DNA of 64,000 nt, from assembly GCA_021806645.1 (NCBI GenBank), contig JAJZQX010000015.1, forward strand, positions 1 to 64,000. The letters are read 5' to 3'. Below the pieces are notes generated by a model. The model was not told the DNA's origin. It saw only the letters and a list, made by a program, of their open reading frames with translations, and did no database searches. Positions 1 through 64,000 of this stretch are shown one piece after another (within the stretch, counting starts at the first letter, position 1; every line of letters starts with the position of its first letter). Made by a program: the position numbers and the translations under genes. Source of the DNA: Myxococcales bacterium (GTDB lineage Bacteria; Myxococcota; Myxococcia; Myxococcales; Anaeromyxobacteraceae).

Positions 1-152
1 CACCGCCCAGAGTGAACGCCAGAAGCCAGCCTCCGCGGTGGCCGTCAGGGACCTGCTCGCCCACTCGCCATCACGCTGCTTGGTCGAGATCGGGGCCTAC
101 GACATCATCGGGCGTGAGCGGCAACACCGAGGCCTTGGTCACTCCCCTACCA
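1..152. other. Unassigned left edge, probably the end of an integrated element
   Basis: No gene is recognised here. One plus-strand frame is open from base 2 through the tRNA fragment, but its translation matches no family I know. If the tRNA-Phe fragment at 153-198 is an attachment-site copy, its orientation puts the integrated element on this left side, with the intact tRNA beyond the window. That would make these bases the terminal part of the element. This is inference. Confidence 0.35.
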
Positions 153-198
153 GGACTGAAAATCCCCGTGTCCCTGGTTCGATTCCGGGTCCAGGCAC
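153..198 (+). tRNA. 3' fragment of tRNA-Phe (GAA anticodon loop), likely att copy
   Basis: The segment contains a Phe anticodon loop (CTGAAAA, anticodon GAA), the 3' anticodon strand, variable loop, complete T arm (TTCGATT loop closed by CCTGG/CCGGG), the 3' acceptor strand TCCAGGC and discriminator A. It resembles the 3' part of bacterial tRNA-Phe closely. The D arm, 5' acceptor strand and most of the 5' anticodon strand are absent: the bases before GGACTGAAAA do not pair. No CCA is encoded. It cannot be a functional tRNA. Such 3' fragments are typically left where a tyrosine-recombinase element inserted into a tRNA gene. Confidence 0.8.
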
Positions 199-220
199 TT
201 TCATCTCGTCCGACATCAAC

Positions 221-261
221 GGCCCCGCCACGCTGCAAAGCATGGTGGGGCCTCTTGTTTT
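221..261 (+). terminator. Rho-independent terminator downstream of the tRNA-Phe fragment
   Basis: Arms at 221-230 and 243-252 form a 10-bp stem with one G-U pair around a 12-nt loop, followed by the T-rich run TCTTGTTTT at 253-261. It lies 22 bp after the tRNA fragment, where a native tRNA terminator would be. This supports the right side of the fragment being the original chromosomal flank. Confidence 0.7.
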
Positions 262-379
262 CGGGAGGCGCCAGAGAGCCGAACGGGCGAACCGCAGCGA
301 GGCTCTGCGGTCGCGGCGCCGCCGGTCCGCCAGGCCAGTCGGGAGGCGATCCGCGCGACGGCGCACGAGAGGAGACGCC

Positions 380-523
380 ATGAAGAAAAACCCCAGGCCC
401 CCGGCGCCGCCCAAGGCGTCGCTCCGCGAGATTCCAGACGTCGACTTCGCTGCCGCCAAGGTCTGGCGAAACCCGTACGCGTTTGCGAGGTCATCTCCGG
501 CCGGCGGCACCAGTCACGCATAG
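380..523 (+). CDS. 47-aa antitoxin-like N-terminal fragment
   Basis: A short ORF begins at ATG 380 behind a GAGGAGA-type ribosome binding site at 368-375. The protein is basic and proline-rich at its N terminus, then reads LREIPDVDF and RNPYA. I associate this pattern with the N-terminal part of small antitoxin-like proteins of about 80-100 residues. Here the C-terminal DNA-binding or dimerisation part is missing and the last dozen residues look arbitrary, so it may be a decayed remnant. It sits between the tRNA scar and the Orf3-like gene. The family link is from memory and uncertain; it could also be a non-functional small ORF. Confidence 0.4.
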   Translation: MKKNPRPPAPPKASLREIPDVDFAAAKVWRNPYAFARSSPAGGTSHA

Positions 524-567
524 CTCCACGTTTGCCCCGGCAGGCCGAGCGCGGTAGGTCTTCCGCC

Positions 568-1137
568 ATGTCCACAGCCAAGGCGAAGAAGCAGGTCTTT
601 CAGCTCAAGGTGACGCTCGCCGAAGTGTCGCCTGTCGTCTGGCGCCGGATCTTGGTGCCAGCGGACGCCGCCCTGGCGCACCTCCACCTGGTTCTCCAGG
701 TGGCGATGGGGTGGAACGACTCCCACCTCCACTGCTTCGAGACCGCCGGGGGGCGCTACGGGATGATCGACCTCGAGGAGGACAGTCCCGACCTCCTGGA
801 TGAGCGGAAGGTGAAGCTCGCCAAGGTCCTGCCGAACAGGAAGGCCCGCCTCTTCTACAGCTACGACTACGGCGACGGCTGGAGCCACGAGGTCGTGCTC
901 GAGGCCATTCTGCCGACCGACCCCCGCCACCGGTACCCGCTCTGCATCGGCGGGGGCGGCGCCTGTCCTCCCGACGACTGCGGGGGGCCGGGCGGCTACG
1001 GGGAACTGGTCCGGGTCCTCCGGTCGCCGAAGGACGAGGAACACGACGACATGCTGACCTGGGTCGGCGGCTACTTCGACCCGGCCTCCTTCGACGCCAA
1101 CGAGGTGAACCGAGCCTTCCGCTTCGAGGAGTTGTGA
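568..1137 (+). CDS. Plasmid pRiA4b Orf3-like domain protein
   Basis: The 189-residue protein is an almost complete pRiA4b Orf3-like domain, a family of unknown biochemical function common on plasmids and in accessory chromosomal regions. Typical segments are present: an early VSPVVWRRI stretch, the GWNDSHLHCF block, and a central YDYGDGWSHEV block with its run of acidic and aromatic residues. After that comes a Gly/Cys-rich GGACPPDDCGG loop and a C-terminal FDPASFDANEVN segment. ATG 568 is chosen because the domain starts soon after; an in-frame ATG at 532 would add 12 residues. It converges on the SEC-C gene. Family call is secure; function is unknown. Confidence 0.85.
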   Translation: MSTAKAKKQVFQLKVTLAEVSPVVWRRILVPADAALAHLHLVLQVAMGWNDSHLHCFETAGGRYGMIDLEEDSPDLLDERKVKLAKVLPNRKARLFYSYDYGDGWSHEVVLEAILPTDPRHRYPLCIGGGGACPPDDCGGPGGYGELVRVLRSPKDEEHDDMLTWVGGYFDPASFDANEVNRAFRFEEL

Positions 1138-1188
1138 CCCCGGAACGCTCAGTGAAGACGGGCCCTTCCTCGCTCCCGACCGATCCCG

Positions 1189-1749
1189 TCAGCCGCGGCA
1201 GCACTTCTTGAACTTCTTGCCGCTCCCGCAGGGGCAGGGGTCGTTCGGCCCGGTCCTGGGATCTTGCCGGCGAAAGGGCGCCTTCGCCGGGAACGCGGGC
1301 CTGAAGCCCGGATCGTCGTGGAGTTCGCTGCGGACCTTGCGGTGGTCGGGATGCGAGGGGTCGTCGACGACGGCCTTCCAGGCCTCGTAGTGGCTCTCTA
1401 GGCGGTCCTGGTAGCCGGGATCGTGCTCGATCATCTTCTGGAACTGCGCCAGCAGGTCGCCGGACATCTTCGACTGCGGGTTGAGCGGATCGAGGAAGGT
1501 CTGCCCCTCGTCCGCGTGTGCAGGGCCCGGGGGCTCGAAGGCGTGGTTGATCGTCGCCACCTGCGCGCGGGTCCCTTCGTCCACGACGCTGAGCATCACG
1601 CGGCGGCAGTCGCACCGCGGCTCGACGCAGTAGGACTCGAGGAAGATGAAGCGGCGGCTCGGCAACCGCTCGTGGTTCATCGGACGGAGGGTCCGGCACT
1701 CGCGCTCGGCGACCTCGGGGAAGAGCAGGTGGAACGGCCGCATCGTCAT
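1189..1749 (-). CDS. SEC-C metal-binding motif protein
   Basis: The 186-residue protein ends in a classic SEC-C zinc motif (NDPCPCGSGKKFKKCC), the same motif as the SecA C-terminal tail. The upstream body has a Cys cluster (CVEPRCDCRR) typical of stand-alone SEC-C proteins, followed by a charged helical part. The motif usually binds one zinc ion and mediates ribosome or protein contact; no enzymatic role is visible. ATG 1749 is chosen because the hydrophobic MRPFHLLFP start follows it, and it overlaps the stop of the broken toxin ORF by the ATGA arrangement. It is probably co-transcribed with the antitoxin upstream. Confidence 0.8.
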   Translation of the reverse strand: MTMRPFHLLFPEVAERECRTLRPMNHERLPSRRFIFLESYCVEPRCDCRRVMLSVVDEGTRAQVATINHAFEPPGPAHADEGQTFLDPLNPQSKMSGDLLAQFQKMIEHDPGYQDRLESHYEAWKAVVDDPSHPDHRKVRSELHDDPGFRPAFPAKAPFRRQDPRTGPNDPCPCGSGKKFKKCCRG

Positions 1750-1889
1750 GAAAGGCCCTCGCCAGCCGCCACGCCCACCGTCTCGAGCGCGTCCTCGAAG
1801 CGAAGCCGGGACGCGGGACGGTGCTGGTTCCACAAGGCCGCCAGTGCGCCGACCTGCCGGCGCGCTGGCGGGGAGACCCGGACCTTCAC
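1746..1889 (-). pseudogene. Truncated ParE/RelE-like toxin
   Basis: A GTG start at 1889 overlaps the antitoxin stop codon in a GTGA arrangement, the usual toxin-antitoxin coupling. The encoded 47 residues begin VKVRVSPPARRQ and continue with ALWNQHRPAS and RFEDALET. This resembles the first two helices of ParE-family toxins. A normal toxin is about 95-105 residues; here the beta-sheet with the active or gyrase-contact region is missing, and the frame ends at a TGA overlapping the SEC-C start. The reading is therefore a toxin broken by deletion, with SEC-C now next to its stub. Identification rests on a short stretch. Confidence 0.55.
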
Positions 1890-2152
1890 TTCGCTGCCCA
1901 CAGTTCCCGAACGAGTTCCTCCGCAAGGACCGAATTGCCGTCCGCGATCTCAGCTTCGGCCTGACGGAGAGAGGCGTGAAGCTTGGCGCGCTGGTCGTCG
2001 GCGAGATCCTGGAAGGGCTCGACCTTGTCCAGGCTCGCGTACGGATCGCTCGCGTCCCGCAGGTACTCCAGATACCGCCGCGCCGCCTGCTCCTCGCTGG
2101 CGGGCAGCGCGTCGACGAGGGCGTGGAGATCCTTGCGGGTTGCGTTGCTCAT
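1886..2152 (-). CDS. Probable antitoxin of a ParDE-like pair
   Basis: An 88-residue, acidic, wholly helical protein starting at ATG 2152. The N-terminal segment DLHALVDALPASEEQAARRYLEYLRD resembles the leading helix of small antitoxins that precede RelE/ParE toxins. The C-terminal half (RQAEAEIADGNSV) is acidic and lies where a toxin-wrapping region would be. Its stop overlaps the start of the truncated toxin by 4 bp. With the toxin broken, it may be an orphan antitoxin or drifting. The antitoxin role is inferred from size, fold and coupling; no recognisable ribbon-helix-helix motif was confirmed. Confidence 0.6.
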   Translation of the reverse strand: MSNATRKDLHALVDALPASEEQAARRYLEYLRDASDPYASLDKVEPFQDLADDQRAKLHASLRQAEAEIADGNSVLAEELVRELWAAK

Positions 2153-2229
2153 GCGGGAATCCTAGCGATCCAGGCTCGCGACCGCCACCTCGGGCAGCGA
2201 CCACCAGCGATCCCTGCGGCGGCGAACGG

Positions 2230-3153
2230 TCAGGCCGGCGACACGAGGCGTGACATGACCGTGCTGCCACCGGGCACGAAGGCGGTGAACTCCTCCGAGG
2301 CCTGCAGCTCGGGCGGCACCGCGCGCGCCGCGACCTTCCGGAAGCCATGGCCGGCGAAGAAGCCCTCGGCCGTGGTCGTGACGACGTAGAGCGTCCGGAC
2401 GCCAACCAGCACCGCCTCGAAGAGGAGCCGCTCGTGCAACCGGCTCCCCAGGCCGGCGTTGCGGCGCGTCCAGTGGACCGCCATCGAGCGGACCAGGCCG
2501 TCCTGGCCGGCCACCTGCAGCCCGGCGCACCCGATGAGCCGGCCGTTCTCGCTGGCCACGATGAAGCGCTGGTGCGCTCCGCCGACGTCCCGCGACGGCA
2601 GCAGCGAGCCCTCCAGCAGCCGCTTGATGGCGTCGAGATCGCCGCCCGAGGCTGGACCGATGGAGGTGGTGGCGCCACCGGACGCGGCGGTCGCCACCAG
2701 CTCCCGCGCGAACACCCGGATGAGCCGGCGGCGCAGCTCGTTGCGGACCGCGCGGTAGCGGGCGAGCCGCTCCTCCTCCGTGCCCCCCTCGGCGGCCGGG
2801 TCGGGCAGCGGCCAGTGGACCCGGAGGACTCCATGCAGCCCGGGCGGGGTCGGGTCCTCCTCCGACACCACCAGGATCGCCTGCACGTCGGAGGTGTCCA
2901 CGTCGTCGAGCGCCTTCGGGTTCTGGTCGGCGACGTTCACCGAGATCTCGGCGAGGACGCGCTTGGCGAGGGGGTCGACCCGCCCTCGCCTGGCGCCGGC
3001 CGCGGAGATGCGAACCTGCCGCGGTGCCAGGGCCCGCGCGATCCCCTCCGCGAGCTGGCCGAGGGCCGAGTTGGTCCGCGACAGGACCAGCGCGTGCCGC
3101 GCGCCGCTCGAGTGCAGGAGGTCCGCGTCCGCTTCCCAGGTCGACATGGCCAC
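2230..3153 (-). CDS. ArsC-like pseudophosphatase fused to ArsN-like GNAT acetyltransferase
   Basis: The 307-residue protein has two domains. Residues about 18-150 match the low-molecular-weight phosphatase/arsenate reductase fold (ArsC): a first strand plus loop LVLSRTNSALGQLAEG and a late LPDPA general-acid loop (Asp118). The CX5R catalytic loop is destroyed: the nucleophile Cys is Ser25 and the loop Arg is Leu31, and no resolving Cys is present in this half. Residues about 165-305 are a GNAT domain with an acetyl-CoA loop RRNAGLGSRL and a FFAGHGFRKV segment typical of ArsN, which acetylates arsinothricin-type substrates. ArsC-ArsN fusions are known, so the odd point is loss of reductase residues. 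No other ars genes are nearby. A second ATG at 3147 is possible. Confidence 0.75.
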   Translation of the reverse strand: MAMSTWEADADLLHSSGARHALVLSRTNSALGQLAEGIARALAPRQVRISAAGARRGRVDPLAKRVLAEISVNVADQNPKALDDVDTSDVQAILVVSEEDPTPPGLHGVLRVHWPLPDPAAEGGTEEERLARYRAVRNELRRRLIRVFARELVATAASGGATTSIGPASGGDLDAIKRLLEGSLLPSRDVGGAHQRFIVASENGRLIGCAGLQVAGQDGLVRSMAVHWTRRNAGLGSRLHERLLFEAVLVGVRTLYVVTTTAEGFFAGHGFRKVAARAVPPELQASEEFTAFVPGGSTVMSRLVSPA

Positions 3154-3329
3154 ACCTCGTCTCCAGACCGGGGTATCCGCGCGGACCGGTGCAGGTAATC
3201 ATAGCATGTGGCGTCCCGGCCTCGCCCGCCCGGCATGGGCCCAGCCGCATGCCCCTTGGCCGGGCCGGCCGCCTTCCGGTACAGAGGGACAGAGGGAACA
3301 CCTGCCGTTCCACCAGCGGAGTCCTCCCC

Positions 3330-4484
3330 ATGCGCGTCATCGTTGCGCCCGACTCGTTCAAGGGAAGCGTCTCCGCGCTCGGCGTGGCCGAGGCCATGGA
3401 GCGCGGGGTGAAGGCGGTCTTCCCCGCGGCCGAGGTGCTGAAGGTGCCCGTCGCCGACGGCGGTGAGGGGACGGTCGAGGCCCTGGTGGCGGCGACCCGC
3501 GGACGGCTCGAGCACGCGGTGGTGAAGGGGCCGCTCGGCGAGCCGGTCCGCGCGGAGTGGGGCGTCCTCGGCGACGGCAAGACGGCCGTGATCGAGATGG
3601 CCGCCGCCTCGGGGCTCCCCCTGGTCCCGAAGGACCGGCGGGATCCACGCATCACCACCACCTTCGGGACCGGTGAGCTCCTGCGAGCCGCCCTCGACGC
3701 CGGGCTCTCGCGGATCATCATCGGCATCGGCGGGAGCGCCACCAACGACGGCGGCACCGGCATGGCCCGCGCGCTCGGCATCCGCTTCCTGGACGGCGCC
3801 GGAGCCGAGCTTCCAGACGGTGGCGCGGCGCTGGCCCGGCTGCAGCGCATCGACCTCGCGGGCCTGGACCCGCGGCTGAAGCTGGTTGACCTGCTCGTCG
3901 CCTGCGACGTGGACAACCCGCTCACCGGGCCGCGCGGCGCCACGGCGGTCTACGGACCGCAGAAGGGGGCCACGCCGGAGCTGGTCCGTGAGCTCGACCT
4001 GGCCCTGGCCCGCTTCGCCGAGGTGGCGAAGGCGGCCACCGGCCGCGACGTGGCTGGGATCGCCGGGGCTGGCGCCGCCGGCGGGCTCGGCGCGGGGCTG
4101 CTCTTCTTCACGCCCGCCAGGCTCCGACCAGGTGTCGCCATCGTGCTCGAGGCGGCCGGGTTCGCGGCGCTGGTGAAGGACGCCGACCTGGTCATCACCG
4201 GCGAGGGGCGCACCGACTTCCAGACGGCCATGGGCAAGGCGCCGGTCGGCCTGGCGGCGGTCGCGAAGGCGCACGGCGTGCCGGTGATCTGCCTGGCCGG
4301 TGGGCTGGGGGAGGGGGCGGACGACGTTCTCGCCAAGGGCATCGACGCGCTCGCCAGCGTGGTACCGCAGGCGATGTCGCTCGAGGAGGCCATGGCCAGG
4401 GGCCCCGAGCTCATCGAGGCCGCCACCGCGCGCGCCTGCCGGCTCATGCGCGTCGGGGTGGTGCTCGGCTCGAAGCTGCGCTGA
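3330..4484 (+). CDS. glxK: Glycerate kinase (type II, GlxK/GarK family)
   Basis: Glycerate kinase phosphorylates D-glycerate, feeding phosphoglycerate into glycolysis. The 384-residue length is normal. Visible family marks are the N-terminal APDSFKGS, the PVADGGEGT block, the phosphate-binding glycine segment IIGIGGSATNDGGTG, the CDVDNPLTGPRGA block and the C-terminal VITGEGRTDFQT. ATG 3330 begins directly with the first beta strand. The gene stands alone, divergent from the ArsC-ArsN gene across about 175 bp, so the promoters of both probably lie there. No obvious glycerate or glyoxylate pathway partner is adjacent. The call is firm; 2- versus 3-phosphoglycerate product cannot be seen. Confidence 0.93.
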   Translation: MRVIVAPDSFKGSVSALGVAEAMERGVKAVFPAAEVLKVPVADGGEGTVEALVAATRGRLEHAVVKGPLGEPVRAEWGVLGDGKTAVIEMAAASGLPLVPKDRRDPRITTTFGTGELLRAALDAGLSRIIIGIGGSATNDGGTGMARALGIRFLDGAGAELPDGGAALARLQRIDLAGLDPRLKLVDLLVACDVDNPLTGPRGATAVYGPQKGATPELVRELDLALARFAEVAKAATGRDVAGIAGAGAAGGLGAGLLFFTPARLRPGVAIVLEAAGFAALVKDADLVITGEGRTDFQTAMGKAPVGLAAVAKAHGVPVICLAGGLGEGADDVLAKGIDALASVVPQAMSLEEAMARGPELIEAATARACRLMRVGVVLGSKLR

Positions 4485-4620
4485 GGAGGGTGGGATTCGA
4501 AGTCCACCCGCAGAGCAGACGCCCCTGCATCCGCGTCGGCGGCAACCCCGGGGAGTATGCTCCTGAGGCGGCGGCGACCCGGAATTCGATCGAGCCGTCC
4601 TCCGCACGAAGGGGGAACCC

Positions 4621-6975
4621 ATGCGCTCGTTGCTCCTGGCCGCAACGCTCCTGGTGTCACTGCTCTCCGGCTGCGCGACCCACCCGCTTCCGCCGGTCGC
4701 CGTGAAGCTGCCCACGCGGACCATCCACTACCTGTCCGAGGTGAAGCCACTCCTGGACCGACGCTGCACGGTCTGCCACTCCTGCTACAACTCTCCGTGC
4801 CAGCTCAAGCTCGACTCCTTCGAGGGCGTCGATCGGGGAGCCACCAAGAAGGCCGTCTACGACTCCAGCCGCCTGAAGACGATGGATCCCACCCGCCTCT
4901 TCACCGACGCGAAGACGACCGCGGAGTGGCGTCAGAAGGGCTTCTCCAGCGTGACCGGCAGCACGGCCGGCGACGGATTCAACGACTCGCTGATGCTCCA
5001 GCTCCTCGATCACAAGATGAAGAACCCGAAGAGCACGGGCAGCTACCGTCCGGAGGCGGACGACCTGACCTGCTCGGAGAACCAGGGCGAGCTGGCCGGG
5101 TTTCTCCAGAAGCATCCGAACAAGGGCATGCCCTTCGGCTTCCCCCCGCTGAGGCAGGACGAGTTCGACCTGGTGGCGGGGTGGCTCTACCAGGGCGCGA
5201 AGGGGCCGTCTCCCGCCGAGCAGCGCGCGCTGGAGTCGTCCACGCCGCAGGGCGCGGCGGAGGTCAGGAAGTGGGAGGAGTTCTTCAACCGCGAAGGCCC
5301 CAAGCACGCCATGACGGCGCGCTACATCTACGAGCACCTCTTCCTCGCCCACCTCAGGTTCGGCCAGTCCACCAACGAGTTCTACGAGCTGGTCCGCTCC
5401 AGGACCGCGCCCGGAACCCCGCTCGACCTGGTGGCGACCGTCCGTCCCTACGATGACCCCGGCGCCCCCAGGGTCTACTACCGCTTCCGGAAGATCCACT
5501 CGACGATCGTGCAGAAGACGCACATGGTCTACGACCTCGACGACGCCAGGATGCGTCGCTACCAGGAGCTCTTCCTCGAGCCCGAATGGCTCCAGGAACC
5601 CCACCTGGCGGGCTACGACCCGAAAATCAGCGCCAACCCGTTCAAGGTCTTCGAGCAGATCCCCCCGCGCTCGCGGTACGCCTTCCTCCTGGACAGCGCC
5701 CACTACATCATCATGACGTTCATCCAGGGCCCGGTCTGCAAGGGCCAGATCGCGCTCAACGTCATCGACGACCACTTCTGGATCATGTTCATCGACCCGG
5801 ATCACGACCTCTCGGTGCGCCATCCCGGGTTCCTGCGGCTTCACGCCGACCACCTCGCCATGCCGACCGACAAGGGAAGTGACCCGGGGCTGTTCTCGGC
5901 CCTGACCGACCGGCACAAGAAGCTGGCCGTGGAGTATTACCAGGCCCGGCAGGACGCCTATGCGGCGCTCAACTACGGCGGGCTCGGCTACGACGCGATC
6001 TGGAAGGGGAGCAGGGCCTCAGACACGCCGTTCCTCACGGTGTATCGCCACTTCGACAGCGCCTCGGTGCACGTGGGGGCGCTGGGGAACCTGCCGAAGA
6101 CGCTCTGGGCGATCGACTACCCGCTCCTCGAGCGCGTCTACTACGCCCTGGTGGCCGGCTTCGACGTGTATGGCACCCTCGGCCACCAGCTGGCCGTGCG
6201 CCTCTACATGGATCGCCTCCGGATCGAAGGCGAGAGCTACTTCCTGGATCTCCTCCCACCCGAGACGCGATCGCCGACCATGCAGTCCTGGTACGCGGAC
6301 ACCAGGCTGGAGAGGCTCCACTACCACCCGGCCCCCATGCCGGCCGGGATCCGCTTCGCGACGCAGGATCCCAAGCGGGAGTTCGTCGAGCACCTCATCG
6401 GAACCGAGCTGAGCCGTGAGGTGGGGGTCAGGTTCGACAAGGTCAACTACCTGAAGGCCGGGGAGGAGTACCCGCCGATCCCGCGGAGCTTCGAGACGGC
6501 CGCCGACTACCTGCGGGGATTCCGGTCGGTCTCGCGCCCCGGCACGCCGTTCGTGGCCATCCTCAACGACGAGAACGCCAACCTCGCCTACGTGAGGGTC
6601 CGGATGAAGAGCGGGAAGGACCTGGTCATCACCGGCGTCGTCAACCGCTGGCACGACGACATCGCCTTCCTGCTCGGCGAGGAGAAGCGGCTCGACCCGA
6701 AGAAGGACTCACTCGACTTCCTCCCCGGGATGATCGGCTCCTATCCGAACATGTTCTTCGACGTCCAGCAGGAGGAGTTCCCGGCGTTCCTGAAGCTGCT
6801 CGCCACCTTCGACCACGGGGACGAGAGCAAGAAGAGCCTGGCCAGGTACGCCATCAACCGGGCGGACGACCGCTTCTGGGAGACGTACGACTGGTTCCAG
6901 AAGCGGCTCGACGAGGACGAACCGGTGATGGGCGGCCTGCTCGACCTGAACCGGTACTTCCACAAGGCCAACTGA
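4621..6975 (+). CDS. cti: Fatty acid cis/trans isomerase (Cti)
   Basis: Cti is a periplasmic haem enzyme that converts cis-unsaturated membrane fatty acids to the trans form under solvent or heat stress. The 784-residue length is typical. It starts with a lipoprotein signal (LVSLLSGC, lipid Cys18), so it is probably anchored to a membrane. A cytochrome c-type CXXCH motif (CTVCH, residues 49-53) is followed by further Cys residues in SCYNSPCQLKL. The rest is the Cti-specific region, including NPFKVFEQIP, FIKGP-like FIQGPVCKGQ and the C-terminal NMFF segment. ATG 4621 has an AAGGGGG ribosome binding site. Standalone gene. The lipobox is a variant: many Cti proteins have an ordinary signal peptide. 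Confidence 0.92.
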   Translation: MRSLLLAATLLVSLLSGCATHPLPPVAVKLPTRTIHYLSEVKPLLDRRCTVCHSCYNSPCQLKLDSFEGVDRGATKKAVYDSSRLKTMDPTRLFTDAKTTAEWRQKGFSSVTGSTAGDGFNDSLMLQLLDHKMKNPKSTGSYRPEADDLTCSENQGELAGFLQKHPNKGMPFGFPPLRQDEFDLVAGWLYQGAKGPSPAEQRALESSTPQGAAEVRKWEEFFNREGPKHAMTARYIYEHLFLAHLRFGQSTNEFYELVRSRTAPGTPLDLVATVRPYDDPGAPRVYYRFRKIHSTIVQKTHMVYDLDDARMRRYQELFLEPEWLQEPHLAGYDPKISANPFKVFEQIPPRSRYAFLLDSAHYIIMTFIQGPVCKGQIALNVIDDHFWIMFIDPDHDLSVRHPGFLRLHADHLAMPTDKGSDPGLFSALTDRHKKLAVEYYQARQDAYAALNYGGLGYDAIWKGSRASDTPFLTVYRHFDSASVHVGALGNLPKTLWAIDYPLLERVYYALVAGFDVYGTLGHQLAVRLYMDRLRIEGESYFLDLLPPETRSPTMQSWYADTRLERLHYHPAPMPAGIRFATQDPKREFVEHLIGTELSREVGVRFDKVNYLKAGEEYPPIPRSFETAADYLRGFRSVSRPGTPFVAILNDENANLAYVRVRMKSGKDLVITGVVNRWHDDIAFLLGEEKRLDPKKDSLDFLPGMIGSYPNMFFDVQQEEFPAFLKLLATFDHGDESKKSLARYAINRADDRFWETYDWFQKRLDEDEPVMGGLLDLNRYFHKAN

Positions 6976-6994
6976 GACATCGAGCGACGCGCCC

Positions 6995-7075
6995 ATGACC
7001 ACCGCCCTGACCAGGTACGAAGCCGGTCAGCTCGAGCGGATCACGGCCCTGAAGGCCGAGGAACCGGAGCCGTAG
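6995..7075 (+). pseudogene. Stub resembling the N terminus of an EcsC-family protein
   Basis: An ATG at 6995 opens 26 codons ending at a TAG. The translation contains TRYEAGQLERITALKAEEP, which resembles the conserved opening of EcsC-family proteins (about 250 residues in full). The rest of the gene is missing; the following 50 bp lead directly into the tail of the next gene on the other strand. The call rests on one short motif recalled from the family and is tentative. It could be a chance ORF. Confidence 0.35.
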
Positions 7076-7128
7076 GCCGGCGGACCATCTCCCGGCGGGC
7101 CATCGAGGCGGAGTCCCGAGCCGACTTC

Positions 7129-7467
7129 CTAGGCCGCGCCCCTGTGCAACCCGAGCGGCGTGAGGGCGTCGAGGCCGGCCTCGATGCAGCAGTCGAACGC
7201 GGCCGGCGAGCGGAGCGGGGTGCCGTTGGCGGCGTCCTCGGCGGCGAACTCCATCACCACCGCCTCGACGCCGGAGAGCGGGCGCCGCTGGCCCAGCAGC
7301 ACGCCGCCGTGCTCGCGGTAGAAGTCGCCGTAAGACTGACAGTAGAGCTGGTAGAGCTGCGCGGTGGTCACGAGGTCGCCTCCTGCCGGCGTCAACCCCC
7401 GACCCGCCCCCCACGCCCACGCAACGCCAAGCAGGATCATGATGATCCCCGCCTGGGACCGACGCAA
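7129..7467 (-). CDS. Small exported or membrane-anchored protein of unknown function
   Basis: A 112-residue protein with an N-terminal hydrophobic stretch (IIMILLGVAWAWGAG) that can serve as signal anchor or signal peptide. The rest is soluble, with two adjacent cysteines (FDCCIEAG) and one earlier Cys (YQLYCQSYG). The gene order is convergent with the EcsC-like stub and it lies just downstream of the old-yellow-enzyme gene on the same strand, about 40 bp away, so they may share a transcript. I do not recognise a family. Confidence 0.5.
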   Translation of the reverse strand: MRRSQAGIIMILLGVAWAWGAGRGLTPAGGDLVTTAQLYQLYCQSYGDFYREHGGVLLGQRRPLSGVEAVVMEFAAEDAANGTPLRSPAAFDCCIEAGLDALTPLGLHRGAA

Positions 7468-7507
7468 GCCCGTCCGGGTGCCGATTCCGTGACGAGGAGT
7501 GCTGGTC

Positions 7508-8575
<1,068 letters not shown>

Positions 8576-8596
8576 TCATGGCCCGACCGGAGCCTC

Positions 8597-8640
8597 GCGA
8601 AAAGGGAGAAGGGCGGCAGCCCGGAGGCCACCGCCCTTCC
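8597..8640 (-). terminator. Rho-independent terminator of the lipoprotein/FadL operon
   Basis: On the minus strand, arms at 8631-8639 and 8608-8616 form a perfect 9-bp stem (GAAGGGCGG with CCGCCCTTC), followed by TCTCCCTTTTCG. It lies 20 bp after the FadL-type gene stop and before the old-yellow-enzyme gene, so it should end the upstream operon. Confidence 0.65.
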
Positions 8641-8660
8641 AGGAGGCGCGTGCGAGCTGG

Positions 8661-9923
8661 CTACTTCGCGGCGGGCGCAGCGGCCGCCGCGGCGGCCACG
8701 CCCGGCTGCCAGGTCACGCCGGCCGAAGCGATCCAGACCGAGCTCTGGTAGGTGCCGGGGATGGAGCTGCCGCCCACCGGCGCGGTGACCTGGTCCATGA
8801 AGCCACGGAAGACGGCGGCGTTCACCACCCAGGCCGGGGTCACCTTGAAGCCGAGGCCACCGGTGACCGCCCAGGTGCTCGAGTCGGGCAGGGTGGGGGA
8901 GTACTGGGTCGGATCGAGGCCGGAGACGTCGCGCAGCAGGCCGGCGCGGACCGCCAGCCGGTCGGTGGCATCCCACTCCCCGCCGAGCCGGAAGGTGTAG
9001 CCGTCCCCGTAGTTGCGCGGGACCTCGATCACCAGCCCGGCGCCGCCGAGGAAGGTGTCGGCCTTGTAGATGCTGTAGAAGGTGTTGGTGTAGCCGAAGG
9101 TGACCAGCAGCGCCTGGGCGGGCCGGAAGGCGATGGCGAAGTTGAGCACCGACGGGTAGGTCAGCTCGTGCCTGACGCTCTGGTCCTGGGCGTTCGGCGC
9201 CAGCGGGTCGGGGACGCTGAAGTGGCCGTCCCCGCGCAGGTCCATGGTCCCGTGGTACTTGAAGTCGAAGCCCAGGGTGAGCGGCACCGAGGTGCTCGGC
9301 TTGATCTCGGCCGAGAGCCCCCAGGCGAGGCCGCCCCCCCGGGTGGCCAGCTCGCCGTAGGCGCCGGGGATGGGCTGCACGCCCTGCTTCAGGTACTCGG
9401 TGCCGTAGTAGTAGATGAGGCTGGCGCCGAGCCGGAGCTGCTCGTTCAGCTCGTAACCGCCCGAGAGGTAGGCGCCGTAGATCTTCCGGTCCACGGTGAT
9501 GATGCGGCCGCGGCCGGCCCAGTCGTCGTTCCAGAAGACGTTGCCGCCGCCCGGGACGTTGAGCCCGGCGCCGACGGCCAGCCTCCGGCCCGCCACCTCG
9601 AAGCCGTAGGAGCCGAAGATGGCGATCGGCGGGACCGGCTTGAACTTGGTCCTGGCCGGCGACGGCCCGTAGGACCCGCCGGTGATGTCGGTCCACTCGG
9701 TCTCCAGGAAGAGCGCCGAGCCGTTCAGCGACAGGTTGAGGCCGGGGAGGCGCGCCAGCGCCGCCGGCATGGCGTAGGCCGCGCCGGCGTCGGTCTGCGC
9801 GGCGTTGGCCGACCCGGCCATGGACATGTCGCGCGGCGCCACGTTGGGCACGTCGTAGCCGTTGGCGAGCGCCAGGGCCGGGAGGAGCAGGAGGACGGCG
9901 AGGATGGTCTTGATCGAGCGCAT
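8661..9923 (-). CDS. OmpP1/FadL/TodX-family outer membrane protein
   Basis: A 420-residue outer membrane beta-barrel of the FadL family, which admits long-chain fatty acids or other hydrophobic compounds. A signal peptide (KTILAVLLLLPALALA) is cut before NGYDVPNVAPRD, matching the family's N-terminal hatch region. The next block, MSMAGSANAAQTDAG..AMPAALA, is the typical FadL Asn-Pro-Ala-like opening. The remainder alternates as beta strands. ATG 9923 is chosen because AGGA lies 8 bp upstream. A GTG at 9938 overlaps the previous stop (GTGA) and would add five residues. The C terminus ends in an Ala-rich tail rather than the usual terminal Phe, which is unusual for a barrel. Confidence 0.88.
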   Translation of the reverse strand: MRSIKTILAVLLLLPALALANGYDVPNVAPRDMSMAGSANAAQTDAGAAYAMPAALARLPGLNLSLNGSALFLETEWTDITGGSYGPSPARTKFKPVPPIAIFGSYGFEVAGRRLAVGAGLNVPGGGNVFWNDDWAGRGRIITVDRKIYGAYLSGGYELNEQLRLGASLIYYYGTEYLKQGVQPIPGAYGELATRGGGLAWGLSAEIKPSTSVPLTLGFDFKYHGTMDLRGDGHFSVPDPLAPNAQDQSVRHELTYPSVLNFAIAFRPAQALLVTFGYTNTFYSIYKADTFLGGAGLVIEVPRNYGDGYTFRLGGEWDATDRLAVRAGLLRDVSGLDPTQYSPTLPDSSTWAVTGGLGFKVTPAWVVNAAVFRGFMDQVTAPVGGSSIPGTYQSSVWIASAGVTWQPGVAAAAAAAPAAK

Positions 9924-9934
9924 GGTCGTCGTCC

Positions 9935-12900
9935 TCACGGCAGGTGGATGGTCGTGGCGGTGGGCGTGCCGGTCAGCAGGTAGCCGGCGGCGTCCATCTG
10001 GACCGAGGCGATGGTGCCCAGCATGCCGTGCGGGACGGCGCCGCCGGGGGCGGAGTCGGACACGTAGAGCGTGGTGTTGGCTCCCATCAGCTCGTAGAGC
10101 AGCCAGTTGTTGGTGTTGGGCACCACCTGGTCGAGCGCCGCCACCTGGCCCAGGACCTCCTTGGGCGCCTGCGGCGTCGCCAAGGTCTGGTCGGCCAGGA
10201 AGTCGGGCATCGGGCTGCCCACCAGCGCGCCGGCGTAGTTGATCGGGTCACCCGGATCGAGGATCCACTTGGCCACGCTGGCGATCTTCAGGTAGGCGCC
10301 CGCGACGGCCGGGTCGAAGGCGGCGTTGGCCGGATCGAGCGCCTCCCAGCTGAAGCCGGGGATGAGCGAGGCGAGCAGGGCCCCGGTGCCGGCGTGGAAG
10401 GCCGGCGAGGTGGTGAAGATGTCGAAGGCGGTGCCGCCGCCCACCGAGAGCAGGGCCCGGCTGATGCGCGGGTTGGCCGCCACGGCGCTGGTGCCGGCGA
10501 TGGAGCCGAGGCTGATCCCCTCGTAGTAGGTGGTGGTCGGGTCGACGAACAGGCCCAGCGCGGACAGCGCGTTGACGAAGGGGTTGCTGCCGGGAGCCGG
10601 CTGCGGCGGGTAGTAGATCGACGGCGGCCGGTTGAGCGCCAGCGTCAGGGCCGAGACGTCGAGGGCGTTCTGCCGGAAGGAGTCGCGCACCCGGAAGAAG
10701 TTGGCGCTGACGAAGTAGCGGGAGGGGACGTTGACGAACGGGGCGCTGAAGACCCTCGGCGTGGTGCCGCCGCCGCAGACGCCGGGGCGGACCGCGTCAC
10801 CCTGCGTGGCGCTGCCGGCGAAGGCGCCGCCCTTGTCGCAGGAGCCGGCCGCGCCGGCCGTGCCGTCGGCGTTGACGCAGTCGGCGTCGGCGGCGCACCA
10901 GTTGCGGCCGCCGTGGAGCGGGAAGTCGATGGCGGCGGCGATGAACCCGTGGCTGGCCAGCGTGGCGGCGTTGCTGAGGAGGGTCTCCTTGCTGCCGTTG
11001 AGGCCGTGGCCGAAGATCACCAGCTTCGGGCACCTGGAGCCGGCCGGGTAGCCGGCCGGGCAGGCGGCGATGGCGGCGTTGGCCGGGTCGGGCACCACCA
11101 CCAGCGCGTGGAGCGGGGCCAGCAGGCCGGGTAGCCGGCCGGGATCGGCGATGGCCGGGTTGAGCGCGCCGGTCGCCTTGTCGATGGCGTCGACGCTCAT
11201 GAATGTGACGTCGTAGAAGGCGTTGACGCCGGCCGTCGGGACGCCGGGGTAGGTCGTGAGGGGGATGTCGGTGAGCGCCACCGGCGTGATGGCCGGGCTG
11301 TTGGTGGCGGCGTAGACGGCCGAGTCGAGCTGGTAGGGAAGCCCGGCCAGCAGCGTGGTGGTCCGCTTGATGCTCTGGGTCTTGAACGTGTAGGCCGCCG
11401 CGACCGTGTCCTTGGCGATCGACGCCTTGGTGAAGAGGTCGGTCAGCTCGGCGCGCATCTTCTGGAGGCCGATGGCGGTCACGCCGTCCACTCCGCCGAG
11501 CGTCGAGGTCGGCACGCCGCCTGGGGGGATCACGCCGAGCGGGATGGCCGGGTCGATGCCGAGCAGGATCTTGGCCACCGTCGAGCGGACCAGCGGCCGG
11601 TTGGCGGCGTCCCGGACGCCGTCGGTGATCACCACCGCGTACAAGGTGTTCTCGTCGAGCGGCGGGAGGCTGACCAGGTTGTTGGGCACGGGGGGAACGG
11701 CCGGGTTCCCGACCCCGACCGCCGGCTGCAGGCCGATGAGGAGCGAGCAGGCACCGACCGGGCAGCCGGTGGTGCTCTGGATGGCCGGCGGCTGGGTGGC
11801 GATGGCCACCACCTGCGACCAGCTTCCGTCGCCAGCCCGCCTGTAGAGCCGGGCGGTGGCGGGAGTCACGGAGGCGGCCAGGATGGCGCCGTGGGTGGGG
11901 ACCACGGTGCCGCCGACCACGGCGTTGCCCCCGGTCTGCGCGATCACCATGGCGGTGGTGGAGAAGCCGTCGAGCGTGGCCAGGCCGGCGCCGGCGGCCC
12001 CGAAGGCCGGGTTGTCGAAGACGCGTCCGGTGTCCTTGGTGGGGTCGATGAAGCCCGGGACCGGGTCACGCATCAGGTCGAAGGGGAGCGGGGCCACGCC
12101 CGACCCGGAGTCGATGGTGACGTAGGTGCCCGCCTCCGGGGCCACCGTGAAGGTGGCGATGGAGGCCACCTCGGCCGGCGCGAAGGCGACCGAGACGGCG
12201 CCGAAGGCGCTGGTGGTCGGGATCACCGGAGCGGGGTTGCAGGACGAGGCCAGCGCGGTCGCGGCCACCGGGTTCCAGCCGGGCACGAAGCCGGCTGCCG
12301 TCATCACCGCCGTCTGGGCCGGCATGTTGCACCAGGGGAGCGGTTGCCAGAGCGCCTTGCGGAGCGACTCCACCTGGGCCACCAGCGCCGGGGTCAGGCC
12401 GCCGGGCGGCTGGTTGTCGCGCAGGGAGAGATCGAGGTTGGGAGCGACCAGCGCGATGGCCTGGGCCGCCTCCACCGGAAGGCCGCCGGTGGTCTTGACG
12501 CCGCTCGCGCCGCGGCGGATGGCGGCCACGTAACGGGCGTTGGGCGTCCAGCGGCGGCTGCCCGAGGCGTCGGCCTTCTTGCGAAGCTTGAGCACGCCTG
12601 CCGTGGTGACGTCGTAGTCCACCTCCACCCGGACCGGCGGCGACACGTCGAAGCGGAAGACCGCCACGGTGGCGGCGGTGACCGAGGCCGGGTCGATGGC
12701 CGGCGCCGAGTCGGCGACGTAGGTGTTGCTGGACGCGTCGAGCCTCAAGGCCTCCACCGGTATGGTGATCGCCACCTCCTGGTCGCCGGGGAAGCCGCCG
12801 GCGGCGTTGAAGGCCTCCAGCAGCGCCTTCTGCGCCGCCAGCCGCGGCGCGGTCAAGGTCGGCACGGCGTTGAGCGCCAGGTCGTTCGGCAGCGGGATGT

Positions 12901-13015
12901 TGGGCGAGGCGAAGGTGGCGAGGACCAGCTTCTCGGGTCGCGGCTCCTGGGTCACGCTGTTGCAGGCCACCAGCGAAAGGGTGAGCGCCAGGGTTCCAGC
13001 TCGGCGAAGCGACAT
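9935..13015 (-). CDS. Large lipase-like lipoprotein (alpha/beta hydrolase)
   Basis: A 1026-residue secreted lipoprotein. The signal ends in a lipobox (LALTLSLVAC). The N-terminal third has a PNIPLPNDLAL segment resembling the opening of bacterial extracellular lipases of the Pla-1/cef and virulence-factor lipase type. The C-terminal half carries an alpha/beta hydrolase: an oxyanion strand KLVIFGHGLNGSKE, the block AAAIDFPLHGGRNWC, and a nucleophile elbow GISLGS. A C-terminal HGMLG is a candidate catalytic His region. ATG 13015 is used because the signal peptide starts there; 13030 is an alternative. Its stop is coupled to the FadL-type gene. The lipase activity is inferred, not seen; peptidase or esterase activity is possible. 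Confidence 0.75.
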   Translation of the reverse strand: MSLRRAGTLALTLSLVACNSVTQEPRPEKLVLATFASPNIPLPNDLALNAVPTLTAPRLAAQKALLEAFNAAGGFPGDQEVAITIPVEALRLDASSNTYVADSAPAIDPASVTAATVAVFRFDVSPPVRVEVDYDVTTAGVLKLRKKADASGSRRWTPNARYVAAIRRGASGVKTTGGLPVEAAQAIALVAPNLDLSLRDNQPPGGLTPALVAQVESLRKALWQPLPWCNMPAQTAVMTAAGFVPGWNPVAATALASSCNPAPVIPTTSAFGAVSVAFAPAEVASIATFTVAPEAGTYVTIDSGSGVAPLPFDLMRDPVPGFIDPTKDTGRVFDNPAFGAAGAGLATLDGFSTTAMVIAQTGGNAVVGGTVVPTHGAILAASVTPATARLYRRAGDGSWSQVVAIATQPPAIQSTTGCPVGACSLLIGLQPAVGVGNPAVPPVPNNLVSLPPLDENTLYAVVITDGVRDAANRPLVRSTVAKILLGIDPAIPLGVIPPGGVPTSTLGGVDGVTAIGLQKMRAELTDLFTKASIAKDTVAAAYTFKTQSIKRTTTLLAGLPYQLDSAVYAATNSPAITPVALTDIPLTTYPGVPTAGVNAFYDVTFMSVDAIDKATGALNPAIADPGRLPGLLAPLHALVVVPDPANAAIAACPAGYPAGSRCPKLVIFGHGLNGSKETLLSNAATLASHGFIAAAIDFPLHGGRNWCAADADCVNADGTAGAAGSCDKGGAFAGSATQGDAVRPGVCGGGTTPRVFSAPFVNVPSRYFVSANFFRVRDSFRQNALDVSALTLALNRPPSIYYPPQPAPGSNPFVNALSALGLFVDPTTTYYEGISLGSIAGTSAVAANPRISRALLSVGGGTAFDIFTTSPAFHAGTGALLASLIPGFSWEALDPANAAFDPAVAGAYLKIASVAKWILDPGDPINYAGALVGSPMPDFLADQTLATPQAPKEVLGQVAALDQVVPNTNNWLLYELMGANTTLYVSDSAPGGAVPHGMLGTIASVQMDAAGYLLTGTPTATTIHLP

Positions 13016-13082
13016 CGGGGGACTCCTCATGACTGACAGTCACGGTGGGGGCGAGGGCTGCGTGAAGACGTTCCGTTGATTT

Positions 13083-13097
13083 GGGTCAGACTGACCC
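13083..13097. promoter_or_regulatory. Perfect palindrome, possible operator of the lipase/FadL operon
   Basis: GGGTCAG and CTGACCC flank a single A, a perfect 15-bp inverted repeat 68 bp upstream of the lipase start. On the minus strand it lies in the spacer after a TTGACT (-35-like, 13101-13106) element. A repressor of the TetR or GntR class could block a promoter here. No regulator gene is adjacent. The -10 element is not convincing. Confidence 0.45.
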
Positions 13098-13216
13098 TGA
13101 AGTCAACGAAACCAGCCCGACGCGACGCGTCAACGACGGGCACGGGCCAGCAGTTCGTCCCGCAGGACGAGGGGCCCATGAGCGGCGACCGGGCCGGCGC
13201 CGTGCCGGCCACGGCG

Positions 13217-15160
13217 CTACGGCGAGTCGAAGAGGTAGAGCGCGAGCCCGAGCGCCTGCTCGCTGGGGCGGCGCCGGTACTCGAGCGCCAGCGAGACGTT
13301 GCGGCCAAAGTGGACGCGCCCCGCCCCCGAGAGCGTCCAGGTCTGGTGGGTGGGGGTGCCGGGGAGCCAGGACCAGCCGCCCTGGGCGAGCAGCGCGGCG
13401 CGCGACCCGGCGCGGAGCCGCAGCAGCGCCGAGGGTCCCACCCCCACGCGCCAGCCGCTCCCGCCGATGCCGCGCAGGTCGGGCGCTCCTTCGACGGTCG
13501 CGTCGGTGAAGAGCGCCCCGTGGAGCGCGCCGCCGAAGCCGGCCCCGGCCAGGCCGGCGCCACCCGAGGCCACCAGGGCCACGCAGGAGACGCAGCCGGA
13601 GTCGCGCACCGTCTCGGCCCCCAGCTTGACGTGCCAGGAGGTGCGCTTGTCGAAGCGGGTCCATGGGGCCAGCGAGACCAGCCGGACGAAGTGGCTCTCG
13701 TCGAAGGTGACGCCGCGGCGCCCGCCGTCGTACCGGAGCCGCGTCGGCAGGAACTCGACCTGCGCCTCGGGCGGGTAGCCGTCGGGTGGGTCGAGCAGGT
13801 CGTGGAGGCAGAGCCGGAAGTCGAAGCTGGCGAAGCCGGCGCGGGGCGCGCCCCGCGGCTCGAGCAGGCCGCCGCCCAGCCCGAACCGGAACGAGCCGTG
13901 TCCCACCTCTGGGCGGCGCAGCTCGGGCGGCGCGATGGCCAGCTCGGCCGACTGGACCGGGATGGCGCTGCGCCGCCGCAGCAGCGCCTGGCGGGAGCGG
14001 GCCAGCGCCGCGTCGGTCTCGAAGAGCAGCTCCCTGGCGTGGCGCACGTCCATGAGGTCGAGCGCGGCGTCGAGCACCACCGCCTGCGCCACCGGCGATC
14101 CCGGCGGCAGCGGCGCGGCCGGGTCGATCAGGAGCGCCTCGACGGCGTCCGCCTGGGTGTCGTCGAGCGCGCCGGCCCGGGCCTCGAACTGGGTCCTGAT
14201 GGCGGGCCGGTGGTGGACGGCCCGGACCAGCCCGGGGTTCTCGAAGAGCACCTTGACCGTGTCGGCCGGCACCACCAGCGGCCGGAAGGCGAACGGCTCG
14301 AGGAGCCGCAGCCGGGGCGCGGCCGCCTGCAGCGCGCCGAGCACGTGGTAGCTGCAGTTCTCGTCGAGGTACCAGTAGTCCATCCAGGTGCCGCCCAGCT
14401 CCCAGAGGTGGGCCACCAGCATGGCCACCTCGCGCGGCGTGAGAGCCAGATCGTACTCCCAGAGGTCGCGCGACTCGCTGTCGGCGTACTCGCGCACCTT
14501 GTAGTAGTACGGATAGTGATTGTAGGTCCCGTGGAATAACCCGAAGAGCCCCTTGACGCCGTAGACGAGGGCGTTGCCGGTGTCGACCTGCGCCGAGTAG
14601 TCGACGCCGTAGTCGAGCAGCTCGAAGGTCTTGCCGGGGAGCGGCGCCTCGGTCTTGTTGAGCCGCAGGAAGGTGTGGCCGAAGGAGCTGGCCGGGTTGT
14701 TGAGGTAGTAGCTGGAGAAGACCACGGTGACGCTGCGCGCCTGCACCCGCTCGAAGAAGGCACGCTGCCTGGCGCACGGGCGGGGCGGGAGCGAGCCAGG
14801 GTCGAAGCCGAGCCGGTCGGCCAGGAAGTGGAGCCGGGCCGGGAAGCGGCAGTAGGGATCGGTCAGCTCGTCGTCGCCTCCCGGCGGCTGGGCGAGGAGG
14901 CCGGCCAGCGTGGCCCGCAGCTCGGCGGCCGGATCGGTCTTCCCCCCGGGCGCCAGGTAGAAGCCGGGGCCATCGGGATCGCCCTTCACCCCCGGCAGCC
15001 AGCGCGGCCGCCAGTGGCCGAGCCCGAGCCAGCCGGGATCCTCGGCCAGCTTCAGCTCGCCGGCGCGGGCGACCAGCGCCGCCAGGTCGGGCGGCGCGAC
15101 GGGCGCCGCCAGGGCCGGTTCGGCCGCCAGGGCCAGCGCGAGCAGGGAGGGGAGGAGCAC
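13217..15160 (-). CDS. DUF4105 (Lnb N-terminal-type) periplasmic protein with C-terminal beta region
   Basis: A 647-residue exported protein. A signal peptide (LLALALAAEPALA) is followed by an N-terminal helical region, then a DUF4105 domain, the domain found in the lipoprotein-modifying enzyme Lnb. Recognisable parts are the block SSYYLNNPASSFGHTFLRL (candidate active His), the VDYSAQV..NALVYGVKGL block, a YNHYPYYYKV segment and DENCSYHVL (candidate Cys). The C-terminal half is beta-rich with outer-membrane-barrel-like strands. GTG 15160 gives the signal peptide. The gene is separated from the DUF3015 gene by a terminator. Acyl-transfer or cysteine-hydrolase activity is possible but inferred from the family. 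Confidence 0.78.
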   Translation of the reverse strand: MLLPSLLALALAAEPALAAPVAPPDLAALVARAGELKLAEDPGWLGLGHWRPRWLPGVKGDPDGPGFYLAPGGKTDPAAELRATLAGLLAQPPGGDDELTDPYCRFPARLHFLADRLGFDPGSLPPRPCARQRAFFERVQARSVTVVFSSYYLNNPASSFGHTFLRLNKTEAPLPGKTFELLDYGVDYSAQVDTGNALVYGVKGLFGLFHGTYNHYPYYYKVREYADSESRDLWEYDLALTPREVAMLVAHLWELGGTWMDYWYLDENCSYHVLGALQAAAPRLRLLEPFAFRPLVVPADTVKVLFENPGLVRAVHHRPAIRTQFEARAGALDDTQADAVEALLIDPAAPLPPGSPVAQAVVLDAALDLMDVRHARELLFETDAALARSRQALLRRRSAIPVQSAELAIAPPELRRPEVGHGSFRFGLGGGLLEPRGAPRAGFASFDFRLCLHDLLDPPDGYPPEAQVEFLPTRLRYDGGRRGVTFDESHFVRLVSLAPWTRFDKRTSWHVKLGAETVRDSGCVSCVALVASGGAGLAGAGFGGALHGALFTDATVEGAPDLRGIGGSGWRVGVGPSALLRLRAGSRAALLAQGGWSWLPGTPTHQTWTLSGAGRVHFGRNVSLALEYRRRPSEQALGLALYLFDSP

Positions 15161-15176
15161 CGTGGGGACGAAGGGT

Positions 15177-15210
15177 AAACGAAAGAGGAGCCCTCGTGCG
15201 AGGACTCCTC
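15177..15210 (-). terminator. Rho-independent terminator after the DUF3015 gene
   Basis: Arms 15199-15210 and 15185-15196 form a 12-bp stem with one mismatch or wobble. On the minus strand it is followed by TTTCGTTT (15184-15177). It lies 35 bp past the DUF3015 stop, so it should end that transcript. Confidence 0.65.
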
Positions 15211-15245
15211 CTTCGTTGCAGCGCGAGTGGTGCGCGTGCGTCGGG

Positions 15246-15728
15246 TCAGATCTGGCAGCCGAGCGACTTGTCGGTCTTGAGCGTCTCGACCAGCTTGTCG
15301 GCGATCTCCTGGGAGGAGGCCTTCTCGCTGGGGATGATGGTGGAGTAGCGCTGCTGGAGCGCCGCGCCGACCGAGTGCGAGTCGGTGCAGCCGGCCATCC
15401 AGGTGAGCGCGCCGATGGTCTCGCCCTGGCCGCGGCTCATGTCCTTGGCCAGCGCCTCGCGGTTGGCCTCGACGAAGTTCTTGGTCCCCTGCGAGATCAT
15501 GCTCGCGCCGCAGTTGGAGGTGCCGGTGGTGATGCCGAAGGTCTGGGACCCGAAGGTGCCGTTGGTGGTGGCGGCGAAGACCTGGACCATGCCCGGCTGC
15601 CGGTTGAAGACCATCGAGCCGAGGCCGCAGCCAGCGGCGCCGTATCCGCCCGACCCCTTGAGCGCCGGTTCGGCTGCGAAGGCGGAGGTGGAAACGAGAA
15701 GGCCAGCGAGAAGGACGAGTCTGCGCAT
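15246..15728 (-). CDS. DUF3015 family exported protein
   Basis: A 160-residue exported protein with signal peptide (LVLLAGLLVSTSAFA, cut before AEPAL). The mature part shows the DUF3015 pattern: an opening GYGAAGCGLGSMVF, a middle GITTGTSNCG, and helices containing the FVEANREALAKDMSRGQGE stretch. The last segment ends in a Cys (LGCQI). The cysteines may form disulfides. Function is unknown; the family occurs in many proteobacteria, often encoded singly. It is divergent from etfBA, sharing about 205 bp of intergenic DNA. Its own terminator follows, so it is monocistronic. Confidence 0.85.
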   Translation of the reverse strand: MRRLVLLAGLLVSTSAFAAEPALKGSGGYGAAGCGLGSMVFNRQPGMVQVFAATTNGTFGSQTFGITTGTSNCGASMISQGTKNFVEANREALAKDMSRGQGETIGALTWMAGCTDSHSVGAALQQRYSTIIPSEKASSQEIADKLVETLKTDKSLGCQI

Positions 15729-15852
15729 TCGGATAGCTCCCGTGTGAGTGGTGGAACCCCAGGACGGCGATGAAGTCGAAGGGGTTGGTACGCCATCATT
15801 AATCGCGGATGGTGAATATGGATCCCGGGAAAATGGGGCTCGCAGCGTTCGT

Positions 15853-15882
15853 GGCGGCCTGCGTCTTCAGTTGCAGGCCGCC
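15853..15882 (+). promoter_or_regulatory. Perfect 10-bp hairpin in the etfB leader
   Basis: GGCGGCCTGC (15853-15862) and GCAGGCCGCC (15873-15882) form a perfect stem with a 10-nt loop, 51 bp before the etfB start. No U run follows, so it is not a standard terminator. It could stabilise the messenger, attenuate transcription, or bind a regulator. Confidence 0.4.
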
Positions 15883-15933
15883 CTCCACTTGGGCATACTC
15901 GTCCGCTGATTCCAGAATCAGGAGGCCGAACCC

Positions 15934-16737
15934 ATGGCGTTGAAGATCCTGGTCACGGTGAAGCGCGTCGAGGACCCCGAGTCCAAAATCCGAGTCAAGC
16001 CCGATGGTTCCGGCATCGTCACCGATGGCGTGAACTACAAGATGAATCCCTTCGACGAGATCGCCGTCGAAGAGGGGCTCCGCCTGAAGGAGGCTCACGG
16101 CGGCGAGGTGGTGGTGGTCTCGATCGGCGGCGAGAAGTCGGCCACCGAGATCCGCGCCGCCCTGGCCATGGGCGCCGACCGCGGCGTGCTGGTCCGCCAC
16201 GACGGGCCGCTCGATCCGGTGGTGGTCTCGGCCATCCTCGCCAAGGTTACGGAGCTGGAGAAGCCCGACCTGATCCTGCTCGGCAAGCAGTCGATCGACG
16301 ACGACCAGAACCAGGCCGGCCAGTACCTGGCGGCGCGCCTCGGCCTGCCGCAGGGCACCTTCGCCTCCAAGACCGAGAGCCTGGAGTCCGAGGCGGAGCA
16401 GAAGAAGGTCCCCGGCCTGAAGCTGGCCGCCGACGGCAAGCGGCTCGAGGTGCTGCGCGAGATCGACGGCGGTCTCGAGACGCTCGACCTCTCGCTGCCG
16501 GCGGTGGTGACGGTGGATCTGCGGCTCAACAAGCCGCGCTTCGCCTCGCTGCCCGGCATCATGAAGGCCAAGAAGAAGGAGCTGAAGGAGCTCCAGGCCG
16601 CCTCGCTCGGCGCGGACCTCACGCCCAAGGTGGTGGTGAGGGCGCTGGCCTCGCCGCCGGCGCGCAAGGGCGGCCTGAAGGTGGCCGACGTCGAAGAGCT
16701 CTGGAAGAAGCTCCACGAGGAGGCGAAGGTCCTCTAG
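15934..16737 (+). CDS. etfB: Electron transfer flavoprotein beta subunit
   Basis: The beta subunit of ETF, which carries electrons from acyl-CoA dehydrogenases to ETF:quinone oxidoreductase. The 267 residues fit the family. It opens with LKILVTVKRVEDPESKIRV and keeps the AMP/FAD-domain signatures: NPFDEIAVEEGLRLKE, ALAMGADRG, and the conserved LILLGKQSIDDDQNQ..QYLAARL block. The C-terminal SLPAVVTVDLRLNKPRF and IMKAKKK segments complete the family pattern. ATG 15934 has GGAGG at 15922-15926. The etfA gene starts 16 bp later, so both are one operon; the leader hairpin is the only visible regulatory element. Confidence 0.96.
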   Translation: MALKILVTVKRVEDPESKIRVKPDGSGIVTDGVNYKMNPFDEIAVEEGLRLKEAHGGEVVVVSIGGEKSATEIRAALAMGADRGVLVRHDGPLDPVVVSAILAKVTELEKPDLILLGKQSIDDDQNQAGQYLAARLGLPQGTFASKTESLESEAEQKKVPGLKLAADGKRLEVLREIDGGLETLDLSLPAVVTVDLRLNKPRFASLPGIMKAKKKELKELQAASLGADLTPKVVVRALASPPARKGGLKVADVEELWKKLHEEAKVL

Positions 16738-16753
16738 GACCGGAGAGCCCACC

Positions 16754-17716
16754 ATGTCCAACGTCCTCATCATCGCTGAAGCCTTCAAGGGGCAGGTCCG
16801 CCGGGCCTCCCTCCACGCCCTCGGCGCCGGCCAGCAGCTCGCCAGGCGGACCGGCGGCACGCTCCACGTCGTCCTGCTCGGGAAGGGGATCGGCGAGGCC
16901 GCGAAGTCGCTGGCCGGCTACGGCGCCACCGTCCACGCCGCCGACCACGACGCGCTGGCCGCGCCGCTCGCCGAGGCCCACGCCCCGGTGGTGGCCGCGC
17001 TGGCCAGGGCCATCGGCGCCACCTACGTGGGCGCCGCCGCCACCACCTACGGCAAGGACCTCACCCCGCGCGCCGCCGCCCTCCTCGACGCCGCCATGGC
17101 CACCGAGGTGACCGCCTTCGCCGGCGAGGGCGCGACGGTCCTCTTCCGCCGCCCCATGTGGGCGGGCAACGTGCTGGCCGACGTCGAGCTGGTCACCGCC
17201 GTCAAGGCCTTCACCATCCGTCCCACCGAGTACGCGCAGGCGACCGCCGGCGCGGCCGGCGAGGTGAAGGCGGCGGCGGTCGAGGTCCCGGCGCTCAAGA
17301 CCCGCTACGTCTCCTTCAAGGAGGTGAAGAGCGAGCGGCCCGAGCTGACCGAGGCCCGCGTGGTGGTGTCGGGCGGGCGCGGCACCAAGGGCGACTTCAA
17401 GCCGCTCGAGGCGCTGGCCGACGCCCTCGGTGGCGCGCTGGGCGCCAGCCGCGCCGCCGTGGACGCCGGCTGGGTGCCGAACGACTGGCAGGTCGGGCAG
17501 ACCGGCAAGGTGGTCGCCCCCGATCTCTACGTGGCGGCCGGCATCTCCGGCGCCATCCAGCACGTGGCCGGCATGAAGGGCTCCAAGGTGATCGTGGCCA
17601 TCAACAAGGACCCGGAGGCGCCCATCTTCCAGATCGCCGACTACGGCCTGGTCGGCGACCTCTTCAAGGTGCTGCCCGAGCTGGTGGCCAAGGTGAAGGC
17701 TGGATCGGGGCACTGA
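16754..17716 (+). CDS. etfA: Electron transfer flavoprotein alpha subunit
   Basis: The alpha subunit of ETF, holding most of the FAD site. The 320-residue protein has an N-terminal ETF domain and a C-terminal FAD-binding domain with the signature [41 protein letters not shown], and [21 protein letters not shown]. These match the family well. It follows etfB by 16 bp and is followed by the MBL hydrolase after 3 bp, indicating one transcript. The pair would serve beta-oxidation or related dehydrogenations. No ETF-QO gene is seen in the window. Confidence 0.96.
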
Positions 17717-17719
17717 CCA

Positions 17720-18736
17720 TTGACCGAGCAGGAGCTGGCCGGGCTCGGAGTCCACCGGCTCCCGCTGCCCATTCCGTTCGTGGCGGCCGGTGGCCCGGTC
17801 AACGTCTACGTCATCGAGGCCGCCGGGGGCGGCCTGGTCCTCTTCGACGCCGGGCTCGGCTCGGACCAGGCCGAGGCGGCGCTGCAGGCCGGCTTCGACC
17901 GGCTCGGCTTCCGCTTCGAGGAGGTGCGCCGCATCGTGGTGAGCCACGGCCACGTCGACCACTACGGGGCGGCGCGCTGGGTGCAGGAGCGCTGGAAGAA
18001 GGAGCGGCACGGCGGCGAGCTGCCGGTCTTCGCCCATCCGCGCGACCTCCTGAAGCTCGACGAGCGAGGCCCGCGGCTGCGCGACCAGCACCAGATCTAC
18101 GGCGCGCACTTCTCCAGGCTGGGCGTGCCGCTGGAGGTGATGGCGGCGGTGGTGGCGGCGGGCGACGGCTCGACGCGGCTGGCCCGCCGCATCCCCGAGG
18201 TGCAGCCGATCGAGGCCGGCGCCGTCGTCGAGGGGCGCGCCATCCGCTTCGAGGTGATCGAGATGCCCGGCCACACGCCCGGGCTGATCTGCCTGTGGGC
18301 GCCCGACCACGGCGTGCTCCTCCCGGCCGACCACCTGCTGGAGAAGGTCTCGCCCAACCCGATCATCGAGCTGGACGCCGAGGGGCGGCAGGTCCACCGG
18401 CCGCTCGCCGTCTACCTCCAGTCGCTGGAGCGGACGCGGGCGCTCGAGATCTCGCTGGTCATGCCCGGCCACGGCCCCGGCTTCTCCGGCCACCGGGCGC
18501 TCATCGACGGGCTGCTCGGCTTCTTCGAGAAGCGGCAGGCCCGGCTGCTCGGGCTGCTCGCCGGGCGGCCGCGCACCGGCTGGGAACTCTGCCAGGCCAT
18601 CTTCCCCAGGGCCGGCGCGGGCGACGCCTTCCTGACCATGAGCGAGACGATCGCCAACCTCGAGGTGCTCGAGGACCGCGGCGCGGTGGTCCGCGTCGAG
18701 GAGCAGGGCGCCTGGCAGTTCCAGCGCGCCGCCTGA
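17720..18736 (+). CDS. MBL-fold hydrolase with C-terminal winged-helix domain
   Basis: A 338-residue metallo-beta-lactamase-fold protein. The metal motif is VVSHGHVDHYG (HXHXDH); further ligands are in EMPGHTPGLICLW, PADHLLEKV and VMPGHGPGFSGH. The C-terminal ~80 residues form a winged-helix segment (LCQAIFPRAGAGDAFLTMSETIANLEVLE), as in LACTB2-like hydrolases. Start is TTG 17720, 3 bp after etfA; no better start lies between. Sequence type suggests a thioesterase or phosphodiesterase-type hydrolase acting in acyl-CoA metabolism, as implied by the etfBA context, but the substrate cannot be read from sequence. Confidence 0.85.
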   Translation: MTEQELAGLGVHRLPLPIPFVAAGGPVNVYVIEAAGGGLVLFDAGLGSDQAEAALQAGFDRLGFRFEEVRRIVVSHGHVDHYGAARWVQERWKKERHGGELPVFAHPRDLLKLDERGPRLRDQHQIYGAHFSRLGVPLEVMAAVVAAGDGSTRLARRIPEVQPIEAGAVVEGRAIRFEVIEMPGHTPGLICLWAPDHGVLLPADHLLEKVSPNPIIELDAEGRQVHRPLAVYLQSLERTRALEISLVMPGHGPGFSGHRALIDGLLGFFEKRQARLLGLLAGRPRTGWELCQAIFPRAGAGDAFLTMSETIANLEVLEDRGAVVRVEEQGAWQFQRAA

Positions 18737-18970
18737 CCCAACGCCGCAACCGCCACCACCCAGTTGCTCCCGTCCCTGTCGGCCTCGCGCCGGGCGGCGC
18801 CGGCCGGGGAGCTCGTCGCGCCTGCGGCGCGCCCTCTCGCCGGGTGCAGTTCCGAGCCGGCGATCGCATCAGGGGCTGCGAGGCTCGCCCCCCCAGCCGG
18901 CGCCGCCCGTCGCCCGGCCCTTCGATCCGGCGCGCTGGCCCCGCCACCGTCCATCGGCTACAAGGCAGCG

Positions 18971-19876
18971 GTGCCGGAACTCGCGCTCGTCCTCCTCACC
19001 GTGCTCTGGGGGACCACCTTCACGGTGGTGAAGGTGGCGATGGAGATCGCCTCGCCCGGCGTCTTCCTGGCCCTCCGCTTCTCGCTGGCCGCCGCGGTGC
19101 TGGGCGCGGTGGCGCTGGCCCGGCGCGACCGGGTCGGGCCCGGGTTCTGGCGCGACGGTCTCCTGCTCGGCCTCTTCATGCTGGTCGGCTTCGCGCTCCA
19201 GACCACCGGCCTGCGCTTCACCACGCCGGCCCGCTCCGGCTTCATCACCGGGCTGTCGGTGCTGCTGGTCCCCTTCATCACCCACTTCACGCTGTCCCGG
19301 CACGTGCGCTGGAGCGCCTGGGCCGGGGTCGCCCTGGCCGTGCTCGGCGCCGCCCTGCTGGCCCGCCCTTTCGGAGCGCCGGCCAACCCGGACCAGCCGC
19401 TCGGGGATCTCCTCACCCTCGGCTGCGCCGCCGCGTACGCGCTGCAGATCGCCTTCACGAGCGAGTGGTCGCACCGCCACCCGCTGGTCCCCTTCACCCT
19501 CTTGCAGGTCTCGGTGGTGGCGGTGGGGGCGGTCGTCATGATCCCGTTCGAAGGGGGCCGGCTCGACGCCGGCCGCTGGCCCGAGCTGGCCGGCGTGGTC
19601 GCCTTCACCGGCCTGGCCATGACCGCCGGCGCCTTCTTCGTCATGAACTGGGCGCAGCGCCACACCACGGCGGTGCGGGCCGCGCTCATCTACGCTCTGG
19701 AGCCGGTCTCGGCCGCCATCTTCAGCTGGGTCGTCATCGGCGAGCAGCTGGGCGCGGTGGGCTGGACCGGCGGCGCCCTGATCGTGCTCGGCGTGGTGGC
19801 GGGGGGGGGGGGGGGGGCCTGGCAGGCCAGGCTGGCCGCCGCCGCCGAGGAGCCGCCAGGACCGTACCCGTCCTGA
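18971..19876 (+). CDS. EamA/DMT-family transporter carrying a 17-G tract
   Basis: A 301-residue drug/metabolite transporter (EamA) with about ten membrane segments in two repeated halves, e.g. LALVLLTVLWGTTFTVVK opening the first and LGCAAAYALQIAF opening the second. Such proteins export or import small metabolites; the substrate is unknown. GTG 18971 is used since it starts just before the first helix, with AAGG upstream; the open frame continues to 18764 but that part is Pro/Arg-rich and not membrane-like. The codons for the last glycine run contain 17 consecutive G at 19801-19817, at the end of the final helix. Slippage there would change only the C-terminal ~20 residues. Confidence 0.85.
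   Translation: MPELALVLLTVLWGTTFTVVKVAMEIASPGVFLALRFSLAAAVLGAVALARRDRVGPGFWRDGLLLGLFMLVGFALQTTGLRFTTPARSGFITGLSVLLVPFITHFTLSRHVRWSAWAGVALAVLGAALLARPFGAPANPDQPLGDLLTLGCAAAYALQIAFTSEWSHRHPLVPFTLLQVSVVAVGAVVMIPFEGGRLDAGRWPELAGVVAFTGLAMTAGAFFVMNWAQRHTTAVRAALIYALEPVSAAIFSWVVIGEQLGAVGWTGGALIVLGVVAGGGGGAWQARLAAAAEEPPGPYPS
19801..19817 (+). repeat. Homopolymeric G tract (17 G) inside the DMT transporter gene
   Basis: Seventeen consecutive G residues lie in the transporter reading frame near its 3' end. A tract this long is prone to replication slippage and to sequencing error. In frame it encodes the glycine run at the end of the last helix; plus or minus one would replace the C-terminal tail. Confidence 0.95.
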
Positions 19877-19930
19877 CCGCGCGCCGCGAGGATCTCGCCG
19901 GCTTCCCGCCAGCGGGGTACAACGCCGGCC

Positions 19931-21423
19931 ATGCGCCAGCGCATCCGGCTCATCGCCATCGCCGCCGTCATCGTGCTCGGCGCGATCAAGCTCGTGCAGC
20001 TCCGCCGCGCCCCGCCGCCGCCGCAGGGCGCCAGCCGGCTCGCGCTCGCCCCCTGCCAGCTGGCCCACCCGTTCCTCGCCAGTCGCGTCCCGGCCCGGTG
20101 CGGAACGCTGGAGGTGCCCGAGGACCACGACCAGCCCGGCGGTCGCCGCATCTCGCTCCGGGTGGCGGTGATCCGGGCCGAGGCGGGCGGCCGCCAGCCC
20201 GACCCGGTCTTCTTCCTGGCCGGCGGCCCGGGGCAGGCGGCCACCGAGATCTACCCAGCCATCGCCGACGCCTTCACCCGGGTCGGGCGCAAGCGCGACA
20301 TCGTGCTGGTGGACCAGCGCGGCACCGGCGGCTCGGCGCGGCTGGACTGCGGGGATCTCTCCGAGCCGGCCGCCGTAGACCGGAGCGAGGAGGCCGAGCT
20401 GAAGCTGGTGGAGGCCTGCGGCGAGAAGCTGGCCCGCCACGCCGACCTGCGCCGCTACGGCTCGGAGGACTTCGCCCGCGACCTCGACGCCGTGCGCGCC
20501 GCGCTAGGCTACGACCAGGTGAACCTGGTGGGCGGCTCCTACGGCACGCGCCTGGCGCTGGTCTACGCCCGCCGCTTCCCGGCCCGGGTGCGGACCATGG
20601 TGCTGGACGGCGTGGCGCCGCTCGAGATGCCGATCGGTGGCTGGTTCGAGCGCGACGCGCAGCGGGCCTTCACGCTGGCGGTGGGGCGGTGCCACGCCGA
20701 CGCCGCCTGCGCCAGGGCCTTCCCCGATCCGGCCGGCGACCTCGCGGCGCTGCTGGCCTCGCTGGAGAAGCAGCCGCGCACCCTCTCGCTGCGCGACCCG
20801 CTCACCGGGGCGCCGCGCCAGGTGACGCTCGACGCCGGGACCGTGCGCCGGCTGGTCCTCCTGCTCTCCTACGCGCCGGAGGCGGTCTCGCTCCTGCCGG
20901 CGCTGCTCGCCGAGGCGCGCCGCGGCGACCCCGGCCCGCTGGCGGCGCTCGGCCTCTCCGCCGGCCGCGACGTGGAGGCCACCATCTCCCGCCCGCTCCA
21001 GTTCGCCGTGCTCTGTGCCGAGGACGTCCCCTGGTTCCCGCCCGACGATCCGGCGGCGGAGCGCGGCCGCTACCTGGGCCGCTCGGTGGGGACCGCCTTC
21101 CGCGCCGCCTGCGAGCGCTTCCCCCACGGAAAGGCGCCGGCCGGCTTCCGCGACCCGGTCCGCTCCGACGTGCCCACGCTGCTCATCTCCGGCGAGGCCG
21201 ACCCGGTGACGCCGCCGGAGTGGGCGGCGGTGGCTGCCAGGGATCTCCCACGGAGCCGGGCGCTCACGCTGGCCGGGCAGGCGCACGGCAACCTCTCGCG
21301 CGGCTGCATGCCCAAGGTGCTCGCCCGGTTCATCGAGGCGGGCCGGCTCGACGGGCTCGACACCTCGTGCCTGGCTGCGGTCAAGCCGCAGCCCTTCTTC
21401 CTCGACCTGGCGGGGCCCATGCC

Positions 21424-21427
<4 letters not shown>
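19931..21427 (+). CDS. Membrane-anchored alpha/beta hydrolase with TAP-like C terminus
   Basis: A 498-residue serine hydrolase of the tripeptidyl-aminopeptidase/proline iminopeptidase-like group. An N-terminal segment (IAIAAVIVLGAIKLV) is a signal anchor. The fold shows oxyanion GGPGQA, DQRGTGGSARL, nucleophile elbow GGSYGT, acid-loop GEADPVTP and histidine GQAHGNL. The C-terminal TAP-like part aligns with the family. It likely works outside the cytoplasm, hydrolysing peptides or esters. The stop overlaps the GTG start of the downstream ABC ATPase, so it belongs to the same operon. Substrate is not evident. Confidence 0.87.
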
Positions 21428-22151
<724 letters not shown>

Positions 22152-22155
<4 letters not shown>

Positions 22156-23333
22156 GATGGGACCTGCTCGGCGTGGTCTTCCGCAAGGAGGTGATCGACA
22201 GCCTGCGCGACCGGCGCACGCTGGCCATGGTCCTCTTCTTCCCGGTCTTCGGACCCCTGGTGCTGGCGGGCACCCTCTCGCTGGTCTCGCGCCAGGCGCG
22301 CGACGTGGACGAGAAGCCGCTGGCGCTGCCGGTGGTGGCGCCGGAGCGGGCCCCCAACCTGATGGCCTTCCTGGCCGAGCGGGACGTGGAGGTGAAGCCG
22401 GCGCCCGCCGACCCGGCGGGAGCCGTCCGCAGCGGCGACGCCGACGTGGTGCTGGAGATCCCGCCCAACCACGCCGAGGCGCTGCGCGAGGCGAGGCCCG
22501 CGCCGCTCGTGCTCTACGTCGACCAGTCGCGCCAGTCGGCCCGGCCGGCCACCCAGCGCGTCCGCTCGCTGCTGGAGGCCTACTCGCACCGGATCGGCGT
22601 GCAGCGGCTCCTGCTGCGCGGCGTCCATCCGGCCGCCACCACGGCGCTGGCCGTCGAGGAGGTGGACCTGGCCACGCCGCAGAGCCGGGCCGCGCTGCTC
22701 CTCTCCACGCTGCCGTACTTCCTGGTGGTGGCGCTCTTCATCGGCGGGATGTCGGTGGCCATCGACGCCACCGCCGGCGAGCGGGAGCGCCAGTCGCTCG
22801 AGTCGCTGCTGCTCCACCCGGTGCCGCGCTCGGCGGTGGTGCTGGGGAAGCTGGCCGCGGCCGCCGCCTTCTCAGGGGCGGCGCTGGTCGAGACCACCAT
22901 CGGCTTCGGCGCCGTCCCCCACCTGGTCTCCATGGAGCAGCTCGGCTTCTCCATCCGGCTCGACCCGGCGGTGCTGGCGCGCATCCTGGTGCTGATGGTG
23001 CCGCTCCTGCTGCTGGTCTGCGCCTTCATCCTGCTGGTGGCCTCGCGGGCCCGCACCTTCCGGGCCGCCCAGTCGAGCGTCTCCTTCATGATGCTGGTGC
23101 CGGCCACGCCCGGCATCGTGCTGGCGCTGGTGCCCATCAAGCTGAAGCTCTGGATGCTGGCGGTCCCGGCCTTCGGGGAGCAGCTGCTGGTCAACCGGAT
23201 GCTGCGCGGCGAGCCGGTGGAGGCGGCGCAGATGGCGCTCTGCATGGCCTCGACGCTGCTCTGGGCGGCGGCGGTGGCGGCGCTCACCGTGCGCGCCTTC
23301 CGCGACGAGAAGTTCCTGTTCGGGAAGGCCTAG
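22152..23333 (+). CDS. ABC-2 type permease (NatB-like)
   Basis: A 393-residue permease partner of the ATPase, start ATG 22152 overlapping its stop. The first helix (LAMVLFFPVFGPLVLAGTL) is followed by a long extracytoplasmic loop of about 140 residues, then a cluster of helices including YFLVVALFIGGMSVAI, ILVLMVPLLLLVCAFILLVAS, and FMMLVPATPGIVLALVP. This layout is typical of ABC-2/NatB permeases. An ERERQSLESLLLHPV coupling-helix segment, characteristic of the family, sits between helices. It likely exports ions or a peptide-like substrate. The substrate is not shown. Confidence 0.88.
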
Positions 23334-23514
23334 AGCACCGCCTCCGGAGGCGTGCGAGGCGGCCACCAGCGGCACCGTGCCGGCGGCGGCGAGCCGGGTC
23401 AGCGCGAGCAGGTGGGCCATGGGCCCCGAGCGTGCCCGGTCCGTGCGGCGAAACGGCGTGCGGCCAGCGACGATGGTGCAAACTTCCGCGGCCGCCCCCG
23501 CCCCGTTCTCCCGC

Positions 23515-24006
23515 TCAGCGGGCCGGCAGGCCGAGGAAGGCGTCGAGGGCCCTGTCGAAGGCCTCGAGGACCTCGGCGGCACCGAAGGAGGGCGACGACT
23601 CCCCGCGAAGCGCCTCCTCGAGCGCCGGCCGCGGCACGGCGTGGAAGTCGCCCACCGCGTCGGCGTAGACCGGCCCGGCCACGAGGTCGGGGTGGGCGCC
23701 GGCGTAGGCGGAGAGGACGGCGCCGGAGAGGCTGTGTCCCACCAGCACGAAGCGCTTCAGCCCCAGAGCGTCGGCCACCGCCTCCAGGTCGGCCGCCAGC
23801 GCCTCGACGGTGTAGACCCCATCGCGCGGCCGGTCCGAGCTGCCGTGGCCGCGCTGGTCGTAGGCCACCGCGCGGCGGTACCGGCGCAGGTGGTCGAGCT
23901 GCTCGCGCCAGGCGTCGAGGTCGTTGCCCCAACTGGCGCCGCGCCACGGGGTGGCCCAGGCCCTTTCCGGTAAGTGGCCCTGCTCCGGCCGCCGCCTCCC
24001 TGTCAT
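23515..24006 (-). pseudogene. Truncated alpha/beta hydrolase
   Basis: The 163-residue translation contains the central part of an alpha/beta hydrolase: AVAYDQRGHGSSDRP, a nucleophile elbow GHSLSG, and a VAGPVYADAVG strand. A full enzyme has about 250 residues. Here the N-terminal strands with the oxyanion loop are replaced by a Pro/Arg-rich lead-in, and the C-terminal acid and His region is missing; the frame stops after LDAFLGLPAR. It is probably a decayed copy. It is convergent with the ABC operon and divergent from the small lipoprotein gene. A functional short protein is unlikely because the catalytic His is absent. Confidence 0.55.
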
Positions 24007-24080
24007 CGTGCTCCCGACCCTCGGCGCCCTTCCCGACCTGGGCGGAACAGCCGGGCGGTCGCGCCACCACTGGAGACGAC

Positions 24081-24224
24081 ATGAGGCAAGTCATCCTCGC
24101 CGGGTTGATCATCTTGATGGGTCTTGGAGCCATCTCCTGCGGAGGTGGGAGCGGAAGCCCGCCGCCGGCCTCGGGGGCCGCTGGCTGGGACCAGGTGAAC
24201 TGGGACCAGGGCACCTGGCAATGA
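24081..24224 (+). CDS. Very small lipoprotein with Trp-Asp-Gln repeat tail
   Basis: A 47-residue precursor starting ATG 24081 with GGAGACG just upstream. The signal is clear (LAGLIILMGLGAISC), with lipid Cys20. After processing only about 28 residues remain: a Gly/Ser/Pro linker followed by WDQVNWDQGTWQ, a short repeat of Trp-Asp-Gln type. The next gene, an exported protein, begins 53 bp later, so they may be expressed together. I do not recognise the family. Its size and composition suggest a surface-exposed or peptidoglycan-contacting peptide. Confidence 0.55.
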   Translation: MRQVILAGLIILMGLGAISCGGGSGSPPPASGAAGWDQVNWDQGTWQ

Positions 24225-24277
24225 CCGATCGTTCACCCTCCCGCCATCCTCTCGCTCGCCGCACCAAGGAGTCCCCC

Positions 24278-24997
24278 ATGGTCTCGACCAAGTTCCGCCT
24301 CATCGCCGTCCTGCTGGTCGCATTCGGTCTTCCCGCCGGCATCGCGCTCGCCGGCCAGGTCACCTTCCCCGGCACGTTCCCCTTCGTGGCCGGCACGCCC
24401 ATCCGCGCGGCGGAGGTCAACGGCACGTTCAACTCGGTGAAGTCGGCGGTGGACGACAACGCCACCCGCCTCGCCGCCGCGGAGTCGTCGCTGGCGGCCC
24501 TGGCCGGGCGCGTGACGGCGCTCGAGGCGGCGGACGCGGCGCGCATGAGCTTCTACGCCGAGCAGGCCGTCTCGGACGCCAACGCCGGCGCCGATGACGT
24601 CTGGGTCGACGTGCCCTCGGCCGCGATCCCGCTGACCCTGGCCGCCCCCGCCAACCTCCGCTACCAGCTCTTCGCCCGCATCTACAACTACGGCGCGGCC
24701 GCCGGCACCACCACCAACTGCTCGGTGCGCATCGTCCAGGACGACCTGGGGACGCCGCTGGTTCCGCCCGCGACCCCGGACACGCTCGGCGACTGGAACG
24801 GTGTCCTCACGGGGGGTGGAGACGTGCCCAACAACAGCCAGCAGGTGGCGCTGGGCGGGCTGGTCAACCTGCCGGCCGGCACCTACAACCTCAAGGTCCA
24901 GGTCACCCGCAAGGCGAAGGCCGGCAACTCCGGCAACTGCTCCATCTTCCGCTGGTCCTTCAGCCGCGCCCGGTTCTTCGTCGACCTGGTGCCCTGA
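24278..24997 (+). CDS. Exported protein with coiled segment and beta domain
   Basis: A 239-residue exported protein with a signal peptide (LIAVLLVAFGLPAGIALA). The mature N terminus reads TFPFVAGTPIRAAEVNGTFNSV, a pattern I associate with many Myxococcota surface proteins that resemble phage tail or spike stems. A short heptad coiled coil follows (SLAALAGRVTALEA). The C-terminal ~140 residues look like a compact beta domain with two cysteines (TTNCSVRI and GNCSIFRW). ATG 24278 has AAGGAG at 24266-24271. Function unknown; it may be an adhesin or surface layer part. It lies behind the small lipoprotein. Confidence 0.65.
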   Translation: MVSTKFRLIAVLLVAFGLPAGIALAGQVTFPGTFPFVAGTPIRAAEVNGTFNSVKSAVDDNATRLAAAESSLAALAGRVTALEAADAARMSFYAEQAVSDANAGADDVWVDVPSAAIPLTLAAPANLRYQLFARIYNYGAAAGTTTNCSVRIVQDDLGTPLVPPATPDTLGDWNGVLTGGGDVPNNSQQVALGGLVNLPAGTYNLKVQVTRKAKAGNSGNCSIFRWSFSRARFFVDLVP

Positions 24998-25071
24998 GCC
25001 TAGACCCCGGCGCCGGGCGCCTGGGGAGGAGGAAGGGGGGCGTCAGCCCCTCAGGTTAGATCCTCCTCTCC

Positions 25072-26070
25072 ATGCGCCAGCCGCCCATCGAGCTGCACCG
25101 CGGGGAGCTGCGCGTCGCCGGCAGCGCCCTCCACCTCGACGCCCAGCGCCGGGCCACCTGCGCCTTCGTCTCCCACGCCCACGGCGACCACATCGGCCGC
25201 CACGACCGGACCATCGCCACCCCCGCCACGCTGGCGCTCATGAACCACCGGCTCGGGGAGCCGAAGCGGGCCCGCAAGGCCGAGCAGCTGCCGGTCGGCT
25301 ACCGGCAGCCCTTCGGGCTCGGGGCGCTGACGCTGGAGCTCTTCTCGGCCGGCCACGTGCTCGGCTCGGCGCAGCTGCGCGTCACGCTTGAGGACGGCCG
25401 GACGCTCGGCTACTCGGGCGACCTCTGTACCGACACCCCCTGCGCCGCCGCGCCGGCCGAGGTGATGGGCTGCGACGTGCTGGTGCTGGAGTCGACCTTC
25501 GGCATGCCTCGCTACGTCTTCCCGCCCAAGGAGGAGACGCTCGCCGCCATCCGCCGCTTCTGCGACGACGCCCTCTCCGACGGCGTCACGCCGGTCCTCC
25601 ACGGCTACGCCCTCGGCAAGGCGCAGGAGATCCTCGCCTTCCTGGCCGGCGCCGGCTACGCCTGCCGCTGCCACCCGACCGTCCACGCCATCAACCGGAT
25701 CTACGAGGCGCACGGCGTGGCGCTCCCCGGCGTCCGCCCGCTCGACGCCGAGGGGGTGGCGGCCGGCGAGGTGGTGGTGGTGCCGCAGCAGCTGGCCTGG
25801 AGCCCGGCCATGCGGGCGGTGCGCCGCCGCCGGACCGCGGCGCTGACCGGCTGGGCCATCGACGGCGACCGGATGTTCAGGGGCGTGGACGCCGCCTTCC
25901 CGCTCTCCGACCACTGCGACTACCCGTCGCTGCTGCGCTACGCCAGGGCCACCGGCGCCGGCCGCGTCTTCACGGTCCACGGCCACGCCGACCAGCTGGC
26001 GGCGGCCCTCTGCCGGCAGGGGATCCGGGCCGAGCCCCTGCGGGAGGGGAGCCAGCTCGAGCTTCTGTAG
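25072..26070 (+). CDS. MBL-fold exonuclease-like protein (ligase-associated type)
   Basis: A 332-residue beta-lactamase-fold protein of the SNM1/CPSF-like nucleases. The metal motif is FVSHAHGDHIG, with later ligands in FSAGHVLGSAQ, YSGDLCTDTPC and SDHCDYPSL. The C-terminal FTVHGHADQLA segment is typical of the ligase-associated exonuclease family. Such proteins act on DNA or RNA ends. No ATP-dependent ligase gene is next to it, so the usual repair partnership is not seen here. The downstream pseudouridine synthase starts 12 bp later, so they share a transcript. Confidence 0.82.
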   Translation: MRQPPIELHRGELRVAGSALHLDAQRRATCAFVSHAHGDHIGRHDRTIATPATLALMNHRLGEPKRARKAEQLPVGYRQPFGLGALTLELFSAGHVLGSAQLRVTLEDGRTLGYSGDLCTDTPCAAAPAEVMGCDVLVLESTFGMPRYVFPPKEETLAAIRRFCDDALSDGVTPVLHGYALGKAQEILAFLAGAGYACRCHPTVHAINRIYEAHGVALPGVRPLDAEGVAAGEVVVVPQQLAWSPAMRAVRRRRTAALTGWAIDGDRMFRGVDAAFPLSDHCDYPSLLRYARATGAGRVFTVHGHADQLAAALCRQGIRAEPLREGSQLELL

Positions 26071-26082
26071 TACAAGGGGCGC

Positions 26083-27087
26083 GTGATCGAGCTCACCGCC
26101 AGCGCCGACGCCGAGGGGCAGCGCCTCGACAAGTACGTCCGCAAGGCCTTGAAGGGCGTCCCCCTCAGCCACGTCTACAAGATGTTCCGCACCCGCAAGG
26201 TGAAGGTGAACGGGGTGCGCGGGCGCCCGGAGCAGCTGCTGGCGGCCGCCGACCGGATCGAGATCTGGGGCGACGAGTCGAAGCTGCTGGCCGAGCCGGC
26301 GCCGGGCGCCACCCGCGTGCGCGGCAGCGGCGGGCCGAAGCTGGAGGTGCTGCTGGAGGACGAGGACCTGCTGGTGGTCAACAAGCCGGCCGGGCTGGCG
26401 GCCCACCCCGGCACCGGCATCAGCGGCGCCACGCTGGTCGAGCTGGTGCGCGACTACCTGAAGGTGCCGACCAGGCTGCCGAGCGGCGAGTTCAAGCCCT
26501 CGCCGGCCCACCGCCTCGACCGCGAGACCTCCGGCATCATCCTGGTGGCCAAGACGCGCCGGGCCATGGTGACGCTGGGCCAGCTCTTCGAGTCGAAGGC
26601 GGAGCTGAAGAAGCAGTACCTGGCGCTGGCCAAGGGGAAGATGCCGCAGGCGACCGGCCTGTTCGACCAGCCGCTCTCGGAGCACGAGCAGTCGGGCCGG
26701 TCCAAGGAGATCCGCGGCGTCAACATGCAGCCGGCGCTCACCCGCTGGAAGGTGCTCGGCTCCATGAAGGAGGCCACCCTGCTGCAGGTGCTCATCGAGA
26801 CCGGCCGCACCCACCAGATCCGGCGCCACCTGCAGGCCGCCGGTCACCCGGTGGCCGGCGACCCGCGCTACGGAGACTTCAACTTCAACCGGACCGCCCG
26901 CACCCGCTGGGGGTTGCGCCGGATGTTCCTGCACGCCTGGAAGCTGGAGCTGCCGCACCCGGTGACGGGCGAGACGCTCCGGCTCGAGGCGCCGCTGCCC
27001 AAGGAGCTGCTGGAGGCGCTCGGCGCCCTCAACCTGCCGCCGCCCGGCCCGCCCCCGGCCGTTGAAAGCGGCCGGCGCGGCAAGTAA
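26083..27087 (+). CDS. RluA-family rRNA/tRNA pseudouridine synthase
   Basis: A 334-residue enzyme converting uridine to pseudouridine in RNA. The N-terminal S4-like RNA-binding segment (GQRLDKYVRKAL, LSHVYKMFRTRKVKVNG) precedes the synthase domain with catalytic-Asp motif HRLDRETSGIILVAK. Further family parts are DLLVVNKPAGLAAHPGT, GRTHQIRRHLQAAGHPVAGD, and RMFLHAWKLELPHP. Start is GTG 26083. The C-terminal 15 residues are Pro-rich. Which RNA site it modifies (RluC, RluD or RluA type) is not readable from sequence. Confidence 0.92.
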   Translation: MIELTASADAEGQRLDKYVRKALKGVPLSHVYKMFRTRKVKVNGVRGRPEQLLAAADRIEIWGDESKLLAEPAPGATRVRGSGGPKLEVLLEDEDLLVVNKPAGLAAHPGTGISGATLVELVRDYLKVPTRLPSGEFKPSPAHRLDRETSGIILVAKTRRAMVTLGQLFESKAELKKQYLALAKGKMPQATGLFDQPLSEHEQSGRSKEIRGVNMQPALTRWKVLGSMKEATLLQVLIETGRTHQIRRHLQAAGHPVAGDPRYGDFNFNRTARTRWGLRRMFLHAWKLELPHPVTGETLRLEAPLPKELLEALGALNLPPPGPPPAVESGRRGK

Positions 27088-27099
27088 GGTCCGCCTCCC

Positions 27100-29664
27100 A
27101 TGACGGAGCCGACCGTCCCGGGCGCCCTGCCGCCCCCCGAAGAGCCCGCTGCCCCGCCGCGGCTGGTGCTGACCGGCCTGCCGCCGCCACGCCCGCCCTG
27201 GCTGGTGGCGCTGCGCTGGGCTCTCTTCGCCGCCATCGTGCTCGTCAACACCGGCGTGGCGGTGGTCACCGTGGCCTGGTTCCACTTCGCCAAGGGGCTG
27301 CCGGACCTGCCGTCGATCGAGGGGTACCGGCCGCCCATCGTCACCGAGACCATCAGCGCCGACGGCCAGATCGCCGGCGAGTTCTTCGCCGAGCGGCGCA
27401 AGGTGGTCCCCTACGGCCGGATCCCGCGCACCCTGGTGCAGGCCTTCATCGCCTCCGAGGACCAGCGCTTCTTCGACCACGGCGGCATCGACTGGCGCGG
27501 CACGCTGCGCGCCGCCTTCACCACCTACGTCCTGCACCGGGGCGTCAAGGGCGGCTCGACCATCACGCAGCAGACCGCCAAGTCGATCCTGGTCTCCGCG
27601 GAGGGGTTCGAGGAGGGGACCAGGCGGAACCTGCGCCGCAAGATCCGCGAGCTGATCCTGGCCGCCCGGCTGGAGCGCCAGTTCACCAAGGAGCAGATCC
27701 TCTGGCTCTACCTGAACGGCGTCTACCTCGGCCACCACAGCTACGGCGTCCAGGCGGCCGCCGAGAACTACTACCGCAAGAACGTCGAGGAGCTGACGCT
27801 GCCCGAGGTGGCGCTGCTGGCCGGCCTGCCCCAGGCCCCCAGCCGCTACTCCCCCTTCGCCCACGCGGAGTCGGCTAGCGAGCGGCGCCGCTACGTGCTC
27901 CGCCGCATGTTCGAGGAGCGGTTCATCACCGCCGAGCAGCGGGACGGCGCCGAGGCGCAGGAGGTGAAGGTCTTCGGCCTCGACGACATCTTCCGCGAGA
28001 CCGCGCCGTTCTACGTCGAGCAGGTGCGCCGCCAGATCGTGGAGCGGTACGGCAACGACCGGCTGCTGCACGACGGGCTGCGGGTCGAGATGGCAATGGA
28101 CCTCGAGAAGCAGCGGGCCGCGCAGGCGGCCATGCTGAAGGGTCTCATGGAGGTGGACCACCGGCAGGGGTTCTACGGGCCGGTGGAGCACGTCGAGGGG
28201 GCGGCTCGCCTGGCCCTGCAGGCCAGGCTGGCCACGGCCTGGCCGGAGGGCTCGCTCGGGCTGGGCGACTACGCGGTCGGCATCGTCGAGCAGGTGGCCG
28301 AGAAGGTGGCGGTGGTGCAGGTGGGCGCGCAGCGAGGCCTGCTGCCGCTGGCCGGGATGCGCTGGGCCCGCAAGCCCAACCCGGAGGTCCACTTCGACGA
28401 CGGGCAGCTGAAGCGGATCACCGGCGTGCTCAGGCCGGGCGACGCGGTGCTGGTCCGGCGCGTCGAGCGCAAGGAGCTGGTCGAGCGGGAGGACAGGGAA
28501 CCAGGCCGCGTCCGGGAGCTGCCCGAGGCCGACATCCTGCTGTCGCTGGAGCAGGAGCCGAAGCTGCAGGGCGCGCTGGTCTCGATCGACCCGCACACCG
28601 GCGAGGCGGTGGCGCAGGTGGGCGGCTACGACTTCGAGGCCTCCGAGTTCAACCGCGCCTTCCAGGCCTGCCGGCAGCCCGGCTCGGCCTTCAAGCCGGT
28701 GGTCTACTCGGCCGCCATCGAGAAGCTCGACTGGACGCCGGCCACCATCCTCTCCGACGCCCCCATCGTCTTCCGCGACGACGACAACGCCTGGAAGCCG
28801 CAGAACTTCGGCCAGGACTTCAAGGGCGACGTCACGCTCCGCACCGCGCTGGTCAACTCGATGAACATCCCGGCGGTGAAGACCGCCGAGGCCCTCGCCG
28901 ACAAGCTGGGGTCCGACTTCCTCGGCCAGTGGGCGGCGCGGCTCGGCCTCACCACGCCGGTGAAGAAGGAGCTGGGGAGCGCGCTCGGCTCCTCCTGCGT
29001 CTCGCTCTGGGAGCTTACCGGCGTCTACGCCACCTTCGCGCGGCTCGGGGAGAAGCGGCCGGTCACCATGGTGAAGCGGGTGCTCGACCGGGAGGGGCGG
29101 ACGCTGGAGGACCGGACGCAGCCGCGCGACGCCTGGGTGCCGCTCTCCACGCGGCTGGGGGCGGCGGTGGCCGAGGTGACGCGGCCCAAGGTCCGCGTCA
29201 TGGAGGCGACCACCGCCTACACGCTGGCCAGCCTGCTCCACGAGGTGGCCACGGTCGGCACCGGCGCCGGGGCGGCCCGGCTCGGCAAGTGGGCCGCCGG
29301 CAAGACCGGCACCACCAACGACTCCTTCGACACCTGGTTCATGGGCTTCACCCGCGACCTGGCCTGCGGGGTCTGGCTCGGCTACGACCTCAACGTCACG
29401 CCGCTGGGCCGGGGCGAGACCGGCGGCCGGGCCTCGCTCCCCATCTGGCTCGACTACATGTCGGCGGCGCTGCGCGACCGCCCGCAGCCGGAGTTCGAGC
29501 CGCCCGCGGAGATGGTCATGGTCCGCATCGACCCGGAGACCGGCAAGCCGGCGGCCGAAGGGGCGCCCGGCGTGGTCGAGCCCTTCAAGCCCGGGACCGA
29601 ACCGGCGTCCGAAGGGGGCGAGGCCAGGAAGGCCATCGAGGTGCAGGACCTCTTCATGCAGTAG
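27100..29664 (+). CDS. mrcA: Class A penicillin-binding protein 1A
   Basis: A bifunctional peptidoglycan synthase with transglycosylase and transpeptidase activity, anchored in the inner membrane. The 854-residue protein has a proline-rich cytoplasmic start, a TM segment (WALFAAIVLVNTGVAVVTVAWF), a glycosyltransferase domain with EDQRFFDHGGIDW and GGSTITQQTAKSIL, then the transpeptidase domain with SXXK at GSAFKP, SXN at VNSMN and KTG at AGKTGTTN. ATG 27100 lies 12 bp after the pseudouridine synthase stop. The chemoreceptor follows 25 bp later. All three active-site motifs look intact. Confidence 0.95.
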   Translation: MTEPTVPGALPPPEEPAAPPRLVLTGLPPPRPPWLVALRWALFAAIVLVNTGVAVVTVAWFHFAKGLPDLPSIEGYRPPIVTETISADGQIAGEFFAERRKVVPYGRIPRTLVQAFIASEDQRFFDHGGIDWRGTLRAAFTTYVLHRGVKGGSTITQQTAKSILVSAEGFEEGTRRNLRRKIRELILAARLERQFTKEQILWLYLNGVYLGHHSYGVQAAAENYYRKNVEELTLPEVALLAGLPQAPSRYSPFAHAESASERRRYVLRRMFEERFITAEQRDGAEAQEVKVFGLDDIFRETAPFYVEQVRRQIVERYGNDRLLHDGLRVEMAMDLEKQRAAQAAMLKGLMEVDHRQGFYGPVEHVEGAARLALQARLATAWPEGSLGLGDYAVGIVEQVAEKVAVVQVGAQRGLLPLAGMRWARKPNPEVHFDDGQLKRITGVLRPGDAVLVRRVERKELVEREDREPGRVRELPEADILLSLEQEPKLQGALVSIDPHTGEAVAQVGGYDFEASEFNRAFQACRQPGSAFKPVVYSAAIEKLDWTPATILSDAPIVFRDDDNAWKPQNFGQDFKGDVTLRTALVNSMNIPAVKTAEALADKLGSDFLGQWAARLGLTTPVKKELGSALGSSCVSLWELTGVYATFARLGEKRPVTMVKRVLDREGRTLEDRTQPRDAWVPLSTRLGAAVAEVTRPKVRVMEATTAYTLASLLHEVATVGTGAGAARLGKWAAGKTGTTNDSFDTWFMGFTRDLACGVWLGYDLNVTPLGRGETGGRASLPIWLDYMSAALRDRPQPEFEPPAEMVMVRIDPETGKPAAEGAPGVVEPFKPGTEPASEGGEARKAIEVQDLFMQ

Positions 29665-29689
29665 GCCGTGCTAGGCTTGGTGGGACCGC

Positions 29690-31777
29690 ATGATGACCGT
29701 CCTGGCACGCCTCGGAGTGAAGCGGACCCTCTTCCTCGCCGTCGGCGTGGCGGTGGCGGCGGCGGGCACCCTCACGGCCTGGAGCATCAACCGCGTGGTG
29801 CTGGGCGCGCTGGAGGAGTCCCTGCTCCAGCAGGGCGAGAGCGACGCGCGCGTGTTCGCCAGCGAGCTGTCGGCGGGACTCGCCGCGGACAGCCAGGCGC
29901 TCATCGCCTCGCGGCTCGAGGAGCGGTTCGTCGAGGGGCAGGACGCCTACGTGGTGGTGGCCCGCGCCGACCTGACCGTCGCCGCCAAGCGGGTCGCGCG
30001 CAACCGCGCCGACACCACCGAGGAGATCCTGCAGGCCCACGCCCGCGCCGGGATGGCCCCCTTCTTCCGCGGCGACGGCCTGCTCCGCTTCACCGCCCCG
30101 GTGACCGTGGTGCAGCTCCGGGCCGACGGCTCCCACGAGGACAAGGTGGTGGGCCACGTGCTGCTCGGCCTGGCCTCCACGAGGCTCAACCAGCGGGTCG
30201 GCGAGGTGCGCCTGCTGGTGCTGGCGCTGCTGGGGGCCGGCGGTCTCCTGCTGATCACCCTGGTCTACCTCTTGACCGCGCGCCTGGTCCTGGCTCCGCT
30301 CGACAAGATGAGCGCGGTGGCCCGGCGCATGAGCGACTCCGACCTGACCGCCCGCGCCGAGCGCGGTGGCGAGGACGAGCTGGGCACGCTGGCCGACTCG
30401 CTCAACCGGATCGGCGAGAACCTGGCCGGGACGCTCGGGCGGGTCCAGACGGTGACCGGCGGCATCGCCGGGGTCATCGAGCGGATCGGCAAGACCGGTG
30501 CGGCGGTCTCGGCCGGGGCCGGCACCGTCTCGGCGCGCGCCGTCGACACCTCGTCGGCGATGGGCGAGATGATCGCCAGCCTGAAGGGGATCGCCGACAA
30601 CGTCGAGGTGCTGGCGGGAAGCGCCGAGGAGTCCTCCTCGTCGATCCTGGAGATGGCCGCCACCAACGACGTGGTGGCCGAGAACATCCAGGCCCTGGCC
30701 GCCTCGGTGCAGGAGACCACCGCCGCCATCGAGGAGATGACCTACTCGATCAAGGAGGTGGCCAAGAACATCGAGGACCTCTCGGCCACCACCGAGGAGA
30801 CCAGCTCCTCGATGAACGAGATGGACGTCTCCATCTCGCAGGTCGAGACCAACGCCAACGAGACCGCCCGGCTCTCCGAGCAGGCCCAGCGCGACGCCGA
30901 GATGGGGGCCGAGGCTCTCTCGCGCACGCTGCTGGGCATCGACAAGATCAAGGAGTCGTCGAAGGAGGCGGCCAGCGTCATCGAGGCGCTGGGGCGCAAG
31001 ATCTCCGCCATCGACAACATCCTCAACGTCATCGACGACGTGGCCGAGCAGACCAACCTGCTGGCGCTCAACGCCGCCATCCTGGCGGCCCAGTCGGGCG
31101 AGCACGGCAAGGGCTTCGCCGTGGTGGCCGACGAGATCAAGGACCTGGCCGAGCGGACCGGCGCCTCCACCAAGGAGATCTCCGAGCTGATCCGGGCCGT
31201 GCAGGAGCAGTCCAAGGCGGCGGTCACCGCAATGGACCGCGGCGTCCGCAACGTCGAGGAGGGGGTGCGGCTCGGCCAGGAGACCGAGACCGCGCTCAAG
31301 AAGATCGAGGCCTCGTCGCACCAGGCCACCCACATGGTCCGCGCCATCGCGAGCGCCACCATCGAGCAGGCGCGAGGGTCCAAGCAGGTGACCGCCTCCA
31401 TCATCCGCATCGCCGAGACGGTGCAGCAGATCGCCACCGCCACCGCCGAGCAGGCCCGTGGCTCCGAGCAGATCATGAAGAGCGCGGAGAAGATGAAGTC
31501 GATCACCAAGCACGTGGAGCGCTCGTCGCAGGAGCAGGCGCGCGGCTCCAAGCAGATCACCAAGGCCATCGAGTCGATCAGCGACATGGTCCACCACCTC
31601 AACCGGGCCCAGAAGGAGCAGACCCGGGGCTCCGAGGAGGTGATGGGTGCGGTGGTCCAGATCAAGCAGGTGGCCGACGCGCAGAACGTCTCGGCCCACG
31701 ACCTCGAGCAGGCCATCGCCGACCTGGCCGCCCAGGCCGAGGTGCTGCGCGGCGAGGTCCGGCGGTTCCGGCTATAG
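29690..31777 (+). CDS. Methyl-accepting chemotaxis protein
   Basis: A 695-residue chemoreceptor. It has a TM1 segment (TLFLAVGVAVAAAGTLTAW), a periplasmic ligand domain of about 140 residues, TM2 (LVLALLGAGGLLLITLVYLL), a HAMP domain, then a long cytoplasmic four-helix bundle. The hairpin tip is EQTNLLALNAAILAAQSGEH..GFAVVADEIKDLAERT, a variant of the usual AAIEAARAG. After the tip, EQ(A/T)RGS motifs repeat exactly every 28 residues four times. The signalling domain is unusually long on the C-terminal side. Start ATG 29690 is likely. No cheA/cheW genes are nearby. Confidence 0.93.
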   Translation: MMTVLARLGVKRTLFLAVGVAVAAAGTLTAWSINRVVLGALEESLLQQGESDARVFASELSAGLAADSQALIASRLEERFVEGQDAYVVVARADLTVAAKRVARNRADTTEEILQAHARAGMAPFFRGDGLLRFTAPVTVVQLRADGSHEDKVVGHVLLGLASTRLNQRVGEVRLLVLALLGAGGLLLITLVYLLTARLVLAPLDKMSAVARRMSDSDLTARAERGGEDELGTLADSLNRIGENLAGTLGRVQTVTGGIAGVIERIGKTGAAVSAGAGTVSARAVDTSSAMGEMIASLKGIADNVEVLAGSAEESSSSILEMAATNDVVAENIQALAASVQETTAAIEEMTYSIKEVAKNIEDLSATTEETSSSMNEMDVSISQVETNANETARLSEQAQRDAEMGAEALSRTLLGIDKIKESSKEAASVIEALGRKISAIDNILNVIDDVAEQTNLLALNAAILAAQSGEHGKGFAVVADEIKDLAERTGASTKEISELIRAVQEQSKAAVTAMDRGVRNVEEGVRLGQETETALKKIEASSHQATHMVRAIASATIEQARGSKQVTASIIRIAETVQQIATATAEQARGSEQIMKSAEKMKSITKHVERSSQEQARGSKQITKAIESISDMVHHLNRAQKEQTRGSEEVMGAVVQIKQVADAQNVSAHDLEQAIADLAAQAEVLRGEVRRFRL
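31364..31642 (+). repeat. 28-residue coiled-coil repeats in the chemoreceptor C-terminal helix
   Basis: Codons for EQ(A/T)RGS start at 31364, 31448, 31532 and 31616, exactly 84 bp apart. Each unit is 28 residues, four heptads. The repeats lie on the returning helix of the signalling bundle. Confidence 0.8.
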
Positions 31778-31814
31778 ATGGGCTGCTGTCCCCTCGTGAT
31801 ATAGACCGCCTCGC

Positions 31815-32195
31815 ATGTTCGGCCTCGGCTTCGGAGAGATCGTCATCGTCGCCATCCTGGCGCTGGTCCTGCTCGGCCCGGACCGGTTGCCCGGCGCGGC
31901 CAAGGCGCTCGGCAAGACCCTGCAGGATCTGAGGAAGGCGACCGACGGCCTGAAGGGCCAGCTCGAGGCCGAGATGTACTCGGTCGAGAAGGCGGTCAAG
32001 AAGGCCATCGACGGGACCGAGGCGCAGGCGCCTCCCATGGTGCCGCCGGTGGCAGCGGCCGCCGCGGCCCGGACCAGCGGACCGCCCCCGCCCGCCACGG
32101 TGGAGAACGTTCCTGGCCTCGACGCCGCGCTGATCGATCCCCTGGCGCCGCCCCAGCCGCCGGCGCCGCCCGCCGACCCGGCCAAGCCCACATGA
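31815..32195 (+). CDS. tatB: TatA/TatB-family twin-arginine translocase subunit (TatB-like)
   Basis: A 126-residue membrane protein of the Tat secretion system. The N-terminal helix MFGLGFGEIVIVAILALVLL carries Glu8 of TatB-like members, followed by GPDRLPGAAKALGK (the hinge Gly-Pro) and an amphipathic helix. The C-terminal half is Pro/Ala-rich. The start of tatC overlaps its stop by 4 bp, giving a TatBC operon. A separate TatA was not seen, so this protein may do double duty; that is inference. Confidence 0.85.
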   Translation: MFGLGFGEIVIVAILALVLLGPDRLPGAAKALGKTLQDLRKATDGLKGQLEAEMYSVEKAVKKAIDGTEAQAPPMVPPVAAAAAARTSGPPPPATVENVPGLDAALIDPLAPPQPPAPPADPAKPT

Positions 32196-32980
32196 GCGAG
32201 CCCGCCGAAGGCACCTCGGAGCCGAAGGCCGACGGCGAGGCCAAGCTCAGCTTCTGGGACCACCTGCGCGAGCTGCGCAAGCGGATCCTGCTCTCGCTCT
32301 ACGGCCTGCTGGCCGGGATGATCGTGGTCGGCTCCTTCGTGGAGCCGCTGGTGGACCTGCTCATGAAGCCGGTGCGGCTCGCGCTGCCACCGGGCTCGCA
32401 GAAGCTCATCTACACCAGCGCCATCGAGCCGATGATGGTCTACATCAAGGTGGCCATCTACGGTGGCGTCTTCGTGGTGGCGCCGTGGATCCTCTACCAG
32501 CTCTGGCAGTTCATCGCGCCCGGGCTCTACAAGAAGGAGAAGCGGGTGGTGGTCCCGTTCCTCTTCTGGGGCACGCTCCTCTTCTACGGCGGCGCCGCCT
32601 TCTGCTACTGGCTGGTCATGCCGGCCGCCTTCCCGGCCATGCTGGCCATCGCCAGCGACGCCTCGATGACGCCCATGCTCTCGATCAGCGAGCAGCTCGG
32701 GCTGGTGATGGCGATGCTGCTCGGCTTCGGCGTGGTCTTCGAGATGCCGGTCATCATCGCCTTCCTCGCCATGGTCGGCCTGGTCACCGCCGACTTCCTG
32801 GCCAAGTACCGCCGGCACGCCATCGTGGTCAACACGCTGCTGGCGGCCGTCATCACGCCCACCGGCGATCCGCTCAACCTGGCGCTGATGGCGGTGCCGC
32901 TCTGCCTCTTCTACGAGGTGGGCATCATCCTCGCCCGCATCCTCGGCAAGAGGGGCCCGGTCGCCATCGCCACCACCTGA
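32192..32980 (+). CDS. tatC: Sec-independent protein translocase TatC
   Basis: TatC is the core receptor of the twin-arginine translocase, recognising RR signal peptides. The 262-residue protein has six membrane helices. Family marks are the N-terminal FWDHLRELRKRIL, the MMVYIKVAIYGGVFV and APGLYKKEKR blocks, LFYGGAAFCYWLVMPAAFP and a conserved VVFEMPVIIAFLAM stretch. TatC uses conserved acidic residues, and Glu in FEMP is visible. Start ATG 32192 overlaps tatB's stop (ATGA). A small membrane ORF follows 6 bp after its stop. Confidence 0.94.
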   Translation: MSEPAEGTSEPKADGEAKLSFWDHLRELRKRILLSLYGLLAGMIVVGSFVEPLVDLLMKPVRLALPPGSQKLIYTSAIEPMMVYIKVAIYGGVFVVAPWILYQLWQFIAPGLYKKEKRVVVPFLFWGTLLFYGGAAFCYWLVMPAAFPAMLAIASDASMTPMLSISEQLGLVMAMLLGFGVVFEMPVIIAFLAMVGLVTADFLAKYRRHAIVVNTLLAAVITPTGDPLNLALMAVPLCLFYEVGIILARILGKRGPVAIATT

Positions 32981-32986
32981 GACGCC

Positions 32987-33142
32987 ATGCCGGCCTTTCA
33001 CGGCCTCGCCATCGGCTTCGCGCTGCTCATGCTGGTCCGGCACCTGCCGGCGGCGCTGAAGCGCCAGCCGGTGTCGGTCTTCACCTGCCTGCTGGCGCTG
33101 GCGGTGCTCGCCTTCGCCGTGAAGGGGCTGGCCGGCCACTGA
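32987..33142 (+). CDS. Small membrane protein of unknown function
   Basis: A 51-residue protein starting ATG 32987, 6 bp after tatC. It has two hydrophobic stretches, GLAIGFALLMLVRHLP and VFTCLLALAVLAFAVKGLAG, with short charged pieces between. It may span the membrane twice. Its position suggests co-transcription with tatBC. I do not recognise a family, and whether it is made cannot be shown from sequence. Confidence 0.5.
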   Translation: MPAFHGLAIGFALLMLVRHLPAALKRQPVSVFTCLLALAVLAFAVKGLAGH

Positions 33143-33224
33143 GGGGCGCGCCGGCCGTCTTCTTGCCCACCTCACATGGCGACGGTAGGTTGCCACCACG
33201 CCGGCTGCGGCAGGGAGGGCGACG

Positions 33225-33422
33225 ATGGTGGCGTTCACGGGCGTGAAGATCTTCTCGACGACCCTGGCGAGGGACCGCGAGGGCATGGGCGAACAGATCA
33301 CCCGCTGGCTCGACGGCCACCCCGGGCTGGAGGTCGTGGACCGGCAGGTGACCCAGAGCTCCGACAAGGAGTTCCACTGCCTGACCATCACCTTCTTCTA
33401 CCGGGAGAAGGACCAGGCCTGA
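33225..33422 (+). CDS. Small conserved-looking protein of unknown function
   Basis: A 65-residue protein starting ATG 33225. Segments such as FSTTLARDREGMGEQITRWL and VTQSSDKEFHCLTITFFYR match, in my memory, a small conserved protein of deltaproteobacteria of unknown role. One alpha helix is followed by a beta strand with a Cys. The next gene starts one base before its stop ends, so they are translationally coupled. A GGGAGGG site lies shortly upstream. Confidence 0.6.
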   Translation: MVAFTGVKIFSTTLARDREGMGEQITRWLDGHPGLEVVDRQVTQSSDKEFHCLTITFFYREKDQA

Positions 33423-34174
33423 TGGCGCGCGGCGGCGGCATGAAGCACGCCCTGACGCTGGGCGGACAGGTGCCGATGGCGGTCGGTGGCCTGCTGGCCG
33501 CCCTGCTCATCGCCACGCTCGCCGCCACCGTGGTTCCAGGCCTGGGCGGGTGGCTCGTCCTCGACGTCGAGGAGGGCTGGCGCCTGCTTCAGGCCTGGCG
33601 GTACGTCACCTGGCCCTTCGTCGAGAGCCCGCTCCCCGCCAGCCTGTTCACGCTCCTCTTCGCGGGGCTGCTGCTGGTCTGGCTCGGCCGGCTGCTCACC
33701 GTGGCCTGGGGCGAGGTCGTCTTCCTGCGCCGGGTCCTCCTCATCAGCGCCGGGGCCGGGGTGATCACCGCGCTGCTCCTGGCTCCCTTCGGCTGGGAGC
33801 TGCGCGTCCACGGCATCTGGCCGCTGGTCAACGCGCTGCTGGTCTGCTGGGGGCTGCTCTACCCGGACCAGCGGCTCAGCTGGTTCGGCGTGGTCGAGAT
33901 GCGTGGCCTGACCGTGGCCCGGATCATCGCCGTGGGCACACCGGCCTGGGCGCTGCTGCTCGGCCCGCCCGGCCTCGGCCCGCTGGAGCGGCTGGCCGCC
34001 TACCTGCCGAACCTGGCCGCGCTCCTGGTGGCCTGGCTCCTGGTCGGTGGGGGACCGCGGCGGGGCTGGCGCCGGCTCACCGGGCGCTGGCGTGAAACCA
34101 GGCTGCGCCGGGCACGGAGCCGCTTCGAGGTGGTCGATCCCGGGCCGCGGCCGCCGCGCGATTGGCTCAACTGA
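33422..34174 (+). CDS. Rhomboid-like membrane protein lacking the protease motif
   Basis: A 250-residue protein with about six hydrophobic segments. The stretch LLQAWRYVTWPFVESPLPASLFTLLFA strongly resembles the L1 loop and helix 2 of rhomboid family members (WR..T..F.H). A serine-protease motif (GxSG) and the catalytic His were not found, so it may be an inactive rhomboid-like protein. The C-terminal ~40 residues are basic and soluble. It is coupled to the 65-aa gene. Convergent to the next gene on the other strand. Confidence 0.6.
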   Translation: MARGGGMKHALTLGGQVPMAVGGLLAALLIATLAATVVPGLGGWLVLDVEEGWRLLQAWRYVTWPFVESPLPASLFTLLFAGLLLVWLGRLLTVAWGEVVFLRRVLLISAGAGVITALLLAPFGWELRVHGIWPLVNALLVCWGLLYPDQRLSWFGVVEMRGLTVARIIAVGTPAWALLLGPPGLGPLERLAAYLPNLAALLVAWLLVGGGPRRGWRRLTGRWRETRLRRARSRFEVVDPGPRPPRDWLN

Positions 34175-34195
34175 CGGTCAATCGGTCCAGGCCGC

Positions 34196-35908
34196 TCAGC
34201 TCACCGACACCTGCTTGACGGCCCCCTGGTAGACCCAGATCCGGCCGGTGTTGGTGCGGGTGTCGGCCGGGATCATGAAGAAGCCGGTCCCGCCCTCCTG
34301 GTAGTCGGGAGAGAACCCGGCCACCTGCCGCCCGTCGCGGAAGGCGACGCGCACCCGCTTTCCCTGCGGCACCGGCGGCTTCTCTCCCGGCGCCAGCATG
34401 AAGAAGATGGCCTTCACGCCGGTGGTCGCGACCGGACTGGCGGCCCCCGGGGCGTCCGCTTCGAGCTTCAGCTCGGTGGCCTCGAGGTCGGCGTTGGTGA
34501 GCGTGCCGCGCAGCACCTGGCCATCGAGGGTGTGGACCACCACGCGGTGGGCGCCGGCCACCACCGTGGCGCCGCCGGCCGGCACCGGCTCGATCTCGGT
34601 CGTGGGCGTGAGCGCCGGTCCGGTGGCCGTCGCGCCCCGGGCTGGTGCCACCTTCGCGGCGGCGGACACGGTCGGCGGCGGGGGCGCTGGAGCCGGAGCC
34701 GGCACGGGTGCCGGCGAGTCGAAGTCGAGCGGCGGCGAGTCATAGGCCGCGGCGATCTCGGGAGGCACGTCGATCTCCATCGACGCATCGAGATCGTCGA
34801 GGCTCACCGGCTCGGAGTCGGGTTCTTCCCTGGCGGGCGGCGGAGCGGGCGGCCGCTCCGGCCAGCCCGGCTCGGCCGGCAGCGCCTCGAAGATCGGTTC
34901 GGCCGGCGGCGCCTCCACGATCGGCTCCAGCACCTCTTCCGGCTCGAGCGAGCCGAGCGCGGCCTCGAGCGGTGGCTCGGCGCGGCGCGGCGCCGGGATC
35001 GGGACCGGCTCGAACGGCGTGGAGAGATCGAGCGCGGGGGCGCTCTCCCACCGCCCCGCCGGCACGGCCGACTCCGGGGCGGACCAGGGCGCGGCCAGGG
35101 GCGGGGTCGCCGGTTCGCCGAAGGAGCCACCCGAGGCCAGCTCGAAGCCGACGTCGAGCGCCCCCTCGGGCAGCCAGTTCGACGGCGCCTCTCCCAGGTC
35201 GAGTGGTGGGCCGCCGGGGAGGCTGTCTCCCTCCGGTCCGCCGTAGAAGGGCTCGCCCTCCGCGCCCGGCGCCGGCGGCTCGACCGGCGCACCTCTCGTG
35301 ACCGCCGCGTCCGGGGCGTCGTACTCGCCGAACTGGAGCGGTGGAAACTCGGAGGACTCAGGGGCCAGCTCGAAGGCCGGCGCCACCTCGCCCGCCGTGG
35401 CCGCCTCGGCGGCCCCCGCCGCGGTTCCGTCGCCGAGCGCCGACCAGTCGTAGGTGGCATTGGGGTCGTAGCCGGCCGCGATCCAGGCCGCCTCGTCGAA
35501 CGGCGCGTCGGGATCGTAGCCGGGCGCCTCGGGATTCCAGGCCTGCGGCCGGACCTCCTGGCCGAGCGAGGCGGGATCGAACATGGCGTCGGCCGGCGGC
35601 TCGGGCGCGAGGGTCGGCTCCGCCGGCACGTCCCGCGCGGCCGGGAACTTCGCGGTCGTCTCGGCGGCGGGAGGCGAGGGCGGCGCGTCGAGCGGCCGGC
35701 TCCGCAGGCCGGCCGGGAGCAGCGATTCGCGCAGCTGGGCGGCGGCCGCGGTGACGTCGAAGCCGCCACGCGCCGGGAGCGGCTGCTCGAAGCCGACCAG
35801 GTCGCGCAGCGCGGCATGGCGAGCCGTCTCGGCCGGCGTCAGCGAGCCGGCCTGCCGCTTCTGCTCGAGGAAGCGGAACTCCTGCATGACGCTGCGCGGA
35901 TCGGCCAT
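34196..35908 (-). CDS. Low-complexity Pro/Ala/Glu-rich protein with C-terminal DUF6982-like domain
   Basis: A 570-residue protein. The N-terminal ~40 residues form a helix (MQEFRFLEQKRQAGSLTPAETARHAALRDLVGF). A central region of about 400 residues is Pro/Ala/Glu-rich and probably disordered. The C-terminal ~115 residues form a small beta domain: VVVHTLDGQVLRGTLTNAD, TGVKAIFFML, RVRVAFRDGRQVAGFSPDY, IPADTRTNTGRIWVYQGAV. I associate this with DUF6982 or PilZ-like domains of Myxococcota; some bind small nucleotides, but no such motif is confirmed. ATG 35908 is chosen because the helix follows directly. Divergent from ygiQ. Confidence 0.7.
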   Translation of the reverse strand: MADPRSVMQEFRFLEQKRQAGSLTPAETARHAALRDLVGFEQPLPARGGFDVTAAAAQLRESLLPAGLRSRPLDAPPSPPAAETTAKFPAARDVPAEPTLAPEPPADAMFDPASLGQEVRPQAWNPEAPGYDPDAPFDEAAWIAAGYDPNATYDWSALGDGTAAGAAEAATAGEVAPAFELAPESSEFPPLQFGEYDAPDAAVTRGAPVEPPAPGAEGEPFYGGPEGDSLPGGPPLDLGEAPSNWLPEGALDVGFELASGGSFGEPATPPLAAPWSAPESAVPAGRWESAPALDLSTPFEPVPIPAPRRAEPPLEAALGSLEPEEVLEPIVEAPPAEPIFEALPAEPGWPERPPAPPPAREEPDSEPVSLDDLDASMEIDVPPEIAAAYDSPPLDFDSPAPVPAPAPAPPPPTVSAAAKVAPARGATATGPALTPTTEIEPVPAGGATVVAGAHRVVVHTLDGQVLRGTLTNADLEATELKLEADAPGAASPVATTGVKAIFFMLAPGEKPPVPQGKRVRVAFRDGRQVAGFSPDYQEGGTGFFMIPADTRTNTGRIWVYQGAVKQVSVS

Positions 35909-36036
35909 GGGCTCTCGTGGAGGATCGGGCGGCTGAGGTCCGCCCGCATCCCGGGCCGGGATGATACCCCGGCCCCGTAGGGGTGGAGAAGCTGGCTTGC
36001 ATTCCGGGCATGCCAACGAGCATGAATGGGCCGCCC

Positions 36037-37983
36037 ATGAGCCGGCCACAGGACATCCAGGCGCCACGCCGGGGGCCGCGACCGCCCGCCGTCACGGCCA
36101 GCGGCTTCCTCCCGCTCCACCCGGCCGATCTGGCCGCGCGCGGCTGGAAGGAGCTCGACATCCTGCTGGTGAGCGGCGACGCCTACGTCGACCACCCGAG
36201 CTTCGGCGCCGCGGTGATCGGCCGCGTGCTCGAGGCGCAGGGGTTCAAGGTCGGCATGGTGGCGCAGCCCGACTGGCGCTCCACGGCCGACCTGCTGCGG
36301 CTCGGCCGGCCGCGCCTCTTCGTGGCCATCGCCTCGGGGGCGATGGACTCGATGGTGAACCACTACACCGCCCAGAAGCGGCGCCGCTCCGACGACGCCT
36401 ACACGCCGGGCGGCCTGGCCGGGAAGCGGCCGGACCGCGCCACCAACGTCTACACGCGGCTCTGCCGCCAGGCCTTCGGCCCGACCGTGCCGATCGTGAT
36501 CGGCGGCATCGAGGCCTCGCTGCGCCGCATCGCCCACTACGACTACTGGGACGACGAGATCCTGCCGTCGATCCTGATCACCTCCGGCGCCGACCTGCTG
36601 GTCTACGGGCAGGGCGAGAAGCCGGTGGTCGAGATCGCGCGGCGGCTGGCCATGGGCGAGGACATCTGCGGCCTGGTCGACGTGCCCGGGACGGCGGTGG
36701 CGGTGGCCGACGCCGGGCTGGCGCACCTCGAGGCGCGCTCCCGCGGGCTGCTCGAGCTGCCCAGCTACGAGGAGGTGGTCGCCGACAAGCAGCGCTACGC
36801 CGAGTTCTCGCGCCTCTACCACCTCGAGCACAACGAGGCCAACGCGCGGGTCATGGTGCAGCGCCACGGCACGGGCGCCAGGGCCCGCCTGGTGGTGGTC
36901 AACGAGCCCATGCCACCGCCCACCACGGCGGAGCTCGACCGGATCGCCGAGCTGCCCTACGTGCGCGAGGCCCACCCGAGCTACGGTGGCCTCCACATCC
37001 CGGCGCTGGAGCAGATCCGCTGGTCGATCCAGATCCTGCGAGGGTGCGCGGCCGGCTGCTCCTTCTGCTGCATCACCGAGCACCAGGGGCGCGACGTGGC
37101 CAGCCGCTCCGAGGCGAGCGTGCTGCGCGAGCTGGCGCTGCTGGCCACGAAGGAGAACTTCAAGGGCACGGTCACCGATCTCGGCGGCGCCACCGCCAAC
37201 ATGTGGGGGATGCGCTGCACCGACGAGGCGGCCCACGCGGTCTGCCGGCGGCTCTCCTGCGTCTACCCGGGCGTCTGCCAGTTCTTCTCGGTCGATCACG
37301 GGCCGCTCATCGACCTCTACGAGAAGGCGCGGCGGGTGAAGGGGGTGAAGCACCTCTTCGTCGGCTCCGGGGTCCGCTACGATCTCGCCCAGGCCGACAC
37401 CCGGAACGGCGACCGCTACCTGAAGACGCTGGTGACGCACCACGTCTCCGGCCAGCTCAAGGTGGCCCCAGAGCACATCTGCGAGCCGGTCCTGAAGGTG
37501 ATGAAGAAGCCTGGGGTCGAGTCGTTCGAGAAGCTGCGGCGCGACTTCGAGCGCTACTCGGCGGAGGCGGGCAAGGAGCAGTACCTGGTCCCCTACTTCA
37601 TCTCCTCGCACCCGGGGGCCTCGCTGGAGGAGGCGGTGCAGCTCATGGAGTACCTGCAGAAGAACCGCTGGAGGCCGCAGCAGGTGCAGGACTTCATGCC
37701 CACCCCCATGACGCTGGCCTCCGACATGTACTGGTCGGGTTACTCGCCGCTCACCATGAAGCCTATCCACGTGGTGCGCGACATGGAGGAGAAGCGGATG
37801 CAGAAGGCGCTCATCCGCTGGGGTGATCCCGACAACGCCCCGCTCATCGAGAAGGCGCTGCGCAAGACCGGCCGGCTGGCGCCCGGCCAGCGCATGGGGA
37901 CCGGCATGCGCCCGGCCCGGGAGGGGCAGCGGCCGCCCTGGGCGCGGCGCGGCGCCCGGCCCCTCCCGCCCAGGAAGGGCTGA
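36037..37983 (+). CDS. ygiQ: YgiQ-family radical SAM protein
   Basis: A 648-residue radical SAM protein with the UPF0313/YgiQ layout. The N-terminal half has FLPLHPADLAARGW and LLVSGDAYVDHPSFGAAVIGR. The [4Fe-4S] cluster motif is CAAGCSFC, preceded by IQILRG, and followed by ITEHQGRDVASRS. The C-terminal part includes KVAPEHICEPVLKVM and PYFISSHPGA, and a DUF3362 tail. Start choices at GTG 35983 or ATGs 36010, 36022 and 36037 differ only in an unstructured lead; 36037 is used. The reaction it catalyses is unknown. mnmA follows 3 bp later. Confidence 0.9.
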   Translation: MSRPQDIQAPRRGPRPPAVTASGFLPLHPADLAARGWKELDILLVSGDAYVDHPSFGAAVIGRVLEAQGFKVGMVAQPDWRSTADLLRLGRPRLFVAIASGAMDSMVNHYTAQKRRRSDDAYTPGGLAGKRPDRATNVYTRLCRQAFGPTVPIVIGGIEASLRRIAHYDYWDDEILPSILITSGADLLVYGQGEKPVVEIARRLAMGEDICGLVDVPGTAVAVADAGLAHLEARSRGLLELPSYEEVVADKQRYAEFSRLYHLEHNEANARVMVQRHGTGARARLVVVNEPMPPPTTAELDRIAELPYVREAHPSYGGLHIPALEQIRWSIQILRGCAAGCSFCCITEHQGRDVASRSEASVLRELALLATKENFKGTVTDLGGATANMWGMRCTDEAAHAVCRRLSCVYPGVCQFFSVDHGPLIDLYEKARRVKGVKHLFVGSGVRYDLAQADTRNGDRYLKTLVTHHVSGQLKVAPEHICEPVLKVMKKPGVESFEKLRRDFERYSAEAGKEQYLVPYFISSHPGASLEEAVQLMEYLQKNRWRPQQVQDFMPTPMTLASDMYWSGYSPLTMKPIHVVRDMEEKRMQKALIRWGDPDNAPLIEKALRKTGRLAPGQRMGTGMRPAREGQRPPWARRGARPLPPRKG

Positions 37984-37986
37984 GGC

Positions 37987-39060
37987 GTGGCGGCGGGAGC
38001 GCGCGGCAAGGTCCTGGTGGGCATGAGCGGCGGCGTCGACTCCTCGGTCGCCGCGGCGCTGCTGCGCGACCAGGGGTGGGAGGTGACCGGCGTCTTCGTC
38101 TGCCTCGGCACCGCGGCCGACGGCGACGGCGCGGGCGGCTGCTGCTCGCCGCAGGACGCCGCCGACGCGCGGCGGGTGGCCGGGTTGCTCGGCATCGACC
38201 TCTTCGTGCTGCAGGCGGCCGGGGACTTCAACCGGATCATCGACCGGTTCGTGGCCGAGTACGCGGCTGGCCGGACGCCCAACCCCTGCGTCGGCTGCAA
38301 CCGCGACATCAAGTTCGCGCGGCTCCTCGCCAACGCCCGCGCCCTCGGCTTCGACGCCATCGCCACCGGCCACTACGCGCGGGTGGTGGCCCGGGCCGGC
38401 GCGCCCGCCATCGCCCGGGCCCGGGCGCGGGAGAAGGACCAGAGCTACGTGCTCTTCGAGCTGCCGGCCGAGGTGCGGTCGCGGCTGCTGCTGCCGCTCG
38501 GCGAGCTGCCGGCCAAGGCGGCGGTGCGCGAGCAAGCCCGGCGGCTCGGGCTGCCGGTCCACGACAAGCCCGACAGCCAGGAGATCTGCTTCGTGGGCGA
38601 GGGCGGCTACGCGGAGCTGCTGGCGAGCCGCGCCCCCGGAGCCCTCACCCCCGGCGCCATCCTCGACCAGGCCGGGCGCCAGGTGGGGCGCCACCAGGGG
38701 TACGCGCTCTACACCATCGGCCAGCGGCGCGGCCTGGGCGGCGGGGCCGGGGTGCCTCGCTATGTCACCGGCATCGACGCCGCCACCGCCACCGTCCGGG
38801 TCGGGCCGCGCGCCGCCACGCTGCGCGGTGGCCTCCGGGCCGGACAGGCCTCCTGGCAGGGACCGCTGCCGGAGGGCGGCCGGGTCGAGCTGCAGCTCCG
38901 CTCCGCCCCGGTGGCGGCGCCGGCCACCGTCAGCGCCCAGGGCGCCGGCTTCACCGCCAGCTTCGACCAGCCGGTGGCGGCGGTGGCGCCGGGCCAGGCG
39001 GCCGTGCTCTACGACGGCGACGTGGTGGTGGGCGGCGGCTGGATCGAGGAGGCGCTGTAG
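37987..39060 (+). CDS. mnmA: tRNA-specific 2-thiouridylase MnmA
   Basis: MnmA adds sulfur at position 2 of wobble uridine in tRNAs for Lys, Glu and Gln. The 357-residue protein has the PP-loop ATP motif GMSGGVDSSVAAALL, the catalytic Cys in NPCVGCNRDIKF, and the second Cys in DSQEICFVG. The C-terminal beta domain includes VTGIDAATATVRVGP and ends normally. Start GTG 37987 is 3 bp after ygiQ, so they share a transcript. A hairpin without a U run follows. Confidence 0.95.
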   Translation: MAAGARGKVLVGMSGGVDSSVAAALLRDQGWEVTGVFVCLGTAADGDGAGGCCSPQDAADARRVAGLLGIDLFVLQAAGDFNRIIDRFVAEYAAGRTPNPCVGCNRDIKFARLLANARALGFDAIATGHYARVVARAGAPAIARARAREKDQSYVLFELPAEVRSRLLLPLGELPAKAAVREQARRLGLPVHDKPDSQEICFVGEGGYAELLASRAPGALTPGAILDQAGRQVGRHQGYALYTIGQRRGLGGGAGVPRYVTGIDAATATVRVGPRAATLRGGLRAGQASWQGPLPEGGRVELQLRSAPVAAPATVSAQGAGFTASFDQPVAAVAPGQAAVLYDGDVVVGGGWIEEAL

Positions 39061-39065
39061 ATCGT

Positions 39066-39093
39066 GCTGGCGCCGGCTTCTGGTGGCGCCAGC
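39066..39093. terminator. Hairpin after mnmA, possible terminator
   Basis: GCTGGCGCC (39066-39074) and GGCGCCAGC (39085-39093) form a perfect 9-bp stem around a 10-nt loop, 5 bp after the mnmA stop. No U tract follows, so termination would be weak or need Rho. Confidence 0.4.
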
Positions 39094-39177
39094 GCAAGAT
39101 TCGTCCCCATCAGCTGCCTGTGAATCGCCCCTCAGCCGCTTTCCCGGCGCCCCCCGCCGCGATAGCCTGCCGGCCCC

Positions 39178-40563
39178 ATGAAGGACCCCCTCACCGACGC
39201 GGCCCGGCTGGAGCGCCACCGCCGCCTCGCCGCCGCCGACCACCGCCACCTCTGGCACCCCTTCACCCAGATGCAGGACTGGCTGGGGGAGGACCCGCTC
39301 ATCATCGACCGGGGCGAGGGGGTCGAGCTCATCGACACCATGGGGAGGCGCTACCTCGACGGCGTCTCCTCGCTCTGGTGCAACGTCCACGGCCACCGGG
39401 TCCCGGAGCTCGACGAGGCGGTGCGCGCCCAGCTCGACCGGATCGCCCACTCCACCCTGCTGGGCCTGGCCTCGACCGCCTCCATCGAGTGCGCCGAGGA
39501 GCTGGTGCGCCACGTCCCCCCCGCTCTCACCCGCGTCTTCTTCTCGGACGCCGGCGCCACCGCGGTGGAGATCGCCATCAAGATGGCGTTCCAGCACTTC
39601 CAGCTGCGCGGCGACGAGCGGCGGCGCGAGTTCGTCTCCATCACCGGCGGCTACCACGGCGACACCATCGGCTCGGTCTCGGTGGGCGGCATCGACCTGT
39701 TCCACCGGATCTTCAAGCCGCTACTCTTCGACGTGCACCACGCGCCGCAGCCCTACTGCTACCGCTGCCCGCTCGGCAAGACGCTGCCGGGCTGCGCCAT
39801 GGCCTGCGCCGACGCGGTGGAGGCGATCTTCGCGGCGCGGCCGGGCCAGATCGCCGCGCTGGTGATCGAGCCGCTCATGCAGGGGGCCGACGGCATGATC
39901 GCGCAGCCGCCCGGGTACCTGAAGCGGATGCGCCAGATCTGCGACCGGCACGGCGCGCTGCTCTGCTGCGACGAGGTCGCCACCGGCTGGGGGCGCACCG
40001 GCACCACCTTCGCCGTGGAGCAGGAGGGGGTGGTCCCCGACATCATGACCATGGCCAAGGGGCTGACCGGCGGCTACCTGCCGCTGGCGGCCACGCTCAC
40101 CACCGAGACCATCTTCGAGTCCTTCCTCGGCTCCTTCGACTCGAGGCGCACCTTCTTCCACGGCCACACCTACGCCGGCAACCCGCTCGGCTGCGCGGTG
40201 GCCACCGCGTCGATGAAGCTGTTCCGCGACCGGCGGATCATCGAGGGGCTGCCGGCCCGGATCGGCGCGCTGGCCCGGGCGCTCGCCCCGCTCGCCGACC
40301 ACCCGCACGTCGGCGAGATCCGGCAGCGCGGCCTGATGGTCGGCGTCGAGCTGGTGCGCGACCGCGCCACCAAGGCCGAGTACGAGTACCCGCTGCGCGT
40401 CGGCCACCAGGTCTGCCTCGAGGCGAGGAGGCACGGCGTGCTGCTGCGACCGCTCGGCAACGTGGTGGTGCTGCTGCCGCCGCTGGCCATGACCGTGGCG
40501 CAGCTCGAGCAGCTGGTGGCGGCGGCGCGGGCCGGCATCGACGCCGTCACCGCCCGGGCCTAG
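39178..40563 (+). CDS. bioA: Adenosylmethionine-8-amino-7-oxononanoate aminotransferase
   Basis: BioA moves an amino group from S-adenosylmethionine to KAPA to form DAPA in biotin synthesis. The 461-residue PLP enzyme has the class-III aminotransferase marks: LWHPFTQMQDW, a GVSSLWCNVHGH block, ITGGYHGDTIG, LCCDEVATGWGRTG, and the PLP-binding Lys in MTMAKGLTGGYLP. It is coupled to bioD, whose start lies 9 bp after its stop. ATG 39178 is used. BioB and BioF are not present in the window. Confidence 0.95.
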   Translation: MKDPLTDAARLERHRRLAAADHRHLWHPFTQMQDWLGEDPLIIDRGEGVELIDTMGRRYLDGVSSLWCNVHGHRVPELDEAVRAQLDRIAHSTLLGLASTASIECAEELVRHVPPALTRVFFSDAGATAVEIAIKMAFQHFQLRGDERRREFVSITGGYHGDTIGSVSVGGIDLFHRIFKPLLFDVHHAPQPYCYRCPLGKTLPGCAMACADAVEAIFAARPGQIAALVIEPLMQGADGMIAQPPGYLKRMRQICDRHGALLCCDEVATGWGRTGTTFAVEQEGVVPDIMTMAKGLTGGYLPLAATLTTETIFESFLGSFDSRRTFFHGHTYAGNPLGCAVATASMKLFRDRRIIEGLPARIGALARALAPLADHPHVGEIRQRGLMVGVELVRDRATKAEYEYPLRVGHQVCLEARRHGVLLRPLGNVVVLLPPLAMTVAQLEQLVAAARAGIDAVTARA

Positions 40564-40572
40564 GAACCGGCC

Positions 40573-41244
40573 ATGCGCGGCCTCTTCGTCACCGCCACCG
40601 ACACCGGCGTCGGCAAGACCGAGGTGGCCTGCGCCCTGGTGAGCGGGGCGCGCGCCGCGGGGCTGGACGTCGGGGCCATGAAGCCGGCGCAGTCGGGGGT
40701 GACGCCCGGCCAGCCGAGCGACGCCGAGCGGCTGCGCGAGGCGGCGGGCGGCGCCGATCCCCTCGAGCTGGTCTGCCCGTACCGGTTCGAGCCGCCGCTG
40801 GCGCCGGGCGTGGCGGCGCGGCTCGCTGGCGTGGAGATCTCGCTGCCCCGGCTCGTCGAGGTGGCCCGGGCGCTGGCCTCGCGCCACGCGGCGCTGGTGG
40901 TGGAGGGGGCGGGCGGGCTGCTGGTGCCGCTGACGCCGAGCCAGACCTACGCCGACCTGGCCGTGGCGCTCGGCCTGCCGGTGCTGGTGGTGGCGCGGGC
41001 CGGGCTGGGCACCGTGAACCACGCCGCGCTCACCGTCGAGGCGCTCAGGGCGCGAGGGCTCACCGTGGCCGGCCTGGTGCTCAACCGGACCGGCCCCGAC
41101 GACGATCCGTCGGTGCCCTACAACGCCGCCGAGATCGAGCGGCTCACCGGCGCCCGCGTGCTGGCCTCGCTGCCGTACCTGCGCGATATCGCGTCCAGGG
41201 GACCTTTCCTGCGTTCGGCACTGGCGGGCAAAGTCCACTTTTAG
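40573..41244 (+). CDS. bioD: Dethiobiotin synthetase
   Basis: BioD carboxylates DAPA with CO2 and ATP to form dethiobiotin. The 223-residue protein has the P-loop TATDTGVGKTEVACALV, the Lys-containing MKPAQSGV, the VVEGAGGLLVPLT block and a C-terminal LNRTGPDDD. The length is normal. It follows bioA by 9 bp, in one transcript. It is followed by 52 bp and a small gene of unknown function. Confidence 0.95.
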   Translation: MRGLFVTATDTGVGKTEVACALVSGARAAGLDVGAMKPAQSGVTPGQPSDAERLREAAGGADPLELVCPYRFEPPLAPGVAARLAGVEISLPRLVEVARALASRHAALVVEGAGGLLVPLTPSQTYADLAVALGLPVLVVARAGLGTVNHAALTVEALRARGLTVAGLVLNRTGPDDDPSVPYNAAEIERLTGARVLASLPYLRDIASRGPFLRSALAGKVHF

Positions 41245-41296
41245 GCGCGCCGAAGAAAATTGGATCGGTGTCCCGATCGATCCTACAGATCGCGGC

Positions 41297-41569
41297 GTGC
41301 CGAACGTCGTCGACCTCACCCTCGTCAGCCAGGCCCGGCGAGCCCTCCACAGCACCCTCGATGACCGCGGGCTCGGGTTCTTCCTCGAGGAGAGCGCCCG
41401 GGCGCCGCGGCTCGACCCGCGCCGCATCGCCTGGATCGTGGAGGTGGCGCGACGGCGGGTCGGCGGCCCGAGCCGGCGCGACCCGAACGCGCTGTCGCGG
41501 ACCCGGCGGGTGGTGCGGCGCGAGCTGATCCGCCGTCTAGCCGACGCCATGCTGCAGGCGGGGTTGTAA
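41297..41569 (+). CDS. Small basic protein of unknown function
   Basis: A 90-residue, Arg-rich protein beginning at GTG 41297. It is mostly helical, with DLTLVSQARRALHSTL, RRIAWIVEVARRRVG and a C-terminal RRELIRRLADAMLQAGL. It may bind nucleic acid, judging only by charge. The gene lies 52 bp after bioD. Its end faces a short perfect hairpin shared with the DUF1844 gene. No known domain is recognised. Confidence 0.5.
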   Translation: MPNVVDLTLVSQARRALHSTLDDRGLGFFLEESARAPRLDPRRIAWIVEVARRRVGGPSRRDPNALSRTRRVVRRELIRRLADAMLQAGL

Positions 41570-41571
41570 TC

Positions 41572-41591
41572 GCGCGGGCTTCAGCCCGCGC
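41572..41591. repeat. Short perfect inverted repeat, bidirectional terminator or repeat
   Basis: GCGCGGGC and GCCCGCGC enclose the TTCA loop, an 8-bp perfect stem between convergent genes. Similar GCGGGCTTCAGCCCGC motifs are widespread intergenic repeats in high-GC bacteria. It could serve as a terminator on both strands, though no U tract is present. Confidence 0.5.
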
Positions 41592-41632
41592 AACCCGAAC
41601 GCTCCAGGACGGGAACCGGGTCGGGACCGTCC

Positions 41633-41896
41633 CTACCTCTTGCTCGCCTCCACGTACCGGAGCTTCAGGTCGAGCAGCAGCTGGTCGAGCAGCTTGGCCT
41701 CTTCCGCGCTCAGGTTCCCCCTGGTCTTCTGCTCGAGCATGGCGAGGATCTCGATGCTCTGCTGCGCCAGCGGCAGGTTCTTCTCGACGGGCTTGCCGGT
41801 TTCCGGGTGCGGCGCGTCGCCGAGGTGGACCAGCGCCGACGAGCCGATGGAGAGGAGGAAGGTGTAGAAGTCGATGGTCTGGCGGGTGTCGGGCAC
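41633..41896 (-). CDS. DUF1844 domain protein
   Basis: An 87-residue protein beginning at GTG 41896. Typical DUF1844 features are TIDFYTFLLSIGSSALVHLGDAP, ETGKPVEKNLPLAQQSIEILAML, and NLSAEEAKLLDQLLLDLKLRYVEA. The family is a small helical protein of unknown function in many bacteria, often linked to membrane or stress contexts. The divergent nitrobindin-like gene starts 93 bp away, so the two promoters share this spacing. Confidence 0.85.
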   Translation of the reverse strand: MPDTRQTIDFYTFLLSIGSSALVHLGDAPHPETGKPVEKNLPLAQQSIEILAMLEQKTRGNLSAEEAKLLDQLLLDLKLRYVEASKR

Positions 41897-41989
41897 GGTG
41901 GGCCTCTTTCGCCCGGCGGGGCGGCCACGAGGATAGCAGGGACCGGTCGTGCTACCATCGTCCATCGCGAGCGCGACGGGAGTGGGCCG

Positions 41990-42610
41990 ATGGACCTCGA
42001 CATCTACACCGAGCCCGAGGAGATCGACCTCGAGACGCTGCGCCACCTCGGTCCGCTCGCCGCGCTGGCCGGCACCTGGGAAGGGGAGGGGGTCGACACC
42101 CACCCGGTCGCCGAAGGGACCGAGGACGAACCGTACCGGGAGCGGATCGTCTTCGAGCCCATCGACCCGCAGGCCAACGGTCCGCAGCTGCTTTACGGGC
42201 TGCGCTACCACCAGCACGTGAACAAGCTCGACGAGCCGCTCACCTTCCACGATCAGGTCGGCTACTGGCTCTGGGAGCCGGCCACCGGGGTGCTCATCCA
42301 GACCATCGCCATCCCGCGCGCGCAGGTGGCGCTGGCGACCGGCCAGGCCGGGGCCGCGGCGCGCAGCTTCAAGGTGCAAGCCACGCTCGGCTCGCCCACC
42401 GCGGGGATCGTCTCGGCGCCCTTCCTCGACCAGCACTTCACCACCAAGCAGTTCACCATCACCATGACCGCCAACGACGACGGCACGATCACCTACGAGC
42501 AGGACACGGTGCTGCAGATCACCGGGCGTCCCGAGCCGTTCCACCACGTCGACCGGAGCACGCTGCGCCGGGTCGCCCCGGCGGTCCGAAACCCGGCAGC
42601 GGGAACCTGA
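41990..42610 (+). CDS. Nitrobindin/THAP4-like haem-binding beta-barrel protein (FABP family)
   Basis: A 206-residue protein with the FABP-like barrel of nitrobindin. Its GTWEGEGVDTHP signature and the strand YWLWEPATGVLIQTIAIPRAQ match the family; C-terminal strands include HHVDRSTLRRV, in which the His pair is a likely haem-binding site. The N-terminal ~25 residues are additional. The biological role (haem or NO binding) is inferred from the family. The start ATG 41990 is preferred because the sequence before it is not protein-like. It converges on the HtrA gene. Confidence 0.8.
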   Translation: MDLDIYTEPEEIDLETLRHLGPLAALAGTWEGEGVDTHPVAEGTEDEPYRERIVFEPIDPQANGPQLLYGLRYHQHVNKLDEPLTFHDQVGYWLWEPATGVLIQTIAIPRAQVALATGQAGAAARSFKVQATLGSPTAGIVSAPFLDQHFTTKQFTITMTANDDGTITYEQDTVLQITGRPEPFHHVDRSTLRRVAPAVRNPAAGT

Positions 42611-42616
42611 GCTGGG

Positions 42617-43975
42617 CTAGTCGAGGTCGAAGGCGATCCGCTCGCCCGCGTAGCCGCGCTGCACCAGCAGCACCAGCTGGCCGCTGCGCCGCGCGCCCCC
42701 GGCGGCGCGCCGGAACTCGTCGAGCGTGGAGACCTCGACGCCGTTCACCTCGCGCACCAGGTCGCCCTTCTGGATCCCGACCTTGGCGGCGGGCGTCCCC
42801 CTGGTGACGGCCCGGACCGCCAGCACCACGCCACCGGTGGCCCTCGCCTCCTCCAGCGCCAACCCGACGCGCCGCTGCACCAGCTGCTCGACGCGCTGGG
42901 GCGTCAGCTCCACCGCCGGCACCGTCAGGACCAGCTTCTGCTGGCCGCGCCTGAGATCGAGCCTGACGTGGCCGCCGACGGGCAGGTCGCGCAGCCGGAA
43001 GCGGAACTCCTCCGCCCCCTCCAGCACGACGCCGTCCACCGCCTCGACCAGGTCGCCGCGCCGCACGCCGAACCTCTCCGCCGGCGACCCGGGGTCGACG
43101 CCGGTGACCTGGACGCCGCCGCTGGTGCCGGGCATCGCCCCCTCGCGCGGCGGCAGGTCGGTGACGCTGGCGCCGAGGTAGCCCTCGCGCACCTCGCCGT
43201 GGTCGATCAGGTCCGCGGCGATGCGTCGGGCCCGGTCGATGGGGATGGCGAAGCCGATGCCGGCGCTCCGGTCGCCGAGGATGGCGGTGTTGATGCCGAT
43301 GAGCCGCCCTTCGATGTCGAGCAGCGGGCCGCCGGAGTTGCCGGGGTTGATGGAGGCGTCGGTCTGGATGAAGTCGAAGAGGGTCCGGTTGCCGGCCTTG
43401 AAGTTGCGGTGAAGCGCCGAGAGCACGCCGGTGGTGACGGTGTTGGCCAGGCCGAAGGGGTTGCCGATTGCGATCACCGTCTCGCCGATGAGCAAGCCCT
43501 CGGAGCGGCCGATGGGGACCGCCGGCAGCCTCTCGTGCGTCACCAGCTTCAGGACGGCGAGGTCCGAGGAGGGATCGGTGCCGATCAGCTTGGCGATCAG
43601 CTCGCGCCCGTCCACCATCCCGACGCGAAAGCGCGCGCCACGTTCGACCACGTGGTTGTTGGTGAGGACGTAGCCGTCGGGCGAGACGATCACGCCCGAA
43701 CCGAGCGAGGTGACCGCGTAGCCCTTGCGGTAACGCGGGTGCTCGAAGAAGCCGAAGACGTCGGCGTCGCCCCCCGGCCGCGACGGGACGCGGATGCGGA
43801 CCAGCTCCTCCGCGGAGACGTTGACCACCGCGCCGCGGATCCGCTCGACCGCCATGACCACCGGCGTGCGGCGGTTGGCGGTGGGGGTGGCCTCGCCGCG
43901 CGGGATCACCTCACGAGCGCTGGCCGCGCCGGCGGCGAGCAGGCAGGCCGCGGCGAGGAGGGGCCGGGCCGGCAC
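42617..43975 (-). CDS. HtrA/Deg-family periplasmic serine protease with two PDZ domains
   Basis: A 452-residue periplasmic protease for damaged envelope proteins. Signal peptide LLAAACLLAAGAASA. Trypsin-like domain with the triad His108 (NNHVVE), Asp138 (SDLAVLK) and Ser214 (GNSGGPL). Two PDZ domains follow, e.g. GVQVTGVDPGSPAERFG and VLAVRAVTRGTPAAKVG. It starts 3 bp after the stop of a 61-aa gene on the same strand, so both are probably co-transcribed. No regulatory motif is evident. Confidence 0.93.
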   Translation of the reverse strand: MPARPLLAAACLLAAGAASAREVIPRGEATPTANRRTPVVMAVERIRGAVVNVSAEELVRIRVPSRPGGDADVFGFFEHPRYRKGYAVTSLGSGVIVSPDGYVLTNNHVVERGARFRVGMVDGRELIAKLIGTDPSSDLAVLKLVTHERLPAVPIGRSEGLLIGETVIAIGNPFGLANTVTTGVLSALHRNFKAGNRTLFDFIQTDASINPGNSGGPLLDIEGRLIGINTAILGDRSAGIGFAIPIDRARRIAADLIDHGEVREGYLGASVTDLPPREGAMPGTSGGVQVTGVDPGSPAERFGVRRGDLVEAVDGVVLEGAEEFRFRLRDLPVGGHVRLDLRRGQQKLVLTVPAVELTPQRVEQLVQRRVGLALEEARATGGVVLAVRAVTRGTPAAKVGIQKGDLVREVNGVEVSTLDEFRRAAGGARRSGQLVLLVQRGYAGERIAFDLD

Positions 43976-43978
43976 GGG

Positions 43979-44164
43979 CTACTCGTCGTCCGCGTCGTCG
44001 ATCGGCTCGCCGTCCATGGCGGACTCGACCGAGAGCGCCTGGTCGGAGAGATCCGGGAGCGCCTTCAGGTGGGCGGCGTACTCCTTCTCGTCGACGATGC
44101 CCTTGCGCACGTACCGCTTCACCACGCGCTGGTCCACCACCTTGTTGTCGAACGTCTCGGTCAT
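43979..44164 (-). CDS. Small acidic protein preceding HtrA
   Basis: A 61-residue protein starting ATG 44164. It has VVDQRVVKRYVRKGIVDEKEY, an amphipathic helix typical of a small DNA- or protein-binding unit, and an acidic C-terminal tail. I recall similar short proteins in Myxococcota but no function. The htrA gene follows after 3 bp, suggesting joint expression. thiE is divergent, about 93 bp away. Confidence 0.65.
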   Translation of the reverse strand: MTETFDNKVVDQRVVKRYVRKGIVDEKEYAAHLKALPDLSDQALSVESAMDGEPIDDADDE

Positions 44165-44257
44165 TGGAACCCTCGTGATGCCTGGGGAAGCCGCGAAGAG
44201 GCGCGGAACATATGCGGCGGCTTGCTGACCCGTCAAGCCGCGTGGTACCCCCCTAAG

Positions 44258-44911
44258 GTGCTCCCGGCTTCACCCGCGAGGTCGTCCCGGCTCGAGCGGC
44301 TGCGGGGGCTCTATGCCCTGGTCGGCGGGCCCGACCCGATGGCCCTGGCGAACCAGGCGCTCGACGGCGGCGCCGGGGTCATTCAACTGCGCGTGAAAGA
44401 CCGGCCGGCCGCCGAGGTGGTGGAGCTGGCGGCGCTCCTCGTGGCGCTGGCCCGCGGCCGGGCGCTGGTGCTGGTCAACGACCGGGCCGACCTGGCGGTG
44501 CTGGCCGGCGCCGACGGCGTCCACGTCGGCGCCGAGGACCTGCCGGTGGCGGCGGCCCGGGCCGTGGTCGGGCCCGACCTGCTGGTGGGGCGCTCGACCC
44601 GCACGCTCGACGAGGGCCTCACCGCGCTGGCCGACGGGGCCGACCACGTCGGCTTCGGCCCCGTCTTCAGCACCGCCACCAAGCTGATCGCCGAGCCGCC
44701 GCGCGGCCTCGCCATGCTGGCCGAGGTGGCCGGACGGCTCCCGGCGCCGGTGGTGGCCATCGGCGGCATCGGCCTCGACACCATCGGCGCGGTGGCGGCG
44801 GCCGGGGCCGCCGCCGCCGCCGTCATCGGCGCGCTCTTCGACCACGGGGAGCCGCGCCGCCGGGCCGAGGCGCTGGCCGCCGCCTTCGCGGCGGGGCGGA
44901 AGGCGCCATGA
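44258..44911 (+). CDS. thiE: Thiamine phosphate synthase
   Basis: ThiE joins the pyrimidine and thiazole moieties into thiamine phosphate. The 217-residue protein has a TIM-barrel layout: [37 protein letters not shown] (a core signature), [11 protein letters not shown] and VVAIGGIGL. The usual phosphate-binding segment VAAIGAL-like is present as [11 protein letters not shown]. Start GTG 44258 has AAGG just upstream. thiD follows 25 bp later. No TPP riboswitch was seen in the leader. Confidence 0.92.
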
Positions 44912-44936
44912 GCGGCCGCCCCGGGGAGGAGCGCCG

Positions 44937-45710
44937 GTGAAACGTGACGCGACGGTGCTGGTGGTGGCGGGGCTCGATCCCACCGGCGGGGCCGGCCTGG
45001 CGGCCGATCTCACCGTGCTGGCCTCGGTCGGCGCGCGCGGCTGGCCGGTGGCGGCGGCGCTCACCGCGCAGGGGCCGAAGGGAGTCCGCGGCTGGAGCCC
45101 GGTCCCGGTGGAGATGCTGCTGGCGCAGCTGGACGCGCTGCTCGACGGCGCGCCGCGGGCCCCCGGCGCGGTGAAGACCGGGATGCTGGGGACGGCGGCG
45201 CTGGCCCATGCCCTGGCGGCGCGGCTCGCCGCACGCGATCTCGCCCGGGCGCCCCTGGTGGTCGATCCGGTGCTCCTCTCCTCCTCCGGGGCGCTGCTGC
45301 TCGACCTGGCCGACGGCTCGCCGGCCGACGCCTTCGGGCCGCTGCTGGCCCGCGCCCGCGTGGTCACGCCCAACCTCGACGAGCTCCGGGCGCTGACCGG
45401 GCTCGAGGTCGGCTCCGACGAGGCGGCGGTGGCGGCGGCGCGGCGGCTCGGCGCGCGGGCGGTGCTGGTGAAGGGGGGGCACCGCGAGGGCGCGCCGGTG
45501 GACCTGCTGGTTGAGCGGCGCTCGGTGACCCGCTTCACCGGGCGGCGGCGGCCCGGGACGGCGCGCGGCACCGGCTGCCGGCTCGCCTCGGCGCTGGCCG
45601 GGCTGCTGGCACGCGGCGCCTCGCTCGACGAGGCGGTCCGCGGCGCCAAGAAGGTGGTGGAGCGCTACCTCGACGCCCAGGCGCGCGGCCGCGGCGGGCG
45701 AGATCGCTAG
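44937..45710 (+). CDS. thiD: Hydroxymethylpyrimidine/phosphomethylpyrimidine kinase
   Basis: ThiD phosphorylates the HMP moiety of thiamine twice. The 257-residue ribokinase-fold protein shows VVAGLDPTGGAGLAADL, the conserved ALTAQ block, and the VVDPVLLSSSG segment. The C-terminal GTARGTGCRLASALAG (anion-hole/catalytic Asp-like region) has Cys in place of the usual Asp-proximal GAGD..., which is unusual but seen in some ThiD proteins. The start is GTG 44937 with GGAGGAGC upstream. The end overlaps dnaB on the opposite strand by four bases. Confidence 0.85.
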   Translation: MKRDATVLVVAGLDPTGGAGLAADLTVLASVGARGWPVAAALTAQGPKGVRGWSPVPVEMLLAQLDALLDGAPRAPGAVKTGMLGTAALAHALAARLAARDLARAPLVVDPVLLSSSGALLLDLADGSPADAFGPLLARARVVTPNLDELRALTGLEVGSDEAAVAAARRLGARAVLVKGGHREGAPVDLLVERRSVTRFTGRRRPGTARGTGCRLASALAGLLARGASLDEAVRGAKKVVERYLDAQARGRGGRDR

Positions 45711-47110
45711 TTCGGCCCGGGGCGGCGATCCATCTCGGCGAAGAAGGTGTTGGACCGGAAGAAGACCAGGTCGATGGTGGCGATGGGGCCCTGCCGCTGC
45801 TTGGCGATGATGAGCTGCACCTGCTGCGTGTCGCCCGGAGGCCCGGCCTCCTTGTCCTCCTCCTCCTGCCGGTGGAGGAACATCACGATGTCGGCGTCCT
45901 GCTCGATGGCGCCCGACTCGCGCAGGTCGGAGAGCATGGGCGGCTCGCCCTTGCGCTTCTCCACGCCGCGGTTGAGCTGCGAGAGCGCCACGATGGGAAT
46001 CTTGAGCTCGTTGGCCAGCGCCTTGAGCGAGCGGCTGATGGTGGCGATCTCCTGCTCGCGGGACTGGTTCATCCGGTCGCTGGGGGCGTGCATGAGCTGC
46101 AGGTAGTCGACCAGCACCAGGTCGAGCCCGCCCTCGCGCTGGATCTTGCGGCACTTGCTGCGCAGCTCGACCGGCGTGAGGACGAAGTTGTCGTCGAGCC
46201 AGATGGGGGCGGCGGCGATCCGCTCGGCGTGGTGGAAGATCCGATCCCACTCGTTGCGCCCCAGCTGCCCCTGCGAGAGCTTGCGCCAGTCGAGCTTGGC
46301 CTCGGCGGCCAGCAGGCGCAGCGCCAGCTGGTCGGAGGGCATCTCCAGCGAGAAGAAGGCCACGGTCTTGCCCTTCAAGGCGGCGTTGGCGGCCAGGTTG
46401 AGCGCGAAGGCGGTCTTGCCGACCGAGGGGCGCGCCGCGATGATGGAGAGCGAGCCGGGCTGCAGGCCGAGCGTGTTCTTGTCGAGCGAGGCGAAGCCGG
46501 TGGGCACGCCGGTGATGAAGGACTTCCCCTCGGCGACCCGCTTCTGGATCGCCTCGAGGTTCTCCACCGCCGCCATCATGGGATCCTTGATGCGGCGGAG
46601 CGTGTCTACCGACGTGCCCTGCGCCGCGCCGAAGACCTCCTGCTGGGCGGTGTCGAGGAAGGACTGGACGTTGGCCCCCGACTCGTAGCCCTGCTCCACC
46701 ACCCGCTGGGCGGTGAGCATCATCTTGCGGCCGCGGGCCAGGTCCTGCACCACGCGGGCGTAGTGGTTGACGTTGGCGGCGACGCCGACGCTCCGCGACA
46801 GCGAGAAGACCAGCTCGCGCGGCACCGCGTTGCCGAGCAGGCCGCGCGCCCCGAGCCGGTGGTTCACCATGACCGGGTCGATGGTCTGCGCCTCCTTGGC
46901 CAGCTCCTCGCACGCCGCGTAGACGTGCTGATGGGCCAGCAGGTAGAAGTCGCTGGTCTTGAGCAGCGCCGCGACCAGATCGAAGGCGTTCTCGTCGATG
47001 AGGACGGCACCGAGGACCGCCTGCTCGGCCTCGACGTTGTGTGGGAGATCGCGGGCGCCGCGGAGCGGGACGGGGGCATCGGGGCGGCGCTGCAGCTCGT
47101 TGTCGGACAT
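45707..47110 (-). CDS. dnaB: Replicative DNA helicase DnaB
   Basis: DnaB unwinds DNA at the replication fork. The 467-residue protein has an N-terminal all-helical domain (LPHNVEAEQAVLGAVLID) and a RecA-like motor. Walker A is ARPSVGKTAFALN; the Walker B strand is LDLVLVDYLQLM; the arginine-rich region appears as SREQEIATISRSLKALANEL; the C-terminal block IVALSQLNRGVEKR is also conserved. No intein is present. ATG 47110 is used. The intergenic DNA upstream carries three AGCCGGTG repeats at 11-bp spacing. Confidence 0.96.
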   Translation of the reverse strand: MSDNELQRRPDAPVPLRGARDLPHNVEAEQAVLGAVLIDENAFDLVAALLKTSDFYLLAHQHVYAACEELAKEAQTIDPVMVNHRLGARGLLGNAVPRELVFSLSRSVGVAANVNHYARVVQDLARGRKMMLTAQRVVEQGYESGANVQSFLDTAQQEVFGAAQGTSVDTLRRIKDPMMAAVENLEAIQKRVAEGKSFITGVPTGFASLDKNTLGLQPGSLSIIAARPSVGKTAFALNLAANAALKGKTVAFFSLEMPSDQLALRLLAAEAKLDWRKLSQGQLGRNEWDRIFHHAERIAAAPIWLDDNFVLTPVELRSKCRKIQREGGLDLVLVDYLQLMHAPSDRMNQSREQEIATISRSLKALANELKIPIVALSQLNRGVEKRKGEPPMLSDLRESGAIEQDADIVMFLHRQEEEDKEAGPPGDTQQVQLIIAKQRQGPIATIDLVFFRSNTFFAEMDRRPGPN

Positions 47111-47191
47111 CGGCGGTGCGCAATCTAGCAGCCACGCCTGACGGCCACGTGGTTGGAACAGAGTGGAAGATGTCGGAATTTCGGGCGTACG

Positions 47192-47221
47192 AGCCGGTGT
47201 CCAGCCGGTGAAAAGCCGGTG
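47192..47221. promoter_or_regulatory. Three AGCCGGTG direct repeats with 11-bp period
   Basis: Identical octamers at 47192-47199, 47203-47210 and 47214-47221 lie in the divergent region between dnaB and the LEA14-like lipoprotein gene. An 11-bp period puts them on the same face of the helix. This suggests a multimeric binding site. Confidence 0.5.
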
Positions 47222-47294
47222 GACGGGGCGGGTACGGGCCGGGTATCCAGCACCTCACCGGACGCCGGGCGCGAACTGGGGCTATCGTCCGGTC

Positions 47295-48113
47295 ATGCGC
47301 CGCCTCTCCGCCCTGTTCCTCCTTGCCACGCTCCTGTCCGGCTGCGCCTCCATGCAGCGGCTGGCCGCGTCCGCGATCGCCTCGCCGCGCCTCCAGTTCG
47401 AGAAGGCGACGGTGACCGCGCTCGACCTCGACGGGACGACCGTGGTCCTCGACTTCACGCTGGAGAACCCGAACGACATCGCCTTCCGCGTGGCCGGCGC
47501 CACCTGGCGGCTCGACGTCGAGGGATCCCGGCTCGGCGAGGGCGAGCTGCCGGGCGGGGTGACGCTGCCCTCACGCGGGAAGGCGCCGTTCGCGGTGACC
47601 GTGCGGCTGCGCTGGGCCGACCTGGCGCGGCTCACCGAGCAGGTGCGGCGGCAGGCCGAGGTGGCCTATCGCGTCGCCGGCGTCATCCGGGTCGAGACGC
47701 CGATCGGCGTCCTCGAGCTGCCGTACCGGCACGAGGGGCGCCTGCCGGTGCCGAGGCTCCCGGCGCTGCGCCTCGCCGGCGCCTCGGTGGACGTCAACTC
47801 GTTCACCGAGCTGGAGCTGGAGCTGACGCTCGACGTCGAGAACACCAACGGCTTCATGCTGCCCGGCGCCACGCTCCGCTTCGACGTGCTGCTCAACGGC
47901 GTGCCGGTGGCCACCGGGCGGGAGGCGACGCTCCAGCCGCTCGGCGCGGGCGGCGAGGCGCGGCTCAGGTTGCCGATCCGGGTGTCGCTGCTCGGCGCCG
48001 GCCGCGCCCTCTCGACCATCCACGGCAGCAGCGAGCTGCGGCTGCGCGGCGCCATCCGGGCCGGTGGGCTGGAGAGGCCGGTGGACCTGAAGATGGAGGT
48101 GGGGAAGAGGTAG
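47295..48113 (+). CDS. LEA14/WHy-domain lipoprotein
   Basis: A 272-residue lipoprotein: signal LSALFLLATLLSGC with lipid Cys. The mature part has two LEA14-like (WHy) repeats, each containing a strand set like TVVLDFTLENPNDIAFRVAGATWRL and LELTLDVENTNGFMLPGATLRF. LEA14-like proteins are small beta folds linked to desiccation or envelope stress; in bacteria the function is undefined. ATG 47295 starts at the signal peptide. It converges on the PEGA lipoprotein gene, 22 bp away. Confidence 0.8.
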   Translation: MRRLSALFLLATLLSGCASMQRLAASAIASPRLQFEKATVTALDLDGTTVVLDFTLENPNDIAFRVAGATWRLDVEGSRLGEGELPGGVTLPSRGKAPFAVTVRLRWADLARLTEQVRRQAEVAYRVAGVIRVETPIGVLELPYRHEGRLPVPRLPALRLAGASVDVNSFTELELELTLDVENTNGFMLPGATLRFDVLLNGVPVATGREATLQPLGAGGEARLRLPIRVSLLGAGRALSTIHGSSELRLRGAIRAGGLERPVDLKMEVGKR

Positions 48114-48135
48114 GCCGGAGCGGCGGACCGATCCC

Positions 48136-48528
48136 CTAGGAGCGAGGCGCGGCCGCGGGGTCCGGCGACGGCGCGGCCGGTGGGCGCAGCGGGGTCAGCT
48201 CGTAGCGGTGCTCGGGCTTGTAGCCCTGGATCCAGAGGAACGGGAAGAGCACCAGGACACCTCCGAGGCAGGCCCCGGCGTCGAAGACCTCGTTCCGCTG
48301 GATGCTGGCGTCGAACTGCTCATAGCCGTCGAGCACCAGCTTCACGTGCGTCGACGAGCCGACGATCTTGGTGTCGCTCATCGAGTAGGGCGTCTTCCCG
48401 ACGGCCTCGCCGTCCAGGTAGATCTTGGCGCCGGTCGGCTCGCTATGGATCAGGGTGGTGCTGACGCAGCCGCTGGCGAAGACGAGGGCGATCGGCAGGG
48501 CGGCGAAGTGGGTCAGGGTGTTCTTCAT
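48136..48528 (-). CDS. PEGA-domain lipoprotein
   Basis: A 130-residue lipoprotein with the signal ALPIALVFASGC. The mature part begins with a PEGA domain (SEPTGAKIYLDGEAVGKTPYSMSDT), a short beta unit found on many surface proteins. A hydrophobic stretch GACLGGVLVLFPFLW follows, which may be a membrane anchor. Then there is a Pro/Ala-rich tail. ATG 48528 is chosen to give the signal. It is divergent from the YidD-like gene, 94 bp away. Function unknown. Confidence 0.8.
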   Translation of the reverse strand: MKNTLTHFAALPIALVFASGCVSTTLIHSEPTGAKIYLDGEAVGKTPYSMSDTKIVGSSTHVKLVLDGYEQFDASIQRNEVFDAGACLGGVLVLFPFLWIQGYKPEHRYELTPLRPPAAPSPDPAAAPRS

Positions 48529-48622
48529 GGCGTCTCTCAGTCTCCTGTTTCGAGGGGGGAACGCGCGCTTCCGTGGGAGCTGCCGGAGTGCCACGGAGGA
48601 TGGCGCATGTTACGCTGAGACC

Positions 48623-49015
48623 ATGCGTTTTGTCGCTCTCCTGGTGACAATGGCCTCGGCGAGCCCGGCCCTGGCCGACGACGGCCCGTTCGACTCGCCG
48701 GGCCACCCGGTCACCGCCGAGGCCGCTCCGGCCCGCGCCGACCCGCCCACCACCCCGACGCCCCTTTCGATCTGGGCGTACCGGAAGCTGGCCAGCTTCC
48801 AGGGGCCGCGCTGCCCGCATCGCCCGAGCTGCTCCGCCTATGCCGCCGAGGCGATGCACCGACACGGGCCGCTGCTGGGCAGCTTCATCGGCGTCTCCCG
48901 GCTGCTGCGGGGCGAACGCTCCTCGGCGCTGCGGGCGCTCGACCGCGACGCGGAGGGTGGGCTGCTCGACCCGCTCGAGGCCGCCACCTTCTTCCTCTCC
49001 GGCCCGACGTGGTGA
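48623..49015 (+). CDS. yidD: YidD-like protein with an N-terminal signal sequence
   Basis: A 130-residue protein. The C-terminal half has the YidD core: CPHRPSCSAYAAEAMHRHGPLLGSF then SRLLRGERSS, matching the family's PSCSxYAxEA signature. Normal YidD is about 70-85 residues and begins near the core. This one starts with a signal-like segment (FVALLVTMASASPALADD) and a Pro-rich linker. It may therefore work outside the cytoplasm. The gene next downstream, a TPR/TM2-type protein, overlaps its 3' end by 7 bp. The role in membrane insertion is from the family, not visible here. Confidence 0.75.
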   Translation: MRFVALLVTMASASPALADDGPFDSPGHPVTAEAAPARADPPTTPTPLSIWAYRKLASFQGPRCPHRPSCSAYAAEAMHRHGPLLGSFIGVSRLLRGERSSALRALDRDAEGGLLDPLEAATFFLSGPTW

Positions 49016-49920
49016 CGCTGCTCGCCGCGCTGCTCTGCGCACAGGTCGGCACCGCGGCGGCGGCACCGGCGTCGCGCCCGGCCGAGGCGGCCGAGGCGGT
49101 CCGGTATGGCGACTGGCTCGAGGCCCAGGGTGATCACTACCGCGCCATCGGCGAGTACCAGCGCGCCAGCTACCTCGATCCCGGCGGCCCGCTCGCCGGC
49201 GAGGCGGGGCTGCGGATCGCCAGCGCCTACGCCGCCGGCGGGAAGCCGGACGCGGCCGTCACCATGCTGCGGCGCCTGGCCACCGAGGCGCCCGAGCCGG
49301 CGACGCGCGACGCCGCGCTCTACGAGCAGGGTAGAGTCCGGTACCTGGCAGGGCAGGCGGGCGCTGCGGTGGCGCCACTCGCCGCCTACGCCAGGCTGGA
49401 GGCGCCGGCCGGCGGACCGGGGCGGGGGCGAGCGCTGCTGCTCCTCTCCCTGGCCAGGCTTCGCGAAGGCGACGAGGCGGGCGCCCGGCGGGAGCTCGAG
49501 GCGATCCCGGAGCGCGAGGACCCGCGGGTCCCCGGCCTCCGGCTCGCCATCGACGAGGTGGCGCGGGCGCCGCGCCGCAGCCCGCTCGCGGCCGGTCTGC
49601 TCTCGGCGGTCCTGCCGGGGCTGGGCCACGTCTACGCCGGCGATCCGGTGGCGGGCACCGGGGCGTTCGCGGTCAACGGCCTCTTCATCTGGGCCACCGT
49701 CGAGGCCTACCGCGACCGCCGGCCGGCGCTGGGGACGCTCCTGCTGGTCGGCGAGTCGCTCTGGTATGGCGGCGCCATCTTCGGTGCGGTGGCCGAGGCG
49801 ATGCGCTTCAACCGCGACGCCCGCACCGCCGCGCTCGACGGCGTGGACCGGCGGCTTCGCTGGGTGCTGGAGCCGGTCCCGGGTGGCGCGACGGTGGGGG
49901 CCCGGTTACCGTTCCAGTGA
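49009..49920 (+). CDS. Exported TPR-like protein with C-terminal membrane region
   Basis: A 303-residue protein with a signal peptide (TLLAALLCAQVGTAAAA). Middle residues show repeats like YRAIGEYQRASYLDPGG and LLLLSLARLREGDEAGARRELEAI, suggesting TPR motifs. The C-terminal ~110 residues contain hydrophobic stretches (LLSAVLPGLGHVYAGDPVAG, AFAVNGLFIWATVEAY and a third), resembling DUF5683/TM2-like membrane parts. GTG 49009 overlaps the end of the yidD-like gene. A tautomerase gene starts 13 bp later. It could be a scaffold in the envelope; the function is unknown. Confidence 0.65.
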   Translation: MVTLLAALLCAQVGTAAAAPASRPAEAAEAVRYGDWLEAQGDHYRAIGEYQRASYLDPGGPLAGEAGLRIASAYAAGGKPDAAVTMLRRLATEAPEPATRDAALYEQGRVRYLAGQAGAAVAPLAAYARLEAPAGGPGRGRALLLLSLARLREGDEAGARRELEAIPEREDPRVPGLRLAIDEVARAPRRSPLAAGLLSAVLPGLGHVYAGDPVAGTGAFAVNGLFIWATVEAYRDRRPALGTLLLVGESLWYGGAIFGAVAEAMRFNRDARTAALDGVDRRLRWVLEPVPGGATVGARLPFQ

Positions 49921-49933
49921 CCCGGAGGTCGGC

Positions 49934-50341
49934 ATGCCCCACCTGCAGTTCGAGCTCAGCTTCACGCCGCGGCCGGAGGCGAAGCGCGCCTTCGCCTCGG
50001 CGGTGATCGACCACTTCGCCACCATCATGGACACCGGCACCGACCACATCGCCGTCACGCTCCGGTGCTTCGGCGAGGGCGACCTCACCTTCGGACGGGC
50101 GGTCGAGCCGTCGAAGGGGATCGCCTTCCTGAACGCCGACATCCGGCTCGGCCGGACGCGCGACCAGAAGCGGCGGCTCTCGCTGGCCATCATCGACGAG
50201 CTCGGGACCCGGTTCGGCGTGCCGAAGGAGTCGGTCTACGTGATCCTGACCGAGCACGACGGCGAACACTTCCAGCTCTCCGACCGCGTGCTGCCGTCCT
50301 GGACGACGGGGGAGGATCCGCTCGCCGATCCGACCTCATGA
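49934..50341 (+). CDS. Tautomerase/MIF-superfamily protein
   Basis: A 135-residue protein starting ATG 49934. The N-terminal Pro of the mature chain ([10 protein letters not shown]) is the catalytic residue of the tautomerase superfamily. The family blocks [27 protein letters not shown] and [18 protein letters not shown] are visible. Length matches the fused 4-OT/MIF-like class. Reactions would be keto-enol tautomerisation; substrate is unknown. The macrodomain gene start overlaps its stop (ATGA), so they are coupled. Confidence 0.8.
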
Positions 50342-50874
50342 CCGCCAGCTCCCTCGCCGGCCGTATCCAGGTGGTCCAGGCCGACATCACCAGCCTCGAC
50401 GTCGACGCCATCGTCAACGCGGCCAACGAGTCGCTGCTGGGTGGCGGGGGCGTGGACGGTGCCATCCACCGCGCCGCCGGGCCGGAGCTGCTGGCCGAGT
50501 GCAGCGCCCTGGGCGGCTGCCTCACCGGCGAAGCGCGGATCACGCGCGGCTACTTGCTCCCGGCCCGCCACGTCATCCATACCGTCGGACCGGTCTGGCG
50601 CGGCGGCCATGCGGGCGAGGCCGAACTGCTCGCCTCCGCCTACCGGTCCTGCCTGGGCCTGGCGCGGGAGCACCGGCTCGGGTCGATCGCCTTCCCGGCC
50701 ATCTCCACCGGCGTCTACGGCTTCCCGAAGGACCAGGCCTGCGCCATCGCGGTGCGCGAGGTCTCCGCCGCGCTCTCCGCCGGTCCGCTGCCGGCCCGCG
50801 TGGTCTTCTGCTGCTTCGGCGAAGAGGACCGGGCGCGCTACCAGGCGGCCTGCGCGAGCTGCGCTGATGGGTAG
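50338..50874 (+). CDS. Macrodomain protein (O-acetyl-ADP-ribose deacetylase type)
   Basis: A 178-residue macrodomain. The ADP-ribose site shows [36 protein letters not shown] with NAAN and the GGGGVDG loop, then VGPVWRGG and [11 protein letters not shown] (catalytic loop). Such proteins hydrolyse ADP-ribosyl or O-acetyl-ADP-ribose groups. ATG 50338 is coupled to the tautomerase gene. A decayed copy of its 5' end occurs at 53170-53247, about 2.8 kb away. Confidence 0.9.
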
Positions 50875-50955
50875 GCGACCGGCTTGATCGGCGGTTCCGG
50901 TCCCTGACGCCACAGCCCATCAGCCGGCTCGGTCCACTTCACCACGCGTCTGCGG

Positions 50956-51534
50956 TCAGCCGCGCCTGTACTTAGCCGAAAGGTCGTCGGTCGGCACCAG
51001 CCTGCAGGCGGGCGGCTTCGCGCTGGTCGGTGGCCAGCCAGGCGGCACCCCCTGAGGGAAGCGGGCGTAGGCCGGCAGGGAGACGTCGGTCGGCACCGTC
51101 TGCTCCGACGAGCGCGACGCCGCGGACGACCCTGACCCCAGGCCCGAGATGATCCACGCGGGCGCCGTGAAGACCAGGAAGTACCCGTTTCCGATGGTCG
51201 AGAGGGTCCCGAGCACCGTGGACACGGTGATGCCGACAGAATGGCCCGGCAGCACCTCCACGGTGACCCGCTCGATCGGCCCGACCGCAATGGCTTGGAG
51301 CCCGCCGCCGTCCAGCACGTGGAGCGCGGAGGCGTCGGCCGCGATAAGCTCGCCCCCGACCCGCCCCTGGTTCTTCAACTCGACGACGACCCGGTGACCG
51401 CAGGTGGGAACCTCGTCGACCGACGCCACGGCCGGGGCTCCGCGCGCCTCGTCACGCCGCTGCAGCGGTTGGCGATGGACGCAACCGCCGACGGCGACCG
51501 CGAGGAGCAGGAACGACGGGCGAGAACGGGTCAT
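50956..51534 (-). CDS. Lipoprotein of unknown function
   Basis: A 192-residue lipoprotein starting ATG 51534 with signal FLLLAVAVGGC. The mature part includes a beta-rich segment (RVVVELKNQGRVGGELIAADASALHVLD) and a hydrophobic stretch (VSTVLGTLSTIGNGYFLVFTAPAWII) that may insert in the membrane. The C terminus is Ser/Pro-rich. Its start overlaps the stop of the larger lipoprotein gene by 4 bp (ATGA), making a two-gene unit. No known family. Confidence 0.65.
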   Translation of the reverse strand: MTRSRPSFLLLAVAVGGCVHRQPLQRRDEARGAPAVASVDEVPTCGHRVVVELKNQGRVGGELIAADASALHVLDGGGLQAIAVGPIERVTVEVLPGHSVGITVSTVLGTLSTIGNGYFLVFTAPAWIISGLGSGSSAASRSSEQTVPTDVSLPAYARFPQGVPPGWPPTSAKPPACRLVPTDDLSAKYRRG

Positions 51535-53084
51535 GGCGTCGCTCCCATCCGGCTCTGCCAGAAGATCTTCTCGACCCCGGGTTCCATCTTCTTCCAGGCC
51601 GGCGCGAGGTGGCGCAGCGCGCTCTCCGGATTGCGCAGGAGCGCCACCGCGGCGGCTGGATCCTCCTCGGCGATCCACTGCTCGCGCATCCACTCGATGT
51701 AGTAGCCGCGCGACTCGAGGAAGAACTCGGCGTCGTGCAGCGCCGCGGGCACCGGGAAGCGGATGGTCCAGGCGTCGCCGGGCACTGAGACCAGCCGCGC
51801 CCCTTCACCACGCAGCCGGGAGAGGGCACCGGCGTCAGCCCCACCGAGGCGTCGGACCTCGACGGGCGTGATCACCGCCGGATCCACCGCCGGACCCGCC
51901 AGTTCGGCCAGGGAGAGCCGGTCGAGCTTCCAGTTGCCGCGCGTCAGCCGAAGCCGGACCTTCACCTCGCCCGGCGGCAGGTCGACCGGGAGCGGCACCA
52001 GCTGCGTCTCCTTGGCGATGGGACCGATCTCCCCGAAGGCGCCCGCGACCTTCCAGCCCGAGCGAGTCCAGACCTCCACCTCGGCGCGCGCCAGCAGGCG
52101 CTCCCACCCGGTGAAGGCCGGGGTCTCGCCAGGCGCCATGGTCTCGAGCCTCGCGAAGGTCTCGCCCGCCTTGCCGCCGAGCCAGGCGAGCCCCTGGTAG
52201 AAGACGAAGGTGTTTAGCAGGCCGTTGCGCGCACGGATCACCAGCCCGGCCGGCCCGGCCGGGGCCGAGAAGGTGAGCTCGATCAGTTCCTGTTCGGCGA
52301 GGTCGGTCGCACCGGCGCGCGAGAGATACTCACCGCCGCCGTCGGCAAGCACGTCGGCGAGGCAGTCTCCCTCCACGCCACGGCAATGGAGCGGAACCAG
52401 CTCGCGCCCGGTCGGGAAGTACCGGTCGCCGACCCGGTAGACGCGGCCGCCGGGCGGGCGCGGCACCGCCAGCAACCGCGTGGAGCGGACGTAGTGCGTC
52501 TCCAGCGCCTCGTTCTTCATGGTCAGCTCGACGGCGCTGCCGATCGGGCGGGGCACGTCGATCGAGTCGACGTCGGTCGCCTCGAAGGCGCGGGCGATGC
52601 TGGCGCTGAATCCCTCGGCCACCAGCCGCTCGTCGCCCGGCGCGCCGGCGTAGAAGGTGGGGCATGAGCCGAAGCAGGCCTTCGGGTTCATGGCGCACAG
52701 GGCCGCCACCGCCAGCGTCACGCCGGCCACCACGCCGAGCACCGCCACCTCGCTACGGGAGACCGACTCGGGGCGGTTGGTCTCGAGGAGGGCGAGGTCG
52801 GACAGGGGCAACTCGATCTGGCCGCGCGAGAGCAGCTTGCGATCGGCGTCGTAGCGGAGCCCATCGCCGCTCAGCGTTCCGCCGGCGCCATCGAGGGTCC
52901 AGGCCCGCAGCACCGCGAGCGAGCCATCCTTGCCGTGAGCCTTGAGGAACGGCGCCTCCGGGCTGGCCTGCTTCAGTTCCGAGGTGTCGGGCTTGAAGAG
53001 CCGCGCCTGCCAGTACCGGTCGGTGCAGCCACCGAGCGCCGCTGCGAGGATGGCGAGCGACGTGGTCCAAGTTCGCGTGGTCAT
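51531..53084 (-). CDS. Large lipoprotein of unknown function
   Basis: A 517-residue lipoprotein, signal TSLAILAAALGGC at the N terminus. A hydrophobic segment (VAVLGVVAGVTLAVAALCAM, then CFGSCPTFY with Cys pairs) occurs near residue 105. The rest is soluble with beta-rich and charged areas. ATG 53084 gives the signal peptide. The downstream lipoprotein gene overlaps its stop. The pair lies between the intact macrodomain gene and a decayed macrodomain fragment. I do not recognise a domain; the pattern suggests a peptide- or sugar-binding or surface-assembly role, but that is speculation. Confidence 0.65.
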   Translation of the reverse strand: MTTRTWTTSLAILAAALGGCTDRYWQARLFKPDTSELKQASPEAPFLKAHGKDGSLAVLRAWTLDGAGGTLSGDGLRYDADRKLLSRGQIELPLSDLALLETNRPESVSRSEVAVLGVVAGVTLAVAALCAMNPKACFGSCPTFYAGAPGDERLVAEGFSASIARAFEATDVDSIDVPRPIGSAVELTMKNEALETHYVRSTRLLAVPRPPGGRVYRVGDRYFPTGRELVPLHCRGVEGDCLADVLADGGGEYLSRAGATDLAEQELIELTFSAPAGPAGLVIRARNGLLNTFVFYQGLAWLGGKAGETFARLETMAPGETPAFTGWERLLARAEVEVWTRSGWKVAGAFGEIGPIAKETQLVPLPVDLPPGEVKVRLRLTRGNWKLDRLSLAELAGPAVDPAVITPVEVRRLGGADAGALSRLRGEGARLVSVPGDAWTIRFPVPAALHDAEFFLESRGYYIEWMREQWIAEEDPAAAVALLRNPESALRHLAPAWKKMEPGVEKIFWQSRMGATP

Positions 53085-53169
53085 GTCGTCCCTCTGGTGG
53101 TCCAGGATCCTAGAGTCCGGCAGCGTAGCACGCGTGACCGTACCTGACCCAGGGTCTGGTTCACCCGCG

Positions 53170-53247
53170 GTGGTCCAGGCCGACATCACCCGGCTCGACG
53201 TCGACGGCCTCTTCGGCGCCGTCAACGAATCACTACTTCCCCGTTGA
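53170..53247 (+). pseudogene. Decayed 5' fragment of a macrodomain gene
   Basis: The frame reads VVQADITRLDVDGLFGAVNESLLPR then stops. It matches the intact protein's [25 protein letters not shown] at 18 or so positions, and the underlying DNA is also very similar to 50371-50440. All catalytic parts after the NAAN position are absent. It lies directly upstream of the two-lipoprotein operon on the opposite strand. It is a remnant of a duplication or recombination event. Confidence 0.75.
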
Positions 53248-53319
53248 GCGCGCCGCCCACCGCCGCGTAGAGTCGGGTCCACCCTCCGGGCGCCAGCGCC
53301 AGGACAACAAAGAGCCGAC

Positions 53320-53664
53320 ATGACCCGACTCGTCCGTGCTTTCGCCGCCGTCGCCTGCGCCGGCCTCCTCTTCGCCGTCACCGCCTCCGCCCAGGCCGCC
53401 GCCGCCGGCAAGCAGGTGACCGTGACCGGCAAGCTGGCCTGCGCCATGTGCGTCCTGAAGCAGAAGGACGTGAAGAGCTGCACCAACGTGGTGGTGGTGA
53501 AGGAAGGCGGCAAGGAGGTGATCTACGCGCTGGCCGACAACGACGTCTCCAGGCCGCTCGTCATGGCGGCCTGCGAGAAGGCCCTGCCGGTGAAGGTGAC
53601 CGGCACCGTGACCGAGGCGGCCGGCAAGAAGACCATCACCGCCAGCAAGGTCGAGAAGAGCTGA
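53320..53664 (+). CDS. Exported Cys-containing protein of unknown function
   Basis: A 114-residue exported protein. The signal is AFAAVACAGLLFAVTASAQA. The mature part has a CAMC motif followed by KSCTN and a later AACEKA, so disulfides or metal binding are possible. It ends in a beta-strand rich region (VKVTGTVTEAAGKKTITASKVE). This pattern resembles small exported proteins in Planctomycetes and deltaproteobacteria. ATG 53320 is used; AGCCGAC lies just upstream. It faces the metH gene across a strong hairpin. Confidence 0.65.
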   Translation: MTRLVRAFAAVACAGLLFAVTASAQAAAAGKQVTVTGKLACAMCVLKQKDVKSCTNVVVVKEGGKEVIYALADNDVSRPLVMAACEKALPVKVTGTVTEAAGKKTITASKVEKS

Positions 53665-53697
53665 GCCGGACGCGCGGCCGGCGGGGGCGCGTCCGGC
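53665..53697. terminator. Strong hairpin between convergent genes
   Basis: GCCGGACGCGC (53665-53675) and GCGCGTCCGGC (53687-53697) form a perfect 11-bp stem around an 11-nt loop. It sits between the exported protein gene and metH, which converge, so it may end both transcripts. A U run is absent. Confidence 0.5.
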
Positions 53698-53700
53698 GCG

Positions 53701-56700
53701 CTACCCGGCCAGCACCGACTGCCCGCGGATGGTGAAGTAGACCGCCTCTGGGTGGTGCAGCACGATGGCGCTGGTCGACTGCTCCGGGACCATCTGGCAG
53801 GCCTCGGTCAGCGAGACGCCGATGGCGCGGTCGGGGTCGAGCAGCTTCCAGAGCTGCCGCTGGTCGTTCAGCTCGGGCCACGACGGGTAGCCCGGGCTGT
53901 AGCGCTTGCCCTGGTCGGGCCCCATCCCCAGCTCGGCCTTGACCGTGCGGTGCCAGTGCTCGGCCAGGGCCTCGGCCACCTCTACGGCGAGGCCGTGGAC
54001 GAAGAGGGCGCGCGAGTAGTCGCCGCGAGCATTGGCCTCGTCGGCCACCCGCGAGGCCGCGTCCCCCATGGTGACCACCTGGAAGGCGCAGACGTCGCTC
54101 CCCGGCTCGGTCTTGAAGTAGTCGGCCAGGCAGAGCAGCCGCTCGTCGGGCTGACGCGGGAAGCGCATGCGGGCCAGCTTCGCCTTGCGGTGGACCGGGT
54201 CGAGGATCACCAGCTCCTCGCCCTCGGCGTGGCAGGGCCAGTAGCCGTAGACCACCCTGGGCTGGAGCCAGCCCTGGGCCTGCGCCTCGGCCTTCAGCTC
54301 CTCCAGCTTGGGCGAGAACTCCTCGCGGATCATCCGCTCGTACTCCGCCCCCTTGGCCCGCACGCCCCACTGCAGCTTGTAGAGCTCGTTGAGGTCGAGG
54401 CACGGCCAGAGGTCGGAAAGCGGGATCTGGCCGCTGAGCACGGTGCGGGCGCCCCAGAACGGCGGCGTGGGGATGCGGGCGGCCGGGGCCACGGCCGAGC
54501 GGGCTCCGGGCGGCGGCCTGGGCGGCGGCTCGGGGAGGGGCGCGTCGCGTCCCTTGATGGCCCTCTCCAGCACCGCGTGCTTCAAGCCGTCGCGCTTCAC
54601 CGGGTCGACCAGCTGCTGGAGCAGCTCCAGCCCCTCGAAGGCGTCCTTGGCGTAGAAGACGCCGCCGGCGTATGGCGTGCCGCCCTGCACGAAGTGGGTC
54701 TTGTAGCCGAAGCGCCGGTTGATGGCGGCCCCGCCGATGATGACCGGGAACTGGAGGTTGCGCCGGCTCAGCTCCTCCACGCAGAAGGGCATCTGCTTTG
54801 AGGTGGAGACCAGCAGCGCCGAGAGGCCGATGGCGTCGGCGCCCACCTCGACCGCCTTCTCGATGACGGTGGCCACCGGGACCTGCTTGCCAAGGTCGTG
54901 CACCGTGAAGCCGTTGTTGGAGAGGATGGTCCTGACCAGGTTCTTGCCGATGTCGTGGACGTCGCCGTAGACGGTGGCCAGCACCACGATCCCCTTGGTC
55001 GAGCCGCCGGTCCTCTCGAGGAACTGCTCGAGGTGGCCGACCGCCTTCTTCATCACCTCGGCCGACTGGAGCACGAAGGGGAGGATCAGCTCGCCGGCGC
55101 CGAACTTGTCGCCCACGTCCTTCATGGCCGGCAGCAGCACCTCGTTGAGCACCGCCACCGCCGAGCGGCGGGTCAGCGCGTCGTCGATGAGCTTCTCGAT
55201 CCCCTCGGGACGGCGGTGGAGGATCTGCAGGTGGAGCCGTTCCTCGACGCTCTTGCCGGCCAGCAGATCCTCTGTGGGCGCGGGCGCCTTCTCCGTCCCC
55301 TTCTCGCCGAAGTGGGCGATGAGGCGGGTCAGCGCGTCGGGGCGCCGGTCGAAGATCAGCTCCTCGGCCAGCGTCCGCTCCACCTCGGGGAGGCTCGGGT
55401 AGGGAGTGACGTCCCTGGGGTTGACGATGGCGAGATCGAGGCCGGCCTGCACCGCGTGGTAGAGGAAGACCGAGTTGATCACCTCGCGGGCGTGCTTGGC
55501 CAGGCCGAAGCTGACGTTGGAGACGCCCAGCGTGGTGAGCACGCCCGGGGTCTCGGCCTTGATGCGCCGGATCCCCTCCAGGGTCTCGACGGCGCTGTGC
55601 CGGTACTCCTCGCCGCCGGTGGCCAGCGTGAAGGTGAGGGCGTCGAAGACCAGGCAGTCGGGCTCGATGCCGTACTCCCTGGCCACCGCCACGATGCGCG
55701 CCGCGACCTCGGCCTTGCGGTCGGCGGTCTGCGCCATCCCCTTCTCGTCGATGGTCATGCAGACCACCGCCGCGCCGTACCGCTTCACCAGGGGCAGCAC
55801 CTTCCTGACCCGCTCGCCGCTCTTCTCCAGGTTGATGGAGTTGACGATGCAGCGGCCCGGGTAGACCTTGAGCGCCGACTCTATGACGTCCGGCTCGGTC
55901 GAGTCGATCATCAGCGGCGCGTCGACCGCCTGGGCCAGCAGCTTCACCAGGGCGCGCATCTGCGCCCCCTCGTCGTCGCGCTCGTTGAGGGCCACGCAGA
56001 CGTCGAGGACGTGGGCGCCGGCCTCGACCTGGCCGCGGGCGATCTGCAGCAGCCCCGGGTAGTCGTCGGCGATGAGCAGCTCCTTCACCTTGCGCGAACC
56101 TTGCGAGTTGAGCCGCTCGCCCACCACCAGCGGGCGCGGCTCCAGCGTCAGCGCCACCGCCTTCATGGCCGAGCTGAGCTCGGGGCCGGGGCGCGGTCGG
56201 ACCCGCCGCGGCGCCCGCACCGTCTCGAGCCGCTCCAGCACCGCCTTCAGGTGCGCCGGGGTGGTGCCGCAGCAGCCGCCCACGATGTCGACGCCGAACT
56301 CGACGACGAAGCTGGCCAGCGCCTCGGCCAGCTCCTCGGGAGTGAGCTTGTAGACCGCCCGGCCGTCCACGTTCTCCGGCATGCCGGCGTTGGGCAGCAC
56401 CGAGACGTAGTGGCTGCACCGCTCGCCGAGGTAGCGGACCGCCTCGCGCATCTCGGCCGGGCCGGTCGAGCAGTTGAGGCCGATGGCGTCGACCGGCAGC
56501 CGCTCCAGCGTCGCCAGCGCGCTGGCGATGTCGGTGCCGAGCAGCATGCGGCCGTTCTGGTCGATGAGGGTGGGCTGGGCGATGATGAAGACGTCGCGCA
56601 TCAGCTCGCGACGGCAGGCGTCGGCGCCCAGCACCGCGGCGCGCAGCTCCAGCATGTCCTGGTGGGTCTCGAGGATGAGGGCGTCGACGCCCCCCTCGAT

Positions 56701-57150
56701 GAGCCCCTTGGCCTGCTCGAAGTAGATCCGCTCCAGCGCGTCGGCGGTGATGTTGCCGAGGGCCGGGTCGGAGGACGACGGCAGCATGCCGGTCGGGCCC
56801 ATCGAGCCGGCCACGAAACGAGGCTGCGACGGCGTGGCGTGGCGCTCGGCGGCGCGGCGGGCCAGGATGGCGGCGCGGAAGTTGACCTCGTAGGTGCGGT
56901 GGCCGAGGCCGTACTCGTCGAGCTTGAGCCGCGACGAGCCGAAGGTGTTGGTCTCGACCACGTCGCAGCCGACGGCGTAGTAGCGGCCGTGGATCTGCTC
57001 GATCAGGTCGGGGCGGGTCAGCGTGAGCAGGTCGTTGGCCCCCTCCTTGCCGCCGAAGTCGGAGCCGGTGAGGTGCTCGCCCTGGATCTGCGTCCCCATG
57101 GCCCCGTCGAAGACGAGGACGCGCCTGGCGATGGCCTCGCGAAAGGTCAC
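53701..57150 (-). CDS. metH: Cobalamin-dependent methionine synthase
   Basis: MetH transfers a methyl group from methyl-tetrahydrofolate to homocysteine through B12. The 1149-residue protein has all four modules in order. The homocysteine domain has zinc ligands Cys227, Cys293 and Cys294 (VGGCCGTTPAH). The pterin domain (about 330-600) includes LVVGERLNSQGS. The B12 domain has the DXHXXG motif DVHDIG at 730-735 with His732. The activation domain (about 890-1149) includes YSPGYPSWPEL. GTG 57150 overlaps the upstream lipoprotein stop by four bases. No cobalamin riboswitch was seen. Confidence 0.95.
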   Translation of the reverse strand: MTFREAIARRVLVFDGAMGTQIQGEHLTGSDFGGKEGANDLLTLTRPDLIEQIHGRYYAVGCDVVETNTFGSSRLKLDEYGLGHRTYEVNFRAAILARRAAERHATPSQPRFVAGSMGPTGMLPSSSDPALGNITADALERIYFEQAKGLIEGGVDALILETHQDMLELRAAVLGADACRRELMRDVFIIAQPTLIDQNGRMLLGTDIASALATLERLPVDAIGLNCSTGPAEMREAVRYLGERCSHYVSVLPNAGMPENVDGRAVYKLTPEELAEALASFVVEFGVDIVGGCCGTTPAHLKAVLERLETVRAPRRVRPRPGPELSSAMKAVALTLEPRPLVVGERLNSQGSRKVKELLIADDYPGLLQIARGQVEAGAHVLDVCVALNERDDEGAQMRALVKLLAQAVDAPLMIDSTEPDVIESALKVYPGRCIVNSINLEKSGERVRKVLPLVKRYGAAVVCMTIDEKGMAQTADRKAEVAARIVAVAREYGIEPDCLVFDALTFTLATGGEEYRHSAVETLEGIRRIKAETPGVLTTLGVSNVSFGLAKHAREVINSVFLYHAVQAGLDLAIVNPRDVTPYPSLPEVERTLAEELIFDRRPDALTRLIAHFGEKGTEKAPAPTEDLLAGKSVEERLHLQILHRRPEGIEKLIDDALTRRSAVAVLNEVLLPAMKDVGDKFGAGELILPFVLQSAEVMKKAVGHLEQFLERTGGSTKGIVVLATVYGDVHDIGKNLVRTILSNNGFTVHDLGKQVPVATVIEKAVEVGADAIGLSALLVSTSKQMPFCVEELSRRNLQFPVIIGGAAINRRFGYKTHFVQGGTPYAGGVFYAKDAFEGLELLQQLVDPVKRDGLKHAVLERAIKGRDAPLPEPPPRPPPGARSAVAPAARIPTPPFWGARTVLSGQIPLSDLWPCLDLNELYKLQWGVRAKGAEYERMIREEFSPKLEELKAEAQAQGWLQPRVVYGYWPCHAEGEELVILDPVHRKAKLARMRFPRQPDERLLCLADYFKTEPGSDVCAFQVVTMGDAASRVADEANARGDYSRALFVHGLAVEVAEALAEHWHRTVKAELGMGPDQGKRYSPGYPSWPELNDQRQLWKLLDPDRAIGVSLTEACQMVPEQSTSAIVLHHPEAVYFTIRGQSVLAG

Positions 57151-57455
57151 GGCGCGGGTGGCGTGTAGGCCAGCCCGCAGGCCTGCTTGCCGTCGGTGGT
57201 GTTGATCCACTCGCAGAACGAGGCGCCGGCCGGCGCGTTGCAGGTGGTGAGCGCGGCCTGGCACGCCGCGTAGTTGGCGTCCTTGAGACCGGCCGCGGAG
57301 ATCTGGTTCTTGACCTCGGCCTTGCAAGCGTCGCGGGCCGAGCCGGTGCCGGCGCACTGGCAGAGCCGGTTGCCCAGCTCCTGGCAGCTGTGGACGCCGC
57401 AGCCCTGCGCGGCGAGACCGGCGGTGAGGAGGAGGACGGCTGCGAGGAGACGCAT
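57147..57455 (-). CDS. Small Cys-rich lipoprotein upstream of metH
   Basis: A 102-residue lipoprotein with signal LLAAVLLLTAGLAAQGC. The mature part has about eight further cysteines (HSC, LCQC, DAC, AAC, TTC, FCEW, QAC), enough for several disulfides. Its stop overlaps the metH start (GTGA), so both genes should be co-translated. No known family. The pairing with a cytoplasmic enzyme is odd; it may be accidental operon neighbour. Confidence 0.7.
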   Translation of the reverse strand: MRLLAAVLLLTAGLAAQGCGVHSCQELGNRLCQCAGTGSARDACKAEVKNQISAAGLKDANYAACQAALTTCNAPAGASFCEWINTTDGKQACGLAYTPPAP

Positions 57456-57550
57456 GGGAGGGCGAAGATCACCCCACCGGCCCCCTCAGGTCAAGGCGGC
57501 CGGCTCCTGAATCTTTGCGCGGCCGGACCGTCCCTGCTAACGGAGGCCAC

Positions 57551-58216
57551 ATGCCCATTCCCGTCATCGCCGCCGCGCTGCTGGCCACCCTCGCCGCTCC
57601 CGTTTCGGAGGGAGTGGCCGCCCCCGCCCCCGCGACGACCGCCGCCGCGCCGTCGCCATCGGCCGCCGAGCTGACTCGAAAGGTGCAGGCCTTCTACGAG
57701 AAGACCCGCGACCTGGAGGCCGACTTCACGCAGACTTACGTCTACGCCGGGCTGGGCCGGAAGCTCACCTCGACCGGAACGCTCAAGGTGAAGAAGCCGG
57801 GCCTGATGCGCTGGGACTACCGGTCGCCCTCGCCCAAGGTGGTGGCGGTCACCGGCAAGAAGCTGGTGCAGTACGAGCCGGAGGAGCGGCAGGCCTACGT
57901 GGACGAGCAGTTCGACGCCACCGCCATGACCGCGGCGGTCGGCTTCCTGCTCGGCACCGGGGACCTGGCGCGCGACTTCGACGGCTCGCTGGGCCAGAAC
58001 GGGACGCTGGTGCTCCGCCCCAAGGTGGCCGATCCCCGCGTGGCCCGGATCACCTTCACGGTGGGGCCCGACGGCGAGGTGCTGGCCACCTCGGTGGTCG
58101 ACGGCTCCGGCAACGAGAACCGGCTGGCCTTCTCGGCCATCAAGCGCAACGCCGGGCTCGGCGACGGCGCCTTCGAGGTGAAGCTGCCGGCCGGGACGCG
58201 GCGGGTGGGGAGGTGA
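57551..58216 (+). CDS. lolA: Outer membrane lipoprotein carrier protein LolA
   Basis: LolA carries lipoproteins across the periplasm. The 221-residue protein has a signal peptide (VIAAALLATLAAPVSEGVAA), a helical opening KVQAFYEKTRDLEADFTQTYVYAG, and the beta-barrel-like part STGTLKVKKPGLMRWDYRSPSP with the family's conserved RW..R. It is divergent from the Cys-rich lipoprotein gene. ATG 57551 starts at the signal. A LolB was not seen. It is a strong call by family pattern. Confidence 0.9.
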   Translation: MPIPVIAAALLATLAAPVSEGVAAPAPATTAAAPSPSAAELTRKVQAFYEKTRDLEADFTQTYVYAGLGRKLTSTGTLKVKKPGLMRWDYRSPSPKVVAVTGKKLVQYEPEERQAYVDEQFDATAMTAAVGFLLGTGDLARDFDGSLGQNGTLVLRPKVADPRVARITFTVGPDGEVLATSVVDGSGNENRLAFSAIKRNAGLGDGAFEVKLPAGTRRVGR

Positions 58217-58333
58217 CCCTCAAGGGATCGCCGCCTGGGCGAACCCTCCCTGCGGCCGGCGGCTCGGACCCTTCGACGCCGGCCTCGGCGATGGACGGCG
58301 GAAGCCGCCTGGCTGGCCGGCCCACCCGAGAGG

Positions 58334-58846
58334 ATGAGCCACATGACACGCACGAGCTTCGGCATCTGGACGCTGGCGGCCTCCCTGGCCGCGGCGGCTC
58401 CCATGACGGTTCCGGCCCAGGAGCGGGCCATCCGCATCGACATCCCCGTGAAGCTCGAGCAGGCGAACGTGGTCTTCAACATGGACCACCTCGCGTTCCA
58501 GGGCGACTACCCGGTGGGCATGAAGTACATGCACCTGCTGGCCCAGCGCTTGAAGGAGACCGGGTCGAAGGGGCGAATCGTCGGCGTCTTCCACGGGGCG
58601 GCCGCCTACATGACCCTGAACGACCGGGCCTACGACGCCCACCGCAAGGTCACGACCGGGAATCCCTTCAAGAAGCTCATCGCGGATCTCCAGGCCGAGG
58701 GCGTGCAGATCGAGGAGTGCGCGGTCTCGATGCGCGGGAACGGCTGGAGCAACGACGACCTGCTCCCCGGCGTGAAGGTCAACACCGGCGCGGTGGGCCG
58801 GATCATCCAGCTCGTCCAGCAGGGCTACGTGCAGATCCAGCCCTGA
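58334..58846 (+). CDS. Periplasmic DsrE/DsrF-like protein
   Basis: A 170-residue protein with an export signal (LAASLAAAAPMTVPAQ) and a DsrE-like fold. Segments such as KLEQANVVFNMDHLAFQGDYPVGMKYMHLLAQRL, RIVGVFHGAAAYMTLND, and a C-terminal VGRIIQLVQQGYVQIQP fit the family of sulfur-related DsrE domain proteins. A single Cys (IEECAVSM) lies where active Cys sits in the family. It may handle sulfane sulfur in the periplasm; evidence is the family only. ATG 58334 or 58343 are both plausible. Confidence 0.78.
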   Translation: MSHMTRTSFGIWTLAASLAAAAPMTVPAQERAIRIDIPVKLEQANVVFNMDHLAFQGDYPVGMKYMHLLAQRLKETGSKGRIVGVFHGAAAYMTLNDRAYDAHRKVTTGNPFKKLIADLQAEGVQIEECAVSMRGNGWSNDDLLPGVKVNTGAVGRIIQLVQQGYVQIQP

Positions 58847-59125
58847 CCGGGCTGTGTGCCGAGCTCCCGAATCCGCGCCGGCCCGAGCGGTCGCGGACTG
58901 CCGCGGCGCTGCGGCGGCCCGTTCGAGGTGAGGATCCCGCCTCCGGCGCCGGCCAGCACGAGGAGCGTGGCCTCCTTGGCCTGGGGCGGGGCACCAGCCT
59001 CGTCCCAAGGGAGCGGGGACCCATCGCCGCGCGCGCCGAAGTTGCACTAGAGTGCGGGCACGGCCCCTCGCGGGCCTCCCCCGCCCCGCCGCTCCACGAT
59101 CGCTTTCGCCACGAGGAGACGCCAC
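58847..59125. other. Intergenic region upstream of acuI
   Basis: Two hundred and seventy-nine bases without a recognised gene. A small inverted repeat GCACT-AG-AGTGC lies at 59044-59055, 71 bp before the acuI start, and could be an operator. The minus strand is open in one frame without family resemblance. A GGAG ribosome binding site occurs at 59116-59119. Confidence 0.4.
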
Positions 59126-60106
59126 ATGTTCAAGGCCCTGGTGCTGGAGAAGTCCCCGGAGTTCAGCGCGGCGGCGCGCGAGGTGGGCGACGACTTCCTG
59201 CCCGATGGGGACGTGGACCTGGCGGTGGAGTACTCCACCATCAACTACAAGGACGCGCTCGCCATCACCAACCGCTCGCCGGTGGTGCGCAGCTGGCCGA
59301 TGGTGGCCGGCATCGACGGCGCCGGCACCGTGACGGCCAGCCGACACCCGGCCTGGAAGGCGGGGGACAAGGTCGTGCTCAACGGCTTCGGCGTGGGCGA
59401 GTCGCACAAGGGCTGCCTCGCCGAGCGGGCGCGCCTGAAGGGCGACTGGCTGGTGCGCCGCCCCGACGCCTTCACGGCGCGGCAGGCCATGGCGATCGGC
59501 ACCGCCGGCTACACCGCCATGCTCTGCGTGCTGGCGCTGGAGCGGCACGGGCTCAGGCCCGGCACGGGCGAGGTGCTGGTTACCGGCGCCACCGGCGGCG
59601 TCGGCTCGGTGGCGGTGGCCCTGCTCTCCCGGCTCGGTCACCGGGTGGTGGCCTCCACCGGCAAGGCGAGCGAGGCGGCCTACCTGACCGGGCTGGGCGC
59701 GACCAGCGTCATCGACCGGGCCGAGCTGGGGGCGCCCGGCAAGCCACTCCAGAAGGAGCGCTGGGCGGCGGCGGTCGACGCGCTCGGCAGCCACACGCTG
59801 GTCAACGCCTGCGCGCAGACCCGGTACGGCGGCGCGGTGGCGGCCTGCGGGCTGGCGCAGGGGTACGACCTCCCGGGCACGGTGATGCCCTTCATCCTGC
59901 GCGGCGTCTCGCTGCTGGGCGTGGACAGCGTGATGGCGCCGCTGCCGCTCCGGCAACAGGCCTGGCAGCGGCTGGCCAAGGATCTCGACCCGGCGCGGCT
60001 CGAGTCGATGGTGAAGGAGATCGCCCTCGACGACGCCGTCGCCCAGGCCCCGGTCATGCTGGCCGGCCAGCTGCGGGGGCGGGTGGTGGTGCGGACCAGC
60101 GCCTGA
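59126..60106 (+). CDS. acuI: Acrylyl-CoA reductase-type MDR oxidoreductase (AcuI/YhdH)
   Basis: A 326-residue NADPH-dependent medium-chain oxidoreductase that reduces acrylyl-CoA to propionyl-CoA, relieving toxicity of acrylate. It has the AcuI layout: STINYKDALAITNRSPVVRSWPMVAGIDGAGTV, the GVGESHKGCLAERAR block, the Rossmann motif VTGATGGVGSVAVALL, and VASTGKASEAAYLTGLGA. The C-terminal ~20 residues overlap the 3' end of the convergent agmatine deiminase gene by 53 bp. ATG 59126 with GGAG upstream. Confidence 0.9.
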   Translation: MFKALVLEKSPEFSAAAREVGDDFLPDGDVDLAVEYSTINYKDALAITNRSPVVRSWPMVAGIDGAGTVTASRHPAWKAGDKVVLNGFGVGESHKGCLAERARLKGDWLVRRPDAFTARQAMAIGTAGYTAMLCVLALERHGLRPGTGEVLVTGATGGVGSVAVALLSRLGHRVVASTGKASEAAYLTGLGATSVIDRAELGAPGKPLQKERWAAAVDALGSHTLVNACAQTRYGGAVAACGLAQGYDLPGTVMPFILRGVSLLGVDSVMAPLPLRQQAWQRLAKDLDPARLESMVKEIALDDAVAQAPVMLAGQLRGRVVVRTSA

Positions 60107-61181
60107 ACCGCCCGGGGCTGGCCGGCTCCTGCTGCGACAGGCAGTGGAGCGTGCCCAGCCCCCAGACCAGGTCCACGGCGTGGACGCCGATCACCGGCCG
60201 GTCGCGGAAGAGCTCGCCCAGGATCCCGAGCGCCACCCGGTCGCTGGGATCGTTGAAGGTCGGCACCAGCACGGCGGCGTTGGCGACGTAGAAGTTGGCG
60301 TAGCTGGCCGGGAGCCGCTGGCCGTCGAGGACCAGCGGCGCCGGCATGGGGAGCGCAACCACCTCGGGGCGCGAGCCGTCCTCGAGGCGCGCTCCCTCGA
60401 GCCGCTCCCGGTTCTCCTCCAGCGGCACGTGGTTGGCGTCGGCGCCGTCCGGTTCGCGGCACAGGACGATGGTGCGGGAGTTCACGAACCGGGCGAGGTC
60501 GTCCACGTGGCCGTGGGTGTCGTCGCCGGCGATGCCGCGCCCGAGCCAGATGGTGTTCCCGGCGCCCAGCACCTCGCGGAAGACCTGCTGGTAGTCGTCG
60601 CGGCCGAAGCCCGGGTTGCGGACCTGGACCTCGGGGTCGAGCAGGCACTCCTCGGTGGTGAGGATGGTCCCGGCGCCGTTCACGTCGATGGCGCCGCCTT
60701 CGAGCACCACCTCGCGCCCACGGTGGACCACCGGCAGGAGCGGAACGCCGAGCGCCCTGGCGGCGCGCGCCGGCGTGCGGGCGTCCTTCTTCCAGTCGTC
60801 GTACTTGGCCCAGGCGTTGAAGCGAAAGGAGGCGATGGCGCGGGCCGGCTGCTCGTCGCGGCCGGTGAGCCAGATGGGGCCGGTGTCGCGGCACCAGCCC
60901 CGGTCGGTGGGGAAGCGCCGGAAGTCCACGGCCGCGAGCGGCGCGCCGACGCGGGCGAGGAGCGCCCGTGCCCTCCGCTGGTTTGCCGCGTCCTCGACCA
61001 GCAGGCGGACCGTCTCGCCACGAGCGACGAGGCGGACGATCTCGCCGAAGACCCACGGGATGGGGGCGAACTTGCCAGGCCAGTCGCGGGCGTTGTGCGG
61101 CCAGGCCAGCCAGGTGGCCTCGTGCCGGGCCCACTCCGCGGGCATGGTGAAGCCCTGGGAGGCGGGGGTGCGGGTCGCCAT
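60054..61181 (-). CDS. aguA: Agmatine deiminase
   Basis: AguA hydrolyses agmatine to N-carbamoylputrescine and ammonia. The 375-residue protein shows TMPAEWARHEATWLAWPH, FPTDRGWCRDTGPIWL, EGGAIDVNGAG, GDDTHGHVDDLARFV, and the active-site Cys in GLGTLHCLSQQ. Normally the protein ends soon after this Cys block; here 20 or so further residues of Pro/Arg-rich sequence follow, reaching into the 3' end of acuI. It is 5 bp after aguB, in the same operon. ATG 61181 is used. Confidence 0.92.
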   Translation of the reverse strand: MATRTPASQGFTMPAEWARHEATWLAWPHNARDWPGKFAPIPWVFGEIVRLVARGETVRLLVEDAANQRRARALLARVGAPLAAVDFRRFPTDRGWCRDTGPIWLTGRDEQPARAIASFRFNAWAKYDDWKKDARTPARAARALGVPLLPVVHRGREVVLEGGAIDVNGAGTILTTEECLLDPEVQVRNPGFGRDDYQQVFREVLGAGNTIWLGRGIAGDDTHGHVDDLARFVNSRTIVLCREPDGADANHVPLEENRERLEGARLEDGSRPEVVALPMPAPLVLDGQRLPASYANFYVANAAVLVPTFNDPSDRVALGILGELFRDRPVIGVHAVDLVWGLGTLHCLSQQEPASPGRFRRWSAPPPAPAAGRPA

Positions 61182-61186
61182 CGCCG

Positions 61187-62074
61187 TCAATCGCGGAAGC
61201 GGCGGGTGAGGTCGCCGTAGGCGTCGATGCGCCGGTCGCGGAGGAAGGGCCAGTGGCGGCGCGTCTCCTCGATCCTGGCGAGATCGACGGTGGCCAGCAG
61301 GATCTCCTCCTGGTCCGTGGAGCCCTCGGCGATCATCACGCCGAAGGGATCGCAGACGAAGGAGCCGCCCCAGAACTCCAGTCCGGCGTCCCCGGGCTGG
61401 TCGCGCTCGTGGCCGACGCGGTTCACGGCCGCCACGTAACAGCCGTTGGCGATGGCGTGGGCCCGCTGCGCCGTCTTCCAGGCGTCGCGCTGGGCCGCGC
61501 CGAACCGGGCCTTCTCGGCCGGGTGCCAGCCGATGGCGGTCGGGTAGAAGAGGACGGCGGCGCCGGCCAGCGCCGTGAGCCGGGCCGCCTCCGGGTACCA
61601 CTGGTCCCAGCAGATGAGCGTGCCGATCCGGCCGTGGCGGGTGTCTACGGCCTTGAAGCCCAGGTCACCCGGTGTGAAGTAGAACTTCTCGTAGAAGGCC
61701 GGGTCGTCGGGGATGTGCATCTTCCGGTAGACCCCGGCCACGCCGCCGTCGGCGTCGAGGACGACGGCGCTGTTGTGGTAGAGCCCCGGCGCGCGCCGCT
61801 CGAAGATGGGGACCACCACCGCCACGCCCAGCCGCTTCGCCACCGGCGCCAGCGCCTGCACCGACGGACCGTCGAGCCCCTCGGCCAGGTCGAAGTGGGC
61901 GTGGGTCTCCGACTGGCAGAAGTAGGGCGTGCGGTACAGCTCGGGCAGGCAGATCACCTGCGCGCCGCGGCCGGCCGCGTCCGCGATCCGCGCCGCCGCC
62001 GTCGCCGTGTTCTGGGCCGGGTCCTCCGACATCGCCATCTGGACCAGCCCGACCTGGAAGCGATTCGCGCTCAT
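61187..62074 (-). CDS. aguB: N-carbamoylputrescine amidase
   Basis: AguB converts N-carbamoylputrescine to putrescine, CO2 and ammonia. The 295-residue carbon-nitrogen hydrolase has the Glu-Lys-Cys triad: Glu in LPELYRTPYF, Lys in YRKMHIPDD, Cys in LICWDQWYPEAAR. Start ATG 62074 follows the ferric-reductase-like gene by 7 bp, and aguA follows 5 bp later. This is one operon for putrescine formation. Confidence 0.93.
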   Translation of the reverse strand: MSANRFQVGLVQMAMSEDPAQNTATAAARIADAAGRGAQVICLPELYRTPYFCQSETHAHFDLAEGLDGPSVQALAPVAKRLGVAVVVPIFERRAPGLYHNSAVVLDADGGVAGVYRKMHIPDDPAFYEKFYFTPGDLGFKAVDTRHGRIGTLICWDQWYPEAARLTALAGAAVLFYPTAIGWHPAEKARFGAAQRDAWKTAQRAHAIANGCYVAAVNRVGHERDQPGDAGLEFWGGSFVCDPFGVMIAEGSTDQEEILLATVDLARIEETRRHWPFLRDRRIDAYGDLTRRFRD

Positions 62075-62081
62075 CGCGCCC

Positions 62082-63410
62082 TCATACCAGATCGAACCGC
62101 TCGGAGTGGAGGTCGGAGAGGGGCACGCCGAGCCGGGCCAGCGACGCCTCGGCCACGTCCATCATGGGCCCGGGCCCGCAGACGAAGTAGGCGTGGCGGC
62201 CGCGGTGGGGCACCCAGCGATCGAGCATGGCCTGCGTGATGTACCCCTGTTCGCCGCGCCAGCCGGCCGGCGGCCGCTCCAGCGCGTGCACCACGCGCAG
62301 GTCGAGCCGGGCGGAGAGGGCCTCGAGCTGCTCGCGGAAGAGCGTGCGAGCCAGCTCGCTGCTCCCGTAGATGACCAGGTGGGGGCGGCGATCGCCACGG
62401 TCGGCCAGGGTCCGGAGCATCGACATGCAGGGGACGATGCCGCTGCCGCCGGCGATGAAGACGTAGCCGTCGGCGTCTGGGAAGCTGTCGACCGACATCG
62501 AGCCGAAGGGGCCGTCGAGGTAGGCGCGCTCCCCGGGCTTCACGGAGAGCATGCGGCGGGTGAAGTCGCCGATGCCCTTGACGGTCAGCTCCACGCGCGG
62601 CCAGGCCAGCGCCGAGGAGGCTATGGAGAACGGGTGCTCGCGGGCCGCGAAGGGCGAGTCGCCCAGCGTGAGCCAGACGAACTGGCCGCAGCGGAAGCGG
62701 AAGCCGCCGTGCCCTTCGGGCTCGAGCACCAGCGTGACCGAGTCGCCCGCCTCGGGCCGCACCTCGCGCACCGTCCAGGGCCGGCGGAGCAGCGCCAGCG
62801 GCTTGAAGAGCCGGACCCGCAGGATGAGCCCCACCCAGCCCAGCGTCCAGGCCAGCCAGAGCCAGCGGACCACCGGGCGGGAGAGGAGCCGGCCGGCCAG
62901 GAGCGCGTGCCAGATGCCGAGCAGCACCGCCGCGGCGGCCAGCGGACCGTGGGTCCAGCGCCAGGCCTGGTACGGCAGCTTGAGCCGCTTGCGCAGCCAG
63001 GAGGTGATGGCCAGCGCCGCCAGCGCGTAGGTGGCCCAGATGCCGGAGGCGATCTCCCAGGGCGCCCCGCCCGGGACGAGCCAGCCGAGCGCCATGCCGA
63101 GCGACGAGCCGAAGAGGGTGATGGGGTGGAGCAGCGCGAAGACCACCACGATGATGGTGATGTGCCGGTGGAAGGCGTAGACGAGGTCGGTGCCGAACGG
63201 CGGCGCCACCCACTCGAAGCGGGCGGTGAGGAGGAACTGCATCGCCATGAGCGAGATGGCGAGGAAGCCTAGCGCCGAGCCGAGTTCGTCGGAGAGGCCG
63301 CCGCCGCGCTGCGCCGGCGCGGCCAGCAGCAGCAGCAGCGGCCAGAGGGCGAGGAGGACGTAGAGCCCAATCCAGAGCCCGGCCCGGGTCAGGTCGCGCA
63401 GCGTGGGCAT
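62082..63410 (-). CDS. Ferric-reductase-like membrane flavoprotein
   Basis: A 442-residue protein with an N-terminal membrane part of about six helices (ferric reductase-type, His pairs in AFHRHITIIVVVFALLHPITL and WTHGPLAAAAVLLGIWHALL), and a C-terminal FAD/NAD reductase: FAD motif REHPFSIAS, NAD motif FIAGGSGIVPCMSML, and terminal CGPGPMM. Such proteins move electrons across the membrane to metals or quinones. It precedes aguB by 7 bp, an unexpected partner. ATG 63410 is used. Electron acceptor unknown. Confidence 0.88.
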   Translation of the reverse strand: MPTLRDLTRAGLWIGLYVLLALWPLLLLLAAPAQRGGGLSDELGSALGFLAISLMAMQFLLTARFEWVAPPFGTDLVYAFHRHITIIVVVFALLHPITLFGSSLGMALGWLVPGGAPWEIASGIWATYALAALAITSWLRKRLKLPYQAWRWTHGPLAAAAVLLGIWHALLAGRLLSRPVVRWLWLAWTLGWVGLILRVRLFKPLALLRRPWTVREVRPEAGDSVTLVLEPEGHGGFRFRCGQFVWLTLGDSPFAAREHPFSIASSALAWPRVELTVKGIGDFTRRMLSVKPGERAYLDGPFGSMSVDSFPDADGYVFIAGGSGIVPCMSMLRTLADRGDRRPHLVIYGSSELARTLFREQLEALSARLDLRVVHALERPPAGWRGEQGYITQAMLDRWVPHRGRHAYFVCGPGPMMDVAEASLARLGVPLSDLHSERFDLV

Positions 63411-63429
63411 GGTCAGGGGCGCGGCACGG

Positions 63430-63522
63430 TCAGGACGCCCGGGCCAGCGCTAAGAGGAGCGCGGCGAGGAAGAGGGTGGCGCCGGTGACGAGGGCGGATT
63501 GGAGGGCGAGGCGCTGGCGCAT
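63430..63522 (-). CDS. 30-residue membrane peptide upstream of the reductase
   Basis: A small ORF from ATG 63522 to a TGA at 63432-63430 encodes 30 residues, mostly one hydrophobic helix (LVTGATLFLAALLLALARA). It lies 19 bp before the reductase start on the same strand. It may be a single-helix regulatory or stabilising peptide. Coding support is only the good start/stop arrangement and hydrophobic character. Confidence 0.35.
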   Translation of the reverse strand: MRQRLALQSALVTGATLFLAALLLALARAS

Positions 63523-63559
63523 CGGCGCGGCAGTCTACGCCAGACCGGAGGCGCCGGGG

Positions 63560-64000
63560 TCAGTGGATGACGGTGAGCCCGCGCTTCTTCGCCGCCGGGT
63601 GCCTCGCCGCCGGGAGGGGCTGGCGGGCGCGGCTCTCGTCCCGTGCCACCACGCGGCCGACCAGGTCGTAGTCGCTGGCGTCGGTGATCTCGAGCTGGAC
63701 GATCTCGCCCGGGTAGGCCACGCCGTCGTTGACGTAGGTGAGCCCGTCGATCTCCGGCGCCTGCTGGGCGTGGCGGCCGGCCAGCAGGTGCTCGGTCTCC
63801 TCGGCCCGCCCCTCCACCAGCACCTCGACGGTGCGGCCGATCATGGCCTGCTGGTGGTCGTAGGAGATGTCGCGCTGCAGCTCCATCACCTGCTGGAAGC
63901 GGCTGCGCTTCACCTCGGGGGCGAGCTGGCCCGGCATCTCGGCCGCCGGCGTCCCCTCCTCGGCCGAGTACTCGAAGACGCCGAGCCGCTCGAAGCGCTG
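63560..64000 (-). CDS. rimO: Ribosomal protein S12 methylthiotransferase RimO, C-terminal part
   Basis: The end of a radical SAM methylthiotransferase: [17 protein letters not shown] is a recognisable RimO stretch, followed by a helix [18 protein letters not shown] and a TRAM domain ([12 protein letters not shown]..., [22 protein letters not shown]). RimO methylthiolates an Asp of ribosomal protein S12. The catalytic N-terminal part with the Fe-S clusters lies beyond the window. The stop is at 63560. Basic residues close the C terminus. Confidence 0.88.

Follow-up and report, generated by a model that had tools for sequence, protein, structure and literature searches.

A displaced tRNA-Phe fragment at a contig end is very probably the far junction of an integrative element in an Anaeromyxobacteraceae genome

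The stretch of DNA analyzed here (the window, 64,000 nt) begins at base 1 of contig C19, in an assembly of 4.14 Mb and 33 contigs. After 152 bases it contains a 45 nt displaced 3' fragment of tRNA-Phe on the plus strand (153..197; GGACTGAAAATCCCCGTGTCCCTGGTTCGATTCCGGGTCCAGGCA), which is 100% identical to nt 29-73 of an intact tRNA-Phe gene on another contig (C24:66781-66853, plus strand). The fragment has no encoded CCA, and the 5' 28 nt of the tRNA are absent; an earlier note on this DNA had likewise recognized the 3' part only. Identity between the two loci continues for 21 bp past the 3' end of the tRNA, giving a putative attachment core of 66 bp (153..218, plus strand) that matches C24:66809-66874 at 66/66 positions. 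A BLAST search against the genome itself extended the match to 77 bp at 96% identity (E 2e-29), and the 66-bp identity is far above chance. Because the 5' part of the tRNA is missing, neither ARAGORN nor Rfam at its gathering score reported a tRNA-Phe at the fragment, C19:153 does not appear in the genome-wide list of tRNAs, and the truncated covariance-model match that the earlier note expected fell below threshold. The fragment is recognizable by DNA identity only.

The first 127 bp of the window (1..127, no strand assigned) are the end of a repeated, IS-like element that is shared with the outer ends of C4 and C27; the three contig ends are 100% identical over 126-127 bp, and 127 bp is the assembly overlap length. 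The IS-like end stops 26 bp left of the fragment, short of it. Between the two lie 25 bp (128..152, plus strand; CGAGGCCTTGGTCACTCCCCTACCA) that resemble the left flanks of tRNA-Phe fragments in G016, G022, and G017, related genomes from other genera. We take those flanks to be arms of related elements, and by this likeness 128..152 would be the distal arm of an integrated element, of which the window holds these 25 bp only. On the other side of the core is a terminator-like hairpin (221..252, plus strand; -27.6 kcal/mol, z -4.2). The claim that an intact terminator follows the fragment is fair for the hairpin only, because it is followed by a poor U-tract (TCTTGTTTT), and no terminator was reported there by a strict scan. 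On the minus strand, a reading in the frame of the integrase described below covers 139..234 within an ORF at 139-510, ends in ..DEMKVPGPGIEPGTRGFSVLVGE* with its stop at 139-141, and matches integrase residues 401-427 at C19:154-234.

Farther to the right is a PRiA4_ORF3-like gene (565..1137, plus strand; Pfam PF07929, E 1e-63), which agrees with the Orf3-like neighbor named before. A putative glycerate-kinase-like gene (3189..4484, plus strand), named from the look of its protein, served as a synteny anchor. Within it, C19:3330-4054 is 86% identical at the nucleotide level to a segment of contig C31 of the congener G001, 7.8 kb downstream of that genome's intact tRNA-Phe, which lies on the same contig and has no integrase. 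A second congener, G002, has the same fragment of 66 bp with the GNAT gene of C19 downstream of it on one contig. Because of the synteny in G001 and G002, the right side of C19 is most likely the chromosomal flank. Comparison with relatives had been proposed as a way to find an empty site, and it succeeded in part: G001 has the site without this insertion, although it is not a precise base-level empty site. In the closed relatives that we checked for an empty site at the level of the family, the C19 genes were not syntenic.

The genome has one intact tRNA-Phe gene (anticodon GAA), the copy on C24, and one fragment, that on C19. Upstream of it are ileS-, lspA-, and lgt-looking genes and a conserved gene of unknown function, and directly after it, in convergent orientation, is a tyrosine-recombinase gene (C24:66792-68090, minus strand, 432 aa; Pfam Phage_integrase E 6e-11, PHROG integrase E 1e-36). 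An intact tRNA-Phe followed by an integrase gene had been predicted to the left of the window; the pair exists in the same assembly, on C24 rather than on C19, and the orientation, side, and partners of the junction are those predicted. Beyond the integrase, C24 encodes an Xre/MbcA/ParS-type antitoxin, an HTH regulator, an RHH protein, and then the start of an HmaA-like anti-phage helicase (C24:72260-73627, L009 2261-3628; PADLOC E 7e-174). The contig ends 6.85 kb past the tRNA within an IS copy (IS4-like), and this IS-like end interrupts the helicase at about position 366 of 1176 in the profile, so that the first third is present; we found the remainder of the gene at no contig end. C24 and C19 are thus separate, unjoined contigs that each end in a repeat. 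We considered whether the end of C24 and the start of C19 are the two ends of one IS, and the copy inside C13 did not support this; neither an overlap of contig ends nor a target-site duplication links the two contigs, and the three flanks to the left of the IS contained none of the distal arm that we expected.

We conclude that window 128-218 is very probably the attR junction of an integrative element inserted in the only tRNA-Phe gene of this genome. A crossover by a tyrosine recombinase between the attP of the element and the chromosome would have taken place within the anticodon arm. An element-borne copy of tRNA nt 29-73 would then have completed the gene at attL (C24:66781-66874), and the original 3' part of the chromosomal gene would have been displaced to the far end, where it would be the present 153-197. 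The integrase gene would lie beside attL, directed toward the tRNA, with its frame passing through the core in antisense and, in the integrated state, stopping on a TGA supplied by tRNA nt 12-14. Both junctions are present in the assembly, their cores are identical, the integrase occupies this position and frame, and related arrangements occur in other genomes. The pairing of C24 and C19 as the two ends of a single element is an inference, as is the size of that element. Three observations stand against this explanation. C24 and C19 are not joined, the integrase lacks the canonical Arg I and box II His (see below), and the core on C24 has next to it a hairpin that is more like that of G001 than the C19 hairpin is, whereas under the simple model the native hairpin would be that of C19. 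The likeness to G001 could be explained by earlier insertions at the same site.

The junction is a standard tRNA-Phe attR, and the kind of insertion is well known. The tRNA islands in Islander have the same regenerated tRNA and same-orientation displaced 3' fragment at their ends and an integrase inside, with crossover in the anticodon region in about half of them (PMC4383910); unlike in those islands, the two ends here are on separate contigs, and their order on one molecule is presumed. Fragments that start at tRNA nt 28-32 also occur in related genomes (G002, G004, G006, G013, G016, G017, G018, and G022). The fragment is 13.4 kb from the intact tRNA-Phe in the closed chromosome of G006, which has an integrase beside the tRNA, and 9.7 kb from it in the closed chromosome of G022; in G004 and G017 the intact gene and the fragment are on a single contig. 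With this junction, one end of an island is located at a hotspot of recurrent insertion in the source's bacterial family, and the part of the island on C24 bears the start of an anti-phage gene. In G002 and G016 a core has an integrase piece on one side and the arm of another element on the other, and judged by these flanks the two look like tandem arrays. At G002:C20 2275-2584 (L117) a tRNA-Phe core has an integrase C-terminal remnant to its right and looks like a decayed tandem element.

The mixed flanks in G002 and G016 make it conceivable that window 153-218 is the internal core of a tandem array or an older relic, and that the integrase on C24 came with a later, different element. The site is a hotspot, the C19 hairpin is unlike that of G001, and C19:219-2229 holds accessory-type genes that are not seen at the corresponding place in G001, all of which would fit such a history. 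However, the two cores are identical at all 66 positions, C19 has no integrase remnant to the right of the fragment, and the genome has a single integrase of this family; we therefore regard this explanation as unlikely.

Two further explanations would dispense with the integration event at this locus. As the IS-like end lies so close to the fragment, the fragment might be a partial duplication of tRNA-Phe that arose by chance or through the IS, with no integrase involved; but the IS end does not reach the fragment, several genomes share the break at tRNA nt 28-32, conservation extends to the flanking arm, and an integrase sits at the intact gene, which leaves this explanation scarcely credible. 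Mis-assembly or a contaminant contig is very improbable. The assembly does look binned (33 contigs, 1.6% contamination) and breaks at repeats, but the C19 genes are syntenic with those of congeners near tRNA-Phe, and at 66 bp the repeat falls below the 127-bp overlap of the assembly and would not by itself have produced a false junction. Insertion of an integrative element at tRNA-Phe remains our preferred reading of the locus.

Because the integrase frame crosses the core and takes its stop from tRNA nt 12-14, integration replaces the last residues of the protein. The stop is TGA, antisense of UCA at tRNA nt 12-14, in 15/15 relatives located at tRNA-Phe, Asn, Lys, or Met, a set that includes near relatives and is not independent; in the other frames of these 15 the stops are scattered. 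The integrase tail at attL is ..GFSVPCSTS*, and the tail predicted for attP is ..GFSVLVGE*. The antisense reading at 139..234 would be the C terminus expected in the circular (attP) form, once joined with the C24 part. In a relative of the integrase on the viral contig L201 the frame goes on beyond the core and enters the arm, and we predict that the frame of the unintegrated form here does likewise. The borrowed stop codon would couple the C terminus of the integrase to its integration state, and the swap of tails may affect the enzyme. The Myxococcus phage Mx8, of the same phylum, is the known precedent: there the integrase gene contains attP, and the recombinant gene that integration yields has a new 3' end, with a new C terminus (PMC6070905). 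Islander names the integrases of Mx8 and SSV as cases in which attP is crossed (PMC4383910). When 50,697 phage records were searched by tblastn at E 1e-5 for homologs of the present integrase, Mx8 was not among the matches.

The active site of the integrase departs from the canonical one at two positions. Cys207 occupies the Arg I position (ATSACWGE, compared with STGARWGE in P2 Int), and the box II His is replaced by Asn291 here and in nearly all relatives, although the viral search patterns required that Asn. The hairpin Lys (K232), Arg II (R294), His III (H317), and Tyr (Y327) are all present. As the canonical Arg I and box II His are lacking, the activity of the enzyme is uncertain from its sequence. 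An AlphaFold model (mean pLDDT 79) had tyrosine recombinases as all of its top 20 Foldseek matches, and it matched the arm-binding integrases of Tn1549 (E 9e-9) and lambda (E 3e-8), to which the modeled fold appears alike, including the N-terminal three-stranded part. Identity to these two proteins is 13-16%, and they differ from the present integrase at Arg I and box II.

An arginine elsewhere may compensate. In an alignment of 72 relatives (A2, one row unusable; the integrase is L143), 33/33 relatives without Arg I have Arg at position 236, four residues after K232, a pattern first seen in 21 sequences and then tested on this larger set, which contains those 21. Among the 38 relatives with Arg I, position 236 is another residue in 35, a gap in 2, and Arg in 1; this sole exception (L205) is ambiguous, with its Arg in a stretch that holds an insertion. 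The viral-contig search patterns did not span the Arg I site, whereas frequencies in the genome-contig set are biased because one of its two search patterns demanded C/E there. We built a tree of 69 rows with the columns around both sites removed and with L205 and a broken copy (L194) left out. Arg I is present in 37/69, and the tree requires 9 changes for each trait, 4 of them forced by well-supported branches. The two sites change in opposite directions in every one of 4 independent pairs, which are too few for significance (p 0.125). In the IntCTnDOT subgroup of tyrosine recombinases, Arg I is absent in some members and replaced by an arginine farther downstream (PMC8138268). The integrase family described here resembles that subgroup in its sequence pattern and differs in its hosts, and by this likeness an alternative arginine may act in place of Arg I here. 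We give about an even chance to the broader proposal that in this myxobacterial and phage family Arg I was relocated more than once from box I to the strand that follows the hairpin Lys, several times in all (R236 here), while the stop is borrowed from the D-arm of the target tRNA and each integration rewrites the C terminus. If true, the near-perfectly complementary arginine swap, in a family that has many members, would offer a test of how an active site relocates a key residue and stays functional.

Terminal repeats recur elsewhere in the assembly. Among the ends of C1, C7, C9, C20, C23, C24, C27, and C28, two sets of five share terminal repeats, and the two sets probably represent one five-copy IS that breaks up the assembly. 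Contig C31 of this genome (L073, 11669 bp) has identical ends of 127 bp and, on that account, is probably circular, with a length of about 11.5 kb; it encodes a tyrosine recombinase, a serine recombinase, a packaging-ATPase-like protein, and a possible lytic enzyme, and is probably a small phage or plasmid.
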